64,000 bases of DNA from Alphaproteobacteria bacterium (GTDB lineage: Bacteria > Pseudomonadota > Alphaproteobacteria > Micropepsales > Micropepsaceae), in NCBI GenBank assembly GCA_028871345.1, contig JAGWNK010000001.1:1-64000 (forward strand), in the 5' to 3' direction. The notes beneath the pieces are model-generated. The model had not been told where the DNA came from, did no database searches, and saw nothing but the letters and a program-made list of their open reading frames with translations. Every line of letters starts with the position of its first letter. Within the stretch, counting starts at the first letter, position 1. Of the stretch, positions 1 to 64,000 are shown piece after piece. Made by a program: the position numbers and the translations under genes.

Positions 1-55
1 CCTCGTCCGTCAGGTCGGAGGGGTAACGCTTGGTCTTCTTGGCGATCTTGGCCAT
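1..55 (-). CDS. IS5-family transposase, N-terminal fragment at window edge
   Basis: The minus strand opens with ATG at 55 and reads MAKIAKKTKRYPSDLTDE before leaving the window. The YPSDLTDE string is the usual start of the first domain of IS5-type (DDE) transposases (YPSDLTDEEW). Only 18 codons are present, so completeness of the element cannot be judged. The IS end should lie a short distance above 55; no terminal inverted repeat could be confirmed with one end visible. Confidence 0.7.
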   Translation of the reverse strand, partial: MAKIAKKTKRYPSDLTDE

Positions 56-210
56 CCGGCCACGGCTTTGCTCGGTCCACATCCCAAGCTTGAATCACAA
101 TCGGCCGTCCCCTGGAATCCCTAATCGTGAATTTCCAAACGGCCTCTTAGAGCATCGGACGCTCGACGATGCGCCTGTCATTCCCGGCCCGGTGCAACCG
201 ATACCCTGTA

Positions 211-255
211 ATTCCCGGCCGAGCGCGAGCCACGCGAGCGCGAGGGGAAGGGAAT
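211..255. repeat. REP-like palindromic element
   Basis: ATTCCC at 211-216 and GGGAAT at 250-255 form inverted arms around a GC-rich core rich in GAGCGCG and CGCGAG steps, giving an imperfect hairpin of about 45 bases. A second ATTCCCGGCC core lies about 30 bases earlier (near 180). Dispersed palindromes with ATTCCCGGC...GGGAAT ends are common in alphaproteobacterial intergenic DNA. Only this locus is visible here, so repetition is inferred. Confidence 0.4.
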
Positions 256-362
256 CCGTGCGGTTTTGTTTTCCGGTTCACGGGATCGTTATGGCGCCGC
301 CGAATGCCGTCACGCGAATCCAATCGCCGTCGGCAGAACCGTTCTCTGCGACGCCGGGACCG

Positions 363-560
363 TCATCCCTTCTTCTCGATCTCCGCCCGCATTCTGCGCA
401 GTTCGTACACGATGGCCATCAGGCCCGAGCAGATCGCCGCGTGGCCGAAATAGTCGGCGCGGTCGCCCGCGCCGTCCTGCTCCGCCGCCTTGTCCAGGTA
501 GTCGGTCATCACCTTCAGCGCTTCCATGGAATCCGGCATCGACACCATAGGTATCCCCAT
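363..560 (-). CDS. small hypothetical protein
   Basis: A 65-residue protein of balanced composition (acidic and basic residues, an amphipathic C-terminal helix ending in RRMRAEIEKKG). No signal peptide or membrane segment, and no family recognised. ATG codons at 560 and 546 are both possible starts and neither has a strong ribosome site. Composition looks like a real small cytoplasmic protein rather than a shadow frame. It sits alone between the insertion-sequence end and the aldolase region. Confidence 0.45.
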   Translation of the reverse strand: MGIPMVSMPDSMEALKVMTDYLDKAAEQDGAGDRADYFGHAAICSGLMAIVYELRRMRAEIEKKG

Positions 561-783
561 CGTTCGATTGCCGCTTCATGATGGACCCAAGGCCCGGCCG
601 ATCAAGCGCGCTGCGGACCTCCGCCGCGCCGCGAATGCCCCCAATGCGCTTCGCAGCGATGAAACTGCGTCCGAAACGCACGCAAGTCTTTCCGATACAC
701 CTCTTGACGTCTCTGGATTACATTCCTACATGCAGGACAGCATTCGCCGCAGGGTCGTCCGGTTGGCGTCGCGGAGGTGGTGA

Positions 784-1300
784 TTGATGGCCAATGCTGC
801 GCCAGTCGGCTTCGGACTCCGCTTTGCCGCGCGCAAGGCATTGCCGATGCGCACGCGAGCTTTGTCGCGGCGTGCGCCTGCTTCGCACATCGGCCGATCG
901 GAACGGCAGGGGGGCCCTCCCGCTGCCGAAGCGGACAATTATCTTGCTTCGCCGAACTGGGGACGCAATCGCAAAGGCGCCGGCGCGCCGCGCGGCAATC
1001 GCAACGCTGCGCGCGATACGCCCGCCGAACTGATCGATTACCAGCGCCGGGTGCACGACTTCCAACGCCGCGCCCGCGCCGCGATCGCCCTGGTCGACGC
1101 CATCGTCGCGGCCATGCCGCGCCCCACCGTCATCCACGTCGTGCGCGTCACCGTGATCCGCGATGGCCGCATCGTGCGCGACAGGATCAGGCGCATCGTG
1201 CACGGCGCGCCGAAGGAGTGGGAGGCCCTGGCCCGCCAGGTCCACGATCCGGATCGTTTCCCGTATGGAACTGCCGGCGGCAATTCCGTACGCTCGCCCC
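784..1300 (+). pseudogene. possible remnant of a GAPRGNRNA-type small protein
   Basis: The frame contains WGRNRKGAGAPRGNRNAARD (about residues 58-77) and then a helical stretch with YQRRVHDFQRRARAAI. The GAPRGNRNA string is seen in a widespread alphaproteobacterial family of small uncharacterised proteins. Here the frame runs on without a stop into the aldolase gene in a different register, so its natural end seems to be lost. No ribosome site is convincing. It may be a degraded gene or a fortuitous frame. Confidence 0.3.
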
Positions 1301-2068
1301 ATGACGATTCCGGTGAACACCTTCAAGCGCTCGCTGCACGAAGGCAAAATCCAGATCGGCCTGTGGCAGGGCCTGGCCAGCCCCGTGTCGGCGGAGATCT
1401 GTGCCGGCCTCGGCTTCGATTGGCTGCTGTTCGATGGCGAACACGGCCCCAACGACGTGCCGACGATGCTGGCGCAGCTGCAGGCCGTGTCGCATCATTC
1501 CGTGCATCCGGTGGCGCGCCTGCCGGTCGGCGATACGCGGCTCGTCAAGCAATACCTCGACCTCGGCTTTCCCACGCTCCTCATCCCGATGGTCGATACC
1601 GCCGAGCACGCCGCCGACATGGTCCGCTCCGTCCGCTATCCGCCGCGGGGAAAACGCGGCGTGGCTCCCTACATCATCCGCGCCTCGCAGTGGAACAGCA
1701 TCCCCGGTTATCTCGACGAGGCCGATGCCCAGGTCTGCCTGCTGGTTCAGGCGGAAACCCGCACGGCGATCGAGAACCTGGACGCGATCGCCGCAACCGA
1801 CGGCGTGGACGGCGTGTTCATCGGTCCGTCCGATCTTTCCGCCTCGATGGGCCACCGCGGCGACTCCAGCCATCCCGACGTCCAGGCGACGATCGCCGAC
1901 GCCATCGCCCGCATCCGCAGAGCCGGCAAGCCGGCGGGCATCCTCGCCGTCGAGGAAACGGCCGCCCGCCGCTACCTGGATCTGGGCTGCCAGTTCGTGG
2001 CGGTGGGGTCCGACATCTCTCTCTTGTCCATGGGCGGGCGCGCCCTCGCCCGGAAATTCAAAGGCTGA
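1301..2068 (+). CDS. HpcH/HpaI-family class II aldolase
   Basis: A 255-residue protein matching the HpcH/HpaI (2-keto-3-deoxy acid) aldolase family throughout. The N terminus has QIGLW; FDGEHGPND carries the metal/substrate-region Glu-His; then PVARLP, QAETRTAIENLD and the family signature VFIGPSDLSASMGH. Such enzymes split 2-keto-3-deoxy sugar acids (4-hydroxy-2-ketoheptanedioate, 2-keto-3-deoxy-L-rhamnonate, 2-keto-3-deoxyglucarate) into pyruvate plus an aldehyde, using a divalent metal. The exact substrate cannot be read from sequence. ATG 1301 fits family length; an in-frame ATG at 1265 would add 12 residues. No ribosome site is strong. It stands alone, ending 67 bases before a convergent gene. 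Confidence 0.9.
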   Translation: MTIPVNTFKRSLHEGKIQIGLWQGLASPVSAEICAGLGFDWLLFDGEHGPNDVPTMLAQLQAVSHHSVHPVARLPVGDTRLVKQYLDLGFPTLLIPMVDTAEHAADMVRSVRYPPRGKRGVAPYIIRASQWNSIPGYLDEADAQVCLLVQAETRTAIENLDAIAATDGVDGVFIGPSDLSASMGHRGDSSHPDVQATIADAIARIRRAGKPAGILAVEETAARRYLDLGCQFVAVGSDISLLSMGGRALARKFKG

Positions 2069-2135
2069 AGTCCCGAAGCCGCGCCATGGCGACCTCCCGA
2101 AGCGCAGCGTGAGGAGCTCTCTCAGATGGCCGATG

Positions 2136-3134
2136 TCACGACAGCGCCAGAACGGCGTAGGTGGACAACCAATGCTCACCCATGTAGTCGCCGGCCACGT
2201 GCGGCAGCGCGACGGCCAGATGGGCCTCTGCCCCGTCGCGCAAGATCGGCTCGCGAGGATCGTCGGCTACCGATCGGGCCAGCGCACGCATGCACCAGGC
2301 CCTGCTGAGGTTGAGGCCGTCGAGATGGGCGATCTTGCCGTCGCTGCGGTCGCTGACCACGGCGGGCTGGAACAGCGTCCGGGGAATCTGGTGCACCAGG
2401 CTCGGCAAGTAGCCGGCAAACCAGTCGCTGAAGGCGCCGGGCGGCATCAGCCGGTGCATGCACTCCGCCTCGATCAGCGTGGGGGAGAGAAAATCGTCGC
2501 CGCTCGGCTCCCAGGCGGGCGCCTCCTGGTCGAGCCCGAACCAGGCCTCGGCGCGATCGGCCAGCAGATCGAGCAGCGCGATGTCCTGGGCGACTTCGGC
2601 ATACTCGGCGGCCAGCGCCAGAGCGAACGCGGTGTTGGCATGCGTGCCGGCGCGCACGGGGTAGGTCAGCTTGGGCAGGAACGCTTTGAGGCGGGCGACG
2701 AACGCTTCCTCGAGGGGCCGCACCACCCGCGACCAGCGTTCGCCCGCCGCGTCGCGCCGCAACTCCGCCGCGAGCATCAGGAGCCAGGCCCAGCCATAGG
2801 GACGCTCGAAACCCGCGCTGAGGGGCCGGGAAAGGTAGGCAACCTCGCCCGCCACGTTGGCAGGCGTGAATGCGTCGTCGAAACGCCGCGCGATGGCGGC
2901 GGCCGACGCTGCATCGGGAAACAGGCGGCGGAGCCGCGCCAGCATCCAGTAGGAATGCACGCAGCTGTGCCAGTCGAAGCTGCCGTAGAAGATGGCGTGC
3001 AGGTCGCGCGGCGCGCGCGCGTCCGCGGCTTCGTTCAGCACGTGATCGAGCTTGTTGGGAAATTCGCGGGTGACGTGCCCAAGGGCGATGGTTGCATAGT
3101 GATCGGCCAATGCGGTCAAGCGACTGTCGGGCAT
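2136..3134 (-). CDS. DUF2891 family protein
   Basis: A 332-residue soluble protein without signal peptide. It is rich in helix pairs and aromatic/His motifs (FDWHSCVHSYWML, GTHANTAFALALAAEYA, GEHWLSTYAVLAL), which is the pattern of DUF2891, a family with no established reaction. It is the last gene of a three-gene minus-strand operon, starting 6 bases after the DUF979 stop. DUF2891, DUF969 and DUF979 are known to travel together, often near pyroglutamate-processing enzymes. A role in pyroglutamate or small-peptide metabolism is inferred from that context. Confidence 0.85.
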   Translation of the reverse strand: MPDSRLTALADHYATIALGHVTREFPNKLDHVLNEAADARAPRDLHAIFYGSFDWHSCVHSYWMLARLRRLFPDAASAAAIARRFDDAFTPANVAGEVAYLSRPLSAGFERPYGWAWLLMLAAELRRDAAGERWSRVVRPLEEAFVARLKAFLPKLTYPVRAGTHANTAFALALAAEYAEVAQDIALLDLLADRAEAWFGLDQEAPAWEPSGDDFLSPTLIEAECMHRLMPPGAFSDWFAGYLPSLVHQIPRTLFQPAVVSDRSDGKIAHLDGLNLSRAWCMRALARSVADDPREPILRDGAEAHLAVALPHVAGDYMGEHWLSTYAVLALS

Positions 3135-3140
3135 AAGGAC

Positions 3141-4094
3141 TCACCGGTGGAACACGAAGAGGGCCATCATAACGGTATTGCACAACAGGAGCAGGAAGGC
3201 GGTCGGAGCCTGTACCTTGATCACGGCATGACGGTCGGGCAGCTCGAGGATGGCGACCGGCACGATGTTGAAATTGGCGGCCATCGGCGTCAACAGCGTA
3301 CCGCAGAAACCCGACAGCATGCCGAGCGCCGACATGACGACGGGGTCGCCGCCGAACTTGCCGACGATCAGCGGCAGCCCGATACCCGCGGCCATCACCG
3401 GAAAGGCGGCAAAAGCGTTGCCCATGATGACCGTGAACATCGCCATCCCGGTCGTAAAAACCACCACGGCGATGAGGGGATGCGTCATCGGGATGTAGTC
3501 GGTCGCCAGCGACGCCACGATCTTGCCGACGCCGGCGGCAGCGAAGATGCCGCCAAGCGCCGCCAGCGCCTGTGGCAATACCGCGGCCCAGCTCATCGCA
3601 TCGACCAGACGGCGGCCTTCATGCGCCGCTGTCGTCAGGCCGGCGCGCAGGAAGTGCAAGGCCAGGCCGAGGCCGATCAGGGCCCCTGCCGCCAGCGACA
3701 CGAGTGTCACCTGTTTGGGATCGACCACGGGGACGCCGCCGATCCGCCAATGCGGCAGCAACAGCGTACCGGCAACCGTCACGGCGGGGATGGCCAGTGC
3801 CGGAATAAAAAGCTTATTGCGCAGAATTCCTGCCGAAACTTCGCGCGCCGCCGCGTCCGTGGTCGCATCCCGCCCAGGCTTGAGACCCATGGTTGCCAGC
3901 AGCGCCATGACGATCACCAGGATGCCGCTGACAAGGTGCGGCAGCCACGAACCGGCGAGCATGACGGCCGCAAAGCAGCCCCAGAACAGCGCGCTGCGCC
4001 AGCGCCGTGCGTTGGCGCGATCAAACGCATGGCTTATGGCGAAGGCGGCAAACATGGCGCCGGCGAGGACGTAGATGACTTCCAGCCCGATCAT
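3141..4094 (-). CDS. DUF979 family membrane protein
   Basis: A 317-residue polytopic membrane protein with roughly eight to ten hydrophobic segments, starting MIGLEVIYVLAGAMFAAFAI. Motifs such as GNAFAAFPVMAAGIGLP and GFCGTLLTPMAANFN match DUF979. The start at 4094 overlaps the DUF969 stop by four bases (ATGA), indicating translational coupling. DUF969 and DUF979 look like the two halves of a transport system. With the adjacent 5-oxoprolinase, uptake of 5-oxoproline is the best inference; the family itself does not prove the substrate. Confidence 0.88.
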   Translation of the reverse strand: MIGLEVIYVLAGAMFAAFAISHAFDRANARRWRSALFWGCFAAVMLAGSWLPHLVSGILVIVMALLATMGLKPGRDATTDAAAREVSAGILRNKLFIPALAIPAVTVAGTLLLPHWRIGGVPVVDPKQVTLVSLAAGALIGLGLALHFLRAGLTTAAHEGRRLVDAMSWAAVLPQALAALGGIFAAAGVGKIVASLATDYIPMTHPLIAVVVFTTGMAMFTVIMGNAFAAFPVMAAGIGLPLIVGKFGGDPVVMSALGMLSGFCGTLLTPMAANFNIVPVAILELPDRHAVIKVQAPTAFLLLLCNTVMMALFVFHR

Positions 4095-4759
4095 GCGGGG
4101 GGCTTTCGCCGCGCCAGTCGGCGGTCGAGCAGCCAGAGGCGGGATGCGTGGATGGCAAAGGCCAGAATCGCGGTCGGGATTGCCCAAAGCGCGAGATGCA
4201 TGGGCGTCACCGAAATGCCGTACTGGCCGAGAAAACCGCGAATGAGCAGAATCGATCCTATGGCTATGAAGACGTCCTCGCCGAAGAAGGCGCCGATGTT
4301 GTCAACCGCGGCGGCATTGGCCCGGATGCGGTTGCGCGTCTCATCGTCGAGCGCGCCGTCTCGCTCGGCCGCCGCCTCGGCCATCGGCGCGATCAGCGGA
4401 CGCACCATCTGCACGTGCCCGCCGAGCGAGACCAGCCCGAGCGCCGCCGTGGTCTGGCGCAGCAGGAGATAGCTCGTGAGCACGCGTCCCGCGGTGGCGC
4501 CCCGCAGCCGGCTGATCAAAGTGCGTGCCCGCTCGCGAATGCCGCCGCGTTCGAGCAGCCCGATCACCGGCAGTACCAGCCATGCGACGGCGATGAAACG
4601 GTTGTCGGCGAAGGCCTTGCCCAGCATGGAAACGACGGCGGCCGGCGCGAAGCCGGCGGCGAGCCCCGTGGCGATGCCGGCTACGACCACGACGAGCAGT
4701 GGATTGAAGCGCAGGGCGAAGCCAAAGACGACAACGCCGATTCCCGACAGAACCCACAT
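4091..4759 (-). CDS. DUF969 family membrane protein
   Basis: A 222-residue membrane protein starting MWVLSGIGVVVFGFALRFNP at 4759, with helices separated by loops. Features include LPVIGLLERGGIRERA, a conserved Gly/His loop (SLGGHVQMVRPLIAPM) and NIGAFFGEDVFIAIGSILL, all typical of DUF969. First gene of the DUF969-DUF979-DUF2891 operon, divergent from the 5-oxoprolinase with 73 bases between start codons, so one promoter region probably serves both directions. Partner of DUF979 in a predicted permease. Confidence 0.88.
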   Translation of the reverse strand: MWVLSGIGVVVFGFALRFNPLLVVVVAGIATGLAAGFAPAAVVSMLGKAFADNRFIAVAWLVLPVIGLLERGGIRERARTLISRLRGATAGRVLTSYLLLRQTTAALGLVSLGGHVQMVRPLIAPMAEAAAERDGALDDETRNRIRANAAAVDNIGAFFGEDVFIAIGSILLIRGFLGQYGISVTPMHLALWAIPTAILAFAIHASRLWLLDRRLARRKPPA

Positions 4760-4832
4760 GCCCGACTCCGCACCGCCCCGGTTGGCGTTGTGAGCAGCGT
4801 ATGCAATTCTGGCGCGGTTACAAGGACCACAC

Positions 4833-7800
4833 ATGGTCGGACGCTGGCAATTCTGGATCGACCGCGGCGGCACGTTCACCGACGTCGTGGCGCGGCGGCC
4901 CGACGGCACGTTCGCCATTGCCAAGGTTCTGAGCGAGAATTCGGAACGCTATGGCGACGCGGCGGTGGCCGGCATCCTGACGGCGCTGGGGTTGCCGGTA
5001 ACGGCGCCGGTGCCGCAGGAGCGGATCGATGCCATCAAGATGGGCACGACCGTGGCGACGAACGCGCTGCTCGAGCGCAAGGGCGCACGCACATTGCTGG
5101 TGGTCAACGAAGGCTTCGCCGATCTGCTGGAGATCGGCCACCAGACCCGGCCCAAGCTGTTCGATCTGGCGATCCGGAAACCTACGATGGTCTATGAGGC
5201 GGTCGAGGAAGTGCGGGGGCGCGTTGATGCCTCGGGACAAATTCTCGCGCCGCTCGACGAGGCTGCGACGTTGGCCGTGATGCGCCGCCGGATCGCCGAA
5301 GGCTTCGAATCCTGCGCGATCGCCTTGATCCACGCCTGGCAGTTTCCCGACATGGAAATCCGGCTCGCGGCATTGGCACAGGAGGCCGGATTCCAGCAGG
5401 TGTCGGTGAGTCATGTCGTGAGCCCGCTGGTCGGGCTGGTGGCCCGCGGCCGCACGACCGTGACCGACGCCTATCTGTCGCCCATCCTGCGCCGCTACGT
5501 CGACCGATTGACCGACGCCCTCGGCGGTACACGGCTCTACTTCATGCAGTCCAATGGCGGGTTGGCGGATGCCGCCCGCTTCCAGGGAAAGGATGCCATT
5601 CTGTCGGGGCCGGCAGGTGGCGTGGTCGGCGCGGCACGCACGGCAGAGGCGGCAGGCTTCCGCAAGATCATCGGATTCGACATGGGCGGCACTTCCACCG
5701 ACGTGTCGCTCTATGCCGGCCAGTTCGAGCGGGCGCTCGACACCGAGATCGCCGGCGTCGAATTGCGCGTGCCGATGATGGCGATCAACACGGTGGCGGC
5801 GGGTGGCGGCTCGATCCTGCATTTCGACGGAGCGCGCTTTCGCGTTGGACCCGACAGTGCCGGGGCCAATCCAGGTCCCGCCTGCTACAGGCGCGAGGGT
5901 CCGCTGACGGTCACAGATGCGAACGTGCTGCTCGGCAAGATCCAGCCGCGTCACTTTCCGGCGATATTCGGGCCCGGCGGCGACCAGCCGCTGGACGCGG
6001 CGGTCGTGGCGAAAAAGTTCGCGGCGCTGGCGCAGAAGGTCGAAGCAGCGACTGGCCGGCCGCAGGAGGTGCGAGCCGTTGCCGAGGGCTTCCTGCGGAT
6101 CGCCGTCTCCAACATGGCACAGGCGATCAAGCAGATTTCGCTGGAAAAGGGTCACGACACGGCGGACTTCACGCTGCAATGCTTCGGTGGCGCGGCGGGA
6201 CAGCATGCCTGTCTGGTGGCTGACGAGCTGGGTATGACGACCGTGCTCATTCATCCCTATGCTGGAGTGTTGTCAGCTTATGGCATGGGACTGGCCGATC
6301 AGAGCCTCATCCGTCAACAGGCGATCGAACGGCCCCTCGACGACGTGGCAGGCAACGAAGCAGCCAGGGTTCTGGAACGTCTGACTACGGATGCAGACCG
6401 CGAAGCCACGGTGACACGGACGGCGGACCTTCGCTACGCCGGAACGGATGCTGGCCTCACTGTACCGTTTGGACCCGTGGCGGCGATGCGTGCCGCATTC
6501 AACGCAGCGCACAAGCAACGGTTTGGATTCGCCACTCCCGAGCGCGACGTCATTCTCGAAAACGTGACGGCCGAGATCATACATCCGGGGGAGCACGTGG
6601 CGCTTCCGGTGCGGTCAAAAAGCGACGGCTTACCCCCTGCCCCTGTTGACCAGGCGTCGCTGTGGAGCGGCGGGCGAGCGCACGCTGTTGGCATCTTCGA
6701 CCGCGATACCCTGCGCGCCGGCGACCGCATCACGGGCCCCGCCCTGATCCGGGAGGCCATCGCTACCACCGTGGTTGAGCCGGACTGGACAGCTGAAATG
6801 GGCCCTGCCGGCGAGTTGGTGTTGCGTCGAACGACGCCGCGACCGCACAACTCCGTCGCCGACGCCGGGGCGCCGGATCCAGTACTCCTGGAGCTGTTCA
6901 ACAACCTCTTCATGGCGACCGCCGAACGCATGGGCGTCGTGCTGCGCAACACCTCGACAAGCGTGAACATCAAGGAGCGGCTGGATTTCTCGTGCGCTCT
7001 GTTCGACGCCGACGGCAATCTGGTGGCGAATGCCCCGCACGTGCCGGTGCATCTCGGTGCCATGGGTGAAAGTGTCCGTACCGTGCTCAGGGCACGGCGC
7101 AAAGCGCTCAAGCCCGGCGACATGATTGCACTCAACAATCCATTCAATGGCGGCACGCACCTCCCCGACATCACGGTAATCGCGCCGGTGTTCGACGACG
7201 GCGGGCGCGATATCCGCTTTTTCGTCGGCAACCGCGGTCATCACGCCGATATCGGCGGCGCAACGCCCGGATCAACGCCGCCGGATTCGACCACTCTGGA
7301 GGAAGAAGGCGTCGTCATCGACGACTTCCTGCTGTTGGACGGCGGCACGTTCCGCGAAGGAGAATTCAGGGCGCTGCTGGCCAGAGCGCGCTACCCGGCG
7401 CGAAGCCCCGACACCAACGTCTCCGACATCAAAGCGCAGGTGGCGGCGAACCAGGCCGGCATAGGCGAGCTCAGCGCTCTGGTGGCGCGCTACGGCTGGA
7501 CCGTGGTGCAGGCATATATGCGTCACGTGATGGCCAACGCCGAAGAGAGCGTCCGCCGCGTGATCGACCGGATCGGCGACGGCAGTTTCGACTACCAAAT
7601 GGACGATGGCGGGCGGCTCAAAGTCACGGTGAAGGTCGATCACGCCCGGCGCGAGGCGGTTATCGATTTCACAGGCACGACCGGCGAGCATAGGGGCAAC
7701 TTCAACGCCCCGCCCGCCGTGACGCGCGCCGTGGCGCTGTTCGTCTTCCGCTGCCTTGTAGATGACGACATCCCGCTCAACGAAGGTTGCCTGAAGCCGC

Positions 7801-8402
7801 TCAAGATCGTGGTGCCTCCGGAGAGCTTCCTGTCGCCGAGGCCCGGGCGCGCTGTGGTGGCCGGCAACACCGAGGTCGGTCAGGCGGTCTGCAACGCCCT
7901 GTTCGGCGCTCTGGGCGCCTGCGCCTCGTCCCAGGCGACGATGAACAATTTCCTGTTCGGCAACGCCGAGCACCAATATTACGAAACGATCTGCGGCGGT
8001 GCCGGCGCGGGGCCGAATTTCGCCGGCGCTTCGGCTGTCCACACGCAGATGACCAACACGCGAATTACCGATCCGGAGATCCTGGAGCTGCGCTATCCCG
8101 TGCGTCTTGAATGCTTCGCCGTCCGCCGCGGTTCGGGTGGAAGCGGAAAGCAGCGCGGTGGTGACGGCGCGGTACGCAAGCTGCGGTTTCGCGAGCCCGT
8201 TACTGCGTCCCTTGTGTCGTCGCGGCGCAAGGTGGCGCCGTTCGGACTGGCGGGCGGCGGCAACGGCGCGACGGGGCATCAATGGGTGGAACGCGCCGAC
8301 GGATGTGTCGAGACACTGTCCGGTGTTGCACAGGTGGACCTCGACGCCGGCGATGCGATCGTCATCGAAACTCCCGGCGGCGGAGCCTTCGGGCGATCCT
8401 GA
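4833..8402 (+). CDS. oplAH: 5-oxoprolinase (ATP-hydrolysing), fused HyuA-HyuB type
   Basis: A 1189-residue single-chain enzyme. The first ~690 residues form a HyuA-like part: RGGTFTDVVA near the start, then GFDMGGTSTDVSLYAG, the actin/acetate-kinase ATP fold. The rest (from about residue 700) is HyuB-like, with NTSTSVNIKERLDFSCALFD, HLGAMG, NPFNGGTHLPDI, FVGNRGHHADIGG and PGGGAFG at the C terminus. Known eukaryotic and bacterial single-chain 5-oxoprolinases have this order and length; they open 5-oxo-L-proline to L-glutamate at the cost of ATP. Related hydantoinases are usually split into two genes, so the fusion favours 5-oxoprolinase. Divergent from the DUF969 operon, which may import the substrate. 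Confidence 0.9.
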   Translation: MVGRWQFWIDRGGTFTDVVARRPDGTFAIAKVLSENSERYGDAAVAGILTALGLPVTAPVPQERIDAIKMGTTVATNALLERKGARTLLVVNEGFADLLEIGHQTRPKLFDLAIRKPTMVYEAVEEVRGRVDASGQILAPLDEAATLAVMRRRIAEGFESCAIALIHAWQFPDMEIRLAALAQEAGFQQVSVSHVVSPLVGLVARGRTTVTDAYLSPILRRYVDRLTDALGGTRLYFMQSNGGLADAARFQGKDAILSGPAGGVVGAARTAEAAGFRKIIGFDMGGTSTDVSLYAGQFERALDTEIAGVELRVPMMAINTVAAGGGSILHFDGARFRVGPDSAGANPGPACYRREGPLTVTDANVLLGKIQPRHFPAIFGPGGDQPLDAAVVAKKFAALAQKVEAATGRPQEVRAVAEGFLRIAVSNMAQAIKQISLEKGHDTADFTLQCFGGAAGQHACLVADELGMTTVLIHPYAGVLSAYGMGLADQSLIRQQAIERPLDDVAGNEAARVLERLTTDADREATVTRTADLRYAGTDAGLTVPFGPVAAMRAAFNAAHKQRFGFATPERDVILENVTAEIIHPGEHVALPVRSKSDGLPPAPVDQASLWSGGRAHAVGIFDRDTLRAGDRITGPALIREAIATTVVEPDWTAEMGPAGELVLRRTTPRPHNSVADAGAPDPVLLELFNNLFMATAERMGVVLRNTSTSVNIKERLDFSCALFDADGNLVANAPHVPVHLGAMGESVRTVLRARRKALKPGDMIALNNPFNGGTHLPDITVIAPVFDDGGRDIRFFVGNRGHHADIGGATPGSTPPDSTTLEEEGVVIDDFLLLDGGTFREGEFRALLARARYPARSPDTNVSDIKAQVAANQAGIGELSALVARYGWTVVQAYMRHVMANAEESVRRVIDRIGDGSFDYQMDDGGRLKVTVKVDHARREAVIDFTGTTGEHRGNFNAPPAVTRAVALFVFRCLVDDDIPLNEGCLKPLKIVVPPESFLSPRPGRAVVAGNTEVGQAVCNALFGALGACASSQATMNNFLFGNAEHQYYETICGGAGAGPNFAGASAVHTQMTNTRITDPEILELRYPVRLECFAVRRGSGGSGKQRGGDGAVRKLRFREPVTASLVSSRRKVAPFGLAGGGNGATGHQWVERADGCVETLSGVAQVDLDAGDAIVIETPGGGAFGRS

Positions 8403-8779
8403 TGCGCTCAATTTTGTTCCGCTTCGTTGACTTGGCACACCGCGGCTCTCCCCGGCCGACAAGGCCGATGACCGCCTCCGTTAACGGATCGTCACTACGC
8501 GACCGCTGCCCCCGGAGCCCGGATGAGTGCCAACATCCCATGCCATGCGCTCACAGCGTCTCGCCGGCAGTTGGGCGGTACAGGGCGTTTCCGGCTGCTT
8601 TCTACCCATCCATGAAATCCATCGAGCCTTCACAAGACGCGACGGTCGACGGACTGCCAGTCACCCTTCTTGCATGACCGCTCGCTGGCCTGTCGAAGTT
8701 TCGGAGGGGTCCCGGCGTTCCTTAACCTGCTGTTGCCATTCGCTGTGCGACGTTTTGGTGATTTTCGCCGGCAGGTTCG
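8403..8779. other. non-coding gap with a short palindrome
   Basis: No convincing gene lies between the oxoprolinase stop and the chemoreceptor-like start. A 12-base perfect palindrome TCCGTTAACGGA is at 8477-8488, and CGGCC-GACAA-GGCCG just before it can form a short hairpin without a T run. The promoter of the downstream gene should be here but no clear -35/-10 pair stands out. Confidence 0.4.
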
Positions 8780-10426
8780 ATGACCGATACCGCTACCGCC
8801 CATGCTGCAGCCCGTCGCGGCACCGATCTTGCGGCCCGCCTGGAGGCTGCCCATCAGGTCATTGACGACCGCTTCGTCACCGCCGCGCGTGACGTCGCCG
8901 CAGCGGATGCCGGGATAGCGTCCCTGATCGCGTCACTCGAACGACTAGTCTCCGCCCTCGACATCGGCGCCGTCAGCCGGACGACCGCCGATCTCCAGTC
9001 AGCCATCGATGCGCTCGCCGCGCTGCCGGCGCGCAACCATCGCCGCCAGCGGCATATCGCGGAGCTGGCGGCCAGGCAGGCGGTGATCTGTGGTCATCTC
9101 AAGGACCTTGCCGGATCCCTGGCCTACATGCGTGCCTTTGCCATGTACATCCGCGTCACCGCGGGCGGCATCGCCGCAGCCGACAAGGAGTTCAGCGTCT
9201 TTGCCGGCGAAATCATGGAGTGCATCGGCCACGGCTGCCGCGAGGTCGCGGCGCTCGAGGCCGGACTGAGCGATCTGCAACGCAGTTTGCGAGCTGCCGA
9301 AAGTGTCACCGAGGCTCTCGCGGAGCGTATCGCCGAACACTTCCCTGCAGTTCCGGATATGTTGCGGGCCAGCGCCACAGTCGTCGACGAACATTACCGG
9401 CGAATCTCCACGGTGGGGTGCGATGCCAAGAAAGTCGCCATCGAGATACGCAGGAGCGTCGGCCAGATTCTGGTTGGACTTCAGATCGGCGACGCGACGC
9501 GTCAGCGGATCGAGCACATCCAGGCCGCCGTGGCGAGGCTCGACCAGAGCACGCTGGCGCCTTCCCAGGCCGCGCATGTTCACGCCCTACTTGCCGCGCA
9601 GATCCAGGATACCGCGGATGATTTCCACCGCGAACTCACCAAAATCGCGCTCAGCATGGAGGCCCTGAACAAGCACGCCCGGGCTCTGTCGGGCTTGCGC
9701 GACGCGGCTTATGGCCGCGACAAAATCGATGACGGCGGCTTTCTCAACCGGTTGGCGCGCCAAGTTGCGAACGCCCAGTCCCTTGTCGGCGAAATCGAGG
9801 CGGCGGACCACACCGCCATCGAAGCCAGGAGAGAGAGCGCGGACACTGCGAAGGCCATGAACAGCGGCGTCAATGCGATCCGCACCATCAAGAAGGAAAC
9901 TCAATACCTGGCCCTCAATGCCAGCCTCAAATCCAAACGGCTTGGCGACGTCGGACAACCGCTGGCGGTGATCGCCCAGGAGCTGCACCTGCACTGTGCC
10001 GATCTCGACGCAGGGGCGGCCGCTGCGATGGCCGCAATCGCCGGATTGGCGGAGTCGGCCACCGCGACGGACGAGGACGATCAGGCCGCCAAAGCGGCAA
10101 CGATGCTCGGAGAAGTGATCGAGCGCATCCGTGAAGCCGGAGACAACACGGAGCGCGAGGTCGCAGACTTCGTACGGATGAGCGACGAAATCCTGCAGCA
10201 GCTGGAACACTCGCAGCGCCACCTGGAATTCAAAACCGAGATCGGGGCGGTACTCCGCGAGTGCGCTGACACGTTTCAGAGCCTCTCGGAAGGTGCCGCA
10301 TGCCGTGGCGGCGATCTCGAGGCCTTCCTCGCCGACTTGTCCGCGCTCTACACGATGGCCAAGGAACGCACGATACACGAACAGTTCTGCGGAACCTTCG
10401 CGAGCGACAGGGAACGAGCGGCCTAG
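8780..10426 (+). CDS. cytoplasmic methyl-accepting chemotaxis-like protein, divergent
   Basis: A 548-residue, almost entirely helical protein with no signal peptide, no membrane segment and no HAMP domain. Around residues 370-410 it carries IRTIKKETQYLALNASLKSK followed by GDVGQPLAVIAQELHLH. This resembles the hairpin tip of chemoreceptor signalling domains (QTNLLALNAAIEAARAGE.GRGFAVVA), but several contact residues differ: NASLKSKRLG replaces NAAIEAARAG. It is therefore a soluble, degenerate receptor or an adaptor-like coiled coil. No che genes are in the window. ATG 8780 is preceded by GGCAGG. Confidence 0.65.
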   Translation: MTDTATAHAAARRGTDLAARLEAAHQVIDDRFVTAARDVAAADAGIASLIASLERLVSALDIGAVSRTTADLQSAIDALAALPARNHRRQRHIAELAARQAVICGHLKDLAGSLAYMRAFAMYIRVTAGGIAAADKEFSVFAGEIMECIGHGCREVAALEAGLSDLQRSLRAAESVTEALAERIAEHFPAVPDMLRASATVVDEHYRRISTVGCDAKKVAIEIRRSVGQILVGLQIGDATRQRIEHIQAAVARLDQSTLAPSQAAHVHALLAAQIQDTADDFHRELTKIALSMEALNKHARALSGLRDAAYGRDKIDDGGFLNRLARQVANAQSLVGEIEAADHTAIEARRESADTAKAMNSGVNAIRTIKKETQYLALNASLKSKRLGDVGQPLAVIAQELHLHCADLDAGAAAAMAAIAGLAESATATDEDDQAAKAATMLGEVIERIREAGDNTEREVADFVRMSDEILQQLEHSQRHLEFKTEIGAVLRECADTFQSLSEGAACRGGDLEAFLADLSALYTMAKERTIHEQFCGTFASDRERAA

Positions 10427-10646
10427 CGCACCGACGCGCGCAGCACCTCGCGCGCCAGGTCGCCGGGCTGGACGATACGTCGACTGACGGCCGATGCCCG
10501 AATCGGAGCGCCCTGCCTTGACATCGAAGGTTTGGCGCGGCCTTCGTGGCGGAGCGCCCAACGAACCGATTCCGGGCCTGATATCATTCCCTCAGTTTCG
10601 ACCCGAGCACCGACCCTGTTTCACAAATTGCTTGTACCCTAGTGAC

Positions 10647-10660
10647 TGTTATCGCTACCA
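10647..10660. promoter_or_regulatory. candidate LacI-family operator upstream of GH3 gene
   Basis: TGTTATCGCTACCA is an imperfect palindrome with the central CG step and the TGxTAxCGxTAxCA layout usual for LacI/GalR-type operators; five of seven symmetric pairs match. It lies 51 bases before the GH3 start. A LacI-family regulator is encoded at 15013-16026, so local control of the glucosidase is plausible. Confidence 0.45.
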
Positions 10661-10710
10661 TATTCAGTCACAGCTGGCACATGCTGCACACAGCAGAACG
10701 GGGCGCCATC

Positions 10711-13116
10711 ATGAAGTGGATTCGCTGCAAGACGACAAGCAAGGCCGTCGCGGCAGTCGCGGCCGGTGTGGTGCTGAGTATCACCGGCCCGGCGGCGGGG
10801 CAGGCGCCGCGGGGCCCCATCCACCATCCCGCCAAGGCGAGCACGGTGAGTGCGCCGCTCTACAGAAATCCAGCCGCACCGATCGACGCGCGCGCGACCG
10901 ATCTGCTCAAGCGCATGACGATGGAAGAGAAGGTCAATCAGCTGCTCTGCGTGTGGGACCTGAAGGTCCGTCTGTTCGACGCCGATTACCGATTCGATCC
11001 CGCCAAGGCCTCGGCGGCCTTCCCCGACGGCTTCGGCGAATTTGCACGGCCGTCCGATCTCAAAGGCGAAGGAGTCGCACTTGGCCGAAGCGCGCGCGAC
11101 ACCGCAATATTGGTAAACGCCATCCAGCATTGGGCCATCGAACACACGCGGCTTGGCATTCCGGTCCTCTTCCACGAGGAAGGCCTACACGGCTACGTCG
11201 CACCCGATGCCACCAGTTTTCCGCAAGCGATCGCGGAGGCCTCTACTTGGAATCCGGACCTCATCACCCAGATCGATTCCGTCGCAGCGCGCGAGATGGC
11301 CGCGCGCGGCGTGTCGCAGGTCCTCGCGCCGGTCGTCGACGTCGTACGGGACCCGCGGTGGGGCCGTACGGAAGAGACGTTTGGAGAAGATCCGTATCTT
11401 GTCAGTGAATTGAGCGTCGCGGCCATCCGCGGCTTTCAGGGCGATCAGTTGCCGCTGGCTCCCGGCAAGGTACTCGCGACTCTCAAACACTTCACGGGCC
11501 ACGGCTGGCCGGAGAACGGGATCAATGTGGGCCCGGCGAACATCGGCGAACGCACGTTGCGCGAGGTCTTCTTTCCGCCCTTCGAGGAAGCAGTGCGGCG
11601 CACGAAGGTGCGAAACCTCATGGCATCATACAACGAGATCGATGGCGTGCCGTCGCACGAGAATTACTGGCTATTGCACGATGTGCTGCGCGGTGAATGG
11701 GGCTTCCAGGGTGCCGTCGTCAGCGACTATGACGGGATCGAGCAGCTTGCCGATCTGCATCACGTCGCCGCGAATTACGGCGATGCCGCTGTCGCCGCCA
11801 TGCACGCAGGAGTCGATGAGGACCTGCCCGATGGCGCCGCGTACAGGAATCTCGCGACACTCGTGCGTTCGGGCCGCGTGCCGCGCAAGGCTGTCGACGA
11901 TGCGCTGCGGCGCGTGTTGATGATGAAATTCGAAGCAGGCCTGTTCGAACATCCCTTTGTGGACCCCGAGCGGGCGGACGTCATCACGGACAATGCCGAA
12001 GCTGTAGCCCTGGCGGCAAACGCCGCCCGACAGGCCATGGTGCTCCTGAAAAACGACGGGACCCTGCCCTTCGAGTCCGCGAAGCTGAAAACACTCGCGG
12101 TCATTGGTCCCGACGCCGCCGAGGCGCATCTCGGAGGCTATTCGGGTCAGCCGCGCCACACCGTAAGCATCCTGAAGGGACTCCAAGCCAGGCTCGCAGG
12201 CAAGGTGAATGTCGTTTACGCCAAAGGCGTCGAGATCACGACCGATTCCGTATGGGCGGCCGACGAGGCCAAGCTCGGCGATCCGCGGGACAACGCCCGC
12301 CGCATCGCCGAGGCCGTCAAGATAGCGCAAAGCGCCGACGCGATCGTCCTCGTGCTCGGCGGCAACGAAAAGACCAGCCGCGAGGCCTGGTCGGCGGACC
12401 ACCTGGGCGATCGGGATAGCCTTCAGTTGCTGGGCCAGCAGGACGATCTGGCAAACGCGATCTTCGCGCTCGGCAAGCCGGTGGTGGTCATCCTGCAAAA
12501 CGGACGCCCCCTTGCGGTGGACAACGTCGCCGCCAAGGCAAATGCGCTGATCGAAGGCTGGTACCTCGGACAGGAGGGTGGAACCGCCGTCGCCGACGTG
12601 CTGTTTGGCGATACCAATCCTGGCGGCAAGCTGCCGATCACCATTCCGCGGTCCGTGGGGCAGCTCCCGCAGTTCTACGACTACAAGCCGAGCGCACGGC
12701 GCGGCTACCTGTTCGGCGAAGTGTCCCCGCTCTATCCGTTCGGTTGGGGGCTCAGCTACACCACGTTCACGATGAGCGCCCCGCAGCTTTCCACGGCCGC
12801 CATCTCTGCGAACGGCTCGGTCGCCGTCAACGTCGCTGTGACGAATACCGGCCCACGGGCCGGCGACGAGGTGGTGCAGCTTTACGTCCACCAACGTGTC
12901 GGCTCCACCACCACGCCGCTCAAGCAGCTCAGGGGCTTCAGGCGCGTTACCCTGTCGCCAGGTGAGACCAGGACGGTCACTTTCATTCTTACGCCGCGCG
13001 ATCTTTCCCTTTGGAACCTCGCCATGAAACGTGTGGTCGAGCCCGGTGATTTCGACATCATGGTCGGCCCGAACTCCGTCGACCTTAAGAAGACGACACT
13101 GACGGTCGTCAAGTGA
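10711..13116 (+). CDS. glycoside hydrolase family 3 beta-glucosidase/beta-xylosidase, exported
   Basis: 801 residues with an N-terminal signal (MKWIRCK then a hydrophobic stretch to about residue 30). The GH3 N domain includes MTMEEKVNQLLCVWD, TEETFGEDPYL, KHFTGHG and the nucleophile in VVSDYDGI (Asp339). The C domain has GGNEKTSREAW...GDRDSLQL and GGKLPITIPRSVGQLPQFYDY, and ends in a fibronectin-III-like domain (QLYVHQRVGS, LRGFRRVTLSPGE). This is the BglX-type architecture acting on beta-linked gluco- or xylo-oligosaccharides in the periplasm. Start chosen at 10711 because the signal peptide begins there. A candidate LacI-type operator precedes it. Confidence 0.92.
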   Translation: MKWIRCKTTSKAVAAVAAGVVLSITGPAAGQAPRGPIHHPAKASTVSAPLYRNPAAPIDARATDLLKRMTMEEKVNQLLCVWDLKVRLFDADYRFDPAKASAAFPDGFGEFARPSDLKGEGVALGRSARDTAILVNAIQHWAIEHTRLGIPVLFHEEGLHGYVAPDATSFPQAIAEASTWNPDLITQIDSVAAREMAARGVSQVLAPVVDVVRDPRWGRTEETFGEDPYLVSELSVAAIRGFQGDQLPLAPGKVLATLKHFTGHGWPENGINVGPANIGERTLREVFFPPFEEAVRRTKVRNLMASYNEIDGVPSHENYWLLHDVLRGEWGFQGAVVSDYDGIEQLADLHHVAANYGDAAVAAMHAGVDEDLPDGAAYRNLATLVRSGRVPRKAVDDALRRVLMMKFEAGLFEHPFVDPERADVITDNAEAVALAANAARQAMVLLKNDGTLPFESAKLKTLAVIGPDAAEAHLGGYSGQPRHTVSILKGLQARLAGKVNVVYAKGVEITTDSVWAADEAKLGDPRDNARRIAEAVKIAQSADAIVLVLGGNEKTSREAWSADHLGDRDSLQLLGQQDDLANAIFALGKPVVVILQNGRPLAVDNVAAKANALIEGWYLGQEGGTAVADVLFGDTNPGGKLPITIPRSVGQLPQFYDYKPSARRGYLFGEVSPLYPFGWGLSYTTFTMSAPQLSTAAISANGSVAVNVAVTNTGPRAGDEVVQLYVHQRVGSTTTPLKQLRGFRRVTLSPGETRTVTFILTPRDLSLWNLAMKRVVEPGDFDIMVGPNSVDLKKTTLTVVK

Positions 13117-13245
13117 TGGAAAGGACCGGTCACGCCAAGGTCATCGTCACTTCGCCCGGGTCGATTTCGTCGCTTTGAAGGTCGTGTCGGAACGAGGATA
13201 CCTGGCAATACCTCTATTGCGGACGCTATGGAGTCCGCATGCCGT

Positions 13246-14721
13246 TCAATTGGCGGTCAGGCATCGCGTCAAGTCGTCATAGGCCGATCCGAGTGCGGCG
13301 ACGAAAGGGGCGGCACTGGCGAGTTCGGAATCGAAGACGTTCCTGAGCTCGAGAAAGCGCGGCAGGTCGTCGATGGCTCGTCCCGTGCACGCCCCGCCGA
13401 TGCCGGCCAGTATCCGGCCCAGAGGATCGTCGAGCGCCCTTCCCTCCTTCGCTTCGCGAGCGACAAACCGCATCCAGGCCGCGACCGGGACGACCAAGCG
13501 CGCGATCGGCCGTCCGCCTTGGATCGCATCCTTGATCGTTCCCAGTATACGATGCGGTAACTTCTGCGATCCGTCCGAGGCGATCTGATATAGCAGGTGC
13601 GTCAGTGCAGGATTGCGGAAGCGCGCCACGATCACCCCGATATAGGCGTCCAGGTCCAGCCCCACTGCGGGTGCCAACGAGGGCGCAACGTCTTCGCGCA
13701 TCAACCGTATGACGAAGTGTGATAGAGCGACATCCCCCATCGCCTCCAGAACAGATGTGTAGCCCGACAGCAACCCGATATAAGCAAGCGTGGAATGCGC
13801 GCCGTTCAGCAGGCGAAGCTTGGCTTTTTCGAATGCACCGACGTCCTTCGTCAAGTTGACACCGACGGATGCCAGATCAGGCTGTTCTGGTCCGAGTATG
13901 TCTTCGACGACCCACTGCTGATATTGCTCGCGCTGGACAGGCGCCGCGTCATACAACCCTGTCGCGGCGGTTACCTTCGCCCTCAGCGCATCGTCCGCGG
14001 CGGGCGTGATGCTGTCGACCATCGTGCAGGGAAACCGCGCCTCATCCTCGATCCAGGCAGCCAGGTCCTTCTGGCCGCTCGATCTGACGAAGGACAGAAG
14101 GGCCTTCTTCAGTTTCTCGCCGTTGGACGCCATGTTATCGCAAGACACGGCGGCAAATGGTGGGACACGCAGCGCCTTGCGCCGCGCCAAACCTTCGGCA
14201 AGCCACCCGACGGCGCTGCGTGGCACCGCGGGACGCCGGATATCATGAGCAATGTCAGGGTGTGCAAGATCCAGGGCACCGGAGCCATCCAGGCAATACG
14301 CCTTCTCGGTCACCGTCATCGTGACGAGTTTCACCTCAGGCCGAACCAGTCGCGCGAAGATGGCGTCCGGCTGTCGCATCGCCGTCAGGCACTCCTTGAG
14401 AGCCCCCACGACGCGGTATCGCATGTCCCGGCCCAGTTGAGTAACAACATAGAGGCAATCCTGCGGCTCGAGCGCCGTCGCGAAACGCTCTGATTTCAGT
14501 TCGACGCCGCAGATTGCCCAGCGCGGGTCGCTGGCCAGCATGGAATCGAGATAGCAGGCCTGATGGCCGCGATGAAAGGCTCCCGGCCCGAAATGGACGA
14601 CACCGATCCGCACTTTGCTGCGATCGTAATCGGGAACAACGACGTCTCGTGCCAGGCGGAACAGATTCTTTTCCGACAAGCGCTGGACCGCAGGTCCTGG
14701 ATGCTCCGATAGGTCGTTCAT
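13246..14721 (-). CDS. mannitol dehydrogenase-family oxidoreductase
   Basis: About 491 residues (ATG 14721; an in-frame ATG at 14754 is an alternative). The Rossmann part has VVHFGPGAFHRGHQACYLD, the NAD-binding signature of polyol-specific long-chain dehydrogenases. The catalytic region KLRLLNGAHSTLAYIGLLSG near residues 300-320 supplies the Lys, Asn and His of the family's K-x4-N-x2-H motif. Members oxidise mannitol to fructose or reduce fructuronate/tagaturonate (UxuB/UxaB). With a beta-glycosidase, a LacI regulator and a keto-deoxy acid aldolase nearby, a hexuronate role is possible but not shown. Confidence 0.88.
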   Translation of the reverse strand: MNDLSEHPGPAVQRLSEKNLFRLARDVVVPDYDRSKVRIGVVHFGPGAFHRGHQACYLDSMLASDPRWAICGVELKSERFATALEPQDCLYVVTQLGRDMRYRVVGALKECLTAMRQPDAIFARLVRPEVKLVTMTVTEKAYCLDGSGALDLAHPDIAHDIRRPAVPRSAVGWLAEGLARRKALRVPPFAAVSCDNMASNGEKLKKALLSFVRSSGQKDLAAWIEDEARFPCTMVDSITPAADDALRAKVTAATGLYDAAPVQREQYQQWVVEDILGPEQPDLASVGVNLTKDVGAFEKAKLRLLNGAHSTLAYIGLLSGYTSVLEAMGDVALSHFVIRLMREDVAPSLAPAVGLDLDAYIGVIVARFRNPALTHLLYQIASDGSQKLPHRILGTIKDAIQGGRPIARLVVPVAAWMRFVAREAKEGRALDDPLGRILAGIGGACTGRAIDDLPRFLELRNVFDSELASAAPFVAALGSAYDDLTRCLTAN

Positions 14722-15012
14722 TACTGCCAACAGAATTTGATGATCCTTATACATACAACGTGATGCGCCGAAAGCCGAAGCGGTCTGCGACAAGAATCAG
14801 CTCGCGGCCCTGATTGCCTTCACCGTTGGAAATTGGCCTGGCACCAAGTCGCCGTTGGTTCCGTTCCTCACGGATGGCGTCGCTGCCAACCGTGGTGCCG
14901 GCGTCGTAATCGGGAACGCGAGGCGCACGCCGCGGCCGGTCCGGGATGGCCGCAGGCTTGCGTCAAGGCGCAGGATGCGAATACTGCAATCGGATCAGCG
15001 GGTAGGCATTGG

Positions 15013-16026
15013 ATGCCGACAATCAAGGATGTCGCAAGACGGGCCGGCGTCGGACTTGGCACCGCATCCCGCGTGATCGCGGGGAACGGACCGGTGTCTG
15101 AACAGGCGGCCGAGCGCGTGCGGAAGGCCGTTGCCGAGCTGAAATTCCGTCCCTCGCATGCGGCTCGTGTCCTGCAAAAGGGTCAGTCTAACACCATCGG
15201 CGTGTTCGTGCCGCTGATCCAGGGTTCGTTTTACACGCCCATTCTGCACGCGATCTACACGGCGCTGCGGGCGGTCGATCGGCAGATGGTGGTGGACTTC
15301 GGTCAGACCCTGGAAAGCGAACGCCAGGACGCCTTGGATGGCGTGGAGTTCCTGACCGACCGTGGCTGCGACGGCCTCATCATGATGGGCACGGCGCTGC
15401 GACCCAAAGATATCGAGAAGATGATGAGCGTCCAGCCGCGGCTGGTGTTGCTCAATAGGACCGTGCCCGACTTTCGCGATCGCTGCTTCAATCCCAACCA
15501 CAAGGCGGCAGGAGCCGCGGCGGCCAAAGCGCTATACGAGGCCGGCCACCGGCATCTGGGCGTGATCGAAGGCCCGGAGACTTCAAACGACAATATTTTC
15601 CGCCTGCGCGGATTCTATGAGGAGCTTTCCGCGCACGGAATCGATGTCGCCGGGCTGCCGCGGGCGCAGGGGGATTTCTCGCCCGAGAGTGGCGCCGTCG
15701 CGGCCCAGGCACTGATCGCCGCCACGCCGAAGTTCAGCGCCTTGTTCTGCGCCAACGACGAAATGGCGCTCGGTGCGCTTTCGCATCTTCGCGCGATCGG
15801 AGTCGCGATTCCGGATGAGATTTCCGTGATGGGATATGACGGCATCGATCTATCGGCCTTCACCGTTCCCCCATTGACCACGGTGATGATTCCGTGGCGC
15901 GACATCGTCACCAATGCGCTCCATCATCTTCTCAATCTCTGCTACGACATGAATATGCCCGTACAACGCGACCTGCCCGCCAAAATTCTCTGGCGCCGTT
16001 CCGTGGCAAGGCTGGCCGCCAGTTGA
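15013..16026 (+). CDS. LacI-family transcriptional regulator
   Basis: 337 residues. The helix-turn-helix starts at once (MPTIKDVARRAGVGLGTASR), followed by the hinge helix (SHAARVLQKG) and a periplasmic-binding-protein-like sensor domain (IGVFVPLIQGSFYTPIL, FCANDEMALGALSHLRAIG, PDEISVMGYDGID, PPLTTVMIPW). The sensor binds a sugar or sugar acid and controls nearby catabolic genes. ATG 15013 is chosen because LacI proteins begin with the HTH. It is divergent from the mannitol dehydrogenase-family gene across 291 bases; that gap contains ACCAA-7-TTGGT (14843-14859) but no textbook LacI site. Confidence 0.92.
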   Translation: MPTIKDVARRAGVGLGTASRVIAGNGPVSEQAAERVRKAVAELKFRPSHAARVLQKGQSNTIGVFVPLIQGSFYTPILHAIYTALRAVDRQMVVDFGQTLESERQDALDGVEFLTDRGCDGLIMMGTALRPKDIEKMMSVQPRLVLLNRTVPDFRDRCFNPNHKAAGAAAAKALYEAGHRHLGVIEGPETSNDNIFRLRGFYEELSAHGIDVAGLPRAQGDFSPESGAVAAQALIAATPKFSALFCANDEMALGALSHLRAIGVAIPDEISVMGYDGIDLSAFTVPPLTTVMIPWRDIVTNALHHLLNLCYDMNMPVQRDLPAKILWRRSVARLAAS

Positions 16027-16042
16027 TCCGTCGCGACCGCGC

Positions 16043-16249
16043 TCAAATTGTCGACCGAATGGCGCACCATCTGCTGGCGATCTGCACGCCGGCCTTCGGA
16101 TAGCTCAGCCAGCCGTTATCGATGTCGTAGTCCGCATCGCCGCGCAGGGCGATGACCTGCGCATTGCGCTCCTTATGGTCCTGTAAGAAGGCGCTGTACG
16201 AATTGTGCGGATTGGTCAGGACTTCACGCGCAAGCCTGCTTGGCCCTCC
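16043..16249 (-). pseudogene. C-terminal fragment of an unrecognised protein
   Basis: An open stretch of 68 codons with no start, bounded upstream by an in-frame TGA at 16250-16252 and ending TGA at 16043. It reads LTNPHNSYSAFLQDHKERNA, then VIALRGDADYDIDNGWLSYP. The composition is that of a real protein tail rather than a shadow. No other frame here is convincing. It lies directly downstream of the truncated TonB receptor and adds to the signs of gene decay at 16-17.7 kb. Confidence 0.4.
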
Positions 16250-16336
16250 TCAACGCGACCTTCGTCGACATCAGGAACGACGCGCGAGGTTTCGTGCTCG
16301 AAAGGGCCGTACCCGGCGTCCGAAACGCTCACTCCG

Positions 16337-17638
16337 CTACAAGGCCTTCGAAAATCCGATGAAGAATCCCCGCCTGGGACCGAACTGCGGGGCACCGACC
16401 CCCACGCCCGTGCCATTGCGGATTTCGTACTTGGTACCGAACACGTTGATGACATCAAACCGCGCCGTGTAGCCGTCGCTGCCCGCGATGGAGAAAGCCT
16501 GGGTGACGCCCAGATTGGTCTGCAGATAGGCCGGCAGGTGCCCGCCATTCGGCGTGACGCCGTCTTCCCTCAGGCCGGTCCCGAAGAGCATGTCGGCGCT
16601 GAATGTCGTGTCTTTCCACTTGTAGGACGCGCCGGCCGACGCCGTGACGATCTGCTGGTGATCGAGCGGAATATAGTGCGTTGCGATGTATGCCAGATCA
16701 TTCGGGTTGAACTGGAACTGGCTCGATACGATGTCGCGGCCGTCGGCACGCTCGTACGCCGCGTTGAGATAGGCGGAAAAGCCGGCGACATTGTATGTGC
16801 TGGTAAATTCGATGCCGTACTGCCTTCCGGTCCGGTAGTTGAACGGCGTTAGGATGATCGGCGCGCCGAACTGCCCCTCATCGATGAGGTCGTGCGAGGC
16901 GTTGAAGAAACTGTCGAGACCGACGCTCAAAGCTTCCGACACTTGCTGGCTGACACCGAGATCGTAATAGTCGGCGCGTTCGGCCTTCGGCGTGGTGTCC
17001 GTGTGATCGGCTGCGGTCGTAGTGTTGTCGAACAGGGCGATGTCGGTCGTGGCGACGTTCTCGATGGGCGGCGGCGAGAAATAGCGCGCATAGCCGCCGT
17101 GGACGGTGGTGGTGTCGGTGGGCTTCCAGACCACGTTGGCGCGCGGGCTGAGCTGGTCTTCCGCGTCGAAGGCCCTGAACTGGTCGTAGCGCAGGCCGTA
17201 ATTGATGGTGACCGTCGTCAGTATCCGCCATTCGTCCTGGATGTAGAGACTGTAACTCCAGGCGTGCTTGGTGCCGTTGTCGATGATCGTTACCGGCACG
17301 TCGGAGGCCTGGCACGTGTTGGCAGGGGCGATGCAGAGGGGATTTTGGTTCGCACTTGTCGCCGATCCTGGCGCTGTCGGCAATACCAGCGACGAAGTAT
17401 TGTTCACGATGTCGTCCGCTTGAAAAAGGACGCCGCCGCGCAGGGTGTGTCTGTCGCCGAGGTGATAGGCGCCTTCGGCCTGCACGCCGTAGGCTTCGTC
17501 GCGCTTGTAGGCGGTCTGGTCGATCCCGCTGAACAGCAGGTCGCCCGCATTGGCGCCCGGCGTGTAATAGAGGCTCGAATAGCGCCCGAAGACCGACACC
17601 TGGAGGCGGTGCTTGCCACCTTGACCGAACCTGGCGAA
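16337..17638 (-). pseudogene. TonB-dependent receptor, 5'-truncated (barrel half only)
   Basis: About 430 codons encode the C-terminal two thirds of a TonB-dependent outer-membrane receptor: GKHRLQVSVFGRYSS, WSYSLYIQDEWRI, INYGLRYDQFRAF, LSPRANVVWKPTDTTTVHGG, NVFGTKYEIRNG and the terminal aromatic-strand region RRGFFIGFSKAL. The signal peptide, TonB box and plug domain are missing. The open frame continues to an in-frame TGA near 17800, but above about 17640 the opposite strand encodes a rhodanese-type protein, so the homology appears to end there. A GTG at 17599 is the first in-frame start but would give a plug-less barrel. Likely non-functional. Confidence 0.75.
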
Positions 17639-17683
17639 TTCGGAGTCGCAATCGTTGCGCTGGCCCTTGTTCTGTAACTGGCC

Positions 17684-18073
17684 GTGCGCTGGATAGAGCG
17701 GCAGATATTCATTCGGCGCTTGCGCATGGACCGCATCTCGGTCGACGAACTGGTCTCCATGATCGACGGCGGCGCAACCCCTGTGACCCTCGATGTTCGC
17801 TCAGGGGAAGCGCGCCTGCGGGACGGCATCATCCCCGGTGTCATCGGCGCGCACCCTGAGGACCTCGAGGGCGTCTTGGCGCTCCTTGCGCACGGCGCGG
17901 AAGTCGTCGTTTATTGCGCCTGCCCGAACGAGGCCTCCGCGGCCACCGCGGCCCGCCACCTCCGCCGTGCCGGCTTTCGCAAGATCCGCCCGCTGCTCGG
18001 CGGAATCGACGCCTGGACGAAGGCGGGGCTGCCCATCCAATTTGCCCGGCCTGACCCCGCCAACCGACCTTGA
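17684..18073 (+). CDS. rhodanese-like protein, probable 3' remnant of a DedA-rhodanese fusion
   Basis: From GTG 17684 (or ATG 17726) this encodes 115-129 residues with a rhodanese domain: ISVDELVSMIDGGATPVTLD, the active-site loop YCACPNEAS with its Cys, and LLGGIDAWTKAGLPI. Upstream in the same frame lies GVAIVALALVL, then a TAA codon, then LAVRWIERQIFIRRLRM. That is the last membrane helix and linker seen in DedA proteins carrying a C-terminal rhodanese. The DedA part is missing and the helix is broken by the stop. Expression as a stand-alone sulfurtransferase domain is possible; no strong ribosome site is visible. Confidence 0.6.
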   Translation: MRWIERQIFIRRLRMDRISVDELVSMIDGGATPVTLDVRSGEARLRDGIIPGVIGAHPEDLEGVLALLAHGAEVVVYCACPNEASAATAARHLRRAGFRKIRPLLGGIDAWTKAGLPIQFARPDPANRP

Positions 18074-18076
18074 TGC

Positions 18077-18232
18077 TCAGTGCTTGCCGGGGAACCCCCC
18101 CAGACCGTGAAAGGTCATGAAGAGCGAGTAGGCGCAGACGGAAACCGCGATCAGGATCTCGAAGCAGAGAAAGGCGACCCCGTATTTGTACCAGGGCTCA
18201 TGCAGTTGCGGCATTTCAGGTATCGATTTCAT
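18077..18232 (-). CDS. 51-residue single-span membrane protein after narK
   Basis: ATG 18232, preceded by GAGG, encodes 51 residues starting MKSIPEMPQLHEPWYKYG, with one hydrophobic helix (VAFLCFEILIAVSVCAYSLF) and a short tail ending GGFPGKH. It begins 27 bases after the narK stop on the same strand and is the last gene of the nitrate operon. The N terminus with MPQLHEPWYKYG would face one side and the Gly-rich tail the other. It may be a small subunit or stabiliser of the transporter; that is inferred only from position. Confidence 0.65.
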   Translation of the reverse strand: MKSIPEMPQLHEPWYKYGVAFLCFEILIAVSVCAYSLFMTFHGLGGFPGKH

Positions 18233-18259
18233 GGTGACCTCGTTCCTCGGGAGATTGCG

Positions 18260-19567
18260 CTAGGCGTTTTCGGCCGCCAGTGAAATCGGCAGCAAGCCGT
18301 GTTCTTCGGGATGGCGCTCGTGGCGCGCAGCCCAGAAATAGAAGAGGACGAACGGCAGGAACATGTACACCGCCACCGTGAAGTAACCGGTGTGAATATT
18401 CGGGCCGCCCGCGAAAAACAGCGGATAGATTATGCCGGCGGCCGTCGAAACGCCGCCTATGAACCCCGCAGCCGTTCCCGGCCGGTCGGGAAAGAGCAGC
18501 GGCACAAGTGCAAACGTGCCGCCTGTCCCGAAGGATATGAAAACGCCCAACGCCACGAGCACCGCCACCGAGAGGTGCAGCGAGCCCGACAGTCCCGCCG
18601 CGGCAAGGCCCGCCGTCCCCAAGGTGATCAGGATCAGCGCGATCCCCAGCCAGTGAAGCCGTGGAGCATAGGGCAGGCTTTTGGCGATGAAGGGCAGCGG
18701 CGTCCACCCCCTGCGCTGGAATAGGTCCGACATGAACCCCGCAAAGGGGCGCAAGAGAGACGCCGTGAACGACTGAACCGCGGCGAAGGTACCTGCCGCA
18801 ATCTGCAGTCCCGCCACGCTTGTGAACCCCAGGGCCAGGATCGCCGCGTGGAAGCCGCGTGAGAAATATCCCGGCAGCCAGGCGTTCATCGCGATCTCAA
18901 GCCCGAAAGACATGGCATAGGCCAGCATCAGCGCGATGGCGATGTAGCGGCTCCAGACGAACACCGTGCCGCGGACATTGCTCCGGCAGCGGGCGACTTC
19001 GCGCCGCGCCGCCGTCTTGGCCGCGCGGCCCCGCACCAGGTACCAGGCCGCCAACAGCACGGCGATCGCGCCCAACCACAGGAAGGCGGCGTGGTAGTCG
19101 GTACCGAAGATGCGCGGAAGGACCAGGGCGCCGGCCCCGGCGCCGACATTGCCCGTGCCGGCATAGAGGCCTTCGGCCGTACCGATCTCGTGATCCTCGA
19201 ACCATTGCGCGACGTGCTGGATGCCCACCACGAAGGAAACGCCTGCGACGGCCACTATGATGCGCTCCGCGAACAGGAGCGTGTAGTCCGTCGTGTAGGC
19301 CGAAGCCACCGAGACCAGACCGCAAACCGCCAGGACGGCGGCGAAGGTGCGCGGTGCGCCGAAGCGGTCCGACGCCCATCCTGCCACGATGCGGCCGATC
19401 GGCGCCATCCAGATCGCAGAACTTGCCAGCAGGCCGAGCGCCTTGATGCTGAGATGATAATGGGCGGCGATGCTGGGGCTGAAAGCCGCGGTTGAAAACC
19501 ACATCAGAAAGCACCAGAAGAATCCCACCGTTGCGATGATGAGCTGTTCCACCTTCTGCGTTTTCAT
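18260..19567 (-). CDS. narK: NarK-type nitrate/nitrite transporter (MFS)
   Basis: 435 residues with about twelve membrane segments. The start at 19567 (MKTQKVEQLIIATVGFFW) has GAGGAG seven bases upstream. The MFS loop 2-3 motif is GRIVAGWASDRFGAPRTF. The nitrate-porter glycine-rich motif is GTAEGLYAGTGNVGAGAGAL, repeated in weaker form in the second half (GTAAGFIGGVSTAAGIIYPL). These are features of the nitrate/nitrite porter branch of MFS. It sits between the porin and the small membrane gene in the assimilatory operon, so nitrate import is the likely role. An oxalate/formate-type substrate is less likely given the context. Confidence 0.85.
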   Translation of the reverse strand: MKTQKVEQLIIATVGFFWCFLMWFSTAAFSPSIAAHYHLSIKALGLLASSAIWMAPIGRIVAGWASDRFGAPRTFAAVLAVCGLVSVASAYTTDYTLLFAERIIVAVAGVSFVVGIQHVAQWFEDHEIGTAEGLYAGTGNVGAGAGALVLPRIFGTDYHAAFLWLGAIAVLLAAWYLVRGRAAKTAARREVARCRSNVRGTVFVWSRYIAIALMLAYAMSFGLEIAMNAWLPGYFSRGFHAAILALGFTSVAGLQIAAGTFAAVQSFTASLLRPFAGFMSDLFQRRGWTPLPFIAKSLPYAPRLHWLGIALILITLGTAGLAAAGLSGSLHLSVAVLVALGVFISFGTGGTFALVPLLFPDRPGTAAGFIGGVSTAAGIIYPLFFAGGPNIHTGYFTVAVYMFLPFVLFYFWAARHERHPEEHGLLPISLAAENA

Positions 19568-19596
19568 TGTCTCCTCGTTCGGCAAATCTGGAGCCA

Positions 19597-20862
19597 TCAA
19601 TATGTGAAGCTGGCGGTCAGCCAGGTGATGCGCTTGTTCTTGAACCCGCCCGCACCGACACCTGCCCCGCTGTAGGCCGCGTAGCTCGCGTCGAGGGCGA
19701 GGTGCTTTCCGAATGCGGCATTCAGGGCGAGGTCCCATTCGTGCCCGATGCCGACACCGGTGCGGTCGGTCGTGTAGCGGTGATAGATGAGCTGCGGCGT
19801 CAGGGTCGCGATCGCGAAGGCGTTCTTGAACGAATAGGAAAGATGGGCATCGAGGTCGTCGATGCCGTTCTTGGGCGTTGCGAGGAACAAATCGGCCCAA
19901 CCGTCGAAGGCGTGCAGCGTGGCAAGCGGCGTTGCAAAGCCGACGGTGCCGTTTCCTCCCATCGCCTCGTAGCCGGCTCCGCCGGCGAGGCCCGCATAGG
20001 CGAGTTGCCCTTCCAGGTCCCAGTAATAGAGATTGACCGCGTTCGGGTTCGCCGCGTAGGCCGTCTGATAGGCGAAGGCCCCTGCGAAATGCATGACGAT
20101 ATCGTCGCCCAGCAGGCGTCGCCATTCAGCCCGCGCGCCGTAACTCGCCGTCGAGGCCGCGGGCGCCTCCTTCAGGTCAAGAAGATAGATGTAGCCTTCG
20201 AGCTTCACAGCGGGAAAACCGGTGTAGACGGCGTTGAAGATATGGCTGTCGCTGATGTAGTGGCCGATGGCGGCCCCGCTGCGGCTTTCGGGACCGAAAA
20301 CCCGGTTGACGCCGCCGATCCAGGCATAGGTCAATTTGGTGTCGGGCAGCGAAGTGTTGACCACAGAGACGGCGTCGAAGGTCTGCTCGTGCTGGCGGAA
20401 ACCGACATTGCCGATGAATCGCGCGTTGCCGAGGATGATGCGTTGGCGTCCCGCCGCAACCGTCGTCCCGTCGATGCCGTCATAGGAAATCTGAAGCCGG
20501 TCGAGCGCCGTCAACGTCGGGTCGGCAACCACCGGATAGGCGGTGCGGCCGTTCGATTTGCTGTCGTAATCCTGCGGCCCGAGCGACAAGATCTGATCGA
20601 TTTCGAAGAGTGCCGAGAAACCCCGCCAGTTCGCCGTCTGGTAGCCGAGCCGCGCACGCAGCGTCTTGGCACTGGCGTCCTTGCCGGCGCAGGCGGCGCA
20701 ATTGTCGTCGCTGACGCCTTCGTATCGGAGGCGGACATCGACCAGGGGCTTGCCCTGCCCTAGCATGTCCTCGACCCACGACGCCCGTGCCGCCGGCAAG
20801 GCGGTAACAGCAGCGCACATAACGGCGCCCGCAATCCCGAACCTACGATGCCATTTCTTCAT
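19597..20862 (-). CDS. alginate-export-type outer-membrane porin
   Basis: 421 residues with a signal peptide (MKKWHRRFGIAGAVMCAAVT, cleavage near ARAS). The mature part is beta-rich with repeated amphipathic strands (VDVRLRYEGVSDDN, TLRARLGYQTANWRGFSALF, ISYDGIDGTTVAAGRQRII, ending ITWLTASFTY), typical of the alginate_exp/AlgE-like fold. A short Cys pair CAAC is near the N terminus. Its place between nasA and narK suggests an outer-membrane path for nitrate or nitrite, not alginate; that reading is inference from operon position. Confidence 0.8.
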   Translation of the reverse strand: MKKWHRRFGIAGAVMCAAVTALPAARASWVEDMLGQGKPLVDVRLRYEGVSDDNCAACAGKDASAKTLRARLGYQTANWRGFSALFEIDQILSLGPQDYDSKSNGRTAYPVVADPTLTALDRLQISYDGIDGTTVAAGRQRIILGNARFIGNVGFRQHEQTFDAVSVVNTSLPDTKLTYAWIGGVNRVFGPESRSGAAIGHYISDSHIFNAVYTGFPAVKLEGYIYLLDLKEAPAASTASYGARAEWRRLLGDDIVMHFAGAFAYQTAYAANPNAVNLYYWDLEGQLAYAGLAGGAGYEAMGGNGTVGFATPLATLHAFDGWADLFLATPKNGIDDLDAHLSYSFKNAFAIATLTPQLIYHRYTTDRTGVGIGHEWDLALNAAFGKHLALDASYAAYSGAGVGAGGFKNKRITWLTASFTY

Positions 20863-20894
20863 TCCATCCCCTTCGCGTTGCGTCATCAGGATCG

Positions 20895-23546
20895 TCATGC
20901 CACCACCGCAGGCTGGCCCGCGGCCAGAAGGCTCTTCAGTTCGGGAATGCAGGACCCGCAATTGGTGCCGGCGCCGAGGAGTTCGCCGATCTCTGCCGCC
21001 GTGCGCAGCCGCTTCGCACGAATGGCCTCCGCGATGCGCCGCTCATCCACCGAGAAGCAGGAACAGACCATGCGGCCTCGCTGCGGCAGGACCTCCGAGG
21101 CGACGCCGGACAGCAGCATGAGACGCGCGCTCGGCGACATTGCGCACCCGACGAAGCTTGCGACGCTGTCGCGCGACGGCAACGAGACGCCGGGCGGCGC
21201 GAAAAACACGCAAGCGTCCAGTTCTCCGGCAACCACGCCGGCGTAGCGGTACATCGACATTCTCGGATCGGAATACGAGATGAGTTCTGCGCTGTGTGGA
21301 ATCCGCAGGAGTCGTCGCAGTTTGGCCTCGCTGTCGATCACGCGGTCCAGCTCAGTCCAGCCGGCCAGGTCGAATGCGTAGCCGGTCGCCAACGGACTCT
21401 TCGACCAATAGATGTCGTTGGGCAGATCGGGTTCAGCCCTGCGCGTCAGCAGAAGGCCGTGCCAGGCGGACTTCACCAGGAACACGTCAGCCGGCGTGCC
21501 TTTGAGGTCCGGCTGCCCGGAGACCGGATCGGTCCGTGCGTGCACGAGACGGCCGACCGGGCCTGATGAAGTGAATTGATCCGTCCAGTGCATCGGCACG
21601 AAGATCTGGCCTGGGCTCGTCGAGGAGTCGACCTTGGCGCGCAGGACGGAACTGGCATTCTCGCTCTGCAGGCACACGAGTTCGCCGTCTTGGACGCCGC
21701 GGGCGGCCGCGTCTTGTGGGTGAAGGGCGACGAACGGTCCGACGCAGTGCGTCATCAGGCCCGGAACGCGCCCCGTTCGCGTCATGGTGTGCCATTGGTC
21801 GCGAAGGCGTCCGGTGTTGAGCGTCAGCGCCAGTTCCGGGCGCGCCGCTTCCGCCGTAACGTCAAGCGCGATCATGCGCGCACGGCCGTCCGCGGTGGGA
21901 AATCCGCCGCGGGCGAACAGGCGCGGACCCGCCGATAGGCGCCCTGGCTTCGGGCAGGGCCATTGCACGGGCGCCAGCGCATCGTAGTCGGCGCTCGTAC
22001 AGTCGGCGAAGGCGCCAAGATCGAACAGGCGCGCGCCGTCATTCTCGAAGCACGAAAGCGCGGCATGCTCGCGGAAGACGTCAGCAGGCCCAGGGTAGGC
22101 AAAGGCCTGCTCCCAACCCATCCGGCGGCCCACTTCCGCGAACATCCACCAGTCCGGCCGCGCTTGCCCCGGTGCCGCACGAAAGGCCCGCTGGCGCGAG
22201 ATGCGGCGCTCGGAATTGGTCACCGTACCGTCCTTCTCGGCCCAGCTTGCCGCGGGCAGCACGATATCGGCGCAGCGCGTCGTGTCGGTCGGCCAGGCGT
22301 CCGCGACGATGACCAGCGGACACATCTTGAGGGCCTCGCGGACGCGACCGGCGCGCGGCATGCTGGCGGCCGGGTTGGTTGCCGCAATCCAGACGGCGCG
22401 AATGCGCCCGTCTTCGACAGCATCAAACAGATCGACCGCCTTGAGTCCGGGTCGTGAGGCGATGTGCGGCGCACTCCAGAAACGGCGCACGCGATCGACG
22501 TTATCCGCGCTGAAGTCCAGATGCGCTGCGAGCTGGTTGGCGAGCCCCCCCACTTCGCGTCCGCCCATCGCGTTGGGCTGGCCGGTGAGCGAGAAAGGGC
22601 CCATCCCGGCGCGCCCGATGCGTCCCGTGGCGAGATGACAGTTGAGGATGGCGTTGACCTTGTCGGTGCCGCGGACGGACTGGTTCACGCCTTGGGAATA
22701 CAGCGTCACGACGCGCTCGGTTCCGGCGAACCAGTCATAGAAGCGGCGCAGGTCCGTCGGATCGACGCCGGCGGCCGCCGCGACAAACTCCGCGGACGGT
22801 GCCGACGCCGTCGCTGCCTCGACCGCGGCGCCGTAACCCGACACGTGCTTCGACACCCAGTCGCGGTCTGCCGCTCCGACGCGGTCCAGATGTGCCAGAA
22901 GCCGGTTGAACAGCAGGACATCGCTTCCCGGTGCGGTCGCCAGGTGCAAGTCGCAGGTTTCCGCCGTCGCGGTGCGACGCGGATCGAGGTTGACGATCCT
23001 GGTGCCGCGTCGTTCGCGCGCCGCCATCATTCGCTGGTAGAGGACCGGATGGCACCACGCCATGTTGCTGCCGACCAGTACGACGAGATCGGCCTCCTCG
23101 AGATCCTCGTAGCAGCCGGGCACGATGTCCTCGCCGAAGGCGCGCACATGCCCCGCGACCGAAGATGCCATGCAGAGCCGCGAATTCGTGTCGACGTTCC
23201 CCGAGCCGATGAACCCTTTCATCAGCTTGTTGGCCACGTAGTAGTCCTCGGTGAGGAATTGGCCGGAGAGATAGAAGGCGATGGCATCCGGCCCGTGAGC
23301 CTTCCGGATGGAGGTGAACTCGCGGGCGATGGCGTCGAGCGCTTCGCTCCAGCTCACTTCCTGGCCGGAGACCGTCGGGACCAGAAGCCTGTCCGGCAAG
23401 TCGAGCGTATCCTTGAGCGCCGCGCCCTTGGAACAGAGCCGGCCGTGGTTGGCCGGGTGTTCGCCGTCGCCCTTGGGCACGCCGTCCACAACGGCAATGC
23501 CGCAGCCGACGCCGCAATAGGGACATGTCGTGCGCAGCGGCTTCAC
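20895..23546 (-). CDS. nasA: assimilatory nitrate reductase catalytic subunit
   Basis: 883 residues, cytoplasmic, no Tat signal. The N-terminal [4Fe-4S] ligands are Cys8, Cys11, Cys15 and Cys38 (CPYCGVGC...LCSKG). The Mo-bis-MGD domain has NSRLCMASSVAG, Cys125 being the likely Mo ligand, with TGQPNAMGGREVGGLANQL and ADAWPTDTTRCADIVLPAAS. A molybdopterin C-terminal domain includes GRLRDQWHTMTRTG. The last ~60 residues add a BFD-like [2Fe-2S] module (CSCFSVDE...GTNCGSCIPEL), as in Klebsiella-type NasA. Reduces nitrate to nitrite. The start overlaps the nirD stop by four bases. Confidence 0.95.
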   Translation of the reverse strand: MKPLRTTCPYCGVGCGIAVVDGVPKGDGEHPANHGRLCSKGAALKDTLDLPDRLLVPTVSGQEVSWSEALDAIAREFTSIRKAHGPDAIAFYLSGQFLTEDYYVANKLMKGFIGSGNVDTNSRLCMASSVAGHVRAFGEDIVPGCYEDLEEADLVVLVGSNMAWCHPVLYQRMMAARERRGTRIVNLDPRRTATAETCDLHLATAPGSDVLLFNRLLAHLDRVGAADRDWVSKHVSGYGAAVEAATASAPSAEFVAAAAGVDPTDLRRFYDWFAGTERVVTLYSQGVNQSVRGTDKVNAILNCHLATGRIGRAGMGPFSLTGQPNAMGGREVGGLANQLAAHLDFSADNVDRVRRFWSAPHIASRPGLKAVDLFDAVEDGRIRAVWIAATNPAASMPRAGRVREALKMCPLVIVADAWPTDTTRCADIVLPAASWAEKDGTVTNSERRISRQRAFRAAPGQARPDWWMFAEVGRRMGWEQAFAYPGPADVFREHAALSCFENDGARLFDLGAFADCTSADYDALAPVQWPCPKPGRLSAGPRLFARGGFPTADGRARMIALDVTAEAARPELALTLNTGRLRDQWHTMTRTGRVPGLMTHCVGPFVALHPQDAAARGVQDGELVCLQSENASSVLRAKVDSSTSPGQIFVPMHWTDQFTSSGPVGRLVHARTDPVSGQPDLKGTPADVFLVKSAWHGLLLTRRAEPDLPNDIYWSKSPLATGYAFDLAGWTELDRVIDSEAKLRRLLRIPHSAELISYSDPRMSMYRYAGVVAGELDACVFFAPPGVSLPSRDSVASFVGCAMSPSARLMLLSGVASEVLPQRGRMVCSCFSVDERRIAEAIRAKRLRTAAEIGELLGAGTNCGSCIPELKSLLAAGQPAVVA

Positions 23547-23890
23547 GCAGCCTCCTCGCTCGTCGGCCGGCGGGGAATTCCGACGTGAATCTCACGGTTT
23601 TCGATCCGGACCGGCAGCGTCTCGACATGTCCCTCGTCGGGCGCCACCGCGTCGCCGCTCGACAGGTCGATGACCCAGTTGTGCAGCGGGCAGGTCACCA
23701 AGTGACCGGAGACGATTCCCTCCGAGAGCGGCCCAGCCCTGTGCGGGCACTGATCGACCACCGCGTGGACGGCATCGTCGCCGGTGCGGAAGACGGCGAT
23801 CGGACGGCCGTTATGGCCGAAGCAAAGCCGCCTCGCGCCGCAGCGCGGGATGTTGTCGAGAGAGCCGACATTCTTCCAGATCACGTCCAT
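23543..23890 (-). CDS. nirD: nitrite reductase small subunit, Rieske type
   Basis: 115 residues with a Rieske [2Fe-2S] fold. CPHRAGPLSEGIV supplies Cys-x-His and CPLHNWVIDLSSG supplies Cys-x2-His. NirD works with NirB in NAD(P)H-dependent reduction of nitrite to ammonium. Its start is 2 bases after the nirB stop, and its stop overlaps the nasA start, so nirB-nirD-nasA are tightly coupled. Confidence 0.93.
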   Translation of the reverse strand: MDVIWKNVGSLDNIPRCGARRLCFGHNGRPIAVFRTGDDAVHAVVDQCPHRAGPLSEGIVSGHLVTCPLHNWVIDLSSGDAVAPDEGHVETLPVRIENREIHVGIPRRPTSEEAA

Positions 23891-23892
23891 GC

Positions 23893-26361
23893 TCAGGCCT
23901 CCACCATCGCGGAGAGCTCGGAGAATTCGTGCGCTTCGGCGCCATGGACACGCTCGGCCCAGGGATCACGCTGGACGAAACTCTGGGCATGGATGAAGCG
24001 CCCGTGCAGCGCGCGACGGCCTTCCGCGTCATCGACCACGCGCCTCTTGACGTAAGCGATGCCGACGCGCGCGACCCACGGCGCGGTCCGCTCCAGATAA
24101 TGTGCTTCCTCGCGATAGAGCTGGAGGAAGGCGCCGGTATGCTCCAGGACCTCATCCTCCGAACGCACACGCACCAGCTTGTCGGTGACGCGTACGTCGA
24201 CACCCCCGTTGCCCCCGACCATGATGTCGTAGCCGGCTTTGACGCAGACCACGCCCAGATCCTTGATCGTCGCCTCGGCGCAATTGCGCGGACAGCCCGA
24301 CACCGCCAGCTTGACCTTGTGCGGCGTCCACGAGCCCCAGCACATCTTCTCCAGTTTGACGCCGAGCCCCGTCGAATCCTGTGTGCCGAAGCGGCACCAT
24401 TCGCTGCCGACACAGGTCTTCACCGTGCGCAATGCTTTGCCGTATGCGTGTCCCGAGATCAATCCGGCGTTGTTCAGGTCGCCCCACACCGCCGGCAGGT
24501 CGGCCTTCTTGACGCCCAGCAGGTCGATGCGTTGTCCGCCCGTCACCTTGACCGTCGGAATGGCATACTTCTCGGCCACCGAGGCGATGGCATGAAGCTC
24601 CGCCGGCGTGGTGATGCCGCCCCACATCCGGGGCACCACGGAATAGGTCCCGTCCTTCTGGATGTTGGCGTGAACCCGCTCGTTGACGAAGCGCGAGCGC
24701 GCATCGTCGGCATACTCGTCAGGCCAGGCGCAGAGCAGGTAGAAATTGAGTGCCGGCCGGCACTTGTGGCAGCCCTCCGGCTTCTTCCAGCCGAATGCCG
24801 CGCGGACGGCTGCCATGGTCTTGAGGTTCTGTGCCGGGATCGCCGCTCGAATCTCGTCGTGACCTGCCTCGGTGCATTCGCAAAGCGTCTTCTTGACGGC
24901 CTTCGCATCGACGCCTGCCGCAAAAGCCAGCAGGCTCTCGACCTGGCCGGTGCATTGGCCGCACGAGGCGGACGCCTTGGTATGCGCTCGGACCTCCGTC
25001 AGCGACGTCAGGTTCTTGTCGCGGATCGCGGCGACGATGGTCCCTTTCGACACCCCGTTGCAGCCGCAGATCTGGGTGTCGTCCGGCATCGCCGCCAAAT
25101 CCGGGCCTGGCGCTTTCGCGCCGTCCATCTCGGCGATGGCACGGCCGAACACCAGGCGCTCGCGCAGCGCGCTGACGTCCGCCTTGTCCTGCATCAACTG
25201 CAGGTACCACGCTCCGTCGGCGACGTCGCCGTACAGCACCGCGCCCACCAGCTTGCCGTCGCGCAGGACGATCTTCTTGTAGAGGCCGCGGCTTTCGTCG
25301 CGCAGGGTGATCTCGTCATCCGCTTCGTCGGCGGCCATCAGGGCGCCCGCCGAGAAGACGTCGACGCCGGTGATCTTGAGCCTGGTCGAGAGGGCGCGCG
25401 CCGCGTAGATTGCCGTCGCGTCGCCGGCCAACTGTGCGGCACACACCTTGGCCTGGTCCCAGATCGGTGCCACCAGTCCGAACACCTGCCCGCGATGCTC
25501 CACGCATTCTCCGACGGCGAAGATGCTCGTGTCGCTGGTGCGCATGTCGTCGAAGACGACGACGCCGCGATTGACCTCGAGCCCGGCCGCCTTCGCCAGA
25601 TCGATGTTTGGCCGGATGCCGATTGCCAGCACGACGAGATCGGCCGGAATGAAGCGCCCGTCGGCGAGTTGCACGCCTTCCACGCGCTCCTTGCCGACGA
25701 TCTGCTCGGTCTGCCCGTTGGTGAAGAAGGCGATGCCGCGGCGGTCGAGGTCGCGTTGGAGAAGCTGTCCGGCCGCGGCATCCAACTGGCGTTCCATCAG
25801 GGTCGGCATCAGGTGGACGAGCGCCACCGACATGCCGCGCTGCTTCAGCCCCCAGGCCGCTTCCAGCCCGAGCAATCCGCCCCCGATCACCACCGCCCGC
25901 TTCTGCGTGCGCGCGGCCTCCAGCATCTTCTCGACGTCGGCGATATCGCGGAAGGCGCAGACGCCGGGCAGCGCCAGTCCTGGAATCGGCGGCGCCAGCG
26001 GCCGCGAGCCGGTGGCGATCAGAATCCGGTCGTAGTGCACGCTGAGACCGCTGGCGGCCGTCACCAGCTTCGCGTCACGGTCGATCGCTGTGACCGGATC
26101 GCCGGTGACCAGGCGGATGCCGTTGTCCCCGTACCAGGATCTTGGATTGATGACGATGTCGTCGAGGTCCTTGTCACCGGCCAGGACCGACGACAGCAAG
26201 ATCCGGTTGTAGTTCACATGCGGCTCGGCGCCGAAAACCGTGATGCGGTAACGCCGTCCGGCCTCATGCTTCAGCAGCTCCTCGACCGTGCGCATGCCGG
26301 CCATGCCGTTGCCGATGACGACGAGATGCTCGCGCGGATCAGACAGCATGTTCTTTGGCAT
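23893..26361 (-). CDS. nirB: NAD(P)H nitrite reductase large subunit
   Basis: 822 residues. The N-terminal FAD/NAD domains have VVIGNGMAGMRTVEELLKH and VVIGGGLLGLEAAWGLKQRG. A BFD-like [2Fe-2S] centre follows (CGCNGVSKG...ASCGQCTGQ), then the ferredoxin-like nitrite/sulfite reductase repeats. The siroheme/[4Fe-4S] ligands are in CVGSEWCRFGTQDS and SGCPRNCAEATIKDLG. Converts nitrite to ammonium in the cytoplasm. ATG 26361 is chosen by family alignment; upstream in-frame codons lie within the leader. First gene of the nitrate/nitrite operon, with a sigma54-like promoter and structured leader ahead. Confidence 0.95.
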   Translation of the reverse strand: MPKNMLSDPREHLVVIGNGMAGMRTVEELLKHEAGRRYRITVFGAEPHVNYNRILLSSVLAGDKDLDDIVINPRSWYGDNGIRLVTGDPVTAIDRDAKLVTAASGLSVHYDRILIATGSRPLAPPIPGLALPGVCAFRDIADVEKMLEAARTQKRAVVIGGGLLGLEAAWGLKQRGMSVALVHLMPTLMERQLDAAAGQLLQRDLDRRGIAFFTNGQTEQIVGKERVEGVQLADGRFIPADLVVLAIGIRPNIDLAKAAGLEVNRGVVVFDDMRTSDTSIFAVGECVEHRGQVFGLVAPIWDQAKVCAAQLAGDATAIYAARALSTRLKITGVDVFSAGALMAADEADDEITLRDESRGLYKKIVLRDGKLVGAVLYGDVADGAWYLQLMQDKADVSALRERLVFGRAIAEMDGAKAPGPDLAAMPDDTQICGCNGVSKGTIVAAIRDKNLTSLTEVRAHTKASASCGQCTGQVESLLAFAAGVDAKAVKKTLCECTEAGHDEIRAAIPAQNLKTMAAVRAAFGWKKPEGCHKCRPALNFYLLCAWPDEYADDARSRFVNERVHANIQKDGTYSVVPRMWGGITTPAELHAIASVAEKYAIPTVKVTGGQRIDLLGVKKADLPAVWGDLNNAGLISGHAYGKALRTVKTCVGSEWCRFGTQDSTGLGVKLEKMCWGSWTPHKVKLAVSGCPRNCAEATIKDLGVVCVKAGYDIMVGGNGGVDVRVTDKLVRVRSEDEVLEHTGAFLQLYREEAHYLERTAPWVARVGIAYVKRRVVDDAEGRRALHGRFIHAQSFVQRDPWAERVHGAEAHEFSELSAMVEA

Positions 26362-26505
26362 GGCTCGCAAACTCAGCGCACACGACGCCGCCGGACGAAT
26401 CCGGATGCGAACCGCCATTGGCCCGCGGGATATCCCTGCTGCTCAGGAAAGCGCGCCCGCCTTTGGACGACCTTCCGCCGTTCGCCTCAGGCACGACCGA
26501 CGGAA
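26362..26505 (-). promoter_or_regulatory. nirB leader, candidate NasT antitermination region
   Basis: The predicted transcript has about 140 untranslated bases. On the minus strand the first part (26505-26473) can form an 8-bp stem TTCCGTCG/CGGCGGAA (one G-U pair) closing a loop that contains GCC-TGA-GGC. Next, CCTG-AGCAG-CAGG (26447-26435) forms a second short hairpin. CCGGA-TTCG-TCCGG (26404-26391) is a third, with a stable tetraloop, near the start codon. Paired stem-loops before a terminator are the known target of ANTAR proteins such as NasT. The exact ANTAR loop bases were not confirmed by eye. Confidence 0.5.
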
Positions 26506-26512
26506 ATATTCA

Positions 26513-26528
26513 GGCAAACTCCATGCCA
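26513..26528 (-). promoter_or_regulatory. sigma54 (RpoN) promoter of nirBD-nasA operon
   Basis: TGGCATGGAGTTTGCC on the minus strand matches the sigma54 consensus TGGCAC-N5-TTGCA, with the obligatory GG at -24 and GC at -12 separated by exactly ten bases. Transcription would start near 26502, leaving a leader of about 140 bases before nirB. This predicts NtrC-type nitrogen control added to NasS/NasT nitrate control. No NtrC site was identified. Confidence 0.65.
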
Positions 26529-26624
26529 GTTATGGTGCGGCGCAGAAATCGCGCGAATGCCCGCTTTTTCCTGAAAACACCCTCAATTCTCGCGCATTGC
26601 TGCCCAACGGTCGCGCAGCCCGGG

Positions 26625-27836
26625 TCAGGAATTGTGCAGTGCACCGGCCGGCCTCGTGACGGACTGGGGATCGAACACGGCCCCATCGCAGAACCCATCC
26701 GCGGCCATGGCGAGCTCGGAGGGCGCCGCTTCCAGCGTCCAGCCGGCGGCATGGGCGCCCTCGGTCTTCCAATCCGTAAGCGGCGCAGAAACGTCCATCG
26801 ATGACGCCGCCAGGCGGTAGAGGTCGGGACGGTAGACCTTGTTTGCGAGCGCGCCCTGGTCGTGGGCATCCGAAATAAGCTTCCATCGCGCCATTTCGCG
26901 AAGGAACCACAGCGCGTGGGAGCGCCACGGGAAGGTGGCGGCCCCGCGGAAAAAACACGAAAGAGGGTTGGGCGCGACGGAGCCGCCCGGCAGCGAGGCC
27001 ATGATCGCATGACTGTCGACGTCGAGATATCGCCGCCGGGAGAGCAGCGCCGCCACGTAGGAGGCGTTTTCGGGCAAGTCGCAAAACTGCGCCGCGCGCA
27101 GCAAGGCGCGAATGGCGCCTTGCAAGGCATCAGGATTCTCGTCCGCCCATTGCGCTCGCACGGCGAACGCCTTTTCGGGCGCGTCCTGCCAGATGTCTTT
27201 GGAGGCGGCGATGGTCGCTCCGGCCCCCGCTCTGACCGCGATTTCACCCCATGGCGCCCCGGCGCAGAACCCTGCGATCCGCCCCTCGCCGAGCGCCTGG
27301 GCGGTACGCGCCGGCGGCACGACGACCAGCTTGACGTCCTGTTCCGGAACGACGCCCGCCGTCGCCAGCCAATAACGCAGCAGAAGATTGTGGGTCGAAT
27401 AGGGATGCACGATGCCCAGCGTGGCAGGCGTTTCGCGGATTTCCCGCGCGAAGGCCTGCGCGATACCCGCCCCTTCGCGGTGCGCGCGCGTATGCGTGCG
27501 CTCGGCCAGGTCCTTGGTCACGGTGATGGTGTTGCCGCCGTGGCTGATTGCACAGGGGATGATCAGCTTTTGCGCCGTCCCCCGCAGCCCCAGCTCGACG
27601 GCGAATGCCAGGGGCGGAACGATCACGGCTGCGTCGAGGAAGCCGAACGCAAGCTTGTCGGCGATGTTCGCCCAGGACGGTTCGACCGACAGTTCCGTGT
27701 TCACCGCCTCGTCGCCGAAATAGCCGAACTCGTGGGCCACGATGACCGGCGCCGAGTCCGTGAGGCGCAACAGGCCGATGCGCAATCTGGCCGCCGGCAC
27801 CCCGCCGATTCCCGACCGATGCGTGGAAGCGCTCAT
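26625..27836 (-). CDS. nasS: NasS-type nitrate sensor (NrtA-like, cytoplasmic)
   Basis: 403 residues resembling the nitrate/bicarbonate ABC binding proteins NrtA/CmpA (LRIGLLRLTDSAPVIVAHE, EPSWANIADKLAFGFLDAAV, GIVHPYSTHNLLLRYWL). It lacks a signal peptide, so it should stay in the cytoplasm. In NasS/NasT systems this protein holds NasT inactive when nitrate is absent and releases it when nitrate binds. It starts 24 bases after nasT on the same strand and precedes the nirB promoter, which fits that role. Confidence 0.88.
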   Translation of the reverse strand: MSASTHRSGIGGVPAARLRIGLLRLTDSAPVIVAHEFGYFGDEAVNTELSVEPSWANIADKLAFGFLDAAVIVPPLAFAVELGLRGTAQKLIIPCAISHGGNTITVTKDLAERTHTRAHREGAGIAQAFAREIRETPATLGIVHPYSTHNLLLRYWLATAGVVPEQDVKLVVVPPARTAQALGEGRIAGFCAGAPWGEIAVRAGAGATIAASKDIWQDAPEKAFAVRAQWADENPDALQGAIRALLRAAQFCDLPENASYVAALLSRRRYLDVDSHAIMASLPGGSVAPNPLSCFFRGAATFPWRSHALWFLREMARWKLISDAHDQGALANKVYRPDLYRLAASSMDVSAPLTDWKTEGAHAAGWTLEAAPSELAMAADGFCDGAVFDPQSVTRPAGALHNS

Positions 27837-27860
27837 GCCACCGCCTCTTTCGCGCCGATC

Positions 27861-28442
27861 TCATGTTTTGCGGGCATCTCTGTCCTCCTGGCTGACGAAT
27901 TCGGCCACCACCTGGGCAAGCCTGCGGTTCTCGTTCATCGCCTTGCGCTGGAGCCAGCGATAGGCCTGCGGTTCGGTCATCTTGCGATCCCGCATCAGGA
28001 TCGCCTTGGCGCGTTCCACCAGACGGCGCTCATCGAGCCGCGCCTGCGCCGCCGCCAGTTCGCGTTCGACACGCCGGTAGCGGCGGAACAGGGCGATGGC
28101 GGCCGCCATGATCGGCTTGATGTCCTTGAGGGCGACGCCGGAGAGATTGTAGGAGCAGACCCCTGCCCCGATCGCCTGCTCGACAAAGGACGGGTCGTCG
28201 GAATCGGAGAACATGACGATCGGCTGCGAGGTGGAGATGGCGCGCACGTCCTCCAGGGCGTCGCGATCGGGCAGCGCCATGTCGATGATGACGACGTCGG
28301 GCTTCGCGTCCTCCACCGCCGCCGCAAGATCGGAACCTGCCGGCACGCGCAGCACCTGCGCGAAACCGTCTTCCGAAAGCTTCTCTTCCAGCGCCTCGGC
28401 GCGCCGGTCCTCGGCATCGATGAGCAGGATTCTGAGCGGCAT
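27861..28442 (-). CDS. nasT: NasT-type ANTAR antiterminator / response regulator
   Basis: 193 residues. An N-terminal receiver-like domain (LRILLIDAEDRRAEALEEKL, phosphoacceptor-equivalent Asp in VVIIDMALPD) is followed by a coiled linker. A C-terminal ANTAR domain (RRLVERAKAILMRDRKMTEP, then AYRWLQRKAMNENRRLAQVV) is the RNA-binding helix bundle. NasT binds leader RNA of nitrate genes and prevents termination. ATG 28442 is used; the preceding codon is GTG, so translation could start at 28445. Forms an operon with nasS. Confidence 0.92.
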   Translation of the reverse strand: MPLRILLIDAEDRRAEALEEKLSEDGFAQVLRVPAGSDLAAAVEDAKPDVVIIDMALPDRDALEDVRAISTSQPIVMFSDSDDPSFVEQAIGAGVCSYNLSGVALKDIKPIMAAAIALFRRYRRVERELAAAQARLDERRLVERAKAILMRDRKMTEPQAYRWLQRKAMNENRRLAQVVAEFVSQEDRDARKT

Positions 28443-28610
28443 CACGCGGGATCATTTGGGTTTGAATGCGACAATGCAATGGCAGATGGTGAACGGCCGG
28501 CGTGAGACCGTCGAAGGCCGGCACAAAACCCGCGCGACACCCGCGTCCTCATTATCGTCCTCGGTCTCGGCAGTGCTACCATCAGGCCCGTATTCGAAGG
28601 AGGGCAACCG

Positions 28611-28964
28611 ATGGTGCGCAAAAAACAAGCACTTCCGACCGGCGCCAGCACGCTGGCACGCCGTCATCCCGACGTCTGGGAAAGCTTTGCCGAACTCGGC
28701 GAGCGTTGCGCCGGGGCGGGACCGCTCGATGCTCGGACGCGCCGGCTGATCAAGCTCGCTCTGGCGGCGGGTGCGGGATTGGAAGGCGCCGTCCACTCGC
28801 ATGCGCGCCGCGCCCTGGAGGAGAACATCGGTGCGGCCGAAATCCGTCATGTCGCTTTGTTGGCCATCCCGACCCTCGGACTTTCGACGGCCGTGCGCGC
28901 CATGACCTGGATCGATGACGTCTTGCCCGCCAACCCACCCCGGAAAAACCAGCGCCGGCGGTAA
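28611..28964 (+). CDS. carboxymuconolactone decarboxylase (CMD/AhpD-like) family protein
   Basis: 117 residues of all-helical CMD fold: HPDVWESFAELGERC, then PLDARTRRLIKLALAAGAG and VHSHARRALEENIGAAEIRH. The Cys-x2-Cys that gives AhpD its peroxidase activity is absent (EGAVHSHARR at that place), so a redox role is unlikely. The ribosome site GGAGGG precedes ATG 28611. Divergent from nasT with 168 bases between, convergent with mobA. Its specific reaction is unknown. Confidence 0.8.
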   Translation: MVRKKQALPTGASTLARRHPDVWESFAELGERCAGAGPLDARTRRLIKLALAAGAGLEGAVHSHARRALEENIGAAEIRHVALLAIPTLGLSTAVRAMTWIDDVLPANPPRKNQRRR

Positions 28965-28984
28965 AGGCCGTACGGTTACGGCCT
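28965..28984. terminator. hairpin between convergent CMD gene and mobA
   Basis: AGGCCGTA-CGGT-TACGGCCT is a perfect 8-bp stem with a four-base loop at the meeting point of the two genes, overlapping the mobA stop. It could end transcription in both directions. No long T run follows on either strand. Confidence 0.45.
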
Positions 28985-29599
28985 GCTCCGGTCCAGCCAT
29001 CGCTCCGCGGCCGCCAGATCGTCGGGCTGGTTGATGTTGAAAAAGGCGTCTCCTCCCGGTCCGTCGTCACAGTCGCTGAAGTCGGCATAGCCGCAGCGAA
29101 GCACGTTCCGCATGGCCTTCAGGCTGCGTTCGCCGACGGCGTAAGCGGCGGTCAGACGGTCCGCGCAGGTCACGACGAAAAGCGCGAAGGCGAATTGCGT
29201 GTCGCCGCCATGGCGCGCCATCGTGCAGTCGACGCCGTCGCCGCGCGCTTGCCGGAGCCGCGCGACCAGATCGTGCGGGAAGAACGGCGCGTCGCAGGGG
29301 AACGTCGCGACCATGTCGAAGCCGTGGCTGCGGGCCCAGCGAAGGCCGGCAAGGATGCTGCCCAGCGGTCCTTCGCCGGGCGCCTCGTCCGGTATCACCA
29401 GAAGTCCGCGAGCCGCGCGGTGCGCCGGCCCGTTCAGCGCCAGAAGATCGACTTGCGGCGTCGCGCGCGCGATGACGCGCTCGATCAACGTCGTGCCGCC
29501 AAGGACGGCCAGCGCCTTGTCCGATCCGAAACGCCGCGAAGAGCCGCCAGCAAAGACCAGGCCCAATATGCCGCCCGCCGCGCGAACATCTTCAGCCAC
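28976..29599 (-). CDS. mobA: molybdenum cofactor guanylyltransferase
   Basis: 207 residues. The nucleotidyltransferase signature LVFAGGSSRRFGSDKAL near residue 13 is the GGxSxRxGxDK motif of MobA. Next come EGPLGSILAGL and FPCDAPFFP (metal-binding Asp). It attaches GMP to molybdopterin to make the MGD form used by NasA. Its place just beyond the nitrate locus fits supply of cofactor to nitrate reductase. Confidence 0.9.
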   Translation of the reverse strand: MAEDVRAAGGILGLVFAGGSSRRFGSDKALAVLGGTTLIERVIARATPQVDLLALNGPAHRAARGLLVIPDEAPGEGPLGSILAGLRWARSHGFDMVATFPCDAPFFPHDLVARLRQARGDGVDCTMARHGGDTQFAFALFVVTCADRLTAAYAVGERSLKAMRNVLRCGYADFSDCDDGPGGDAFFNINQPDDLAAAERWLDRSRP

Positions 29600-29750
29600 G
29601 AGCGATGTCTCTCCTCAGCTTGACCTTCGGGTGGACCAATTCCGTGCGATCCCGGCCGGCGCCTGCTTTGGCAGCATCGACCGCCGGTGCGCTTCGATCA
29701 TGCCCCAGCCGCGCAAGCGGGAACACCGGGAAAATTGTCATGCCGGGCGC

Positions 29751-29781
29751 GGGCGCCGCGGCCGCCAGGCCCGCGGCGCCC
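29751..29781 (-). terminator. GC-rich hairpin downstream of hcp
   Basis: GGGCGCCGCGG and CCGCGGCGCCC are perfect 11-base arms around a nine-base loop, starting 8 bases after the hcp stop. The following bases on the minus strand include an AATTTT run about 15 bases away. A plausible but imperfect intrinsic terminator. Confidence 0.45.
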
Positions 29782-29788
29782 GGCTCGC

Positions 29789-31453
29789 TCACGCCACCCG
29801 GGCGAGACACGCCGCGATGTCGGACTTGCTGTCTCCGGTCGGCGCAATGCCGAATTTTTCCACGAGCACGCCGACCAGCGCCGGCGTCAGGAAGGCGGGA
29901 AGCGTCGGGCCGAGGCGGATGTTGCGCACGCCCAGGGCCAGCAGGGTCAGCAGAATTGCCGCCGCCTTTTGCTCGAACCAGGATATGACAAGCGACAGTG
30001 GCAGATCGTTGACGCCGCAGCCGAACGCCTCGGCCAGCTTGCTGGCGACGACGATGGCGGAATACGCGTCGTTGCACTGCCCCATGTCGAGCAGCCGCGG
30101 CAGGCCGCCGATGGTGCCGAAATGGTGCTTGTTGAAGCGGTACTTGCCGCAGCCGAGCGTCAGGATGATGGTGTCCCGTGGGGCATGATCGGCGAATTCG
30201 GCGAAATAGTTGCGCCCGTCCTTGACCCCGTCGCAACCGCCGACCAGGAAGAAGTGGCGCACGGCCCCGCGCTTCACGGCGTCGATCACCTTGTCGGCCA
30301 CGCCCAACACCGCGTTGTGGCCGAACCCGACGGTGATCGCCTCATCCGGCCCGTCATCGAGGAATCCGGGCAGCGCTTTCGCCTGTTCCACGACGGCCGC
30401 GTAGTTGCCGTCGGCGATGTGCGGGATTCCGGGCCAGCCCACGGGGCCCAGCGTGTAGAGGCGTCCGCGGTACTTCGGTTGCGGCTTGATCAGGCAATTG
30501 GAGGTCAGGACGATGGGGCCGGGAAAGTCGGCGAATTCGAACTGCTGGTCGTGCCAGGCGCCGCCGAAATTTCCCTTGAGGTGCGCATAGGCGTGCAGCC
30601 GCGGATAAGCGTGGGCAGGCAGCATCTCGCCATGGGTATAGACGTTGACGCCGGTATTCTTCGTCGCCTCCAGGATTTCCAGAAGATCCTTGAGGTCGTG
30701 GCCCGACACCAGGATCGCCTTGCCTTTAACCGGCGCGATGCGGACGCTTGTAGGCTCAGGCGTTCCGAATGTGCCGGTGTTGGCGGCGTCGAGCGCCTCC
30801 ATCGCGGTGAAATTCAGGCGGCCGAGCGCGAGGCCGGCCTCGAGCAGCGTGTCGAGATTCGCCTCCTCCCCTGCCAGGAGGTCGAGCGCGCGTTCCATGC
30901 CGGCGTAGACGTCCTCGCGTTCGCATCCGAGCGCGGCGGCATGATAGGCGTAGGCGGCGACGCCCTTGAGGCCGTAAAGCAGCAGGGCGCGCAGGCCGAT
31001 GGCATCTTCACCCAGTCTTTCGACACCGTGCTTGACGGCGGCCTCGCCGGCGTGTGCCAGCAGGCCCTCTCTGTCGTGCGCCGGCGAGAATGCGGCCGGA
31101 CCGCAGAGTTGCTCGGGAGTCTTGCCGGCGGTGCGGGCGGCGTTCTCGTAGATGGCTTTGACGCGGTCCCGGACCGTTGCCGCTTCGCCGATCAAGGCGA
31201 CGAACTTGGCCGGATCGAAATTGACGTTGGTCAAGGTCGTGAACAGGGCCAATTGCAGAAAGCGGTCGGCTGCGACATCGACGGCGCCGAGCGCGCGGGC
31301 GCGCACCGCGTACTGGCCGATGCCCTTGCAGACGTGGATCAGGACGTCTTGGAGATCGGAGGTTGCGGCGTCCTTGCCGCAGTCACCTCTGGAGCCGAAG
31401 CAGCCGAACTTGCCGTCGTCGAATTGAGTCTGTTCACATTGATAGCAAAACAC
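29789..31453 (-). CDS. hcp: hybrid cluster protein (hydroxylamine reductase)
   Basis: 554 residues starting at GTG 31453, with GGGAGG five bases upstream. The N-terminal cluster ligands are CYQCEQTQF...[11 protein letters not shown] (four Cys). Downstream hybrid-cluster ligands include [41 protein letters not shown] and [14 protein letters not shown]. Hcp reduces hydroxylamine and acts as an NO reductase that protects against nitrosative stress. An Fnr-like site lies upstream. Position next to mobA and nitrite reductase suggests it deals with reactive by-products of nitrite reduction. No hcr reductase gene is adjacent. Confidence 0.94.
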
Positions 31454-31504
31454 ATGCGCCTCCCGTCGCGCCGCGGGCCGCCGGCGGCCGGCGAACCCGG
31501 GCGA

Positions 31505-31518
31505 TTGATAAAGATGCA
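31505..31518. promoter_or_regulatory. Crp/Fnr-type half-conserved site upstream of hcp
   Basis: TTGAT-AAAG-ATGCA matches the Fnr/Dnr consensus TTGAT-N4-ATCAA at eight of ten positions. It is centred about 58 bases before the hcp start codon. hcp genes are commonly under Fnr/NnrR/Dnr control, and a Crp/Fnr regulator is encoded at 35265-36005. Confidence 0.35.
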
Positions 31519-31899
31519 GCGCATCTACATCATTCAGCGATGGCTTCCAGACGACGATCCGACGCGTGCGCGTCTGTCGCGGAACATCCGGTGCGCTTTG
31601 CGTTTCGTCCTCGCCGATCGGCACGTCGTTTTGAACGTATCGATGCCGTTCGCCGCGACGTGGCTCTTCGACTTAATGACGGCGCGCCAACGCTGCGATC
31701 TTTCGTCGGTCGCGGGACTGTTCCCGAACGCGGCACGATCGCCCGAACGCTTCGCCGTCGATCGAGGCCGGGCATTCGATCCGCCAGCCGATTTTCGCGC
31801 CGATGAAATCATCGCCGACTGGGCTGTGCCGCCAAGGCGGAACAGGCGTTGCCCTGGACGCCATCGGACATCATAACCCGCGGATTTTATTTGATTTTC
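31519..31899. other. non-coding gap between hcp and tRNA-Phe
   Basis: About 380 bases with no frame of believable composition on either strand. Besides sequence close to the hcp promoter, nothing recognisable is seen. Confidence 0.4.
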
Positions 31900-31975
<76 letters not shown>

Positions 31976-32094
31976 ATCGCGGGGCTGGCCCCCGAGGGAC
32001 CGGTTTTGTAGGCAACGGCGCACCTCCTGTCCAGCGCCGTCCCGCCACAGCGCTCGGCAGCGGGCCGCGAACGACCCACTCCCCCCGAAGAAAT

Positions 32095-32117
32095 CCCGCC
32101 GGGCGTCGCCCGGCGGG
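32095..32117 (-). terminator. terminator of fadL-type gene
   Basis: CCCGCCGGGC-GTC-GCCCGGCGGG is a perfect 10-bp hairpin located about 30 bases after the porin stop. On the minus strand it is followed by ATTTCTTC. A good intrinsic terminator candidate. Confidence 0.6.
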
Positions 32118-32147
32118 CAGGTCGTACCAAGGAGCTTCTCATTCGCG

Positions 32148-33473
32148 TCAATGATAGGTGACCTCGAAGCCGAACAGCGTGACGCCCATCTCCACCGCGC
32201 CGTCGAGGTTGCCGCGCAGCGCATTGCCCGTGTCGGTGGCCGCAAGGTCGATGGCCGCCTTGCCGCTCCACAGATGGGCGGCCGTCACATCGAGGTCCCA
32301 ATGATCGCTCGCGCGATAGCCGATGCCCGCAGTCAGCCAGCGGCGGCTGGAGTCGGGAATGCCCGGCGTGCGCCAGCCGTTCTGCGTCGGCGTCTGATCC
32401 ATGGCGACGCCCAGGCGCAGCGTCAGGTCGTTGCCGGCCTTGTACTCCGCGCCAAGCGATCCGAACCAGCTGTTCTTCCAGTTCATGACGTTGACGTCGT
32501 CGGGCTGATGCGGATTGGCGGAACGAATGATGAGGTCCTGGAACGAGCTCCAGCCCATCCAATCGGCCCCGAGCATCACGGTCCATCGGTCGTTGACCGT
32601 CCACCGCGCGCCGAAGGTGGCGACGGCCGGGGTCATGAAGGCCGCCTGCGCCGCGCCTCCCGTGAACATCCCGGTATGGGCGGCAAGGTAGGCGCCGATG
32701 CCGTAGGGATCGAGCGTGAAGCTTTCGCCGCCGTGCAGCGTGTGGTCGATCTGCGAACGGTAGGAGAGTCCCAGCGCCAGGTCGGGGCACGGATTCCACT
32801 TGACGCCGACGACGTAGCCTTCCGACCAGTTGTCGGCCTTCAGCAGAACCTCGCCGTCCATGCCCGCCGGAACCGCACCCGGGATATGATAGATCGCCGC
32901 AATGGTGCCGAAGTCGATCGCCTTGCCCAGCGCACCCTTGGTGTACTGGATCTGCACGCCGGCTCCCACCGAAAGCTCCGGCGTCAGCTGATAGGCCACG
33001 ACCGGCGTGATGTTGTAGGACTTCACGTTGCTCATGGTGGCGTAATAGCGCCCGACCCAGTTGGTGTCGTAGTCGGTGATCATCCCCCACGGCGTCGTGG
33101 CGACGATGCCGATCGAAAGATCGTCGGTCAGCCGCTTGCGGATCGAGACAGATCCGACCAGCGCCGTGTTCACGATGTTCCTCTCGAAAGTGGCGCCGGG
33201 GATCGGCGTGCCCAGGATCGTAGTGGCGGTGAAATTGCCATGCGTCGAAGGCAGAATCCCGACGCCCGAAACCGATACGTCGAAATCGTTGACGTCGGCG
33301 GCGAGCGCAGGGTTGAAGGCCAGGGTGGAAGGATGCAGGCCCGTGGCGGCGGCGCCGGCATAGGATGTCGCCAGCGCGCTGGCGCTGAACTCCCTCAAGG
33401 CATAGCCGGTGGCATAGGCCGAACTGGCGAGCAAAATCGACGTTAACAGAACCGTCACGGCCGCGCGGCGCAT
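32148..33473 (-). CDS. FadL/OmpP1-family outer-membrane transporter
   Basis: 441 residues with a cleavable signal (MRRAAVTVLLTSILLASSAYA). After it comes the family N terminus GYALREFSASALATSYAG and LHPSTLAFNPALAA, the plug-like start of FadL-type barrels that pass long-chain fatty acids or aromatic hydrocarbons. The rest is beta-strand-rich (TPWGMITDYDTNWVGRYYAT, VVGVKWNPCPDLALGLSYRS) and ends MGVTLFGFEVTYH. Monocistronic, with its own terminator. Substrate unknown. Confidence 0.88.
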   Translation of the reverse strand: MRRAAVTVLLTSILLASSAYATGYALREFSASALATSYAGAAATGLHPSTLAFNPALAADVNDFDVSVSGVGILPSTHGNFTATTILGTPIPGATFERNIVNTALVGSVSIRKRLTDDLSIGIVATTPWGMITDYDTNWVGRYYATMSNVKSYNITPVVAYQLTPELSVGAGVQIQYTKGALGKAIDFGTIAAIYHIPGAVPAGMDGEVLLKADNWSEGYVVGVKWNPCPDLALGLSYRSQIDHTLHGGESFTLDPYGIGAYLAAHTGMFTGGAAQAAFMTPAVATFGARWTVNDRWTVMLGADWMGWSSFQDLIIRSANPHQPDDVNVMNWKNSWFGSLGAEYKAGNDLTLRLGVAMDQTPTQNGWRTPGIPDSSRRWLTAGIGYRASDHWDLDVTAAHLWSGKAAIDLAATDTGNALRGNLDGAVEMGVTLFGFEVTYH

Positions 33474-33512
33474 GGGCGTTCCCCTCGCGAATGTTTCCCT
33501 AAGGGAACTATA

Positions 33513-33734
33513 TCAAACGGGTCGGGGCCCCCTACCCCCATGCGGCAATTGGCCGGGCGAATCCTCGGATTCATCCTCAGCGATCGGTTCGTCGGACGGG
33601 ATCGAATAGGAGCCGCGCAGCCAGCGGCCGAGATCGAGATCGGCGCAGCGTGCCGAACAGAACGGCTGATACTTTGCAACTGAATCTCTACCGCATATCG
33701 GGCATGCCTTCGCTTTATCGTTCTGTGGAGACAT
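33513..33734 (-). CDS. yacG: YacG-type zinc protein, DNA gyrase inhibitor
   Basis: 73 residues from ATG 33734. The zinc site is CPICGRD and FCSARCADLDLGRWLRGSYS, the exact YacG layout; the tail is acidic (DEPIAEDESEDSP). E. coli YacG binds GyrB and inhibits gyrase. It overlaps the 3' end of rng by 20 bases, a pairing common in alphaproteobacteria. Confidence 0.9.
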   Translation of the reverse strand: MSPQNDKAKACPICGRDSVAKYQPFCSARCADLDLGRWLRGSYSIPSDEPIAEDESEDSPGQLPHGGRGPRPV

Positions 33735-35208
33735 CGAACCTCTCCCGCGACGCAGTCGGATCAGCCGTGAGTTCGACCTGGAAGATGCCTTTGCGCGCCA
33801 GGGCCGCGGCAAGCTCCTCGCCCAGCCCTTCCAGCCATGCGATCACGGGCGGTGCCGCATGCACATGAATCGTTTGTCCGGGCGCCGCCCTGGCGGTGGC
33901 TTCCACGCGCCGCAGCACATCCATGGCGATGGCATCGGGGCGGCGCAGCGCACCGCTGCCGCCGCAGGTCCCGCAGCTCTCCGTCAATCGCGCTTCCAGC
34001 GGCCGTCGCACGCGCTTGCGGGTGATCTCGGCCATGCCGGATTGGGTGGCGGTCACCGTCACCGGGGTTCCGTCTTTGGCAAGGCTCTGCTCCAGTGCCA
34101 GCAGGATGCGCTCCCTATGGCCAGGTTCCTTGATGTGGATGAAATCGACCACGATCATGCCCCCGATGCCGCGCAGCCGCACCTGCCGGCCGATCTCGCC
34201 CGCGGCTTCGAGATTCACGGCAAGTCCCGTGTCTTCGGGAGAGCCCGCTTCGACGAAGCTGCCGGAATTGACGTCGATCGCCGTCAGCGCTTCGGTGTGC
34301 TCGATGGTGATCCAGCCGCCGCATGGCAAGGCCACGCGCGCCTGCGACAGGGCATCGATGACCGTTTCGAGATCGTAAAGATCGAACAGCGCGCCGGGTC
34401 CCTCGAACACCGCGATGCGGTCTTCCAGCTCCGGCATGGCGTGTTCGCAATAGGCGCGGGCCGCCTGTGCCGCCGCGGCATCGTCGATCAGCACGCGCTC
34501 GGTATCCTCACGCACGATGTCGCGCATGGCGCGCTCGATGGGACCCACATCGCGGTAGAGCGTGGCCGGCGCCCTGGCGCGCTGTTGCGCCGCGAGGATC
34601 TTCCGCCATTCTTCGGCAAGCTCCAGCGCATCGTGGCGCAGGTCGTCCAGAACGGCGCCGACCGTCGCCGTGCGGAAGATATAGCCCGCCTCCGGCACCA
34701 GCTCGGCGTCCGCGAGCAGCGCTTCGCCCAGCGCCTGCAGCCTTGCGCGCTCGGCCTCGCTGGCGATGCGGCGCGAAACGGCGATGCCTTTCTGGTAGGG
34801 CGTCAGAACACACAGCCGTCCGGGCAGCGACACCGACGTGGTGAGGCGCGCGCCCTTCTCGCCCACCGGGTCCTTTGTGATCTGCACCAGCAGAATGTCG
34901 CCTTCGCCGACCAGCTCCGAGATGGCCGGTTCGACGGCTGTATCGAGGGCGCCGAGGCTGCGTGCTTCGCGCGCGCCGAGGAAACCGGCGCGGCCGTGGC
35001 CGATCTCGACGAAGGCCGCCTGGATGCCGGGCAACACGCGCAGCACGCGCCCCAGCACGATGTCGCCCACCGCGCTGCGCGCGCCATGGCCTCCCATGCC
35101 GTCGGTGCCGATCAGGCGGGTGACGCTCAATGCCTCCAGCCGGCCCTCCTCCACGACCGCAACACGGGTCTCGGCGACGCCGACATTGATGAGGATTTCC
35201 TGCGTCAT
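33715..35208 (-). CDS. rng: ribonuclease E/G family protein
   Basis: 497 residues, RNase G size. An N-terminal S1-like region (VGDIVLGRVLRVLPGIQAAF) is followed by the catalytic core with AIDVNSGSFVEAG and GGMIVVDFIHIK (Mg-binding Asp residues). The zinc link is ESCGTCGGSG and the tail is short. It lacks the long C-terminal degradosome scaffold of RNase E. Processes 5S/16S rRNA and mRNA. Forms an overlapping pair with yacG. Confidence 0.93.
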   Translation of the reverse strand: MTQEILINVGVAETRVAVVEEGRLEALSVTRLIGTDGMGGHGARSAVGDIVLGRVLRVLPGIQAAFVEIGHGRAGFLGAREARSLGALDTAVEPAISELVGEGDILLVQITKDPVGEKGARLTTSVSLPGRLCVLTPYQKGIAVSRRIASEAERARLQALGEALLADAELVPEAGYIFRTATVGAVLDDLRHDALELAEEWRKILAAQQRARAPATLYRDVGPIERAMRDIVREDTERVLIDDAAAAQAARAYCEHAMPELEDRIAVFEGPGALFDLYDLETVIDALSQARVALPCGGWITIEHTEALTAIDVNSGSFVEAGSPEDTGLAVNLEAAGEIGRQVRLRGIGGMIVVDFIHIKEPGHRERILLALEQSLAKDGTPVTVTATQSGMAEITRKRVRRPLEARLTESCGTCGGSGALRRPDAIAMDVLRRVEATARAAPGQTIHVHAAPPVIAWLEGLGEELAAALARKGIFQVELTADPTASRERFDVSTER

Positions 35209-35264
35209 CGCTCTTTGATGACGGCTCCCGGCTCAAAGTTCAAGGCGGCACAGCCGCACCGGCC

Positions 35265-36005
35265 TCAACGTGCCGCGCGGCGTTTGCGATGCTGCAGCTT
35301 GCGCAATCCCTCGATGTCGCGGATCTCGGTGACGCGCGGGCCGACCCGCCGCAGCAATCCTTCTTGCTCCAGGCGCAGGAAGCCGCGCGCCACCGTTTCC
35401 GGCGCCGTTCCCAGGTAGTCGGCGATGTCGAAGCGCGTGAGCGGCAAGGTCAGCGTCGCCGTATCAGCGTCGAAGAAGGCGGGCTGCTGGATGAAGTCGG
35501 CGAGAAACGACGCCAGTCGCTGATAGGTGTTCTGCTGCCCCAAGACCATGATGCGCCGCTGCGCCTCGCGGAAGTCGTAGGCGACCTTCTCCAGTAGATT
35601 GAGCTGCAGTGCCGGCTCGCGCTGCATGAGCTCGCGCAGCTGCGCCCAAGGCATGCGATAGAGCGTACAAGGACAGGCCGCTTCGGCCGTGTTCGCATAG
35701 GTTCCGGAATCGGGCAGGCCCAGAAGATCGCCGGGCAGCATGAAGGCCAGGACCTGGCGCCGGCCGCCGTCGGAGTGCCGGCAGACGCGCACGATGCCCT
35801 CGGCGACCGAATACACGAAGCTCGCATCCGTGCCCTCGGTAAAGAGAACGGTGCCGCCGCGGCGGTATTCGAACACCGTGGCGATGCTGCGGAAGGCTTC
35901 CTGCTGCTTGCGCGACAGCAGGTTTTCGAGGCGCGCCGAAGCCTCGCGGCGGCCGTCAAACAGGCGCGCGCGCATTTCCGGCAACTTTTGCTTGGCCGCC
36001 GACAT
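35265..36005 (-). CDS. Crp/Fnr-family transcriptional regulator
   Basis: 246 residues. A cyclic-nucleotide-binding-type barrel (GGTVLFTEGTDASFVYSVAE, MLPGDLLGL) is followed by a dimer helix and a winged HTH (TRFDIADYLGTAPETVARGF). The recognition helix keeps the Glu and Arg of Fnr (E-x3-R) but has Ala where Fnr has Ser. The N-terminal Cys cluster of Fnr is absent, so it is not an Fnr-type oxygen sensor. A FixK/Dnr-like or Crp-like role is likely. A palindrome lies 53 bases upstream. Confidence 0.88.
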   Translation of the reverse strand: MSAAKQKLPEMRARLFDGRREASARLENLLSRKQQEAFRSIATVFEYRRGGTVLFTEGTDASFVYSVAEGIVRVCRHSDGGRRQVLAFMLPGDLLGLPDSGTYANTAEAACPCTLYRMPWAQLRELMQREPALQLNLLEKVAYDFREAQRRIMVLGQQNTYQRLASFLADFIQQPAFFDADTATLTLPLTRFDIADYLGTAPETVARGFLRLEQEGLLRRVGPRVTEIRDIEGLRKLQHRKRRAAR

Positions 36006-36057
36006 TCACCCCTGTCCCGCCCAATCCGGAAGTCTGTCCGAAAAGTAACCGCCGGAA

Positions 36058-36073
36058 TCTGACTATTGTCAGA
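36058..36073. promoter_or_regulatory. perfect inverted repeat between crp/fnr-type gene and pal
   Basis: TCTGAC-TATT-GTCAGA has perfect six-base arms and a four-base spacer, the geometry of Crp/Fnr-family sites (compare TTGAC-N4-GTCAA). It lies 53 bases before the regulator start and 166 before pal. Autoregulation is the simplest reading. Confidence 0.5.
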
Positions 36074-36238
36074 GCGGCCCCCGAAGGTCCAGCAAATTAA
36101 TGCGACGCACCTTCAGGGGGTTGCGGAGCAGCCAGGCCGCCGGACTTTAACCAAGGTCAGCGTCGACCGAGCTCAATCTGCGTGTGGAGGATGGGCCTTC
36201 ACCCGACCGCGCTTCCTTGCGTGCAAGGGAATAGGAAT

Positions 36239-36745
36239 ATGCATCACTTCGCAAAGACCGCGGCCGCCCTCTGTTCCGTCTTGCTTCTTGTCGGCTGCAG
36301 CACCACCAAGCCGCCCGTCACGCCGTCCAGCGCGGCCGCGTCGACCTCTTCCGCAGTGCAGTCCTCGATCGTGCCGGGAAGCGAACGTGACTTCCAGGTC
36401 AACGTCGGCGACACGGTGCACTTCGATTACAACAAGTATGATTTGCGCGACTCCGACAAGGCCATCCTGCAGCGCCAGGCCGACTGGCTGAAGCGCTATC
36501 CGTCGGTTCGCATCACCGTCCAGGGCAATTGCGACGAACGCGGCACGCGCGAGTACAACCTCGCGCTGGGTGCACGCCGCGCCAATTCGGTGAAGGAATA
36601 TCTGGTGAGCCTCGGCGTCTCGATGGGACGCGTCGACACCATCTCCTACGGCAAAGAGCGCCCGATCTGCAGCGAATCGACCGAGGCTTGCTGGGCGCAG
36701 AACCGCCGCGCCGTCACCGCCATCGCCGCGGGAGCCTCGTCGTAA
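36239..36745 (+). CDS. pal: peptidoglycan-associated lipoprotein (Pal)
   Basis: 168 residues from ATG 36239 with AAGGGA and AGGA upstream. The signal and lipobox LLLVGC put the lipidated Cys at position 20. A Ser/Thr/Ala-rich linker leads to an OmpA-like domain (VHFDYNKYDLRDSDKAILQR, GNCDERGTREYNLALGARRA, ISYGKERP) that binds peptidoglycan. Pal normally sits at the end of tolQRAB-pal; here no tol gene is next to it. Followed by two strong hairpins. Confidence 0.9.
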   Translation: MHHFAKTAAALCSVLLLVGCSTTKPPVTPSSAAASTSSAVQSSIVPGSERDFQVNVGDTVHFDYNKYDLRDSDKAILQRQADWLKRYPSVRITVQGNCDERGTREYNLALGARRANSVKEYLVSLGVSMGRVDTISYGKERPICSESTEACWAQNRRAVTAIAAGASS

Positions 36746-36749
36746 GCTT

Positions 36750-36821
36750 TCGGCGGCGAGCCACCTCGCCGCCGACCTGCGCCCGCCCCCGAGCACCAGT
36801 ACCTCAAGCGGGGGCGGGCGC
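36750..36821. terminator. tandem strong hairpins between convergent genes
   Basis: Hairpin 1 (36750-36775) has 11-base perfect arms TCGGCGGCGAG/CTCGCCGCCGA and loop CCAC. Hairpin 2 (36779-36821) has 13-base perfect arms GCGCCCGCCCCCG/CGGGGGCGGGCGC with a 17-base loop. They lie between pal (plus) and a small secreted gene (minus) and probably stop transcription both ways. Confidence 0.65.
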
Positions 36822-36830
36822 GGCGCTTAT

Positions 36831-37175
36831 TCAATCGTCGTCGTCCGCCCAGTGACAGCGATCGCCGTCGGAATCGCATGTCCAGTGACGGCCGCGGTAA
36901 TACTGGTCGCGGTCGCCGCTCGACCAGTCGAAACTGAAGCCGTCGCCATAGATGCCGTTCCAGTACCCGCCGCGATCGTAGTCGCTGCGGTGGAACGTCC
37001 TCACGCGGTTGCAGTCGTCGCCGTCGTCATCGCAGACCACGCGCCAGCAGGTGTCGCCGTCGCTGTCGCAACGCACATAGCTGTAGTGCGCGGAGGCCGA
37101 CGTCGCCATTGCGACCATCGCTCCCACGCCGAACAGGCCCGCCAGGGCCGCCGTCTTCCACGCCTTAAGTCCCAT
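36831..37175 (-). CDS. small secreted acidic Cys-rich protein, copy 1
   Basis: 114 residues from ATG 37175 (GGAG nine bases upstream; an in-frame ATG at 37187 is possible). The signal peptide ends near ATSASA, then HYSYVRCDSDGDTCWRVVC and DDDGDDCNRV, and near the C terminus CDSDGDRCHWADDDD. The repeated CDxDGDxC units resemble calcium-loop spacing but match no family known to me. Tyr, Asp and Gly dominate the middle. Paralogue of the gene at 37409-37801, with which it shares signal peptide, core motif and upstream DNA. Confidence 0.75.
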   Translation of the reverse strand: MGLKAWKTAALAGLFGVGAMVAMATSASAHYSYVRCDSDGDTCWRVVCDDDGDDCNRVRTFHRSDYDRGGYWNGIYGDGFSFDWSSGDRDQYYRGRHWTCDSDGDRCHWADDDD

Positions 37176-37208
37176 CTTGCGCTCCATTCCGAAGATGCCT
37201 CTCGCCCT

Positions 37209-37256
37209 CCAGTGAGACGCATTTTCAGGGGCGCCACCTGAACGCCGGCCGAACGG
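37209..37256 (-). promoter_or_regulatory. conserved promoter block of secreted paralogue 1
   Basis: On the plus strand: CCAGTGAGACGCATTTTC (37209-37226), then GAACG at 37240 and GAACGG at 37251, a direct repeat with an 11-base period. The same parts in the same order and at the same distances precede the second paralogue. An 11-base direct repeat is typical of OmpR/PhoB-type regulators. Confidence 0.55.
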
Positions 37257-37408
37257 CTCGTTCAGGAAACGCGAGCCGACCGGCGGCGGCAGGCAGGAAA
37301 TCTGGAAACATGGAACTTGGTTGCGCACAGCGAGCCCCGCTGCCGCCGGAAAAAGTCAGGAAACGTGCGGTCGCCCGCCCTCGTGGCGCAAGAGCGGGCG
37401 CACAGCCT

Positions 37409-37801
37409 TTACCAGCTGTCGTCCGACTGGTCTTCGGAGCGGTCGTATGAGCGGCTGTCGTCGTCGCGGCGGTAGCTGCGGTCGCCGTCGCCATAGCTGC
37501 GGTCGCCATAGGCATTGCCGTAAGCGTTGTCGCCGTAGCTGCGATCGTAGTTGTAGCGATAACGGTCGCCGTAGTTATAGCTGCGGTTCCAGCTGTGGTC
37601 GTAACTGTATCCGCGATTGTCATTGCTGTAGCTGTTGCAGGTGTCGCCGTCGTCGTCGCACACCACGCGGGTGCAACGGTCGCCGTCGCTGTCACACGTC
37701 GAGTAGCTGTAATGGGCGAGCGCTGCCGCCGCCGTCACAGCCACACCCACGCCCAACAGGCCGACCACTGCAGCGGTCTTCATGGCTTTGGAAATCTGCA
37801 T
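37409..37801 (-). CDS. small secreted acidic Cys-rich protein, copy 2
   Basis: 130 residues from ATG 37801 with GGAG upstream. The signal peptide (KAMKTAAVVGLLGVGVAVTA) ends near ALAHYSY. The core CDSDGDRCTRVVC, then DDDGDTCN, matches copy 1 almost residue for residue. The tail is different: a low-complexity run of Tyr/Arg/Asp/Gly/Ser with repeated SYGD and YGDR units. Probably exported; function unknown. Local duplication followed by divergence of the C-terminal half is the likely history. Confidence 0.75.
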   Translation of the reverse strand: MQISKAMKTAAVVGLLGVGVAVTAAAALAHYSYSTCDSDGDRCTRVVCDDDGDTCNSYSNDNRGYSYDHSWNRSYNYGDRYRYNYDRSYGDNAYGNAYGDRSYGDGDRSYRRDDDSRSYDRSEDQSDDSW

Positions 37802-37829
37802 TGCTCGTACTCCGAGAGAATTCGCCCAT

Positions 37830-37877
37830 CCAGTGAGACGCATTCTCGCGGTCGGTAGATGAACGGGACCCGAACGG
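37830..37877 (-). promoter_or_regulatory. conserved promoter block of secreted paralogue 2
   Basis: CCAGTGAGACGCATTCTC (37830-37847) and GAACGG at 37861 and 37872 repeat the arrangement upstream of copy 1: 31 bases from block start to first repeat and an 11-base repeat period in both. Between these parts the sequence differs, so the matching bases look selected. Confidence 0.55.
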
Positions 37878-38225
37878 CTCACGCCGGTTTTGCCGGAAAC
37901 GCCCCGAAGCCCCTGCGGAAGCCTGCAAAGCCCGTCGAGTGTTTTCCCCTACCCCGCCTGCGAAGGTCGAAAGAATTTTCCTGCAGGTGAGAACCACGTG
38001 AAGCGCGCGAACGCTTCGCGGCTGGCGCGCTTGATGATTGATTGTGCTTGCGCTTTGCCGTGCCCGAGCAGCCGGAAAAATATTTTCGCGCGCCCCTTGA
38101 AGCGGCACGTTCCGATAGCCATTTCGGCTATGTCCCCACAGAAGCATTCCGACGACAGCCACCCCGTCTCAGGGCGGGCTTGCACCCCTGTTTGCCGGTC
38201 TCCCGACCAGGAAAGAAGACCCGAC
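37878..38225. other. non-coding gap between secreted paralogue 2 and maf
   Basis: About 350 bases with no convincing gene on either strand. It includes GAAGCGCGCGAACGCTTC, an inverted repeat (GAAGCG...CGCTTC) near 37999-38016. No other recognisable element is seen. Confidence 0.35.
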
Positions 38226-38849
38226 TTACCAGTTCCCGTAGCCGCAACCGCGCAGTAGCAGCACGGTCTCTGCCAGCGGCAGGCCGACCACATTGGAATA
38301 GGAGCCGTTGATGCGGCGCACGAAAACTTCGGCGCGGCCCTGGATGGCGTAGCCGCCGGCCTTGCCTTCGCCTTCCCGGCTGTCGGCATAGGCGGCGATC
38401 TCGGCGGCGGTCAGGCGGCGGAAGGCGACGCGGGTTTCGACAAGGCGGGTGCGCAGGCGGCCGTCCGGCGGCAGGAGCGCGATTGCCGTCATGACGCAGT
38501 GTTGGCGTCCCGACAGCAGTTGCAGGCAGCGGCGCACCATGGCGGGATCTTCGGCCTTGGGCAGGATGCGTCGGCCGCACGCCACCACCGTGTCGGCGGC
38601 GAGCACGAAACCTTCTTCGCGCAGCTTGGCGCTGACGGTGTGGGCCTTCTCGGCGGCGAGGCGCAATGCGTGGCTGCGCGGCGGCTCGCCTGGCGCTGGG
38701 CTTTCGTCGATGGCGGCGGCGCGAACGCGATCGGGGCGGATGCCCGCCTGCGCCAGGAGCGCCAGGCGCCGCGGGCTTTCGCTCGCCAGCACCAGCCGGC
38801 CCGATGGTTCACTTGAAGCGATAGGTGATCCGCCCCTTGGAGAGGTCAT
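38226..38849 (-). CDS. maf: Maf-family nucleotide pyrophosphatase
   Basis: 207 residues. Maf motifs: [14 protein letters not shown] near the start, [13 protein letters not shown], and [20 protein letters not shown] followed by NVVGLPL. The family hydrolyses non-canonical or methylated nucleoside triphosphates. ATG 38849 gives a 41-base overlap with infA. The family domain begins about 17 residues later, so a shorter start is possible. An infA-maf overlap is common in alphaproteobacteria. Confidence 0.9.
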
Positions 38850-39027
38850 AGGGTGTCATCTCGACCATGACCTTGTCGCCGGTGAGCACGCGGATGCGGT
38901 TCTTGCGCATCTTGCCGGCGGTGTGGGCGATGATCTCGTGCCCGTTCTGCAGCTTCACGCGAAAGGTCGCGTTGGGCAGGAGCTCGCTGACCACGCCTTC
39001 AAATTCGAGTAGTTCTTCCTTGGGCAT
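38809..39027 (-). CDS. infA: translation initiation factor IF-1
   Basis: 72 residues, the standard length, with the S1/OB fold: [57 protein letters not shown], ending TYRFK. Binds the 30S A site with IF-2 and IF-3. ATG 39027. Confidence 0.97.
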
Positions 39028-39247
39028 CCGTCCTCTTTGGCCATGCCGGAATTCGGCCGGGAGAATGCACCGAAATCGGTCAAAAGCAAGGGTTTGCGGG
39101 GTAGCAGAAGGCCGTAGGGCGTCGAATCACAAGCACTCGGTGTTGATGGCGCTTCTGCTTTTCGCCCCCGTTGTCCGGGGAGGTCTATCCGTCCTCAGCC
39201 TTCGCGAGGACGGACCGGCCAGGGGTCATGCCGCGGACGCGAGAAAT

Positions 39248-39721
39248 TCACCCCTTGAGGTGCAGCACGCAGATGAGCGTGAACAGCCGGCGGGCGGTGT
39301 CGAAATCGGTGTCGACCTTGCCCTTCAGCCGGCCCATCAGGATCGTGGCGCCCTCGTCGTGCAGCGCCCGGCGCCCCATGTCGAGCGCCTCGATGCGGTT
39401 CGACGGCTGGTTGGGGATGGCTTTGAAATAGGACTCGCAGACCGTGAAATAGTCCCGGATCACCCGGCGGAACGGGGTCAAGGACAGGATCAGCTTGCCG
39501 TGCGCCTCGCCGCTCGCCAGACGGATGTCGAAGATGAGCCGGTTCTCCTCCACGCCCAGGACGAGCTGGTACGGCCCGCCATGCGAGCCGATGGGATGGA
39601 AGGTGTTCAGTTCGAGGAGGTCGTATAGGGCGATCTCGCGCTCGTGTTCGATCTCCCGGGTGCGGCGGAGCGGGACGCGTTCCTCCAGCTTGATCTCACT
39701 GAGCCGGAACGACTGGTCCAT
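39248..39721 (-). CDS. UPF0262 family protein
   Basis: 157 residues matching the alphaproteobacterial UPF0262 family in length and motifs (EREIALYDLLELNTFHP, YQLVLGVEENRLIFDIR, LTPFRRVIRDYF, IEALDMGRRALHDEGA). No function is established. Its start codon directly abuts the hisD stop on the same strand, the usual neighbour of this family. Confidence 0.9.
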   Translation of the reverse strand: MDQSFRLSEIKLEERVPLRRTREIEHEREIALYDLLELNTFHPIGSHGGPYQLVLGVEENRLIFDIRLASGEAHGKLILSLTPFRRVIRDYFTVCESYFKAIPNQPSNRIEALDMGRRALHDEGATILMGRLKGKVDTDFDTARRLFTLICVLHLKG

Positions 39722-41035
39722 TCAGCCGCCTTTCCGGTTGAGCCGGGCGGCGACGGAGCGCGCATGGGCATCGAGCCCTTCGGCTTCGGCGAGCGTGATG
39801 GCGTCGGGACCGAGCTTGGCGATCGCGTCGGCCGTACATGACAGCAGCGTCGTGCGCTTCATGAAGTCGAGCACCGACAGGCCGGAGGAGAATCGCGCCG
39901 TGCGCGCCGTGGGCAGCACGTGGTTGGGACCGGCGATGTAGTCGCCCATGGCTTCCGGGGTCTGGCGGCCGAGAAAGATGGCGCCGGCGTGGTGGATCTT
40001 CTTGGCCAGCGCCTCGGGATGGGCGGTGGCGATCTCGAGATGCTCCGGCGCCATGCGGTCGACCAGGGGCGCGGCGTCGTCGAGCTTGGCCACCAGGATG
40101 ATGGCGCCGTTGTTGTTCCAGCTGGCCGCGGCGATGGCGCGTCGCGGCAAGAGCGCCAGGGCGCGCTCGAGTGCGGCCTCGACCTTCCTGGCGAAGGTTT
40201 CGTCGTCGGTGATGAGGATGCTTTGCGCCGAGGTGTCGTGTTCGGCCTGCGACAGCAGGTCGGCGGCGATCCATTCCGGATCGTTGGCGCCGTCGGCGAT
40301 CACCAGGATTTCGGACGGTCCGGCGACGGAATCGATGCCCACCTGGCCGAATACCTCGCGCTTGGCGGCGGCGACATAGGCGTTGCCGGGCCCCACGATC
40401 TTGTCGACGGGCGCGATGGTCTTGGTGCCGTAGGCGAGCGCCGCCACGGCCTGCGCCCCGCCGATCTTGTAGATTTCACCGACGCCGGCGCGGCGGGCCG
40501 CCTCGATGGAGAGGGGATTGATGTTGCCGCCCGTGGCGGGGCTGACCATGACGATGCGGTGCACGCCGGCGACCACCGCCGGGATGGCGTTCATCAGGAC
40601 CGAGCTCGGATAGCTCGCGGTCCCGCCGGGCACGTAGAGGCCGACGCTGTCGAGCGCCGTCCAGCGCCAGCCGAGCCGCGCCCCGGCGTCGTCGGTATAC
40701 ATGATGTCGGTCGGAATCTGCCGGCGGTGGTAGTCCTCGATGCGCTTGGCCGCGACGTCGAGCGCCGCCAGCGCCGCCTTCGAGCAGGCGGCCCGCGCCG
40801 CCGCGATTTCCTCGGCCGTCAGGCTGAGCGTGTCGGACGTGAGCCGGACGCGGTCATATTTGGCGCTCAGATCGATGAGGGCCTCATCGCCATGCTGGCG
40901 CACGTCGCTGATGATCGCGCGTACCGCGGCGGAGACGTCCTCGTCCGTCTCCCGCTTGGCGGAGAGGAATGTCGAGAATTCGCTCGCGAAATCCTTCGCG
41001 CGGGCATCGAGCCGGCGTGCCATGTCAGTGTTCAT
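39722..41035 (-). CDS. hisD: histidinol dehydrogenase
   Basis: 437 residues. The signature IVGPGNAYVAAAKREVFGQV leads into GIDSVAGPSEI; zinc/substrate residues are in SQAEHDTSAQSILIT, MAPEHLEIAT and GPNHVLPTARTARFSSGLS. Catalyses the last two steps of histidine synthesis with NAD and Zn. Start 41035 overlaps the DUF2948 stop; ATG at 41023 is an alternative. No other his gene is in view. Confidence 0.95.
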   Translation of the reverse strand: MNTDMARRLDARAKDFASEFSTFLSAKRETDEDVSAAVRAIISDVRQHGDEALIDLSAKYDRVRLTSDTLSLTAEEIAAARAACSKAALAALDVAAKRIEDYHRRQIPTDIMYTDDAGARLGWRWTALDSVGLYVPGGTASYPSSVLMNAIPAVVAGVHRIVMVSPATGGNINPLSIEAARRAGVGEIYKIGGAQAVAALAYGTKTIAPVDKIVGPGNAYVAAAKREVFGQVGIDSVAGPSEILVIADGANDPEWIAADLLSQAEHDTSAQSILITDDETFARKVEAALERALALLPRRAIAAASWNNNGAIILVAKLDDAAPLVDRMAPEHLEIATAHPEALAKKIHHAGAIFLGRQTPEAMGDYIAGPNHVLPTARTARFSSGLSVLDFMKRTTLLSCTADAIAKLGPDAITLAEAEGLDAHARSVAARLNRKGG

Positions 41036-41465
41036 CCTCGTGGACTGGGCGGCCGCGTGCCGCCCAATCGCTGCTGACGTCGGCCAGGCCGGCGTCCAGG
41101 CATTCGACCTCGATCTGGATGGCGCCGCCGCCCGCGAACACGAGCTCGACCGAGCCGGCCGGGTCGTCGGCCGCCTTGGGTGTGAAGGTGATGGTCAGGA
41201 GCGAAATGATCGCGTCGGGCGCCCCGCGCTTCAGGTTGCGCGACTTGACCGACAGCACGCCGTCGAAATGGAGGCCGGAGCGCACCCGCAGGTCGCCGCG
41301 CTTGCCGTCCTCCCATTTGAACCGGTTGAAGACCCCGGCGAAGCGGCGCCTTTTCGGCAGATAGACGAGATCGCCGATGCGCGCGACCGCGTCCTGCAGC
41401 CGGGCTGATATGACCTGCAAGTCTTCGGCATCCTGTGCCGCCAAGACGGGACCGTGAACATTCAT
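41025..41465 (-). CDS. DUF2948 family protein
   Basis: 146 residues from ATG 41465, which overlaps the murA stop in an ATGA. The family pattern is clear: [78 protein letters not shown]2948 is an alphaproteobacterial family of unknown role that is regularly next to hisD and murA, as here. Confidence 0.9.
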
Positions 41466-42739
41466 GATGGCAACCGCTCGATTTCCGCGCCGACGCGCCG
41501 CAACTTCTCTTCCATGCGTTCGAAACCGCGGTCCAGATGATAGACGCGGTTGACGATCGTCTCGCCTTCGGCCGCCAGGCCCGCCAGGACGAGGCTGGAG
41601 GACGCCCGCAGGTCGGTGGCCATCACCGGCGCGCCTTTGAGGCCGGCAACGCCGGTGACGATGGCCGTGTCGCCTTCGATCTTGATGTCGGCGCCCATGC
41701 GCAGCAACTCGGGAACATGCATGAAGCGGTTTTCGAAGATGGTCTCGCGGATGCGCGAGGTGCCGTCCGAAGTCGCCATCAGCGCCATGAACTGGGCCTG
41801 CAGGTCCGTGGGGAATCCGGGATAGGGCGCGGTGTCGGCGGAGACCGAGATGGGGCGCGCCCCGTTGCGCGCCACGCACATCCCCCGTTCGGTCTCGCGC
41901 ACCTCGGCGCCGGCGATTTCAAGCAGGCCCGTCAAGGCGCCGATCAGTTCGCCGCGCGTGCCGGTGAGCTCCACTTCGCCGCCGGCGATGGCCGCGGCGA
42001 TGGCGTAGGTGCCCGTCTCGATGCGGTCCGGCAGCACGGCATGTTCGGCGGCGTGCAGGCTCTTGACGCCATCGACCGTGATCTTGGAGCTGCCCAGTCC
42101 CGTGATTTCGGCCCCCATGGCGATCAGGCAGCGGCCGAGATCGTCGATCTCGGGCTCGCGTGCGGCATTGAGGAGGATGGTGCGCCCTTCGGCCAGCGTC
42201 GCGGCCATCAGGGCGTTCTCGGTGGCGCCGACGGAGACGGAGGGAAATGCGACCTCGGCGCCCTTCAGGCCTTCTGGGGCGCTGGCGACCACATAGCCTT
42301 CCACCAGGTCGACCGTGGCGCCCAAAGCCTGAAGCGCCTTCAGGTGCAGATCGACCGGACGGGCGCCGATGGCGCAGCCCCCCGGCAGCGACACCTTGGC
42401 GGTGCCGGCCCTGGCTAGGAGCGGGCCGAGCGCGAAAAAGCTCGCCCGCATCTTGCGCACGATGTCGTAGTCGGCGGTGGTGCCGGTCAGGTCGCGGGCG
42501 CAGAGCCGGAAGCGGCCGCCGTCGCCGGCGTGGCCGGGCGTCCATTCCACGCCGACGCCGAAATGGCGCAGCAGGTCGGCCATGAAGGCCACGTCTGCCA
42601 GGTTCGGCACGTTGGTCAAGGTGAGCGGTGCATCGGTGAGCAGGCTGGCCACCATCAGCGGCAGAGCCGCGTTCTTGGCGCCGCTGATGGGGATTTCGCC
42701 CTTGAGGCGGAGTCCACCTCGGATTCGGATCTTGTACAT
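41462..42739 (-). CDS. murA: UDP-N-acetylglucosamine 1-carboxyvinyltransferase
   Basis: 425 residues. The N terminus has [20 protein letters not shown]. The catalytic loop [19 protein letters not shown] contains Cys122, equivalent to Cys115 of E. coli MurA and the fosfomycin target. Also [17 protein letters not shown] and [14 protein letters not shown]. First committed step of peptidoglycan synthesis. Upstream partner of DUF2948-hisD-UPF0262 in one transcription unit. Confidence 0.97.
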
Positions 42740-42827
42740 GGCCCCTCGGTTGGGCGCGCCGCGCGTATCGAGACCGGCGGTTTTAGCGCGGCTTGGTGCG
42801 GCGCAACAGCCGCTTCTGTGACTCAGG

Positions 42828-43016
42828 TTAGGAGCGGTTCCCGGCGTCTTTGGGGGCCGGGCGGGGCGGCTTTGGGGCCTGCTCCCCGCCGTGTTCGCCC
42901 TCTTCCGCCGGATCAGGCCCGGCCGGGCGGCGGGCCGCTTTGCGGCGTTTCAGGTTCTCGCGCAGGGCGGCGGCCAGCCGCGCCTGCCGGCCTGCCGATT
43001 TGACGGATTTCACCAC
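42828..43016 (-). CDS. small basic conserved-type protein upstream of murA
   Basis: 62 residues from GTG 43016 with GAAAGG upstream. The N-terminal part [20 protein letters not shown] resembles short alphaproteobacterial proteins with an [10 protein letters not shown] core often found beside murA. The tail is Pro/Glu/Gly-rich and probably disordered. Function unknown. It starts 75 bases from the tRNA-Thr gene on the other strand. Confidence 0.6.
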
Positions 43017-43090
43017 CAAGGAGCCTTTCCCTTCCCGCCGGCCATGGGCTATAGCAGCCGTCCTTTGGGGCTGGCGTCCGTCCAGACCGT

Positions 43091-43165
43091 GCCGGAGTAG
43101 CGTAGTGGTAGCGCAACCCCTTGGTAAGGGGTAGGTCGTGAGTTCGATTCTCACCTCCGGCACCA
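43091..43165 (+). tRNA. tRNA-Thr(GGT)
   Basis: A 75-base tRNA with encoded CCA. The acceptor stem GCCGGAG pairs with CTCCGGC, the D arm is GCGTAGTGGTAGCGC, the anticodon stem-loop ACCCCTTGGTAAGGGGT reads GGT, and the T arm is GTGAGTTCGATTCTCAC. Confidence 0.95.
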
Positions 43166-43200
43166 GCATTTCAGGCGCCAGTGCCGTTGCACTCTTAACC

Positions 43201-45141
43201 TTAGAACTGTTCTCCCCTGGGGCCGCGGCAGCCGTCTCGCCCGACGCCGAAGTCTGATCCGTCGTCGCCGCGCACCACGCCGCAGGCGCCTTCGGCCTGC
43301 AGCGCGCGCCCTCCTCTCCAGCCGCGGAAATGCGCGTTGGTGATGGACAGCGCGCTGCTCTTGTCCACGGCCACCGCGTTGGAGGCCTGGGCGCCGTCGA
43401 ACGTCGCGGAGGAAACAACCAGCGGCGTGTCGCTCCCGCGATAGGACAGGAGGTAGCTCTTCGTCGGTCCGCCGAAATAGGCCTCGTTGTCGATCACGAC
43501 GCGTGCGCCCGGCCCGCCGGTGTATCCCGAACCCCGCGATCCATCGTGCGCGTAAAGCCCGTTGCGCGTGGCCGAGCACTGACCGCCGTGGATCTCGACG
43601 GTCCCCGGATAGCCGGAAGACGCGCTGCCGGAGTTCAGCTCGTAGCAGACCGAGCCTTCACCGGTCATGGTGGCGTGGTTGTCGCGGAATATCGTGGTCG
43701 AGGCGTGGGCGTCACGCGCCGCGGCGATCCGCATCGCGATCGCACCGGGACGCGAGGACTGGATGGAATTGTTGGCGAAGGTCACCGTGGTGCCGGCGGC
43801 GGCCGGATTGATGAGGAAGGTCTTGTAGTTATCGGCGAGTTTCATGCCGGTGATGGAGCTGTCGAGGCAGGAATTGCAGTGGATCGCTGCCGCCTCGATG
43901 CCGGCTACGTTGGTGCCGAACTGCCCGCTGAAATGGCCGCCCACGATGCGGTTGTGCTTGGTGCCGGCGAAATAGGCGCAGCCTTCATAGGCATTGGTGC
44001 AGGTCGGGTTGATGAGCGTGAAGCCGTCCATCGCGGTGCGCGTGGCCGTCGGGGCGCTCGAATAGGAGGCAAAGGAGTAGGCCGTGATGAAGCCCGTGGC
44101 CGCTCCCGCGCCGGCGTTCTCCGCCACCGGGTTCACTGCCCTGACGTCGGTCACGCCGTAGTACGCCATGATGGCGTTGCGCTTGTACTTCAGATCCGCA
44201 TAGAGATCGTTGATCGTGACGTGACCGACCGTGCCGTTGATATTGGAGCTTCCTCCCGGCTGGACCAGCTGCCCTTCGATGCGGATGCAGTTGGCCTCGG
44301 CGCCGGCGATCGCCGGATTGGGGTCGTTGCCCGGCGCGGACAGGCAGCGGAAGCGGTCGATCGTCATGTCGCTGATCCGGCAGGAATCGCATTGGCCGGC
44401 GTTTTCGATGCGGATGTCGCCCGTCACCGTGGCGTTTTCCGTGGTCACGTCGCTGACGCCGGAGTGCCCCATCGGTCCCGTGGCGGTGTTCCTGCCGCTG
44501 AAGAGGATGACGGCAGTGCCTTTCTTCCCGGCGACGTCGATGTGGCAGTTGCGGACATAGTTGTTCATCGGGTCGTAGAACTGGATGACATCATGGATGA
44601 AGCCGTAGGAGCCGGTCAGCTCCAAGGTGACGTTCGTGCTTCCGCAGGCGATGGAGACGTTGCGCCGCGGGGCGAAGGGCGCCGCGTTGAGCTTCGAGGT
44701 GTCGATGCCGTAGACGTTGCCGGATCGCGTCTGCGGCAGAAACACCGTGCCCCCGTTCGGCAGCGAATTGACGAATGCGATGGCGCTGGAGATGGCCTGG
44801 AAGTTGTCGGTCGTGCCGCCGTCGGGGTTGGCGCCCCACCAGGTGACGTCATAGACCGATTGCGCGCCGGGCTGACGCATGGCGCATCCGTCGCCCGAAT
44901 ACGAGGCCGGCCTGATGGCGAAAAATCCGTCGGGCTTCACCGGGCAGTTGTCGGTCCATTGGAAGTGTCCCGCGCCCGAACCGGACCCCGGCACCACTTC
45001 GGCGACATCGAACCCGCCTTGCATGGCCGATGCGGGGAGGTTTCGGACCGCCTGCAGGTCCTGATATTGCGCGGCGCGGGCTCCGCCCGCCACGAGCGAT
45101 GCGGAAGCCAGGACGAGAAGCACGAGGTTGCGGATGGACAT
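43201..45141 (-). CDS. secreted right-handed beta-helix (pectate-lyase-like) protein
   Basis: 646 residues with a signal peptide (MSIRNLVLLVLASASLVAGG). After a leader region comes YDVTWWGANPDGGTTDNFQA, the typical start of pectin-lyase-like/tailspike beta-helices. Repeated rungs follow, with Asn and Cys stacks (NYVRNCHIDVAG, NRIVGGHFSGQFGT, HCNSCLDSSITGMKL). No canonical polysaccharide-lyase active-site set could be assigned. Probably binds or cleaves a polymer outside the cell. Divergent from the GH79 gene across 242 bases, suggesting joint control. Confidence 0.75.
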   Translation of the reverse strand: MSIRNLVLLVLASASLVAGGARAAQYQDLQAVRNLPASAMQGGFDVAEVVPGSGSGAGHFQWTDNCPVKPDGFFAIRPASYSGDGCAMRQPGAQSVYDVTWWGANPDGGTTDNFQAISSAIAFVNSLPNGGTVFLPQTRSGNVYGIDTSKLNAAPFAPRRNVSIACGSTNVTLELTGSYGFIHDVIQFYDPMNNYVRNCHIDVAGKKGTAVILFSGRNTATGPMGHSGVSDVTTENATVTGDIRIENAGQCDSCRISDMTIDRFRCLSAPGNDPNPAIAGAEANCIRIEGQLVQPGGSSNINGTVGHVTINDLYADLKYKRNAIMAYYGVTDVRAVNPVAENAGAGAATGFITAYSFASYSSAPTATRTAMDGFTLINPTCTNAYEGCAYFAGTKHNRIVGGHFSGQFGTNVAGIEAAAIHCNSCLDSSITGMKLADNYKTFLINPAAAGTTVTFANNSIQSSRPGAIAMRIAAARDAHASTTIFRDNHATMTGEGSVCYELNSGSASSGYPGTVEIHGGQCSATRNGLYAHDGSRGSGYTGGPGARVVIDNEAYFGGPTKSYLLSYRGSDTPLVVSSATFDGAQASNAVAVDKSSALSITNAHFRGWRGGRALQAEGACGVVRGDDGSDFGVGRDGCRGPRGEQF

Positions 45142-45383
45142 CTGTACGGCCTCGGAAAGGTGAGAGGGAAGGCGGCGATGCCGCCAGGAACGGATGCAGG
45201 CGCCATATTACCTCAGGAATTCCGTTTCGCTTGTGGGCAAAATCGAATGGCAGGGCGGCCAAAAGATGACCGTAGGATATGGCCCGACTGGCGCTTGGCG
45301 CAGTCGGGCCGGATTTGGGGCAGGTCGGCCGAACGCAGTGTGTCGCTTTTGACAGGTCATCTTGCTTGACGTCGAATAAGCCC

Positions 45384-46799
45384 ATGAACCGCCGCGCCTT
45401 CCTTCAATTGTGCGCCTCGGGCGTTTGCGCCCGGGCGGCATTTGCGGATCCCGTGCCGATGCGCCTGACCATCCACCCCGACCGCCTTGGCCCCGCCATC
45501 GCGGACGATTTCGCCGGCCTCAGTTACGAGTCGTCGCAATTGCACTTTCCGGACTTCTTCTCAGGCGCGAATCAAGAGCTTGTCGATGTCGTACGAAACC
45601 TCGGCGCCAACGGCGTGTTGCGGATCGGAGGCAACACCAGCGCGCGCACGGTGTGGACCACGGATGAAAACGATGTCCCTGCTGATGCAAGCCAAGTGCA
45701 GGGACCCGACACCGGCCAGCAGGCTCCCCCTTTCCGGACCATTACGCCGCGCGCCATTCGCAACCTGCGGGATTTCCTGGACGCAACGGGATGGTCGCTG
45801 ATCTACGGCCTGAACATGGGCACCGGCAGCGCCGAGGCTGCCGTGACGGAGGCTAGCGCCGTCGTGGACACGGTGGGATCGAAACTCCTGGCGCTACAGT
45901 TCTGCAACGAGCCGGATTTGTTCCACAAGAACGGCGTACGGCCGCAGGGCTATGCCTTTCCGCAATTTTCAGAGGAGTGGCGGCGGTTCTTGGCGGCGGT
46001 CCGTGCCAGGCTGCCCCAGGCGGTGTTCGCAGGCCCCGACACGGCTGCCGACGACTGGCTGATACCCTTCGCCCGGACCTTCCGGACCGACATCGCGTTC
46101 CTGACCCAGCATTACTATGCGCTCGGCCCGCCGACGGACCCTTCCATGACGATCGAGCGTCTTCTGGGGCCTGACGAAAAACTCGAGAAGACCTTCACCG
46201 TTCTGGACGAATTGAAGAAGGAAACGGGACTGCCGTTCCGTATGGCCGAGACGAACTCCTGCTGGGGCGGCGGCAAGACCGGAGTCAGCAACACGTTCGC
46301 TTCGGCGCTGTGGGGCGTCGAACTGATGTGCAAGGTCGGCTCGGCCGGCGGCATCGGCATCAATTTCCACGGCGGAGGTTATGGCTGGTACACGCCCATC
46401 GCGGGATCGCCAGGTCGCGGGTATGAAGCCCGGCCGCTCTATTATGGGATGTTGTTGTTCAAGGCCGCCGGCACGGGGCAAACGGTTGAGGCGCGGTTCG
46501 ATGACGGCCCAAGTGATGCGATCAGCGCCTTTGCGGTGCGCGGCAGAGGTGAATTAAGCGTCATCCTCATCAACAAGAGCGACCAGAGAATCCCCGTCGC
46601 GGTCGTACCGCAGATGGCAGTGATTTCATGCTCGGCGACGTATCTGATGGCGCCGACGCTCGACGACACGGATCACACCACCCTTGGCGGCGCCCGGGCG
46701 GGTGACCACGGCGAAAAGACGGCCGACGCCAAGCCGCTGACGCCCTTCGCGCCGGTCGATGTGCCCCCGTACAGCGCCGTGCTGGTGAAATTGCGATAG
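45384..46799 (+). CDS. glycoside hydrolase family 79-like (heparanase/beta-glucuronidase type)
   Basis: 471 residues. The N-terminal signal MNRRAFLQLCASGVCARAAF has a weak Tat flavour. The (beta/alpha)8 barrel carries GVLRIGGNTSARTVW, acid/base Glu176 in FCNEPDLF and nucleophile Glu289 in RMAETNSCWGGG. The 113-residue spacing and both motifs fit clan GH-A family GH79. A C-terminal beta domain follows (LSVILINKSDQRIPVAVV). Likely removes glucuronic acid from a polysaccharide. ATG 45384 chosen for the signal peptide. Three bases separate its stop from the convergent marR-type gene. Confidence 0.85.
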   Translation: MNRRAFLQLCASGVCARAAFADPVPMRLTIHPDRLGPAIADDFAGLSYESSQLHFPDFFSGANQELVDVVRNLGANGVLRIGGNTSARTVWTTDENDVPADASQVQGPDTGQQAPPFRTITPRAIRNLRDFLDATGWSLIYGLNMGTGSAEAAVTEASAVVDTVGSKLLALQFCNEPDLFHKNGVRPQGYAFPQFSEEWRRFLAAVRARLPQAVFAGPDTAADDWLIPFARTFRTDIAFLTQHYYALGPPTDPSMTIERLLGPDEKLEKTFTVLDELKKETGLPFRMAETNSCWGGGKTGVSNTFASALWGVELMCKVGSAGGIGINFHGGGYGWYTPIAGSPGRGYEARPLYYGMLLFKAAGTGQTVEARFDDGPSDAISAFAVRGRGELSVILINKSDQRIPVAVVPQMAVISCSATYLMAPTLDDTDHTTLGGARAGDHGEKTADAKPLTPFAPVDVPPYSAVLVKLR

Positions 46800-46802
46800 C
46801 GC

Positions 46803-47261
46803 TTACAAATCCTGGTATCGGCAAATTCGCTGCAGATCGGCGCGAAGGGCCGTGGCGGAACGATCAAAGATCTGTTCGAGGTCCCCATGCGCGGTCTCCC
46901 ACAGGGGCACCGCGGCCGCTAAGGCCTTGCGGCCCGCAGCCGTGAGATTCACGCGCCTGCCGCGCTTGTCGCTCCGGTCGGGCACGACCTTGGCCAGACG
47001 GCGACGCATCAGCGGCTTGAGATTGGCGGTCAGGGTGGTGCGGTCCATGGCGAGGAACTCGGCAACCTCGCCCATCCTGGGAGGTGTCGGCCGGTTGAGC
47101 GACATGAGGAGCGAGAACTGTCCGTTGGTCAGCCCGGCGGGCGCCAGCACATCGTCGAACAGACGCGACAATTTCCGAGCCGCGCGATTGACCAGCAGGC
47201 ACATGCAGGCATCGCGGACGCGGGCCGTGCATTCGAATGAAACCGAATCCCCGGTTGACAT
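46803..47261 (-). CDS. MarR-family transcriptional regulator
   Basis: 152 residues with the winged-helix fold: GLTNGQFSLLMSLNRPTPPR, MGEVAEFLAMDRTTLTANLK (recognition helix), VPDRSDKRGRRVNLTAAGRK (wing). Two Cys near the N terminus (ACMCLLVNRAARKL) could sense oxidants. An 18-base palindrome lies just upstream, shared with the divergent VOC gene. Probably represses both. Confidence 0.9.
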   Translation of the reverse strand: MSTGDSVSFECTARVRDACMCLLVNRAARKLSRLFDDVLAPAGLTNGQFSLLMSLNRPTPPRMGEVAEFLAMDRTTLTANLKPLMRRRLAKVVPDRSDKRGRRVNLTAAGRKALAAAVPLWETAHGDLEQIFDRSATALRADLQRICRYQDL

Positions 47262-47270
47262 GCGCCTCTA

Positions 47271-47288
47271 TACGTTGATATCAACGTA
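47271..47288. promoter_or_regulatory. MarR-type operator palindrome
   Basis: TACGTTGATATCAACGTA is a perfect 18-base palindrome, beginning 10 bases from the marR-type start codon and 87 bases before the divergent VOC gene. TTGAT-ATCAA cores are usual for MarR regulators. Position suggests autorepression plus control of the neighbour. Confidence 0.75.
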
Positions 47289-47374
47289 ATTGGCAACGGT
47301 GCATGCCCGCGACAAAAGTTCCTGGCGAAGAATCCAACTGCAGCAAGCCGCCAAACCCAACGCAGGAGGAACCA

Positions 47375-47797
47375 GTGCAGGCCAATGCTTATCTGATGTT
47401 CAATGGCGATTGCGAAGAGGCTCTTCGGTACTACGCCAAGGTCACCGGCGGCACGATCGAAGCGATGATGCCACATCGCGGCACGCCGGCAGAAGCCCAG
47501 ACACCCGAGGAATGGCGCGACAAGATCATCCACGCCCGCCTGAAGATCGGTGACACCATTGTCATGGCGTCAGATGCGCCACCGGGGCATCAGCACAAGG
47601 AGACTGCCGGCTTCAGCATCTGCCTGCGCGTCGACAGCGACGCAGATGCCGAGCGAATCTTCGCGGCACTCGCTGATGGGGCCCGGGCGACTGGCATGCC
47701 AATGGGGCCGACGTTCTTCGCCAGCCGCTTCGGGATGGTGACGGACCGCTTCGGCACGCCTTGGATGGTGATTCACGAAAAGAAGAGCGGAACCTGA
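47375..47797 (+). CDS. VOC/PhnB-like (glyoxalase superfamily) protein
   Basis: 140 residues from GTG 47375, chosen because AGGAGGA sits five bases upstream and the fold starts at once. It contains AYLMFNGDCEEALRYYAKVT, HARLKIGDTIVMASDAPPG and FGMVTDRFGTPWMVIHE, the PhnB/3-demethylubiquinone-methyltransferase-like pattern of the vicinal-oxygen-chelate fold. Reaction unknown; such genes are often paired with a MarR-type repressor, as here. Confidence 0.85.
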   Translation: MQANAYLMFNGDCEEALRYYAKVTGGTIEAMMPHRGTPAEAQTPEEWRDKIIHARLKIGDTIVMASDAPPGHQHKETAGFSICLRVDSDADAERIFAALADGARATGMPMGPTFFASRFGMVTDRFGTPWMVIHEKKSGT

Positions 47798-47859
47798 AGC
47801 TGGACAGCTCCGCAAAGCGGCGGCTGTCGTGCAAGGTTCCGCTATCTCGCCGTGGGCTC

Positions 47860-48198
47860 TCAGCGGTCCTCGTCCCGAGGACCGCAGCGCCGGTGGTAGG
47901 CCGCGCGGCCGCCGTGGCGGCGCCAGTACGGCGCTCCAAGATCGAGCTGACAGGGATCTGTCACGCCGCCGATGACCGCGCCGCTGACAGCGCCAATGGC
48001 CGCGCCCGTCGCCGCAGTGCCCGTCGCCGCGCCGATGATCGCGCCGCCCGCCGCGCCTATCATCGCGCCGGACAGCATGCGGTCGCTCGGGTCGGTACCG
48101 CATCCGGAGAGCGCAAGGACCGAGGTCAAAACGACGGCTGTTGGCAATAATCGCCGCAGTGAATGCAGATTGATACGTCGCAGGGTTTCTCCGTGCAT
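47860..48198 (-). CDS. glycine-zipper lipoprotein
   Basis: 112 residues. The lipobox LALSGC follows a hydrophobic segment. It is followed by a glycine-zipper (SGAMIGAAGGAIIGAATGTA, continuing GAAIGAVSGAVIGG) that resembles Rick_17kDa/OmpA-type membrane-inserting domains, and a short basic tail. Predicted outer-membrane lipoprotein, function unknown. Confidence 0.7.
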   Translation of the reverse strand: MHGETLRRINLHSLRRLLPTAVVLTSVLALSGCGTDPSDRMLSGAMIGAAGGAIIGAATGTAATGAAIGAVSGAVIGGVTDPCQLDLGAPYWRRHGGRAAYHRRCGPRDEDR

Positions 48199-48395
48199 CG
48201 CAAAGCTCCAATTTGTCGATGTGCCGGGTTACCGGCCGTTTGGGACGGATATCAGGAAGGTTGGTGGGGGGGTGGCGCTATCGCGCCGACCGAGGGGGCT
48301 GTGGGGGAGAGCCGCCGCGGACTACACCACCACCCCACCAATTGCGAAGTCTATCCATCCATGCCCTGGTAACGTCGGTCACCTGAGCCTGGTTC

Positions 48396-48869
48396 TCACT
48401 GACTTGTTCCACTGCTGCCCGAATACGCCGGCAACTTCCGAAGCTCGCGCGTCGTTAGCGTCGTCGAGTAGCCACTGCCGCTGGTACGCTGCTGCAGATC
48501 GCTTACCGGTATCAACACTTCCCTGCCGCCCATGCCCATGCGGCGTTCGACGTTGACGACGGCCGCCTGCTGGCCCTTTGAATCCGTAGTCATCGAGGCG
48601 ACGGTACCGATCTTCCTTCCCCGCGAATTATAGATCGTCTGTCCCGTCAAATCCGAGGACTGAGCTCCCGTACTGGGGCTCGAGGGCGCCATCTGCTGAT
48701 CTGTCGGCGATGTCGTGGTCGGCTGGGACGGCGTCGATTGTGAAGGCGGCATGGTCTGATCGGGTGCAGCCGTCGAAGAACCCGCCGGGGTGCTCGACTG
48801 GGCTCCGGCCGCCGACAACATCAGGGTTCCCGCAATAATGGCAACGCAGGTTGAAAGGAGTCTGTTCAT
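48396..48869 (-). CDS. exported PRC-barrel protein
   Basis: 157 residues from ATG 48869 (GAAAGGAG upstream). The signal peptide ends near SAAGAQ. A Ser/Thr/Pro/Gln-rich linker of about 50 residues leads to a PRC-barrel domain (GQTIYNSRGRKIGTVASMTT, VLIPVSDLQQRT, LRKLPAY). PRC barrels bind partner proteins or RNA; exported forms are common in alphaproteobacteria and have no defined role. Confidence 0.75.
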   Translation of the reverse strand: MNRLLSTCVAIIAGTLMLSAAGAQSSTPAGSSTAAPDQTMPPSQSTPSQPTTTSPTDQQMAPSSPSTGAQSSDLTGQTIYNSRGRKIGTVASMTTDSKGQQAAVVNVERRMGMGGREVLIPVSDLQQRTSGSGYSTTLTTRELRKLPAYSGSSGTSQ

Positions 48870-49071
48870 TGTTCCTCTCCGGTTTGGCCCCATTTCCGGG
48901 CCTCTCCCCAACCCCGTGTGATCTGCGCACAACTGCGCGAAAAGAGGGTATCCTGACCCCGCTTGTACGCATGTGATTAATGTGGGACAAAAATCGGTAT
49001 CAGTAAGGCTTTATTGAAACTGGGCGTGCAACTTTTGCTGTGTCCTTCTGAGTGGGCCCGACAAGCTGTCG

Positions 49072-49782
49072 ATGTGTCGTATCATAGCCGGGATTATCGC
49101 CCTTCTCTCCGTCTGCTGCGGCCTGCACGCAGACCCTGGCTACCGCTTCCTGGAAATCGACGGGCATAATGTGAAATGGGGCGCTCCCAGCCTCGGGCAA
49201 GGCGCAACGCTCACCTACGCCGTCGTCGATTCGCAGACGACCGTCGCAGGCACCGTCAACTGCCGTGCGCTCCGCGGCATGAACACCCTGCTGACCCGGT
49301 CCAAGGTTGCGGCGCAGGTATTCAGCAATCAGCTCTCAGCCGCATTCGCTCTGTGGAGCGCCAAGGCAAATGTCTCTTTCCGAGCGGCTACCGACCCGGA
49401 GAAGGCTGACATCGTGGTCGCCGCAGAGGCTCAAGACGACGGCATCGCGTATACCGACGTGGCACCGGCTGTTTCCGACGGTGGCGCCATCTTGCCTCTC
49501 AGGAGGGCCATCATTTGTTTGAATCCAACCGTGACTTGGACTGCATCGGTGCAATCGTCCGCCGGTAGCTATCGCCTGGAGTATGTCCTCGCCCACGAGA
49601 TCGGGCATGTCCTCGGCCTCGACCACCCGAGCCCGAGAGGCGAGATCATGTCATTCGAGTACAGCAGCGCGGCACACGTCGCACTCCAGCCCGGTGACAT
49701 TGCGGGAATCATTGCCCTGTATGGCGAGCCGGAACCAGGGCCGGTCTTGGCTCTCGCGAGTGCATCTCACGCAAATCGCTAA
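49072..49782 (+). CDS. matrixin-like zinc metalloprotease
   Basis: 236 residues with a signal peptide (MCRIIAGIIALLSVCCGLHA). WGAPSLGQGATLTYAVVD opens a matrixin-type catalytic domain. The zinc site is AHEIGHVLGLDHP (HExxHxxGxxH) and the Met-turn is GEIMSFEYSS. It belongs with the metzincins (M10A-like), secreted or periplasmic. No propeptide Cys switch is evident. Stands alone between a PRC-barrel gene and the lipoprotein/two-component operon. Confidence 0.85.
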   Translation: MCRIIAGIIALLSVCCGLHADPGYRFLEIDGHNVKWGAPSLGQGATLTYAVVDSQTTVAGTVNCRALRGMNTLLTRSKVAAQVFSNQLSAAFALWSAKANVSFRAATDPEKADIVVAAEAQDDGIAYTDVAPAVSDGGAILPLRRAIICLNPTVTWTASVQSSAGSYRLEYVLAHEIGHVLGLDHPSPRGEIMSFEYSSAAHVALQPGDIAGIIALYGEPEPGPVLALASASHANR

Positions 49783-50049
49783 GGCACCGCTCGCGAGGAA
49801 TTCCCTTACGGCATTTGACAATTTTGTTTGCTATGTGCGCCTTTGGGCGCGTGTTATCGTTTGAGTGGTCAAGGTGCAACGCAGCCCGAGCACAAGTGCC
49901 CCGGCCACGTGGGCGCAGTGAACTCCGGCCACAGGAAACGACCAGCGAACGTCGACGAGAGGCGGGCAGAACCCGTGCAGATTGCTGTACAGTGGCGTGC
50001 ACTGAAAAATGGATGCCCTACCAAGGGTAGCGCAAGAGATGCTTCGACA

Positions 50050-50538
50050 ATGCCACAGATTTGGCACATTGCAGCGGTGGCTTTGTGCGTCTGCGTCGGC
50101 GGATGTGCGACTGCGAGGGACTGGCTTTCCTCGAAGGACAAGCACCCCGCAACGCAGACCGCGGCGACGCAGCCCCCGATAGCGGCACCGGTAGTTCAGC
50201 CGGTGCCGTCAAGGCCGAGACGTCAAATTAGAGAGGTCCATGAAGCGAGGGAGCCCGAAAAGATCGCGAGCATCGACCCCAACAGCCTCTTGGGCCTGGA
50301 GCCGAGCGGCGTTCAGCATTTGCTTGGCGTGCCTGCCAACGTCGCCAAAGGCGACCCGTCCCTGGTATGGACCTATGTCGGGCCAAATTGCTCGTTTCAA
50401 ATCGTCTTTTATCCCGACATCAAGACAACTTCGTTCCACGCGCTCAAGTTCAATAGCACAGAAGGAAGGAATGCCAACGAAGATGTACAAACCTGCATTC
50501 GGTCGATCTTGATGGCGAAGAACAATGGACCAGGATAA
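50050..50538 (+). CDS. lipoprotein preceding the two-component genes
   Basis: 162 residues from ATG 50050. The lipobox CVGGC follows a short hydrophobic segment. A Pro/Thr/Ala-rich linker leads to a compact domain: IASIDPNSLLGLEPSGVQHL, then LGVPANVAKGDPSLVWTY and GPNCSFQIVFYPDI. The last part resembles SmpA/BamE-like small lipoproteins loosely. Its 3' end overlaps the response-regulator start by 14 bases, so the three genes are one operon. It may sense envelope state for the kinase; inference from position. Confidence 0.7.
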   Translation: MPQIWHIAAVALCVCVGGCATARDWLSSKDKHPATQTAATQPPIAAPVVQPVPSRPRRQIREVHEAREPEKIASIDPNSLLGLEPSGVQHLLGVPANVAKGDPSLVWTYVGPNCSFQIVFYPDIKTTSFHALKFNSTEGRNANEDVQTCIRSILMAKNNGPG

Positions 50539-51283
50539 CCGTCAGACACCGCGCGGCCATATTCTCGTTGTCGACGACGACGATCTCTTCCGCGAGTCGG
50601 TCAGCACCAACTTGGTAGACGCCGGCTATTCGACCAACGCCTTCGCCGATGGCCACACCGCCGTGCGCTACCTCACGTCAGGACCGAATGCGGATATCGT
50701 GCTGCTGGACTGGAAGATGCCGGGTATGACGGGAATCGAGGTGCTGCAGCGCCTGCGCCTGGAGAAGATCGATATTCCCGTCATCTTCCTGACAGTGCTT
50801 AACGACCAGATTTACGAGGAGGCGGGCCTGCTGGGCGGGGCCGTCGACTTTGTCGAGAAATCAAGAAGTTTCTCGATCCTTCTTCGTCGTATCGAGCTCA
50901 TCCTCAGCGGCAGCAAAGCGAAGAATACGCAGCAATCGGAGTCGGAGGCGCAGAGCACCGTCCGTTACGGTGACATGATCCTGCGCTACGACTCTCGGCG
51001 TGCCATTTGGAAACAACAAAACGTGGGCCTGACGCTGACCGAATTCAACATTGTCGCTTATCTGACCGAACATTCGGACAGGGACGTCAGCTATCGCGAG
51101 ATCTACGACATCGTTCATGGAGAGGGTTTCGTGGCGGGGGACGGCGAGATCGGTTATCGCACCAACGTCCGGGCCTTCATCAAGCGCATCCGGCAGAAAT
51201 TCCGCGACATCGATCCCGAATTCGGCCAAATTAAGAACTACCCGGGCTTCGGTTACAGGTGGCGGGATGGAAGCGACCACTAG
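50525..51283 (+). CDS. OmpR-family response regulator
   Basis: 252 residues. The receiver domain has HILVVDDDDLF, the phosphoacceptor Asp in IVLLDWKMPGMTG, and Lys in DFVEKSRS. The C-terminal winged helix has GLTLTEFNIVAYL, RTNVRAFIKRIRQKFRDID and the wing end NYPGFGYRW. The domain order and GEGFVAGDGEIGYRTNVRAF remind of ChvI-type regulators. It overlaps the lipoprotein upstream and the kinase downstream. Confidence 0.93.
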   Translation: MDQDNRQTPRGHILVVDDDDLFRESVSTNLVDAGYSTNAFADGHTAVRYLTSGPNADIVLLDWKMPGMTGIEVLQRLRLEKIDIPVIFLTVLNDQIYEEAGLLGGAVDFVEKSRSFSILLRRIELILSGSKAKNTQQSESEAQSTVRYGDMILRYDSRRAIWKQQNVGLTLTEFNIVAYLTEHSDRDVSYREIYDIVHGEGFVAGDGEIGYRTNVRAFIKRIRQKFRDIDPEFGQIKNYPGFGYRWRDGSDH

Positions 51284-52799
51284 GCGGCGAACGCGATCGT
51301 TTCCGCTGCTGCATTCTTTCTCGTTCAAGCTTCTGCTGCTGGCTCTCATCCTTCTCATCGTTCCCCTGATTCTCTACTGGCAGTTCGACCGGGCCGAACA
51401 GCAGCAATCGATGCTCTTGCGTAACGCTGCCGATCAGACCGGACGGCTCATTGCGGCGATGATCAGGCCTCATCTCGATCGCTTTCGAACCGAGTCTCCT
51501 TCCGAGCTGCGCACTGCCCTGGCCGGCGCGTCCATTGATGATACCAACGTCAAGGTTCTGGTCCGACTGAAGGGCTCGAGCCCCGATGACTTCCTCTACA
51601 TCGCCGCGGCGCCCCCGCTGCCGGCGGATTACCTGAAACGCGAACGCGACGATCTGATGCGCTCGGGCGTTTTTCAACGACTTGCGCCGACCTGCGATCG
51701 CAAAACTGATTTTGAGGTCAGGTTCGTCAATCCTGCGGGCAAGCAGGAGGTGCTGACATCGATGACGCCAGTTCACGTCGGCGGGGATTGCTGGATCATC
51801 ATCACGTCACAGAATGCAGCAGCGCTGGCGCCGGCGCCACTGAACCTGTCGTTCTGGACCATTCCGGCCAATGCGGCGGCGGCGGTGATATATGGGCTGG
51901 GCGCCCTGCTCGTCGTCTGGCTTCTGGCGCATATGTGGCGCAACGTGGCGCGTTTCCGCGGTGCCGCGCGGCGCATTCGCTTGCGCGGCGCGGGCGCTGT
52001 CTCCTTTCGGGAACTGAATTCCATCCCCGAACTCAATCGTGTTGCCGAAGACTTCGACGCCCTGGTCATGGCGCTGACCGATTCGCAGGCCTTCATCAAA
52101 GAGACGGCCGAGGAGAACTCCCACGCCCTGAAGGCTCCGTTGGCGGTAATTGCCCAATCGATCGAACCGATTCGGCGCGCCATCCCGCAGAGCGACCCGT
52201 CCGCACAGCGTAGTCTCCAGCTGATCGAGCGCTCGGTCGCCAAGCTCGACTCTCTGGTATCGTCGTCGCGAGATCTCGAGCAGGCGGCGGCCGAAGTCGT
52301 CTATCCCGTACGCCGGCCGATGGACTTGTCCGCGTTCCTCACACAGATGCTCAGCGACTACGATATCACCCTCGTCGCGCAGGAGAAGCGTCTGGCCGCG
52401 TCGATAGCGCATGGCGTGACCGCTTATGCGAACGAGGATCTGCTTGAACCTGTTATCGAGAACATCCTCGAGAATGCAGCCAGCTTCACACCCAGGACCG
52501 GCACAGTGGAGGTTATCCTCGAGCGGAAGGGCGATTTCGCGCGTATTCATGTCGCCGACCGCGGACCGGGTGTGCCCCCCGACAAGCTGCCGCATATCTT
52601 CGATCGTTACATGACGTACCGCTTGAACTTGTCGGACAGCAGCGGGGATTCAACCGCAGCGTCGGCTGGCGAATTCCATCAGGGTCTCGGATTGTGGATC
52701 GTCAAGCGCAACGTGGAGGGCCTGGGCGGAACCGTGACGGCGCGCAATCGGATCGGCGGCGGTTTCGAGATCATTGTCGATCTCAAAGCGAAGGCTTGA
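51267..52799 (+). CDS. sensor histidine kinase
   Basis: 510 residues from ATG 51267 (GGCGGG upstream, overlapping the regulator by 17 bases). TM1 is at about residues 18-38 (FKLLLLALILLIVPLILYW). A periplasmic sensor region of about 160 residues follows, then TM2 near residues 200-222. A HAMP-like linker leads to the H box ENSHALKAPLAVIAQSIEPI, the N box VIENILENAASFTP, the G1 box VADRGPGVPPDKL and the G2 box GLGLWIVKRNVEGLGG. Partner of the adjacent response regulator. It faces the exopolysaccharide export genes, which are candidate targets. Confidence 0.93.
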   Translation: MEATTRRRTRSFPLLHSFSFKLLLLALILLIVPLILYWQFDRAEQQQSMLLRNAADQTGRLIAAMIRPHLDRFRTESPSELRTALAGASIDDTNVKVLVRLKGSSPDDFLYIAAAPPLPADYLKRERDDLMRSGVFQRLAPTCDRKTDFEVRFVNPAGKQEVLTSMTPVHVGGDCWIIITSQNAAALAPAPLNLSFWTIPANAAAAVIYGLGALLVVWLLAHMWRNVARFRGAARRIRLRGAGAVSFRELNSIPELNRVAEDFDALVMALTDSQAFIKETAEENSHALKAPLAVIAQSIEPIRRAIPQSDPSAQRSLQLIERSVAKLDSLVSSSRDLEQAAAEVVYPVRRPMDLSAFLTQMLSDYDITLVAQEKRLAASIAHGVTAYANEDLLEPVIENILENAASFTPRTGTVEVILERKGDFARIHVADRGPGVPPDKLPHIFDRYMTYRLNLSDSSGDSTAASAGEFHQGLGLWIVKRNVEGLGGTVTARNRIGGGFEIIVDLKAKA

Positions 52800-52932
52800 T
52801 CCAAGTCCGGCATGCCCCAACCTTGTCACATGCCTATCGCATTGCTGCATGCCATTGTCTGTTCGCGTTCGGCCCCACTGAAGGCTGCGAAGGGTCCGGG
52901 CGCGTCGCTTGGGTTTGCACCCCAGCCCTGAG

Positions 52933-52967
52933 GGAGCCGAAGCCGGGCATGGCCGGGCTTCGGCTCC
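52933..52967. terminator. bidirectional terminator hairpin
   Basis: GGAGCCGAAGCC at one end and its near-complete reverse complement ending GCTTCGGCTCC form an 11-12-bp stem with a short GC-rich loop. It lies between the convergent kinase gene (plus) and the outer-membrane barrel gene (minus). No long T run. Confidence 0.6.
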
Positions 52968-53008
52968 AACCGTTCAGGGAGCGTTCATCGCCGAGCGGCG
53001 GGGCCTGT

Positions 53009-54250
53009 TCAAAGTTGCAGGCCGAGATTGATCATCGCGGTCGAGTCGTGGAACCCAAAGATCGTGATGGTTGAACTGCGCGTGCTGTATTGATAGCCGG
53101 CGCGCCAGTAGATGTATTCGTTCATGAAGTACTTCACGCCGACATTGAGCGAGACGATCTGGTCCGTCCTGCCTGCACCGGAAAAACGGTCCTCCACATA
53201 GCCAACGCCGCCGTCGAGCGTGATATCATGACGAAATGAATAGTCGGCGGTCAGCTTGACGTCTTGTTCATTCGCCGCCGCGGTGTTCGACAGCGTGGTC
53301 TCAGCGATGCGGTGCTGCGCTTCCAGCTTCACCGTGACCAGCGGCGTCGGGTACCAGGTGAGGCTGGTGCCATAATCGGCGCCGCTGACGTTCTTGAGCG
53401 GCAGCTTGTAGTTCTGCTGAAGATAGCCGGCGTAGACGCTTCCCTCCAACAGCCGCGTAATCTCGAGATCGAGGCCGCCGTCGATTCGCACACCCGTGGA
53501 GTTTCGGTTGACCCCGCTGGCATCGACCGCGAGTTCATAGCTGCGGTCGTTGTATGCGGCGCGCACGAATGCGGCGTAGCCCAGCGAGAATTCGTAATCA
53601 GCCTTGGCGTAGACTTGGTACTCGTCGCGGTTGCGGTCCCGATTGTCCAGCGTGGCGCCGCCCGACAGCAGCGTGGGACTGTAATTATACTGGTCGAAGG
53701 TCGCGCCGCCTCGTATGCCGAGCGCACCCAGGGAATGATCGATGTCCAACCCGGCGTGAAAATCGGAGTACCGCGTCTCCTTTACGGCGTTGGCGGGCAG
53801 GTCGGCCGACGTTCTCGCCTCATGGAGAATCTCGTAGGATGACGTGGCGCTGAGGTTCATTCCATTCCACAGGTCGAGTCTGCCGTCGGCCGCGACATCC
53901 AGGTCGCCGTGGCTTTCGTCCGGCAATCGGTTGTAAAGATACTCGTCGTACACAGCGCGCAGGCGCAGCATGTGCCGCGACCATTCCGAGGTCAGCAGAA
54001 AAGCTGGCTTGATCGAAAAGTACCAATCGTTGATCTGGCCTACGTCGGTGCGCAGGACGTTGTCGTCATAATTGGCACCCACGTCCAGCGTCGGAAACAG
54101 CCTGAAGCCGCCAAGGGGAAGTCCCTTGGCCTCGAACAGAGTCTGATCGGCAGGATTGTCCGTCGGGGTTTGCGCCCAAGCAGCCATGCCCGCACAGGAT
54201 AGACAGGCAAGCAGCACCATGCTGCGCCCGAGATATATTCTCGCAAACAT
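53009..54250 (-). CDS. outer-membrane beta-barrel protein of the exopolysaccharide locus
   Basis: 413 residues with a signal peptide (MFARIYLGRSMVLLACLSCA, cleavage near AAWAQ). The mature N terminus has PLGGFRLFPTLDVGANYDDN, the start seen in BBP2-type outer-membrane barrels linked to exopolysaccharide clusters. Regular amphipathic strands follow and it ends STAMINLGLQL. Likely partner of the Wza/GumB-like protein 43 bases upstream on the same strand, helping polymer cross the outer membrane. Family assignment is moderate. Confidence 0.8.
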   Translation of the reverse strand: MFARIYLGRSMVLLACLSCAGMAAWAQTPTDNPADQTLFEAKGLPLGGFRLFPTLDVGANYDDNVLRTDVGQINDWYFSIKPAFLLTSEWSRHMLRLRAVYDEYLYNRLPDESHGDLDVAADGRLDLWNGMNLSATSSYEILHEARTSADLPANAVKETRYSDFHAGLDIDHSLGALGIRGGATFDQYNYSPTLLSGGATLDNRDRNRDEYQVYAKADYEFSLGYAAFVRAAYNDRSYELAVDASGVNRNSTGVRIDGGLDLEITRLLEGSVYAGYLQQNYKLPLKNVSGADYGTSLTWYPTPLVTVKLEAQHRIAETTLSNTAAANEQDVKLTADYSFRHDITLDGGVGYVEDRFSGAGRTDQIVSLNVGVKYFMNEYIYWRAGYQYSTRSSTITIFGFHDSTAMINLGLQL

Positions 54251-54293
54251 TCGTCATCCCCTCTACGAAAAGGGCCGGCTTGCGCCGATCTCC

Positions 54294-54893
54294 CTAAAAG
54301 AACCTTTCTCCGACCCGGATGATGTCTCCCGGTTCGATCTTGGTCGTCTGATCCGCAGGCGCCGACTGCTCCTTCGTCCCGCCTTTGCGGCGGATGTAAA
54401 CGTCCGAGTCATCGGCGCGATATGTGTATCCCCCCGCCAAGGCGACCGCCGTCAGCACGTTCATGCCGTTGACATACGCGTACTCGCCCGGCTTGTTCAC
54501 CTCGCCGATGATGTAGAAGGGCCGGTAATTCGTAACCTCGATGCTGACGCGCGGATCCTTGAGGTAACCTTTGGAGAGCTGCGCACTGATCTGTGTTTCC
54601 AATTGCCCGATCGTGAGCCCTGCCGCCTTGATCTGCTTGATCAGCGGCAGCCTCAGATAGCCGCCATCTCCAACGTCGAAATCGCCGGTGAGATCAGGCT
54701 CGCCGAAAATGGTGACATGAAGCTTGTCTCCCACGCCCAATACGTAGCTCGCGTCGGTAACCGGTGATGCCGTCGGCGCCGAGGGCGGGGCGACACTCGC
54801 AGTGGTCTGCGACCAAGCCGTAGCAGTCGTTAGAACCAGGCTCAGCGATAACGCCAACCAGATTGTTCTGCAGAACAGGACCATGCGGTTCAT
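54294..54893 (-). CDS. Wza/GumB-type polysaccharide export protein
   Basis: 199 residues from ATG 54893. The signal peptide ends near ATAWSQ. The Poly_export domain has YVLGVGDKLHVTIFGEPDLT and GDGGYLRLPLIKQIKAAGLT. An SLBB domain follows with FYIIGEVNKPGEYAYVNGMN and VLTAVALAGGYTYRADDSDV. It is shorter than Wza (no C-terminal helix) and lacks a clear lipobox, as in some GumB-like exporters. First gene of a minus-strand pair with the outer-membrane barrel. Confidence 0.9.
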   Translation of the reverse strand: MNRMVLFCRTIWLALSLSLVLTTATAWSQTTASVAPPSAPTASPVTDASYVLGVGDKLHVTIFGEPDLTGDFDVGDGGYLRLPLIKQIKAAGLTIGQLETQISAQLSKGYLKDPRVSIEVTNYRPFYIIGEVNKPGEYAYVNGMNVLTAVALAGGYTYRADDSDVYIRRKGGTKEQSAPADQTTKIEPGDIIRVGERFF

Positions 54894-55492
54894 GCGAAAC
54901 GCTCCTTCAACGTGCAGCGGACCTGCGAACAACGACCTACCCACCCGTACCCCCAAAAACCGGACTTGACCGAGACGAAGAAGCTAACGTCGGTGCCAGG
55001 TCTCGCCACCAAATTCCCCTGCAACGGTTCCATCAGACGCTTCGACCGACTTACCGACTTAAAGTGCAACACGCTCCGGCGCCCGTGACAAATTTCGGGC
55101 GGCATTCCGGCCGTGATGTCGGCTTCGGAGCGTGAAGGATCTTGCCGAAAGTGCATCTGATCGAACGACGATCATCTTCATGCGTTTCGCTTTCAACTTC
55201 GGCGTCGTGACCAAAAAGTGCTGCAGCGACGTGCAGATTTCGCGCACCGCAAATCGTTTGGGACAAAATTGAGTGAATGCATATGGGGTAATTGTGCGGA
55301 GCAAAAGGCTTCTCTATCGTTTCCTTCGCGCATTCCAACTGATGATTGCGGGTACGCCCGCAATTCGTTCGCAGCCACGGTGGAGCGCGCCAAGAGCGGT
55401 TCGCACGGTTCGACCTGTGCGGTCCCGACCACCGTACGGAAAGCGAAGTTAGAATGCTCGACGATCAGTCAGACCGCCGTCAAAGGAGTGAC
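54894..55492. promoter_or_regulatory. 599-base divergent regulatory region of the exopolysaccharide genes
   Basis: No believable gene lies here. Two symmetric elements stand out. TGATCG-AACGA-CGATCA (55158-55174) has perfect six-base arms and looks like an operator. ATTGCGGG-TACG-CCCGCAAT (55346-55365) is a perfect 8-bp stem-loop in what should be the leader of the sugar transferase gene. The region separates export genes (minus) from the priming transferase and co-polymerase (plus). It is unusually long for this compact genome. Confidence 0.5.
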
Positions 55493-57039
55493 TTGATAAA
55501 TGTTGGTCGCGTCGCGCAACGGTGCACGGAAAGTGGACACGGTGCGTGGCGGCAGGGCTCCGTGCCGGGGAGCGTGCTAGCTCTGCCGTTCCTCCGGGCC
55601 CTTACCGGCAGTGACCGCAGAGCCGGAGCAGAGCCAACCGACAGCATTCTGAACGGTCAGGCGTATGCGGTCCACGTCCTTCTTATTGATGCGGCTGCGA
55701 TCATCGCGATGAGCATTGTTAGCGGCGTCGCATACGACGTTGTCATCCTCCACAAGGTGCCGCCACTGCTGCCCTATATGCGCAACGGCCTGATCGTTGC
55801 GATATTGTTCTTCGTCATCGCGATGCTCAAAGGAGCGAGCCTGCCAGTCGGCACCTCCCTGGCTTACGAGCGCGCGAGGCTCGGACTTTCCGCATGGATC
55901 GACGCATTTGTCCTGTTTCTCTTTCTGGCATTCGCGTTGAAGGCTGGTGCAACCCTGTCGCGCGGCGCCACGCTTCTGTTCTTTCTGGGCGGATTATTGT
56001 CGGTCGCGCTCACTCGCGCGAACGGTCCTGGCCTCGTGGCACAGCTTGCCGACCGGAACGCCTTGGCGAACCGTGACATCATCGTCGTCGGCCCGCAGAA
56101 TGATCCGGCGTTGGCAATGGTCGTGTGGGCGCTGCAGAGGACGCTGTGTGAAACCCCATATGTGGTTCCTTTTGATGATTCGTGTGCGGCCGGCGCGTGG
56201 AGCGGCGTTGTAGCGGACGTGCTTCGCCGAGCCCTAAAGGTGGCGCACAGCGCCCGTCCAGGCGATTTCTGGTCGTTGGCGGCCGCCTGTCACGCGAAAG
56301 GCTGTCTGCGCTGCTCGAAGGCCTTGCTGAAATTCCGCGTTCAGTCTGTTTGGTGCCGGACCAGTTCACCGCCAGCTGTCTTCGTCAGAAGATTTCCCTA
56401 ATCGGCAAAAACGTGGCAATCGAGGTGCAGCGCGAACCGCTGAATGCCGCTCAGCGTGGGATCAAGCGGGCTATCGACATCGCGGCATCCGCGGCTGCGA
56501 TCCTTTTCCTGTCGCCGCTGCTGATTACGGTCGCGATCGCCGTCAAGCTCGATTCACCGGGGCCGGCTCTGTTCTGTCAAACGCGTACCGGTTATCGCGG
56601 GCGCGTGTTCAGAATCCTGAAGTTCCGCACCATGACAGTTCTTGAGGATGGCCCGGTTGTGCCCCAGGCAAGTCGTAACGATCGTCGCGTGACGAAATTC
56701 GGCGCCTGGCTGAGAAGGTCAAGCATCGATGAGCTGCCGCAACTATTCAATGTCTTGAAGGGCGACATGTCGCTCGTGGGACCGAGGCCGCACGCTGTGG
56801 CCCACGACGTCCTGTATGAGCGTGAGATCGTCAATTACTCGCTCAGACAACACGTGTTGCCGGGCATCACAGGCTGGGCCCAGGTCAACGGCTGGCGGGG
56901 CGGCACGTCAAGAGTTGACGACATGCGCAAGCGAATCGAACACGACATTTGGTACGTCCGCCATTGCAGCCTTCTGCTCGACCTACAAATTATGGCTCGG
57001 ACGCTGTTCGAGATCTTCCATCAACCGAATGCCTATTAG
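55493..57039 (+). pseudogene. undecaprenyl-phosphate sugar phosphotransferase (priming enzyme), frameshifted
   Basis: The gene starts at TTG 55493 with AAAGGAG five bases upstream. The first frame encodes membrane helices (HVLLIDAAAIIAMSIVSGVA, NGLIVAILFFVIAMLKG) up to HSARPGD near 56265. Continuation is in another frame from FLVVGGRLSRERLSALLEGL. It then runs into the sugar-transferase domain (KRAIDIAASAAAILFLSPLL, VFRILKFRTM, SSIDELPQLFNVLKGDMSLV, GITGWAQVNGWRGG). The DNA reads GATTTCTGGTC where GATTTCCTGGTC would keep one frame, so one C appears lost. Restored, the protein would be about 515 residues, normal for WcaJ/ExoY-type enzymes. It may be a true mutation, phase variation or a sequencing error. 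Confidence 0.85.
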
Positions 57040-57057
57040 CGAAGCAAGGGTAGCAGC

Positions 57058-59331
57058 ATGAACCATCTAACCCCCATGGTGGAACCTGTCGGGCGGCAGT
57101 ACGGCCGGTACGATGAAGCCTTGATGTTCGACCAGGTGACCGATGAACAGGACTGGATCACGTTCTCCGGCCTCATTCGCGTCGTCAAGGTGCATTGGCG
57201 CACCATCCTCACCGTCACGGGTGTGATAGCTGCGCTTGCAATGTTGGTAGCGTCGCTTCTTACGCCGCTGTACACGGCTACCGCCTTGGTCATGGTGGAC
57301 GAACAGCAGGCTCATGTCCTCGACAATCATGCGGATCCATCGGTCCTGTCGGACATACCGTCTGATCCTAGCTCGATCGCCAGCCAAGTTCAGGTCCTCC
57401 AATCGCAGGCACTGGCGGGCCAGATCGTCGACAAGCTGAAGCTCAAGGAGGATCCGGAGTTCAATGGCTCTCAAACCGACCCAATCACTTGGCTGACGGA
57501 CGCCATCGGGAATGTGGCTGACAGCATCGTAAGTCTGTTCTCGCCGTCGCAGCCGCAGGCAGCAGAAATCTCGCCCACTGACAGAATGCGCCAGCATGTC
57601 ATCAATACTGTTCTTCGCAGGCTCGACGTTCAGTCGGTCGGACTTTCGACCGTCATCCAAGTGACCTTCAAGTCTTCCTCCCCCACTAAGTCGGCCCAGA
57701 TCGCCAACACCTTCGCGAGCACTTTCGTCAACGACCAATCCAAGGCCAAGACCGACGCCTCAGAGGGAGCCTCGAAATGGCTTGCGACTCGAGTGAGCCA
57801 ATTGGCCCACCAGACAAGCGCCGCCGACGCCGCGGTTCTGCAATACAAGATGGAACATGGCCTCGTGGATACGTCGACCGGAACGCCGTTGACCGATCAG
57901 CAGCTGAGCGACCTTACGAGCCAGCTTGTCACCGCGGAAGGCAATCTTGCAGAGGCCGAGGCAAAGAATGCACATGTCCTGCAGCTGATCGCATCTGGCC
58001 ACAGCGCGGACGTCACCGAAGTGATCGACTCTCCGCTGATCACGCAGCTGCGCGGACAGGAATCGCAGCTGATACAGCAGCGTGCAGACCTGTCATCTCG
58101 GTACGGGCCCTTGCATCCCAAGATGCAGGACGTCAACGCCCAACTCTCCGAGCTGAAGGGAAAAATCTCCGAGGAGGTGAATCGCATCGCCGGAACAGTC
58201 TCGAATGACGTCTCGGTCGCCAGCGCACGTGTATCGGCGTTGAAGTCGGACATGGCGAAGCTCTCGTCAACGACCAATGTGCAGAACGAGGTGCGCGTCA
58301 AATTGGGCGAACTGCAGGCCAACGCCACCGCGGCCCACGCGCTGTACCAGGCCTATCTGGATCGCTACATGCAGACGCAGCAGTCGGCGAACTTCGACAT
58401 CCCCGCCGTGCACATTGCGTCCGCCGCCACCGTGCCGCTGTCGCCCTCGTTTCCGAAGAAGATTCTGATCATCGGAGCGTCGATTCCGGCTGGCTTGTTG
58501 TTCGGGTTGCTGGTGGCCCTGGTGCTCGACAGGATGTGCAATGGTTTCCGCTCTGTGAACGAACTCGAGGTTGCCTCCGGACTTCCTGTGCTGGCTACAG
58601 TGCCCGAGGTGGCGGCAGAGGGCACTTCGCTGCGCGACGTTTCGATGGAGGTCGTGGCGCGACCGCATTCCCAGTTCTCGGAATCAATCCGGGGACTTGA
58701 GATCGGATTGTTCCCACACGACGAGCCCAGCTCGGGAAGCAAGATCGTCTTGGTCACCTCGGCGCTGCCCGGCGAGGGCAAGACTACTATTGCGGTCAAT
58801 CTCGCGCGAAGGCTAGCGCTGGCAGGCCACAAGACCGTCATCGTCGATGCGGACTTGCGGCGACCTCGGGTCGCAAACGCACTGGGTGTGCGTCAGCCTA
58901 AGAGGCTCATCACGGATTGCTTGGCGAAGCGATGCACGGTGGAGGACGCGCTGGTACCTGATCCTTGCAGTCCGCTGATGGCTCTCGTGGCAGCGCCAGC
59001 CACCGATCCGGCGCGCATCGTGGGTTCGCAAGGCATGGCGCAGCTTGCGGAAAAGCTTCGGCAAGAGGCCGATTACATCATCTTCGATTCCGCCCCCGTG
59101 CTGGCAGTTCATGACGCGAAGGTCTTGGCCAAGGTTTGCGACGGCGTATTCATTGTCGTGCGATGGCAGTCGACTCCGCGCGAGGCCGTTCTGATGACCA
59201 TCAAGTCGCTGCGCTCCCTAGGCGTACAACTTCTCGGTTCGGCTTTGGCGCGAGCCAACGCTGACCAATACCAATACTATGCCTATGGCTATACCGGGGC
59301 GCCGGCGCTCGCGTCCTATTACGAGCGCTGA
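57058..59331 (+). CDS. Wzc-type tyrosine autokinase / polysaccharide co-polymerase
   Basis: 757 residues. Wzz domain with TM1 near residue 50-75 (TILTVTGVIAALAMLVASLL); a large periplasmic coiled-coil region (residues 90-460); TM2 near 470-495 (ILIIGASIPAGLLFGLLVAL). The cytoplasmic BY-kinase has Walker A SALPGEGKTT (about 568-577), A' VIVDADLRRPR, Walker B YIIFDSAPV, and a C-terminal tyrosine cluster QYQYYAYGYTG...SYYER. It controls chain length and export of the exopolysaccharide by cycling phosphorylation. Starts 18 bases after the frameshifted priming transferase. Confidence 0.94.
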   Translation: MNHLTPMVEPVGRQYGRYDEALMFDQVTDEQDWITFSGLIRVVKVHWRTILTVTGVIAALAMLVASLLTPLYTATALVMVDEQQAHVLDNHADPSVLSDIPSDPSSIASQVQVLQSQALAGQIVDKLKLKEDPEFNGSQTDPITWLTDAIGNVADSIVSLFSPSQPQAAEISPTDRMRQHVINTVLRRLDVQSVGLSTVIQVTFKSSSPTKSAQIANTFASTFVNDQSKAKTDASEGASKWLATRVSQLAHQTSAADAAVLQYKMEHGLVDTSTGTPLTDQQLSDLTSQLVTAEGNLAEAEAKNAHVLQLIASGHSADVTEVIDSPLITQLRGQESQLIQQRADLSSRYGPLHPKMQDVNAQLSELKGKISEEVNRIAGTVSNDVSVASARVSALKSDMAKLSSTTNVQNEVRVKLGELQANATAAHALYQAYLDRYMQTQQSANFDIPAVHIASAATVPLSPSFPKKILIIGASIPAGLLFGLLVALVLDRMCNGFRSVNELEVASGLPVLATVPEVAAEGTSLRDVSMEVVARPHSQFSESIRGLEIGLFPHDEPSSGSKIVLVTSALPGEGKTTIAVNLARRLALAGHKTVIVDADLRRPRVANALGVRQPKRLITDCLAKRCTVEDALVPDPCSPLMALVAAPATDPARIVGSQGMAQLAEKLRQEADYIIFDSAPVLAVHDAKVLAKVCDGVFIVVRWQSTPREAVLMTIKSLRSLGVQLLGSALARANADQYQYYAYGYTGAPALASYYER

Positions 59332-59381
59332 AGGCAGCGAGGACGGCGTTGGAGGCGACTGTCCTTTCCGCGCCAGCAGCA

Positions 59382-60857
59382 TCAGGCGCCTTTCGCAGGC
59401 GACCTCAACAGTGCGGACGAAATCCCCTTGCCTGCGATGCGGCAGATCGAGGCGAAGGTTTCATTATCGGTCGCGGTACAAGCAGCGCCGTAGAAACCGA
59501 CGCCGACGATGCCGTCGACCAGAAGGCGCACAATCAGGGGCCAGTTCCAGGCGACCAAGTGGTCAAAACCCCAGAGAGCGACGGCCATGAGCGCAGAGAG
59601 GCCGGCCAGAGATGCCACGCTCAGGAGAATGGTGACGATCGACGATTCCATGTAGCGGCTGACAAGTCGCAGATTCAAATAGCCCGACAGCGCGCTCCAC
59701 GTCGCGTAGGCGTATGTGACGCCAAGCAGCCCGAAACGGATGCCGGCCACCATCGTCGCTGCGAAGGCGAAGCACAAAAAAAGGCTGAGATGGAATTGGT
59801 CTCTCGTCCTTCCCAATGCCGTATAGACCCAGCCGACGGGGAAGATGATCGATTGAAACAGGCCGACCAAACTGAGGATCTGGAGGACGGGAACGACCTC
59901 GATCCACTTGGGCCCCAGCAGCAGCAGGATCAGCGGGCGTGACAGTATGGCGACCCCGGCCATGAGGGGAAATGCAAAGAATGCGATGGCCTGCGTCGCG
60001 GAGAGGTAGTGCTGGCGAAAGCGAGGGATGTCAGCCTGCAGCTGCGACAAGGCAGGAAACATCACCTGCCCAAACACCGCACCGATATTCGTCAAAGGCA
60101 GGAGCATCAGCGAATAGGCGCGCGCATAGATGCCCAGGGGATGAGCGCCCAGAATCTTGCCGATCAGCAGGTTGTCCCCGTTGCGCTGCCAGTAGTTGAG
60201 CGTGTTATGACCTGCCAGATACAGTCCGTACCGCCCGAGTTCGGCGGCACTCTTGCGGTCGAACGTCAAATGTGGTCGCCAAGGGGACAGGCGCCAAAGC
60301 ACCAATGCCTGAATAGCAGCGCTCAACACCGGCTGCCATGCCAGCGCCCAAACGCCCAGGCCCAGGTGCGCCATCACGACGGCGATCACGCCCGAGCCAA
60401 GCGTTGCCGCAAGGCTCGATATGCCCAAGGTCTTGAAGCGAAATTCGCGGCTCAGCAGCGCGTTCTGCGTCAGGGTCAGGGCCTGGAGAATGAAGACCGC
60501 CGCCACCAAGCGCGAGAGCGGCGCAAGAACCGGCTCCGCGTAGAAATCCGCAACGAGCGGGGCAGCAAAGAATAGTGCCCAGAACAGGATGATTCCAGCC
60601 CCGAGCTGGAGCCAGAACACGGAGGAACGGTGAACCTCCCCGATATCGCGGTGATAAATCAGAGCCGAACCAAGGCCGCCGTCGACGAATGTCTGCGCGA
60701 AGCCGGTGAAAACCAGGAGCATGCCGATGATGCCGAATTCGTTCGGCGACAACATGCGCGCCAGAATAATGCCAATGACTAGCTGGCTGACCTGGCTGCC
60801 GAAACGGGAGAGAAAACTCCACGACAGCCCGCGCAGGACTTGGTCGCGCAGGTTCAC
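59382..60857 (-). CDS. WzxC/MVF-type polysaccharide flippase
   Basis: 491 residues with about 12-14 membrane segments, starting NLRDQVLRGLSWSFLSRFGS, then LVIGIILARMLSPNEFGIIG, the family signature of the Wzx/TuaB polysaccharide transporter group. Also NYWQRNGDNLLIGKILGAHP and LGIYARAYSLMLLPLTNIGA. Moves undecaprenyl-linked repeat units across the inner membrane. Its start overlaps the stop of the upstream unknown gene in an ATGA. Convergent with wzc. Confidence 0.92.
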   Translation of the reverse strand: MNLRDQVLRGLSWSFLSRFGSQVSQLVIGIILARMLSPNEFGIIGMLLVFTGFAQTFVDGGLGSALIYHRDIGEVHRSSVFWLQLGAGIILFWALFFAAPLVADFYAEPVLAPLSRLVAAVFILQALTLTQNALLSREFRFKTLGISSLAATLGSGVIAVVMAHLGLGVWALAWQPVLSAAIQALVLWRLSPWRPHLTFDRKSAAELGRYGLYLAGHNTLNYWQRNGDNLLIGKILGAHPLGIYARAYSLMLLPLTNIGAVFGQVMFPALSQLQADIPRFRQHYLSATQAIAFFAFPLMAGVAILSRPLILLLLGPKWIEVVPVLQILSLVGLFQSIIFPVGWVYTALGRTRDQFHLSLFLCFAFAATMVAGIRFGLLGVTYAYATWSALSGYLNLRLVSRYMESSIVTILLSVASLAGLSALMAVALWGFDHLVAWNWPLIVRLLVDGIVGVGFYGAACTATDNETFASICRIAGKGISSALLRSPAKGA

Positions 60858-62227
60858 AGCCTTGCCGGAACTTTCATCGGAAAACGCTCGACGTGGGCGC
60901 GCGGTAGGATCACCGCCGTCCCTGAAGTCAGATCAATCTCCAGAATCCGCCCATTACGCAGGGTGACAATGTCGTACAGCTTCCGTGACGGGCTACCGCA
61001 CCGGCCGACGATGAACGGGTCGTAGCCGAGGATAGCGGCCGAGGGCGGAAGCCGTTGCCGTATCCTGCAGTAGGCTCGTATCCATCTCTGCGGCAGCGAC
61101 GGGTCGGGCATCGATCCGAGCCGCGCGAGGATCGTTTCGCACAACAGAATCGGACGGGTGGAGTCCCGCATACTTGCATAGAGATAATTGGCGTATGGGC
61201 TGTCGATCGCGTGGTTGATGGCAGCGTCAACCAGAGCCTCGCAACGGGCCTTGAGCGACGACGACAGTATCAGCTCTGCCTCGGCTTCTAGGACAAGCCT
61301 TATGAGATCGAAGGCGTTCACCACGTGGTACTCGAAACCTCGACCGCGCAAGCTGATGTCGCGCTCCAGATATCCGTCCGGATGGACGAAACCCGGCGCC
61401 GCGGAGCGGATGTGCTGACGCACCGGGAAATAGCCGTCGCGAATGCCCCGACGCAGAAGGCGCGCCCCCAGACTCCACTGGGGGCGATGGCCGTAGGTAT
61501 GAAACAGCCGTTTTCGCACCTCCACGTCGACTCGGGAAAATCTCCGCCATAAGGGCGACTCATTGTGGGACAGGACAAGTTCCAGGGCGGCAAGTCCCTC
61601 CTCCACTCGCAGGATCAGCGAGTACTTGATCTCGGTCGACAACGGTATCCGTCGGAGCACGTGTATGACGGTAGAGAGCGTGTCGAGGTGTGTGTTGAGG
61701 ACAAGGCAATTGGCTTCGCTCGAGCCCCACGCTCTATTTGGAAGCCGTTTGTGCGGATGCGGCAACTCGATCTTTGGCATTTCCAGGGAATCGTGCAGGT
61801 ACCAACGTCCCCGCTCCAACGGCTCGGAGTAGGCGAGCAGGCGTTCGACGGCACGCAAAATGACGCCGGCATCGCGAAGTAACCCGTCGCCATGGGCCTC
61901 GACCATGAGACGGATGCCTGCAGCGATGAATCGCATATGAATCTCGTGCGGGGATCCCGTCCACGCGCCGTGGCTCCACGCCGGTGCAGTCATGCGCCGC
62001 ACGACAGATTGAGCGAGCACCTCTTTCTCGGCTGCAAAATCAACACCGTACGCGATCTCAAGCGCCTTCAGCGCCATATACACGCTGTAGGCGTCCATCT
62101 CCATCGGGGTGCCGTTGCGAGGATCCACGGGGACGCCGTCCTTCACCATCGCCCGCAGACCATCGGGAATCCGCCGTCGCTCGAACGAACCGATCACAGA
62201 TACTTCACAGTTGGGTGGCAGCTCCAT
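60854..62227 (-). CDS. unrecognised 457-residue protein in the exopolysaccharide operon
   Basis: No family recognised. Soluble, no signal peptide or membrane helices. Mostly helical from about residue 45 to 350 with repeated hairpin-like pairs (YSVYMALKALEIAYGVDF, GSSEANCLVLNTHLDTLSTV), suggesting an alpha/alpha toroid as in C5-epimerases, lyases or GH-type catalytic domains. HLDTL and NCLVLN are conserved-looking. The C-terminal ~100 residues are more beta-like (IVGRCGSPSRKLYDIVTLRN, DLTSGTAVILP). Translationally coupled to the flippase and 6 bases after the methyltransferase, so it probably acts on the polymer or its lipid-linked unit. Confidence 0.75.
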   Translation of the reverse strand: MELPPNCEVSVIGSFERRRIPDGLRAMVKDGVPVDPRNGTPMEMDAYSVYMALKALEIAYGVDFAAEKEVLAQSVVRRMTAPAWSHGAWTGSPHEIHMRFIAAGIRLMVEAHGDGLLRDAGVILRAVERLLAYSEPLERGRWYLHDSLEMPKIELPHPHKRLPNRAWGSSEANCLVLNTHLDTLSTVIHVLRRIPLSTEIKYSLILRVEEGLAALELVLSHNESPLWRRFSRVDVEVRKRLFHTYGHRPQWSLGARLLRRGIRDGYFPVRQHIRSAAPGFVHPDGYLERDISLRGRGFEYHVVNAFDLIRLVLEAEAELILSSSLKARCEALVDAAINHAIDSPYANYLYASMRDSTRPILLCETILARLGSMPDPSLPQRWIRAYCRIRQRLPPSAAILGYDPFIVGRCGSPSRKLYDIVTLRNGRILEIDLTSGTAVILPRAHVERFPMKVPARL

Positions 62228-62233
62228 TTCGCC

Positions 62234-62929
62234 CTATCGAGAATAGAAGAAGAAATCCGACCAGGACGTCTGGTCCGGACAGGCCGCATCGGGCGGATAA
62301 GCGTTGGGAATGTGCCGCATCAAGTGCCATGCGGAGGCGTGATCCGCCATCCATTTCGTGATGTGGCGATGGCGTACATGCCGAGCAGGGCCCGGACCAT
62401 CGAAGTCGCTTGAATATATGCAGATGCCTCTCTCGGCGGCGCCGATCAGACGTGCCATGTACTCACAGAAAGTGCTGTCTTCTATCAAGTGGTACACGAC
62501 GTCGAGTGAAAGAACGAGTTCGGCCAATTCCGCGTTCTGATCGTATTCTGTCACGTGCATGAAACGCTTAGCGGGGTCGGTACCGAACCTATTACGACAG
62601 AGCCTCAGTGCCTCATGAGAGACATCTATTCCGAGGTAACGCGGGTATTTCGCCAGTGCGAGTTGGGCGCCATCGCCGCAGCCGAATTCAAGGACGGTCT
62701 GGACATGATGTTCGCCTACGAAGTCGTTTATGACGTCGGCCTTGAAGCGCGATAAGCGTCCATAGGAACCGGCGCCAGAATTGCCACCGCCTTTGTAACG
62801 GTCCTCCCAGTATTGAGGTGAATTGCGGAAAGCCGCCGGTTCTGGCGAGCCGAAGAGCCGACGCAACACGCTCTTGCCCACACCGATAAGAGGACCCGAA
62901 ATTGTCTTGTCTGCGCGTTCATTGAACAT
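62234..62929 (-). CDS. class I SAM-dependent methyltransferase
   Basis: 231 residues from ATG 62929. SAM motif I is TVLEFGCGDGAQLALAKYP, motif II YLGIDVSHEALRLC, motif post-I LVLSLDVVYHLIED. N-terminal PQYWEDRYKGGGNSGAGSYG is common in small sugar/lipid methyltransferases of surface-polysaccharide loci. Likely methylates a sugar of the exopolysaccharide. The start overlaps the glycosyltransferase stop by 11 bases. Confidence 0.88.
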   Translation of the reverse strand: MFNERADKTISGPLIGVGKSVLRRLFGSPEPAAFRNSPQYWEDRYKGGGNSGAGSYGRLSRFKADVINDFVGEHHVQTVLEFGCGDGAQLALAKYPRYLGIDVSHEALRLCRNRFGTDPAKRFMHVTEYDQNAELAELVLSLDVVYHLIEDSTFCEYMARLIGAAERGICIYSSDFDGPGPARHVRHRHITKWMADHASAWHLMRHIPNAYPPDAACPDQTSWSDFFFYSR

Positions 62930-64000
62930 GTTGTTTGCTCCTGCTGAACGTGAACGCGTCGGCGCCCGATTTCGTTTTCGCTGGCACTGCCATGCAATCG
63001 TAAAGCCATTCCAGTTCTGACGTGCATCGCGCAAGGTCGAAGCGAGCTCGCACAAAGCGCGGCCCCTCGGCGGCCATTTGTGTCGCCAATTGATCGTTTA
63101 GGAGAATCTCCGCGAGGCCGTTTGCGAGTGTCTCAACGTTGTTCTCCGGAACACGAAATCCCGTCTTGCCGTCCAACAGCCCCTCGTCGCTGCCACCCAG
63201 GGCGGAACTGACGACGGGAACGCCACAGGCTTGTGACTCGAGCAGGACAAGACCGAAGCCTTCTGCATCTCCATTGGACGCTCGAATGCTGGGAAGGCAA
63301 AATACGCGGGCCCGCGCCAGCTCCTCCTTGACCCTATCGTGGTTCTGCGCTCCGAGAAACTGGACACGGCCGCCACAACTTCGAGCCAACAGCTCGAGAT
63401 TCAAACGCAGCGGACCGTCACCGATAATTACGGCCTGGGCGTCCGGTACCTTGTGAAGAACCTTCGGCATTGCCCGCAGCATAAGCTCGCAACCCTTCTT
63501 CTCCACCAGACGACCCACGAAGAGTATGCGACGGGATCGTTGTGTAATCGGCGTGGGACCCGGACGGAACGCATCCGGATCGATCCCGATGTAGTGGACG
63601 CTGATTTTGCCCGATGGAATTCCGAACTCGAGTGCAGCGTGTCTGACCGCTTCAGAGACGGCAACAAAATGCACGTTTGATTGACTCGCCAATCGAAGCA
63701 ACGCGGCAGGGTAGTTGCGCATCGACGGCCCGCTCCGCCCGTCCTCCCACCAACGCCGATCCGTCATGATGTCAAAGCCGTGCAGAGTCACAATCATCGG
63801 AATGCCTAGAGCGCTTGCGATGACTGCCGCTTCTATGGCATCCGGTCCGAAGTGGGCGTGAAGAAGGGAGGGAATGTCCCTCCGCAGGAGCGCGATCCCC
63901 TCCGGGTGCCCAAGGGCATTTCGTAGCTTTACTGCAATGCGATCGCGAACAGCCGTTGGTCGCGGCCCTAGTATACGCACCGCTACGGGTTCCAACGGCA
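62919..64000 (-). CDS. glycosyltransferase family 4 (GT-B), N terminus beyond window
   Basis: At least 360 codons, open through the window edge. The C-terminal GT-B half has RRILFVGRLVEKKGCELMLR, AQAVIIGDGPLRLNLELLAR and the E-x7-E motif in GDAEGFGLVLLESQACGVPV. The N half has LLHAHFGPDAIEAAVIAS and IVTLHGFDIM. Retaining transferase using a nucleotide sugar; adds a residue to the exopolysaccharide repeat unit. The first in-frame TTG at 63995 is not a likely start because sequence similarity continues beyond it. Confidence 0.9.
   Translation of the reverse strand, partial: PLEPVAVRILGPRPTAVRDRIAVKLRNALGHPEGIALLRRDIPSLLHAHFGPDAIEAAVIASALGIPMIVTLHGFDIMTDRRWWEDGRSGPSMRNYPAALLRLASQSNVHFVAVSEAVRHAALEFGIPSGKISVHYIGIDPDAFRPGPTPITQRSRRILFVGRLVEKKGCELMLRAMPKVLHKVPDAQAVIIGDGPLRLNLELLARSCGGRVQFLGAQNHDRVKEELARARVFCLPSIRASNGDAEGFGLVLLESQACGVPVVSSALGGSDEGLLDGKTGFRVPENNVETLANGLAEILLNDQLATQMAAEGPRFVRARFDLARCTSELEWLYDCMAVPAKTKSGADAFTFSRSKQHVQ

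Follow-up and report, generated by a model that had tools for sequence, protein, structure and literature searches.

How does a nitrate-sensing NasS-NasT pair act on the nitrite and nitrate reductase genes downstream of it: by letting RNA polymerase pass through their leader, or by letting ribosomes start at its end? ANTAR proteins are mostly described as antiterminators. The question is raised by a stretch of 64,000 nucleotides from an Alphaproteobacteria bacterium (contig JAGWNK010000001.1, positions 1 to 64,000; hereafter the window), for which a sequence-only reading had proposed that nitrogen limitation starts transcription through NtrC and that nitrate, through NasS and NasT, allows read-through into a nitrite/nitrate reductase operon. 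The model that we favor, with a probability of about two in three, is that the leader would instead be a nitrate-responsive switch that turns translation on and that heads a sigma54-transcribed nirBD-nasA-narK operon.

The nas locus and its candidate promoter

The genes lie on the minus strand in the order nasT, nasS, a 263-base gap, nirB, nirD, nasA, a porin-like gene, narK and a 51-codon frame. The nasT gene (27861-28445) encodes a protein of 194 aa with a response-regulator receiver domain (PF00072, E 3e-11) and an ANTAR RNA-binding domain (PF03861, E 7.5e-17), and is the single ANTAR match in a search of the genome. The nasS gene (26625-27836) encodes a nitrate/nitrite-binding sensor of the NMT1-like type (NMT1_2; PF13379, E 1.6e-76). 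The domains of both proteins agree with the earlier placement of nasS-nasT upstream of the leader, and a REC-ANTAR protein and an NMT1-like sensor adjoin nitrate assimilation genes, as expected of a NasS-NasT system. These genes are nirB (23893-26361, with the ATG at 26361 taken as start; TIGR02374, 933 bits), a gene for a nirD-like Rieske protein (23543-23890; PF13806), one for a nasA-type molybdopterin nitrate reductase with a C-terminal BFD [2Fe-2S] domain (20895-23546; PF00384, PF01568, PF04324), one for a porin-like outer-membrane barrel (19597-20862, its start inferred from the translation), one for a narK-type MFS transporter (18260-19570; MFS_1, E 8.5e-24, with a TIGR00886 match under its cut-off) and, at the operon end, one for a small membrane-like protein of 51 aa (18077-18232). 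The gene content proposed for the operon from the sequence (nirB, nirD, nasA, a porin, narK and a small protein) is confirmed by domain matches for nirB, the nirD-like Rieske protein, nasA and the narK-type transporter; the porin has a weak Alginate_exp match under the cut-off (E 0.031), and the small protein is an open reading frame only. A MobA-like gene and an hcp gene for a hybrid-cluster protein (28976-31624, same strand, upstream of nasT) possibly belong to the nitrate/nitrite response as well.

A candidate sigma54 -24/-12 element, TGGCATGGAGTTTGCC, lies at 26528-26513 of the minus strand and has the exact GG-N10-GC spacing that had been claimed for it. Taken alone it is weak evidence, because 31 of 100 shuffles hold at least one match to TGGCAYNNNNNTTGC, of which the window has one against 0.38 expected. 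The element nevertheless recurs at a conserved position: among the 26 related leaders described below, 22 carry a GG-N10-GC element scoring at least 9/12 at 75-120 nt before the second leader hairpin (P2), versus 5.2% of random 180-mers. The four leaders with no element at this score are L063, L066, L069 and L071. Transcription would begin near 26502. The genome has one match over the curated cut-off for rpoN (445.6 bits; cut-off 277) and one for ntrC (703.8 bits; cut-off 558.6). The suggested search for NtrC sites upstream of the element found none above chance in 170 bases of the window (the best, 7/11 and 8/12, are near random), and none stands out across the leader set. Judged by sequence features, nitrogen-limitation control of the operon is likely, with NtrC as its presumed activator.

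Two hexaloop hairpins and a predicted competing helix at the nirB start

The leader contains two hairpins on the minus strand, P1 (cgtccAAAGGCgggcg, 26454-26469), with the hexaloop AAAGGC (26464-26459), and P2 (gcgggccAATGGCggttcgc, 26407-26426), with the hexaloop AATGGC (26419-26414). P1 is formed in the free minimum free energy (MFE) structure, and P2 is the proposed ON state. Both loops carry the A1/G4 signature of ANTAR targets, which are dual hexaloop hairpins, and the earlier claim of an ANTAR-type leader, which was to be given up if no such motif were found, therefore holds. With stems of at least five pairs (one of at least seven) and loops 20-80 nt apart, a hexaloop pair arose in one of 2000 dinucleotide-shuffled versions of the leader, and neither strand of the 64 kb has another besides P1 and P2. 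When the whole genome was searched with a covariance model built on the motif, the window leader was likewise the single hit. Searches of the leader region against Rfam at gathering and relaxed thresholds returned no match, and the folding energy of the leader is unremarkable relative to shuffles (z -0.12). Across nine aligned leaders of the genus, the P1 stem covaries (4 of 6 pairs changed on both sides) and the P2 stem is almost frozen, with 100% of cells paired and one G-U wobble kept in 9/9. Such invariance, together with a retained wobble, could be expected of a stem in which one strand has two partners.

Two such partners are available to the 3' arm of P2, GGUUCGC: the 5' arm of P2, or GCGAGCC directly before the nirB start codon, a helix that we call AP2. 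The AP2 element UGCGAGCC (26362-26369, minus strand) pairs with the P2 3' arm plus an A (26413-26406), abuts the nirB AUG at 26361 and is the proposed OFF state. The unconstrained leader fold has P1 and AP2 in both the MFE and the centroid structure, and the pairing probability in the window is 0.98 for AP2 versus 0.00 for P2 (shuffle p 0.007). Forcing P2 costs 4.6 kcal/mol in a short module, and 3.1 kcal/mol in the long leader with P1 forced too. Two small hairpins read off the MFE fold occupy the AP2 loop (26374-26404, minus strand): CCGGA-UUCG-UCCGG and CGGCGU-CGUGU-GCGCUG. A helix touching positions -16 to +7 would be expected to block the ribosome. No strong Shine-Dalgarno sequence was seen in AP2, and in the window forcing P2 does not raise the unpaired probability at the leader's own start (0.39 to 0.26).

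The position of AP2 depends on which ATG starts nirB. The open reading frame has its first ATG at 26418, inside the P2 loop, and a second in-frame ATG at 26349. The former is probably not the nirB start. As a general start, the P2-loop ATG was rejected, being absent in 8 of the 26 leaders and not open and in frame in 14; in the remaining four (the window, L054, L059 and L080) its frame is open and matches that of the gene. Against this rejection, tblastn similarity to NirB sets in at or after residue 23 of the long frame in only 5 of 10 loci. In the window the longest nirB frame begins at the P2-loop ATG, and a product annotated automatically could gain 19 residues in error. The ATG beside AP2 was taken as the start in the window and in L053; by a motif rule the start would fall 12 and 50 nt later, respectively. 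The nirB start of the window is 45 nt beyond P2 and outside the dual-stem motif.

Conservation of the competing helix and distribution of terminators

Since a DNA similarity search for the leader was too narrow (4 of 61 genomes of relatives, own included), a covariance model was used, and it matched in 11 of 69 genus genomes, ten of them strongly; an ANTAR protein is encoded in 13 of 60 genus genomes, own included. A class-wide model search, shallow in that at most 13 candidates were scored per genome, matched in at least 7 of 385 genomes, two in the genus (own included) and five, weakly, outside it. Of 487 loci found by scanning named genomes for NasT, the best 80 were kept, and the leader set was then drawn from the model search and from sequence reading. 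It comprises 26 leaders: that of the window, 23 of the 24 top-ranking R1 model matches (E <=0.027), and L076 and L078, added by eye from genus relatives (model E 2.1 and 3.5). Excluded before the count were L097, whose match precedes a nasS-like gene, L077, with a match on the opposite strand (E 0.03), and every match with an E value over 0.027, L093 and L072 among them. The layout recurs across these 26 leaders, from Rhizomicrobium, Methylocapsa, Methylocella, Roseiarcus, Parvibaculum and others, and the distance from the P2 3' end to the start codon is 14-57 nt in 25 of them and 94 nt in L053.

R1 spans P1 to P2 only, and AP2 lies outside the model. From the 20 nt preceding each start codon we chose, regardless of the arm, the 7-mer closest to GCGAGCC, a word derived from the same leaders on which it was tested. 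In 15 of 26 leaders the chosen 7-mer and the P2 arm form 7/7 pairs, versus 1.5% of all 7-mers between P2 and start, and in 17 they form at least six, versus 3.7%, the AP2 7-mers being included in both backgrounds. Three Roseiarcus leaders that do not have GCGAGCC can pair the arm 7/7 with the start codon itself (AUGAACC), which brings the number of leaders whose arm can pair fully with the start region to 18 of 26. It could be argued that GCGAGCC is kept as a ribosome-binding or coding-related sequence and that its complementarity to P2 is incidental, given that it sits at the Shine-Dalgarno position and that 11 of the 15 full matches, in related leaders, are this very word. We consider this very improbable; the Shine-Dalgarno character is weak, seven different arm/AP2 combinations preserve the pairing, and Roseiarcus can shift it to AUGAACC.

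Folding of the individual leaders is less uniform than the pairing counts. AP2 outweighs P2 in 16 of 26 leaders and does not in L054, L061, L063, L065, L068, L070, L075, L078, L079 and L080. L075 has no AP2, and AP2 is imperfect in L061, L074, L076, L078, L079, L080 and L083. In the Roseiarcus leaders AP2 does not outweigh P2, and the shuffle p values are 0.105, 0.145 and 0.112. The shuffle p is below 0.05 in 12 of 26 leaders; the combined value of 1e-10 over all 26 overstates the case because the leaders are related. With P2 forced, bases around the start become more likely to be unpaired in 22 of 26 leaders, the gain being close to zero in several of them. In L053 (G068, about 7246-7295) a 15-codon frame that starts beside AP2 ends in a TGA overlapping an upstream GTG of nirB (GTGA), and is possibly a coupled leader peptide.

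The reading in which AP2 acts as an intrinsic terminator, with NasT allowing RNA polymerase to read through as in classical antitermination, was that of the earlier analysis, and has the described roles of EutV, NasR and Bradyrhizobium NasT as antiterminators behind it (sections of PMC8934654, PMC3369931 and PMC6759348). Among 50 other NasT loci with an adjacent nasS, 35, mostly of Sphingomonadales, have a U-tract terminator after nasS, as read by hand from a scan, with no call either way for the remaining 15 (including L067, L072 and L073); in the relative G068, a second ANTAR leader, which contains a hairpin and T8, precedes a porin gene. The window leader has no U-tract terminator, because no T run longer than three lies between P2 and start, and the same limit applies to all 26 leaders. 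A hairpin-plus-T scan of 22 of them (the window, L070, L079 and L080 lay outside the scan) found no site between P2 and start; the two sites in L062 and L064 are both inside the gene. An intrinsic attenuator would have P2 overlapping a U-tract terminator before the gene, an arrangement that this leader does not have. The competing hairpin ends at the start codon and covers the bases before it, and elsewhere in these loci terminator-like sites with a U tract do occur. Intrinsic antitermination thus appears quite unlikely, the proposed read-through through NasS/NasT finds no backing in these leaders, and the output is probably not antitermination.

The difference between the two leader types is not due to base composition, because mean GC is similar (64% in the switch-type loci versus 66% in the terminator-type) and terminator-like sites occur elsewhere in both sets, at 1.09 per 10 kb in switch-type loci (16/26) versus 0.76 in terminator-type loci (27/35). 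One branch with SH-aLRT support of 100 splits the 26 switch-type from the 35 terminator-type proteins, with no direction of change implied, in a quick NasT tree of 81 rows (20 unlabelled) for which the tool warns of long branches meeting. L067, L072, L073 and L086 fall inside the switch clade and have no classified leader.

Some genomes hold more than one system. G068 has both kinds of leader, a switch-type leader before nirB and, on another contig (G068:C106), the second ANTAR leader mentioned above (L025, 3290-3420), in which two hexaloop hairpins and the hairpin-T8 terminator are followed by a porin gene 72% identical to that of the operon in the window; a NasT 33% identical to that of the window is encoded just upstream. 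In the relatives G079 and G072 (L021, L022) two NasT-like/NasS-like pairs lie about 12 kb apart on opposite strands.

Predicted switch and comparison with known ANTAR systems

In the proposed switch, when no free NasT is present the transcript would have P1 formed and the P2 3' arm paired to the AP2 element before the nirB AUG, as computed, and with the start region held in this helix ribosomes would be unable to initiate. By analogy with Paracoccus, NasS would bind nitrate or nitrite and release NasT. NasT would then bind the P1 and P2 hexaloops, so that the 3' arm stays in P2 and the start region is released. With translation blocked, the mRNA may in addition become vulnerable to Rho or to decay, so that transcript levels could drop too. 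The arrangement would be that of EutV, in which P2 and a competing helix are mutually exclusive, with the terminator swapped for sequestration of the start site.

More broadly, we lean towards the view that one clade of alphaproteobacterial NasT uses start sequestration where its cousins use a terminator, that translation would be turned on by nitrate under a nitrogen-limitation promoter, and that this is a mechanism of the kind needed for the translational effect of nitrate reported in Paracoccus. A start-sequestering ANTAR mechanism that turns expression on was not found in the portions of the open-licence literature searched. Such a leader, which should turn translation on, would illustrate how one protein-RNA module changes its output by moving the competing strand.

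The double control of nitrate assimilation by Ntr and ANTAR systems is already known in kind, and is combined in the Klebsiella nas genes (a section of PMC5424462). The window leader resembles Enterococcus eut/EutV, Klebsiella nasF/NasR and Bradyrhizobium nosR/NasT in having two A1/G4 hexaloop hairpins and an ANTAR protein. It further resembles the unbound eut leader, in which, according to part of PMC8934654, P1 is formed and P2 is embedded in a terminator or competing structure; the free fold of the window leader also has P1 formed and the P2 arm in a competing helix. Unlike the antitermination leaders eut, nasF and nosR, it has a competing helix that lacks a U tract and extends up to the start codon, and translation is its predicted output.

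The nasTS-nasABGHC locus of Paracoccus denitrificans is similar in its NasS-NasT pair, leader hairpins, Ntr and nitrate control, and a reported effect of nitrate on translation (sections of PMC5424462 and PMC3795266). NasS of Paracoccus releases NasT on binding nitrate or nitrite (PMC3795266, in part). The nas transcript is present on glutamate and the NasG and NasB proteins are seen only when nitrate is supplied, NasG is made by a nasS mutant in the absence of nitrate, and in a nasT mutant the nas transcript is missing; the authors propose that nitrate controls both transcription and translation (all from parts of PMC5424462). The missing transcript of the nasT mutant fits control of transcription in Paracoccus and counts against a purely translational reading.

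That transcript loss would also be explained by Rho-dependent termination, the main rival, in which an untranslated, start-sequestered leader is terminated by Rho and either NasT or the ensuing translation blocks Rho. Attenuation of this type needs no U tract and is compatible with the translation switch, as its consequence, although by itself it leaves unexplained why, in 18 of 26 leaders, the arm is able to pair with the start region; we regard it as unlikely to be the primary mechanism. The predicted translation switch offers a testable mechanism for the presence of nas mRNA in Paracoccus with no detectable Nas protein in the absence of nitrate. The start-sequestering helix predicted for the window is not mentioned for Paracoccus denitrificans in the available sections of PMC5424462 and PMC3795266.

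Other nas leaders were inspected as well. Hairpins with ANNGNN loops are present in three leaders on Paracoccus plasmids (L137, L138 and L140, from P. versutus, P. yeei and strain Arc7-R13), none of which has a T4 run between the hairpins and the next gene, unlike the intrinsic attenuator that is usually assumed; by eye, no AP2 was found in them. In the plasmid-borne nas cluster of Acidiphilium multivorum pACMV1 (L134, 7380-7520), the arm GGCCGCAU may, by eye, pair with GUGCGACC directly before the AUG in the manner of AP2. No hexaloop hairpins were found in stretches from Sinorhizobium meliloti (650 bases) and Komagataeibacter (116 bases).

Control of translation by ANTAR proteins has been raised before. 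Ramesh et al. (2012) listed ANTAR hits that have no terminators and, giving an example, suggested that these may control translation initiation (PMC3369931, in part). Actinobacterial ANTAR RNAs that contain the ribosome-binding site are said to repress translation when bound (Mehta et al., 2020, as cited in a section of PMC8164766). The window leader is similar to these RNAs in that an ANTAR RNA near the start codon is predicted to act on translation. The defining feature of the actinobacterial type, a ribosome-binding site or start inside the dual-stem motif, is absent from the window leader. In actinobacteria, as that section describes, the ribosome-binding site is within the motif and binding represses; in the window the start lies outside the motif, in the competing helix, and binding should activate.
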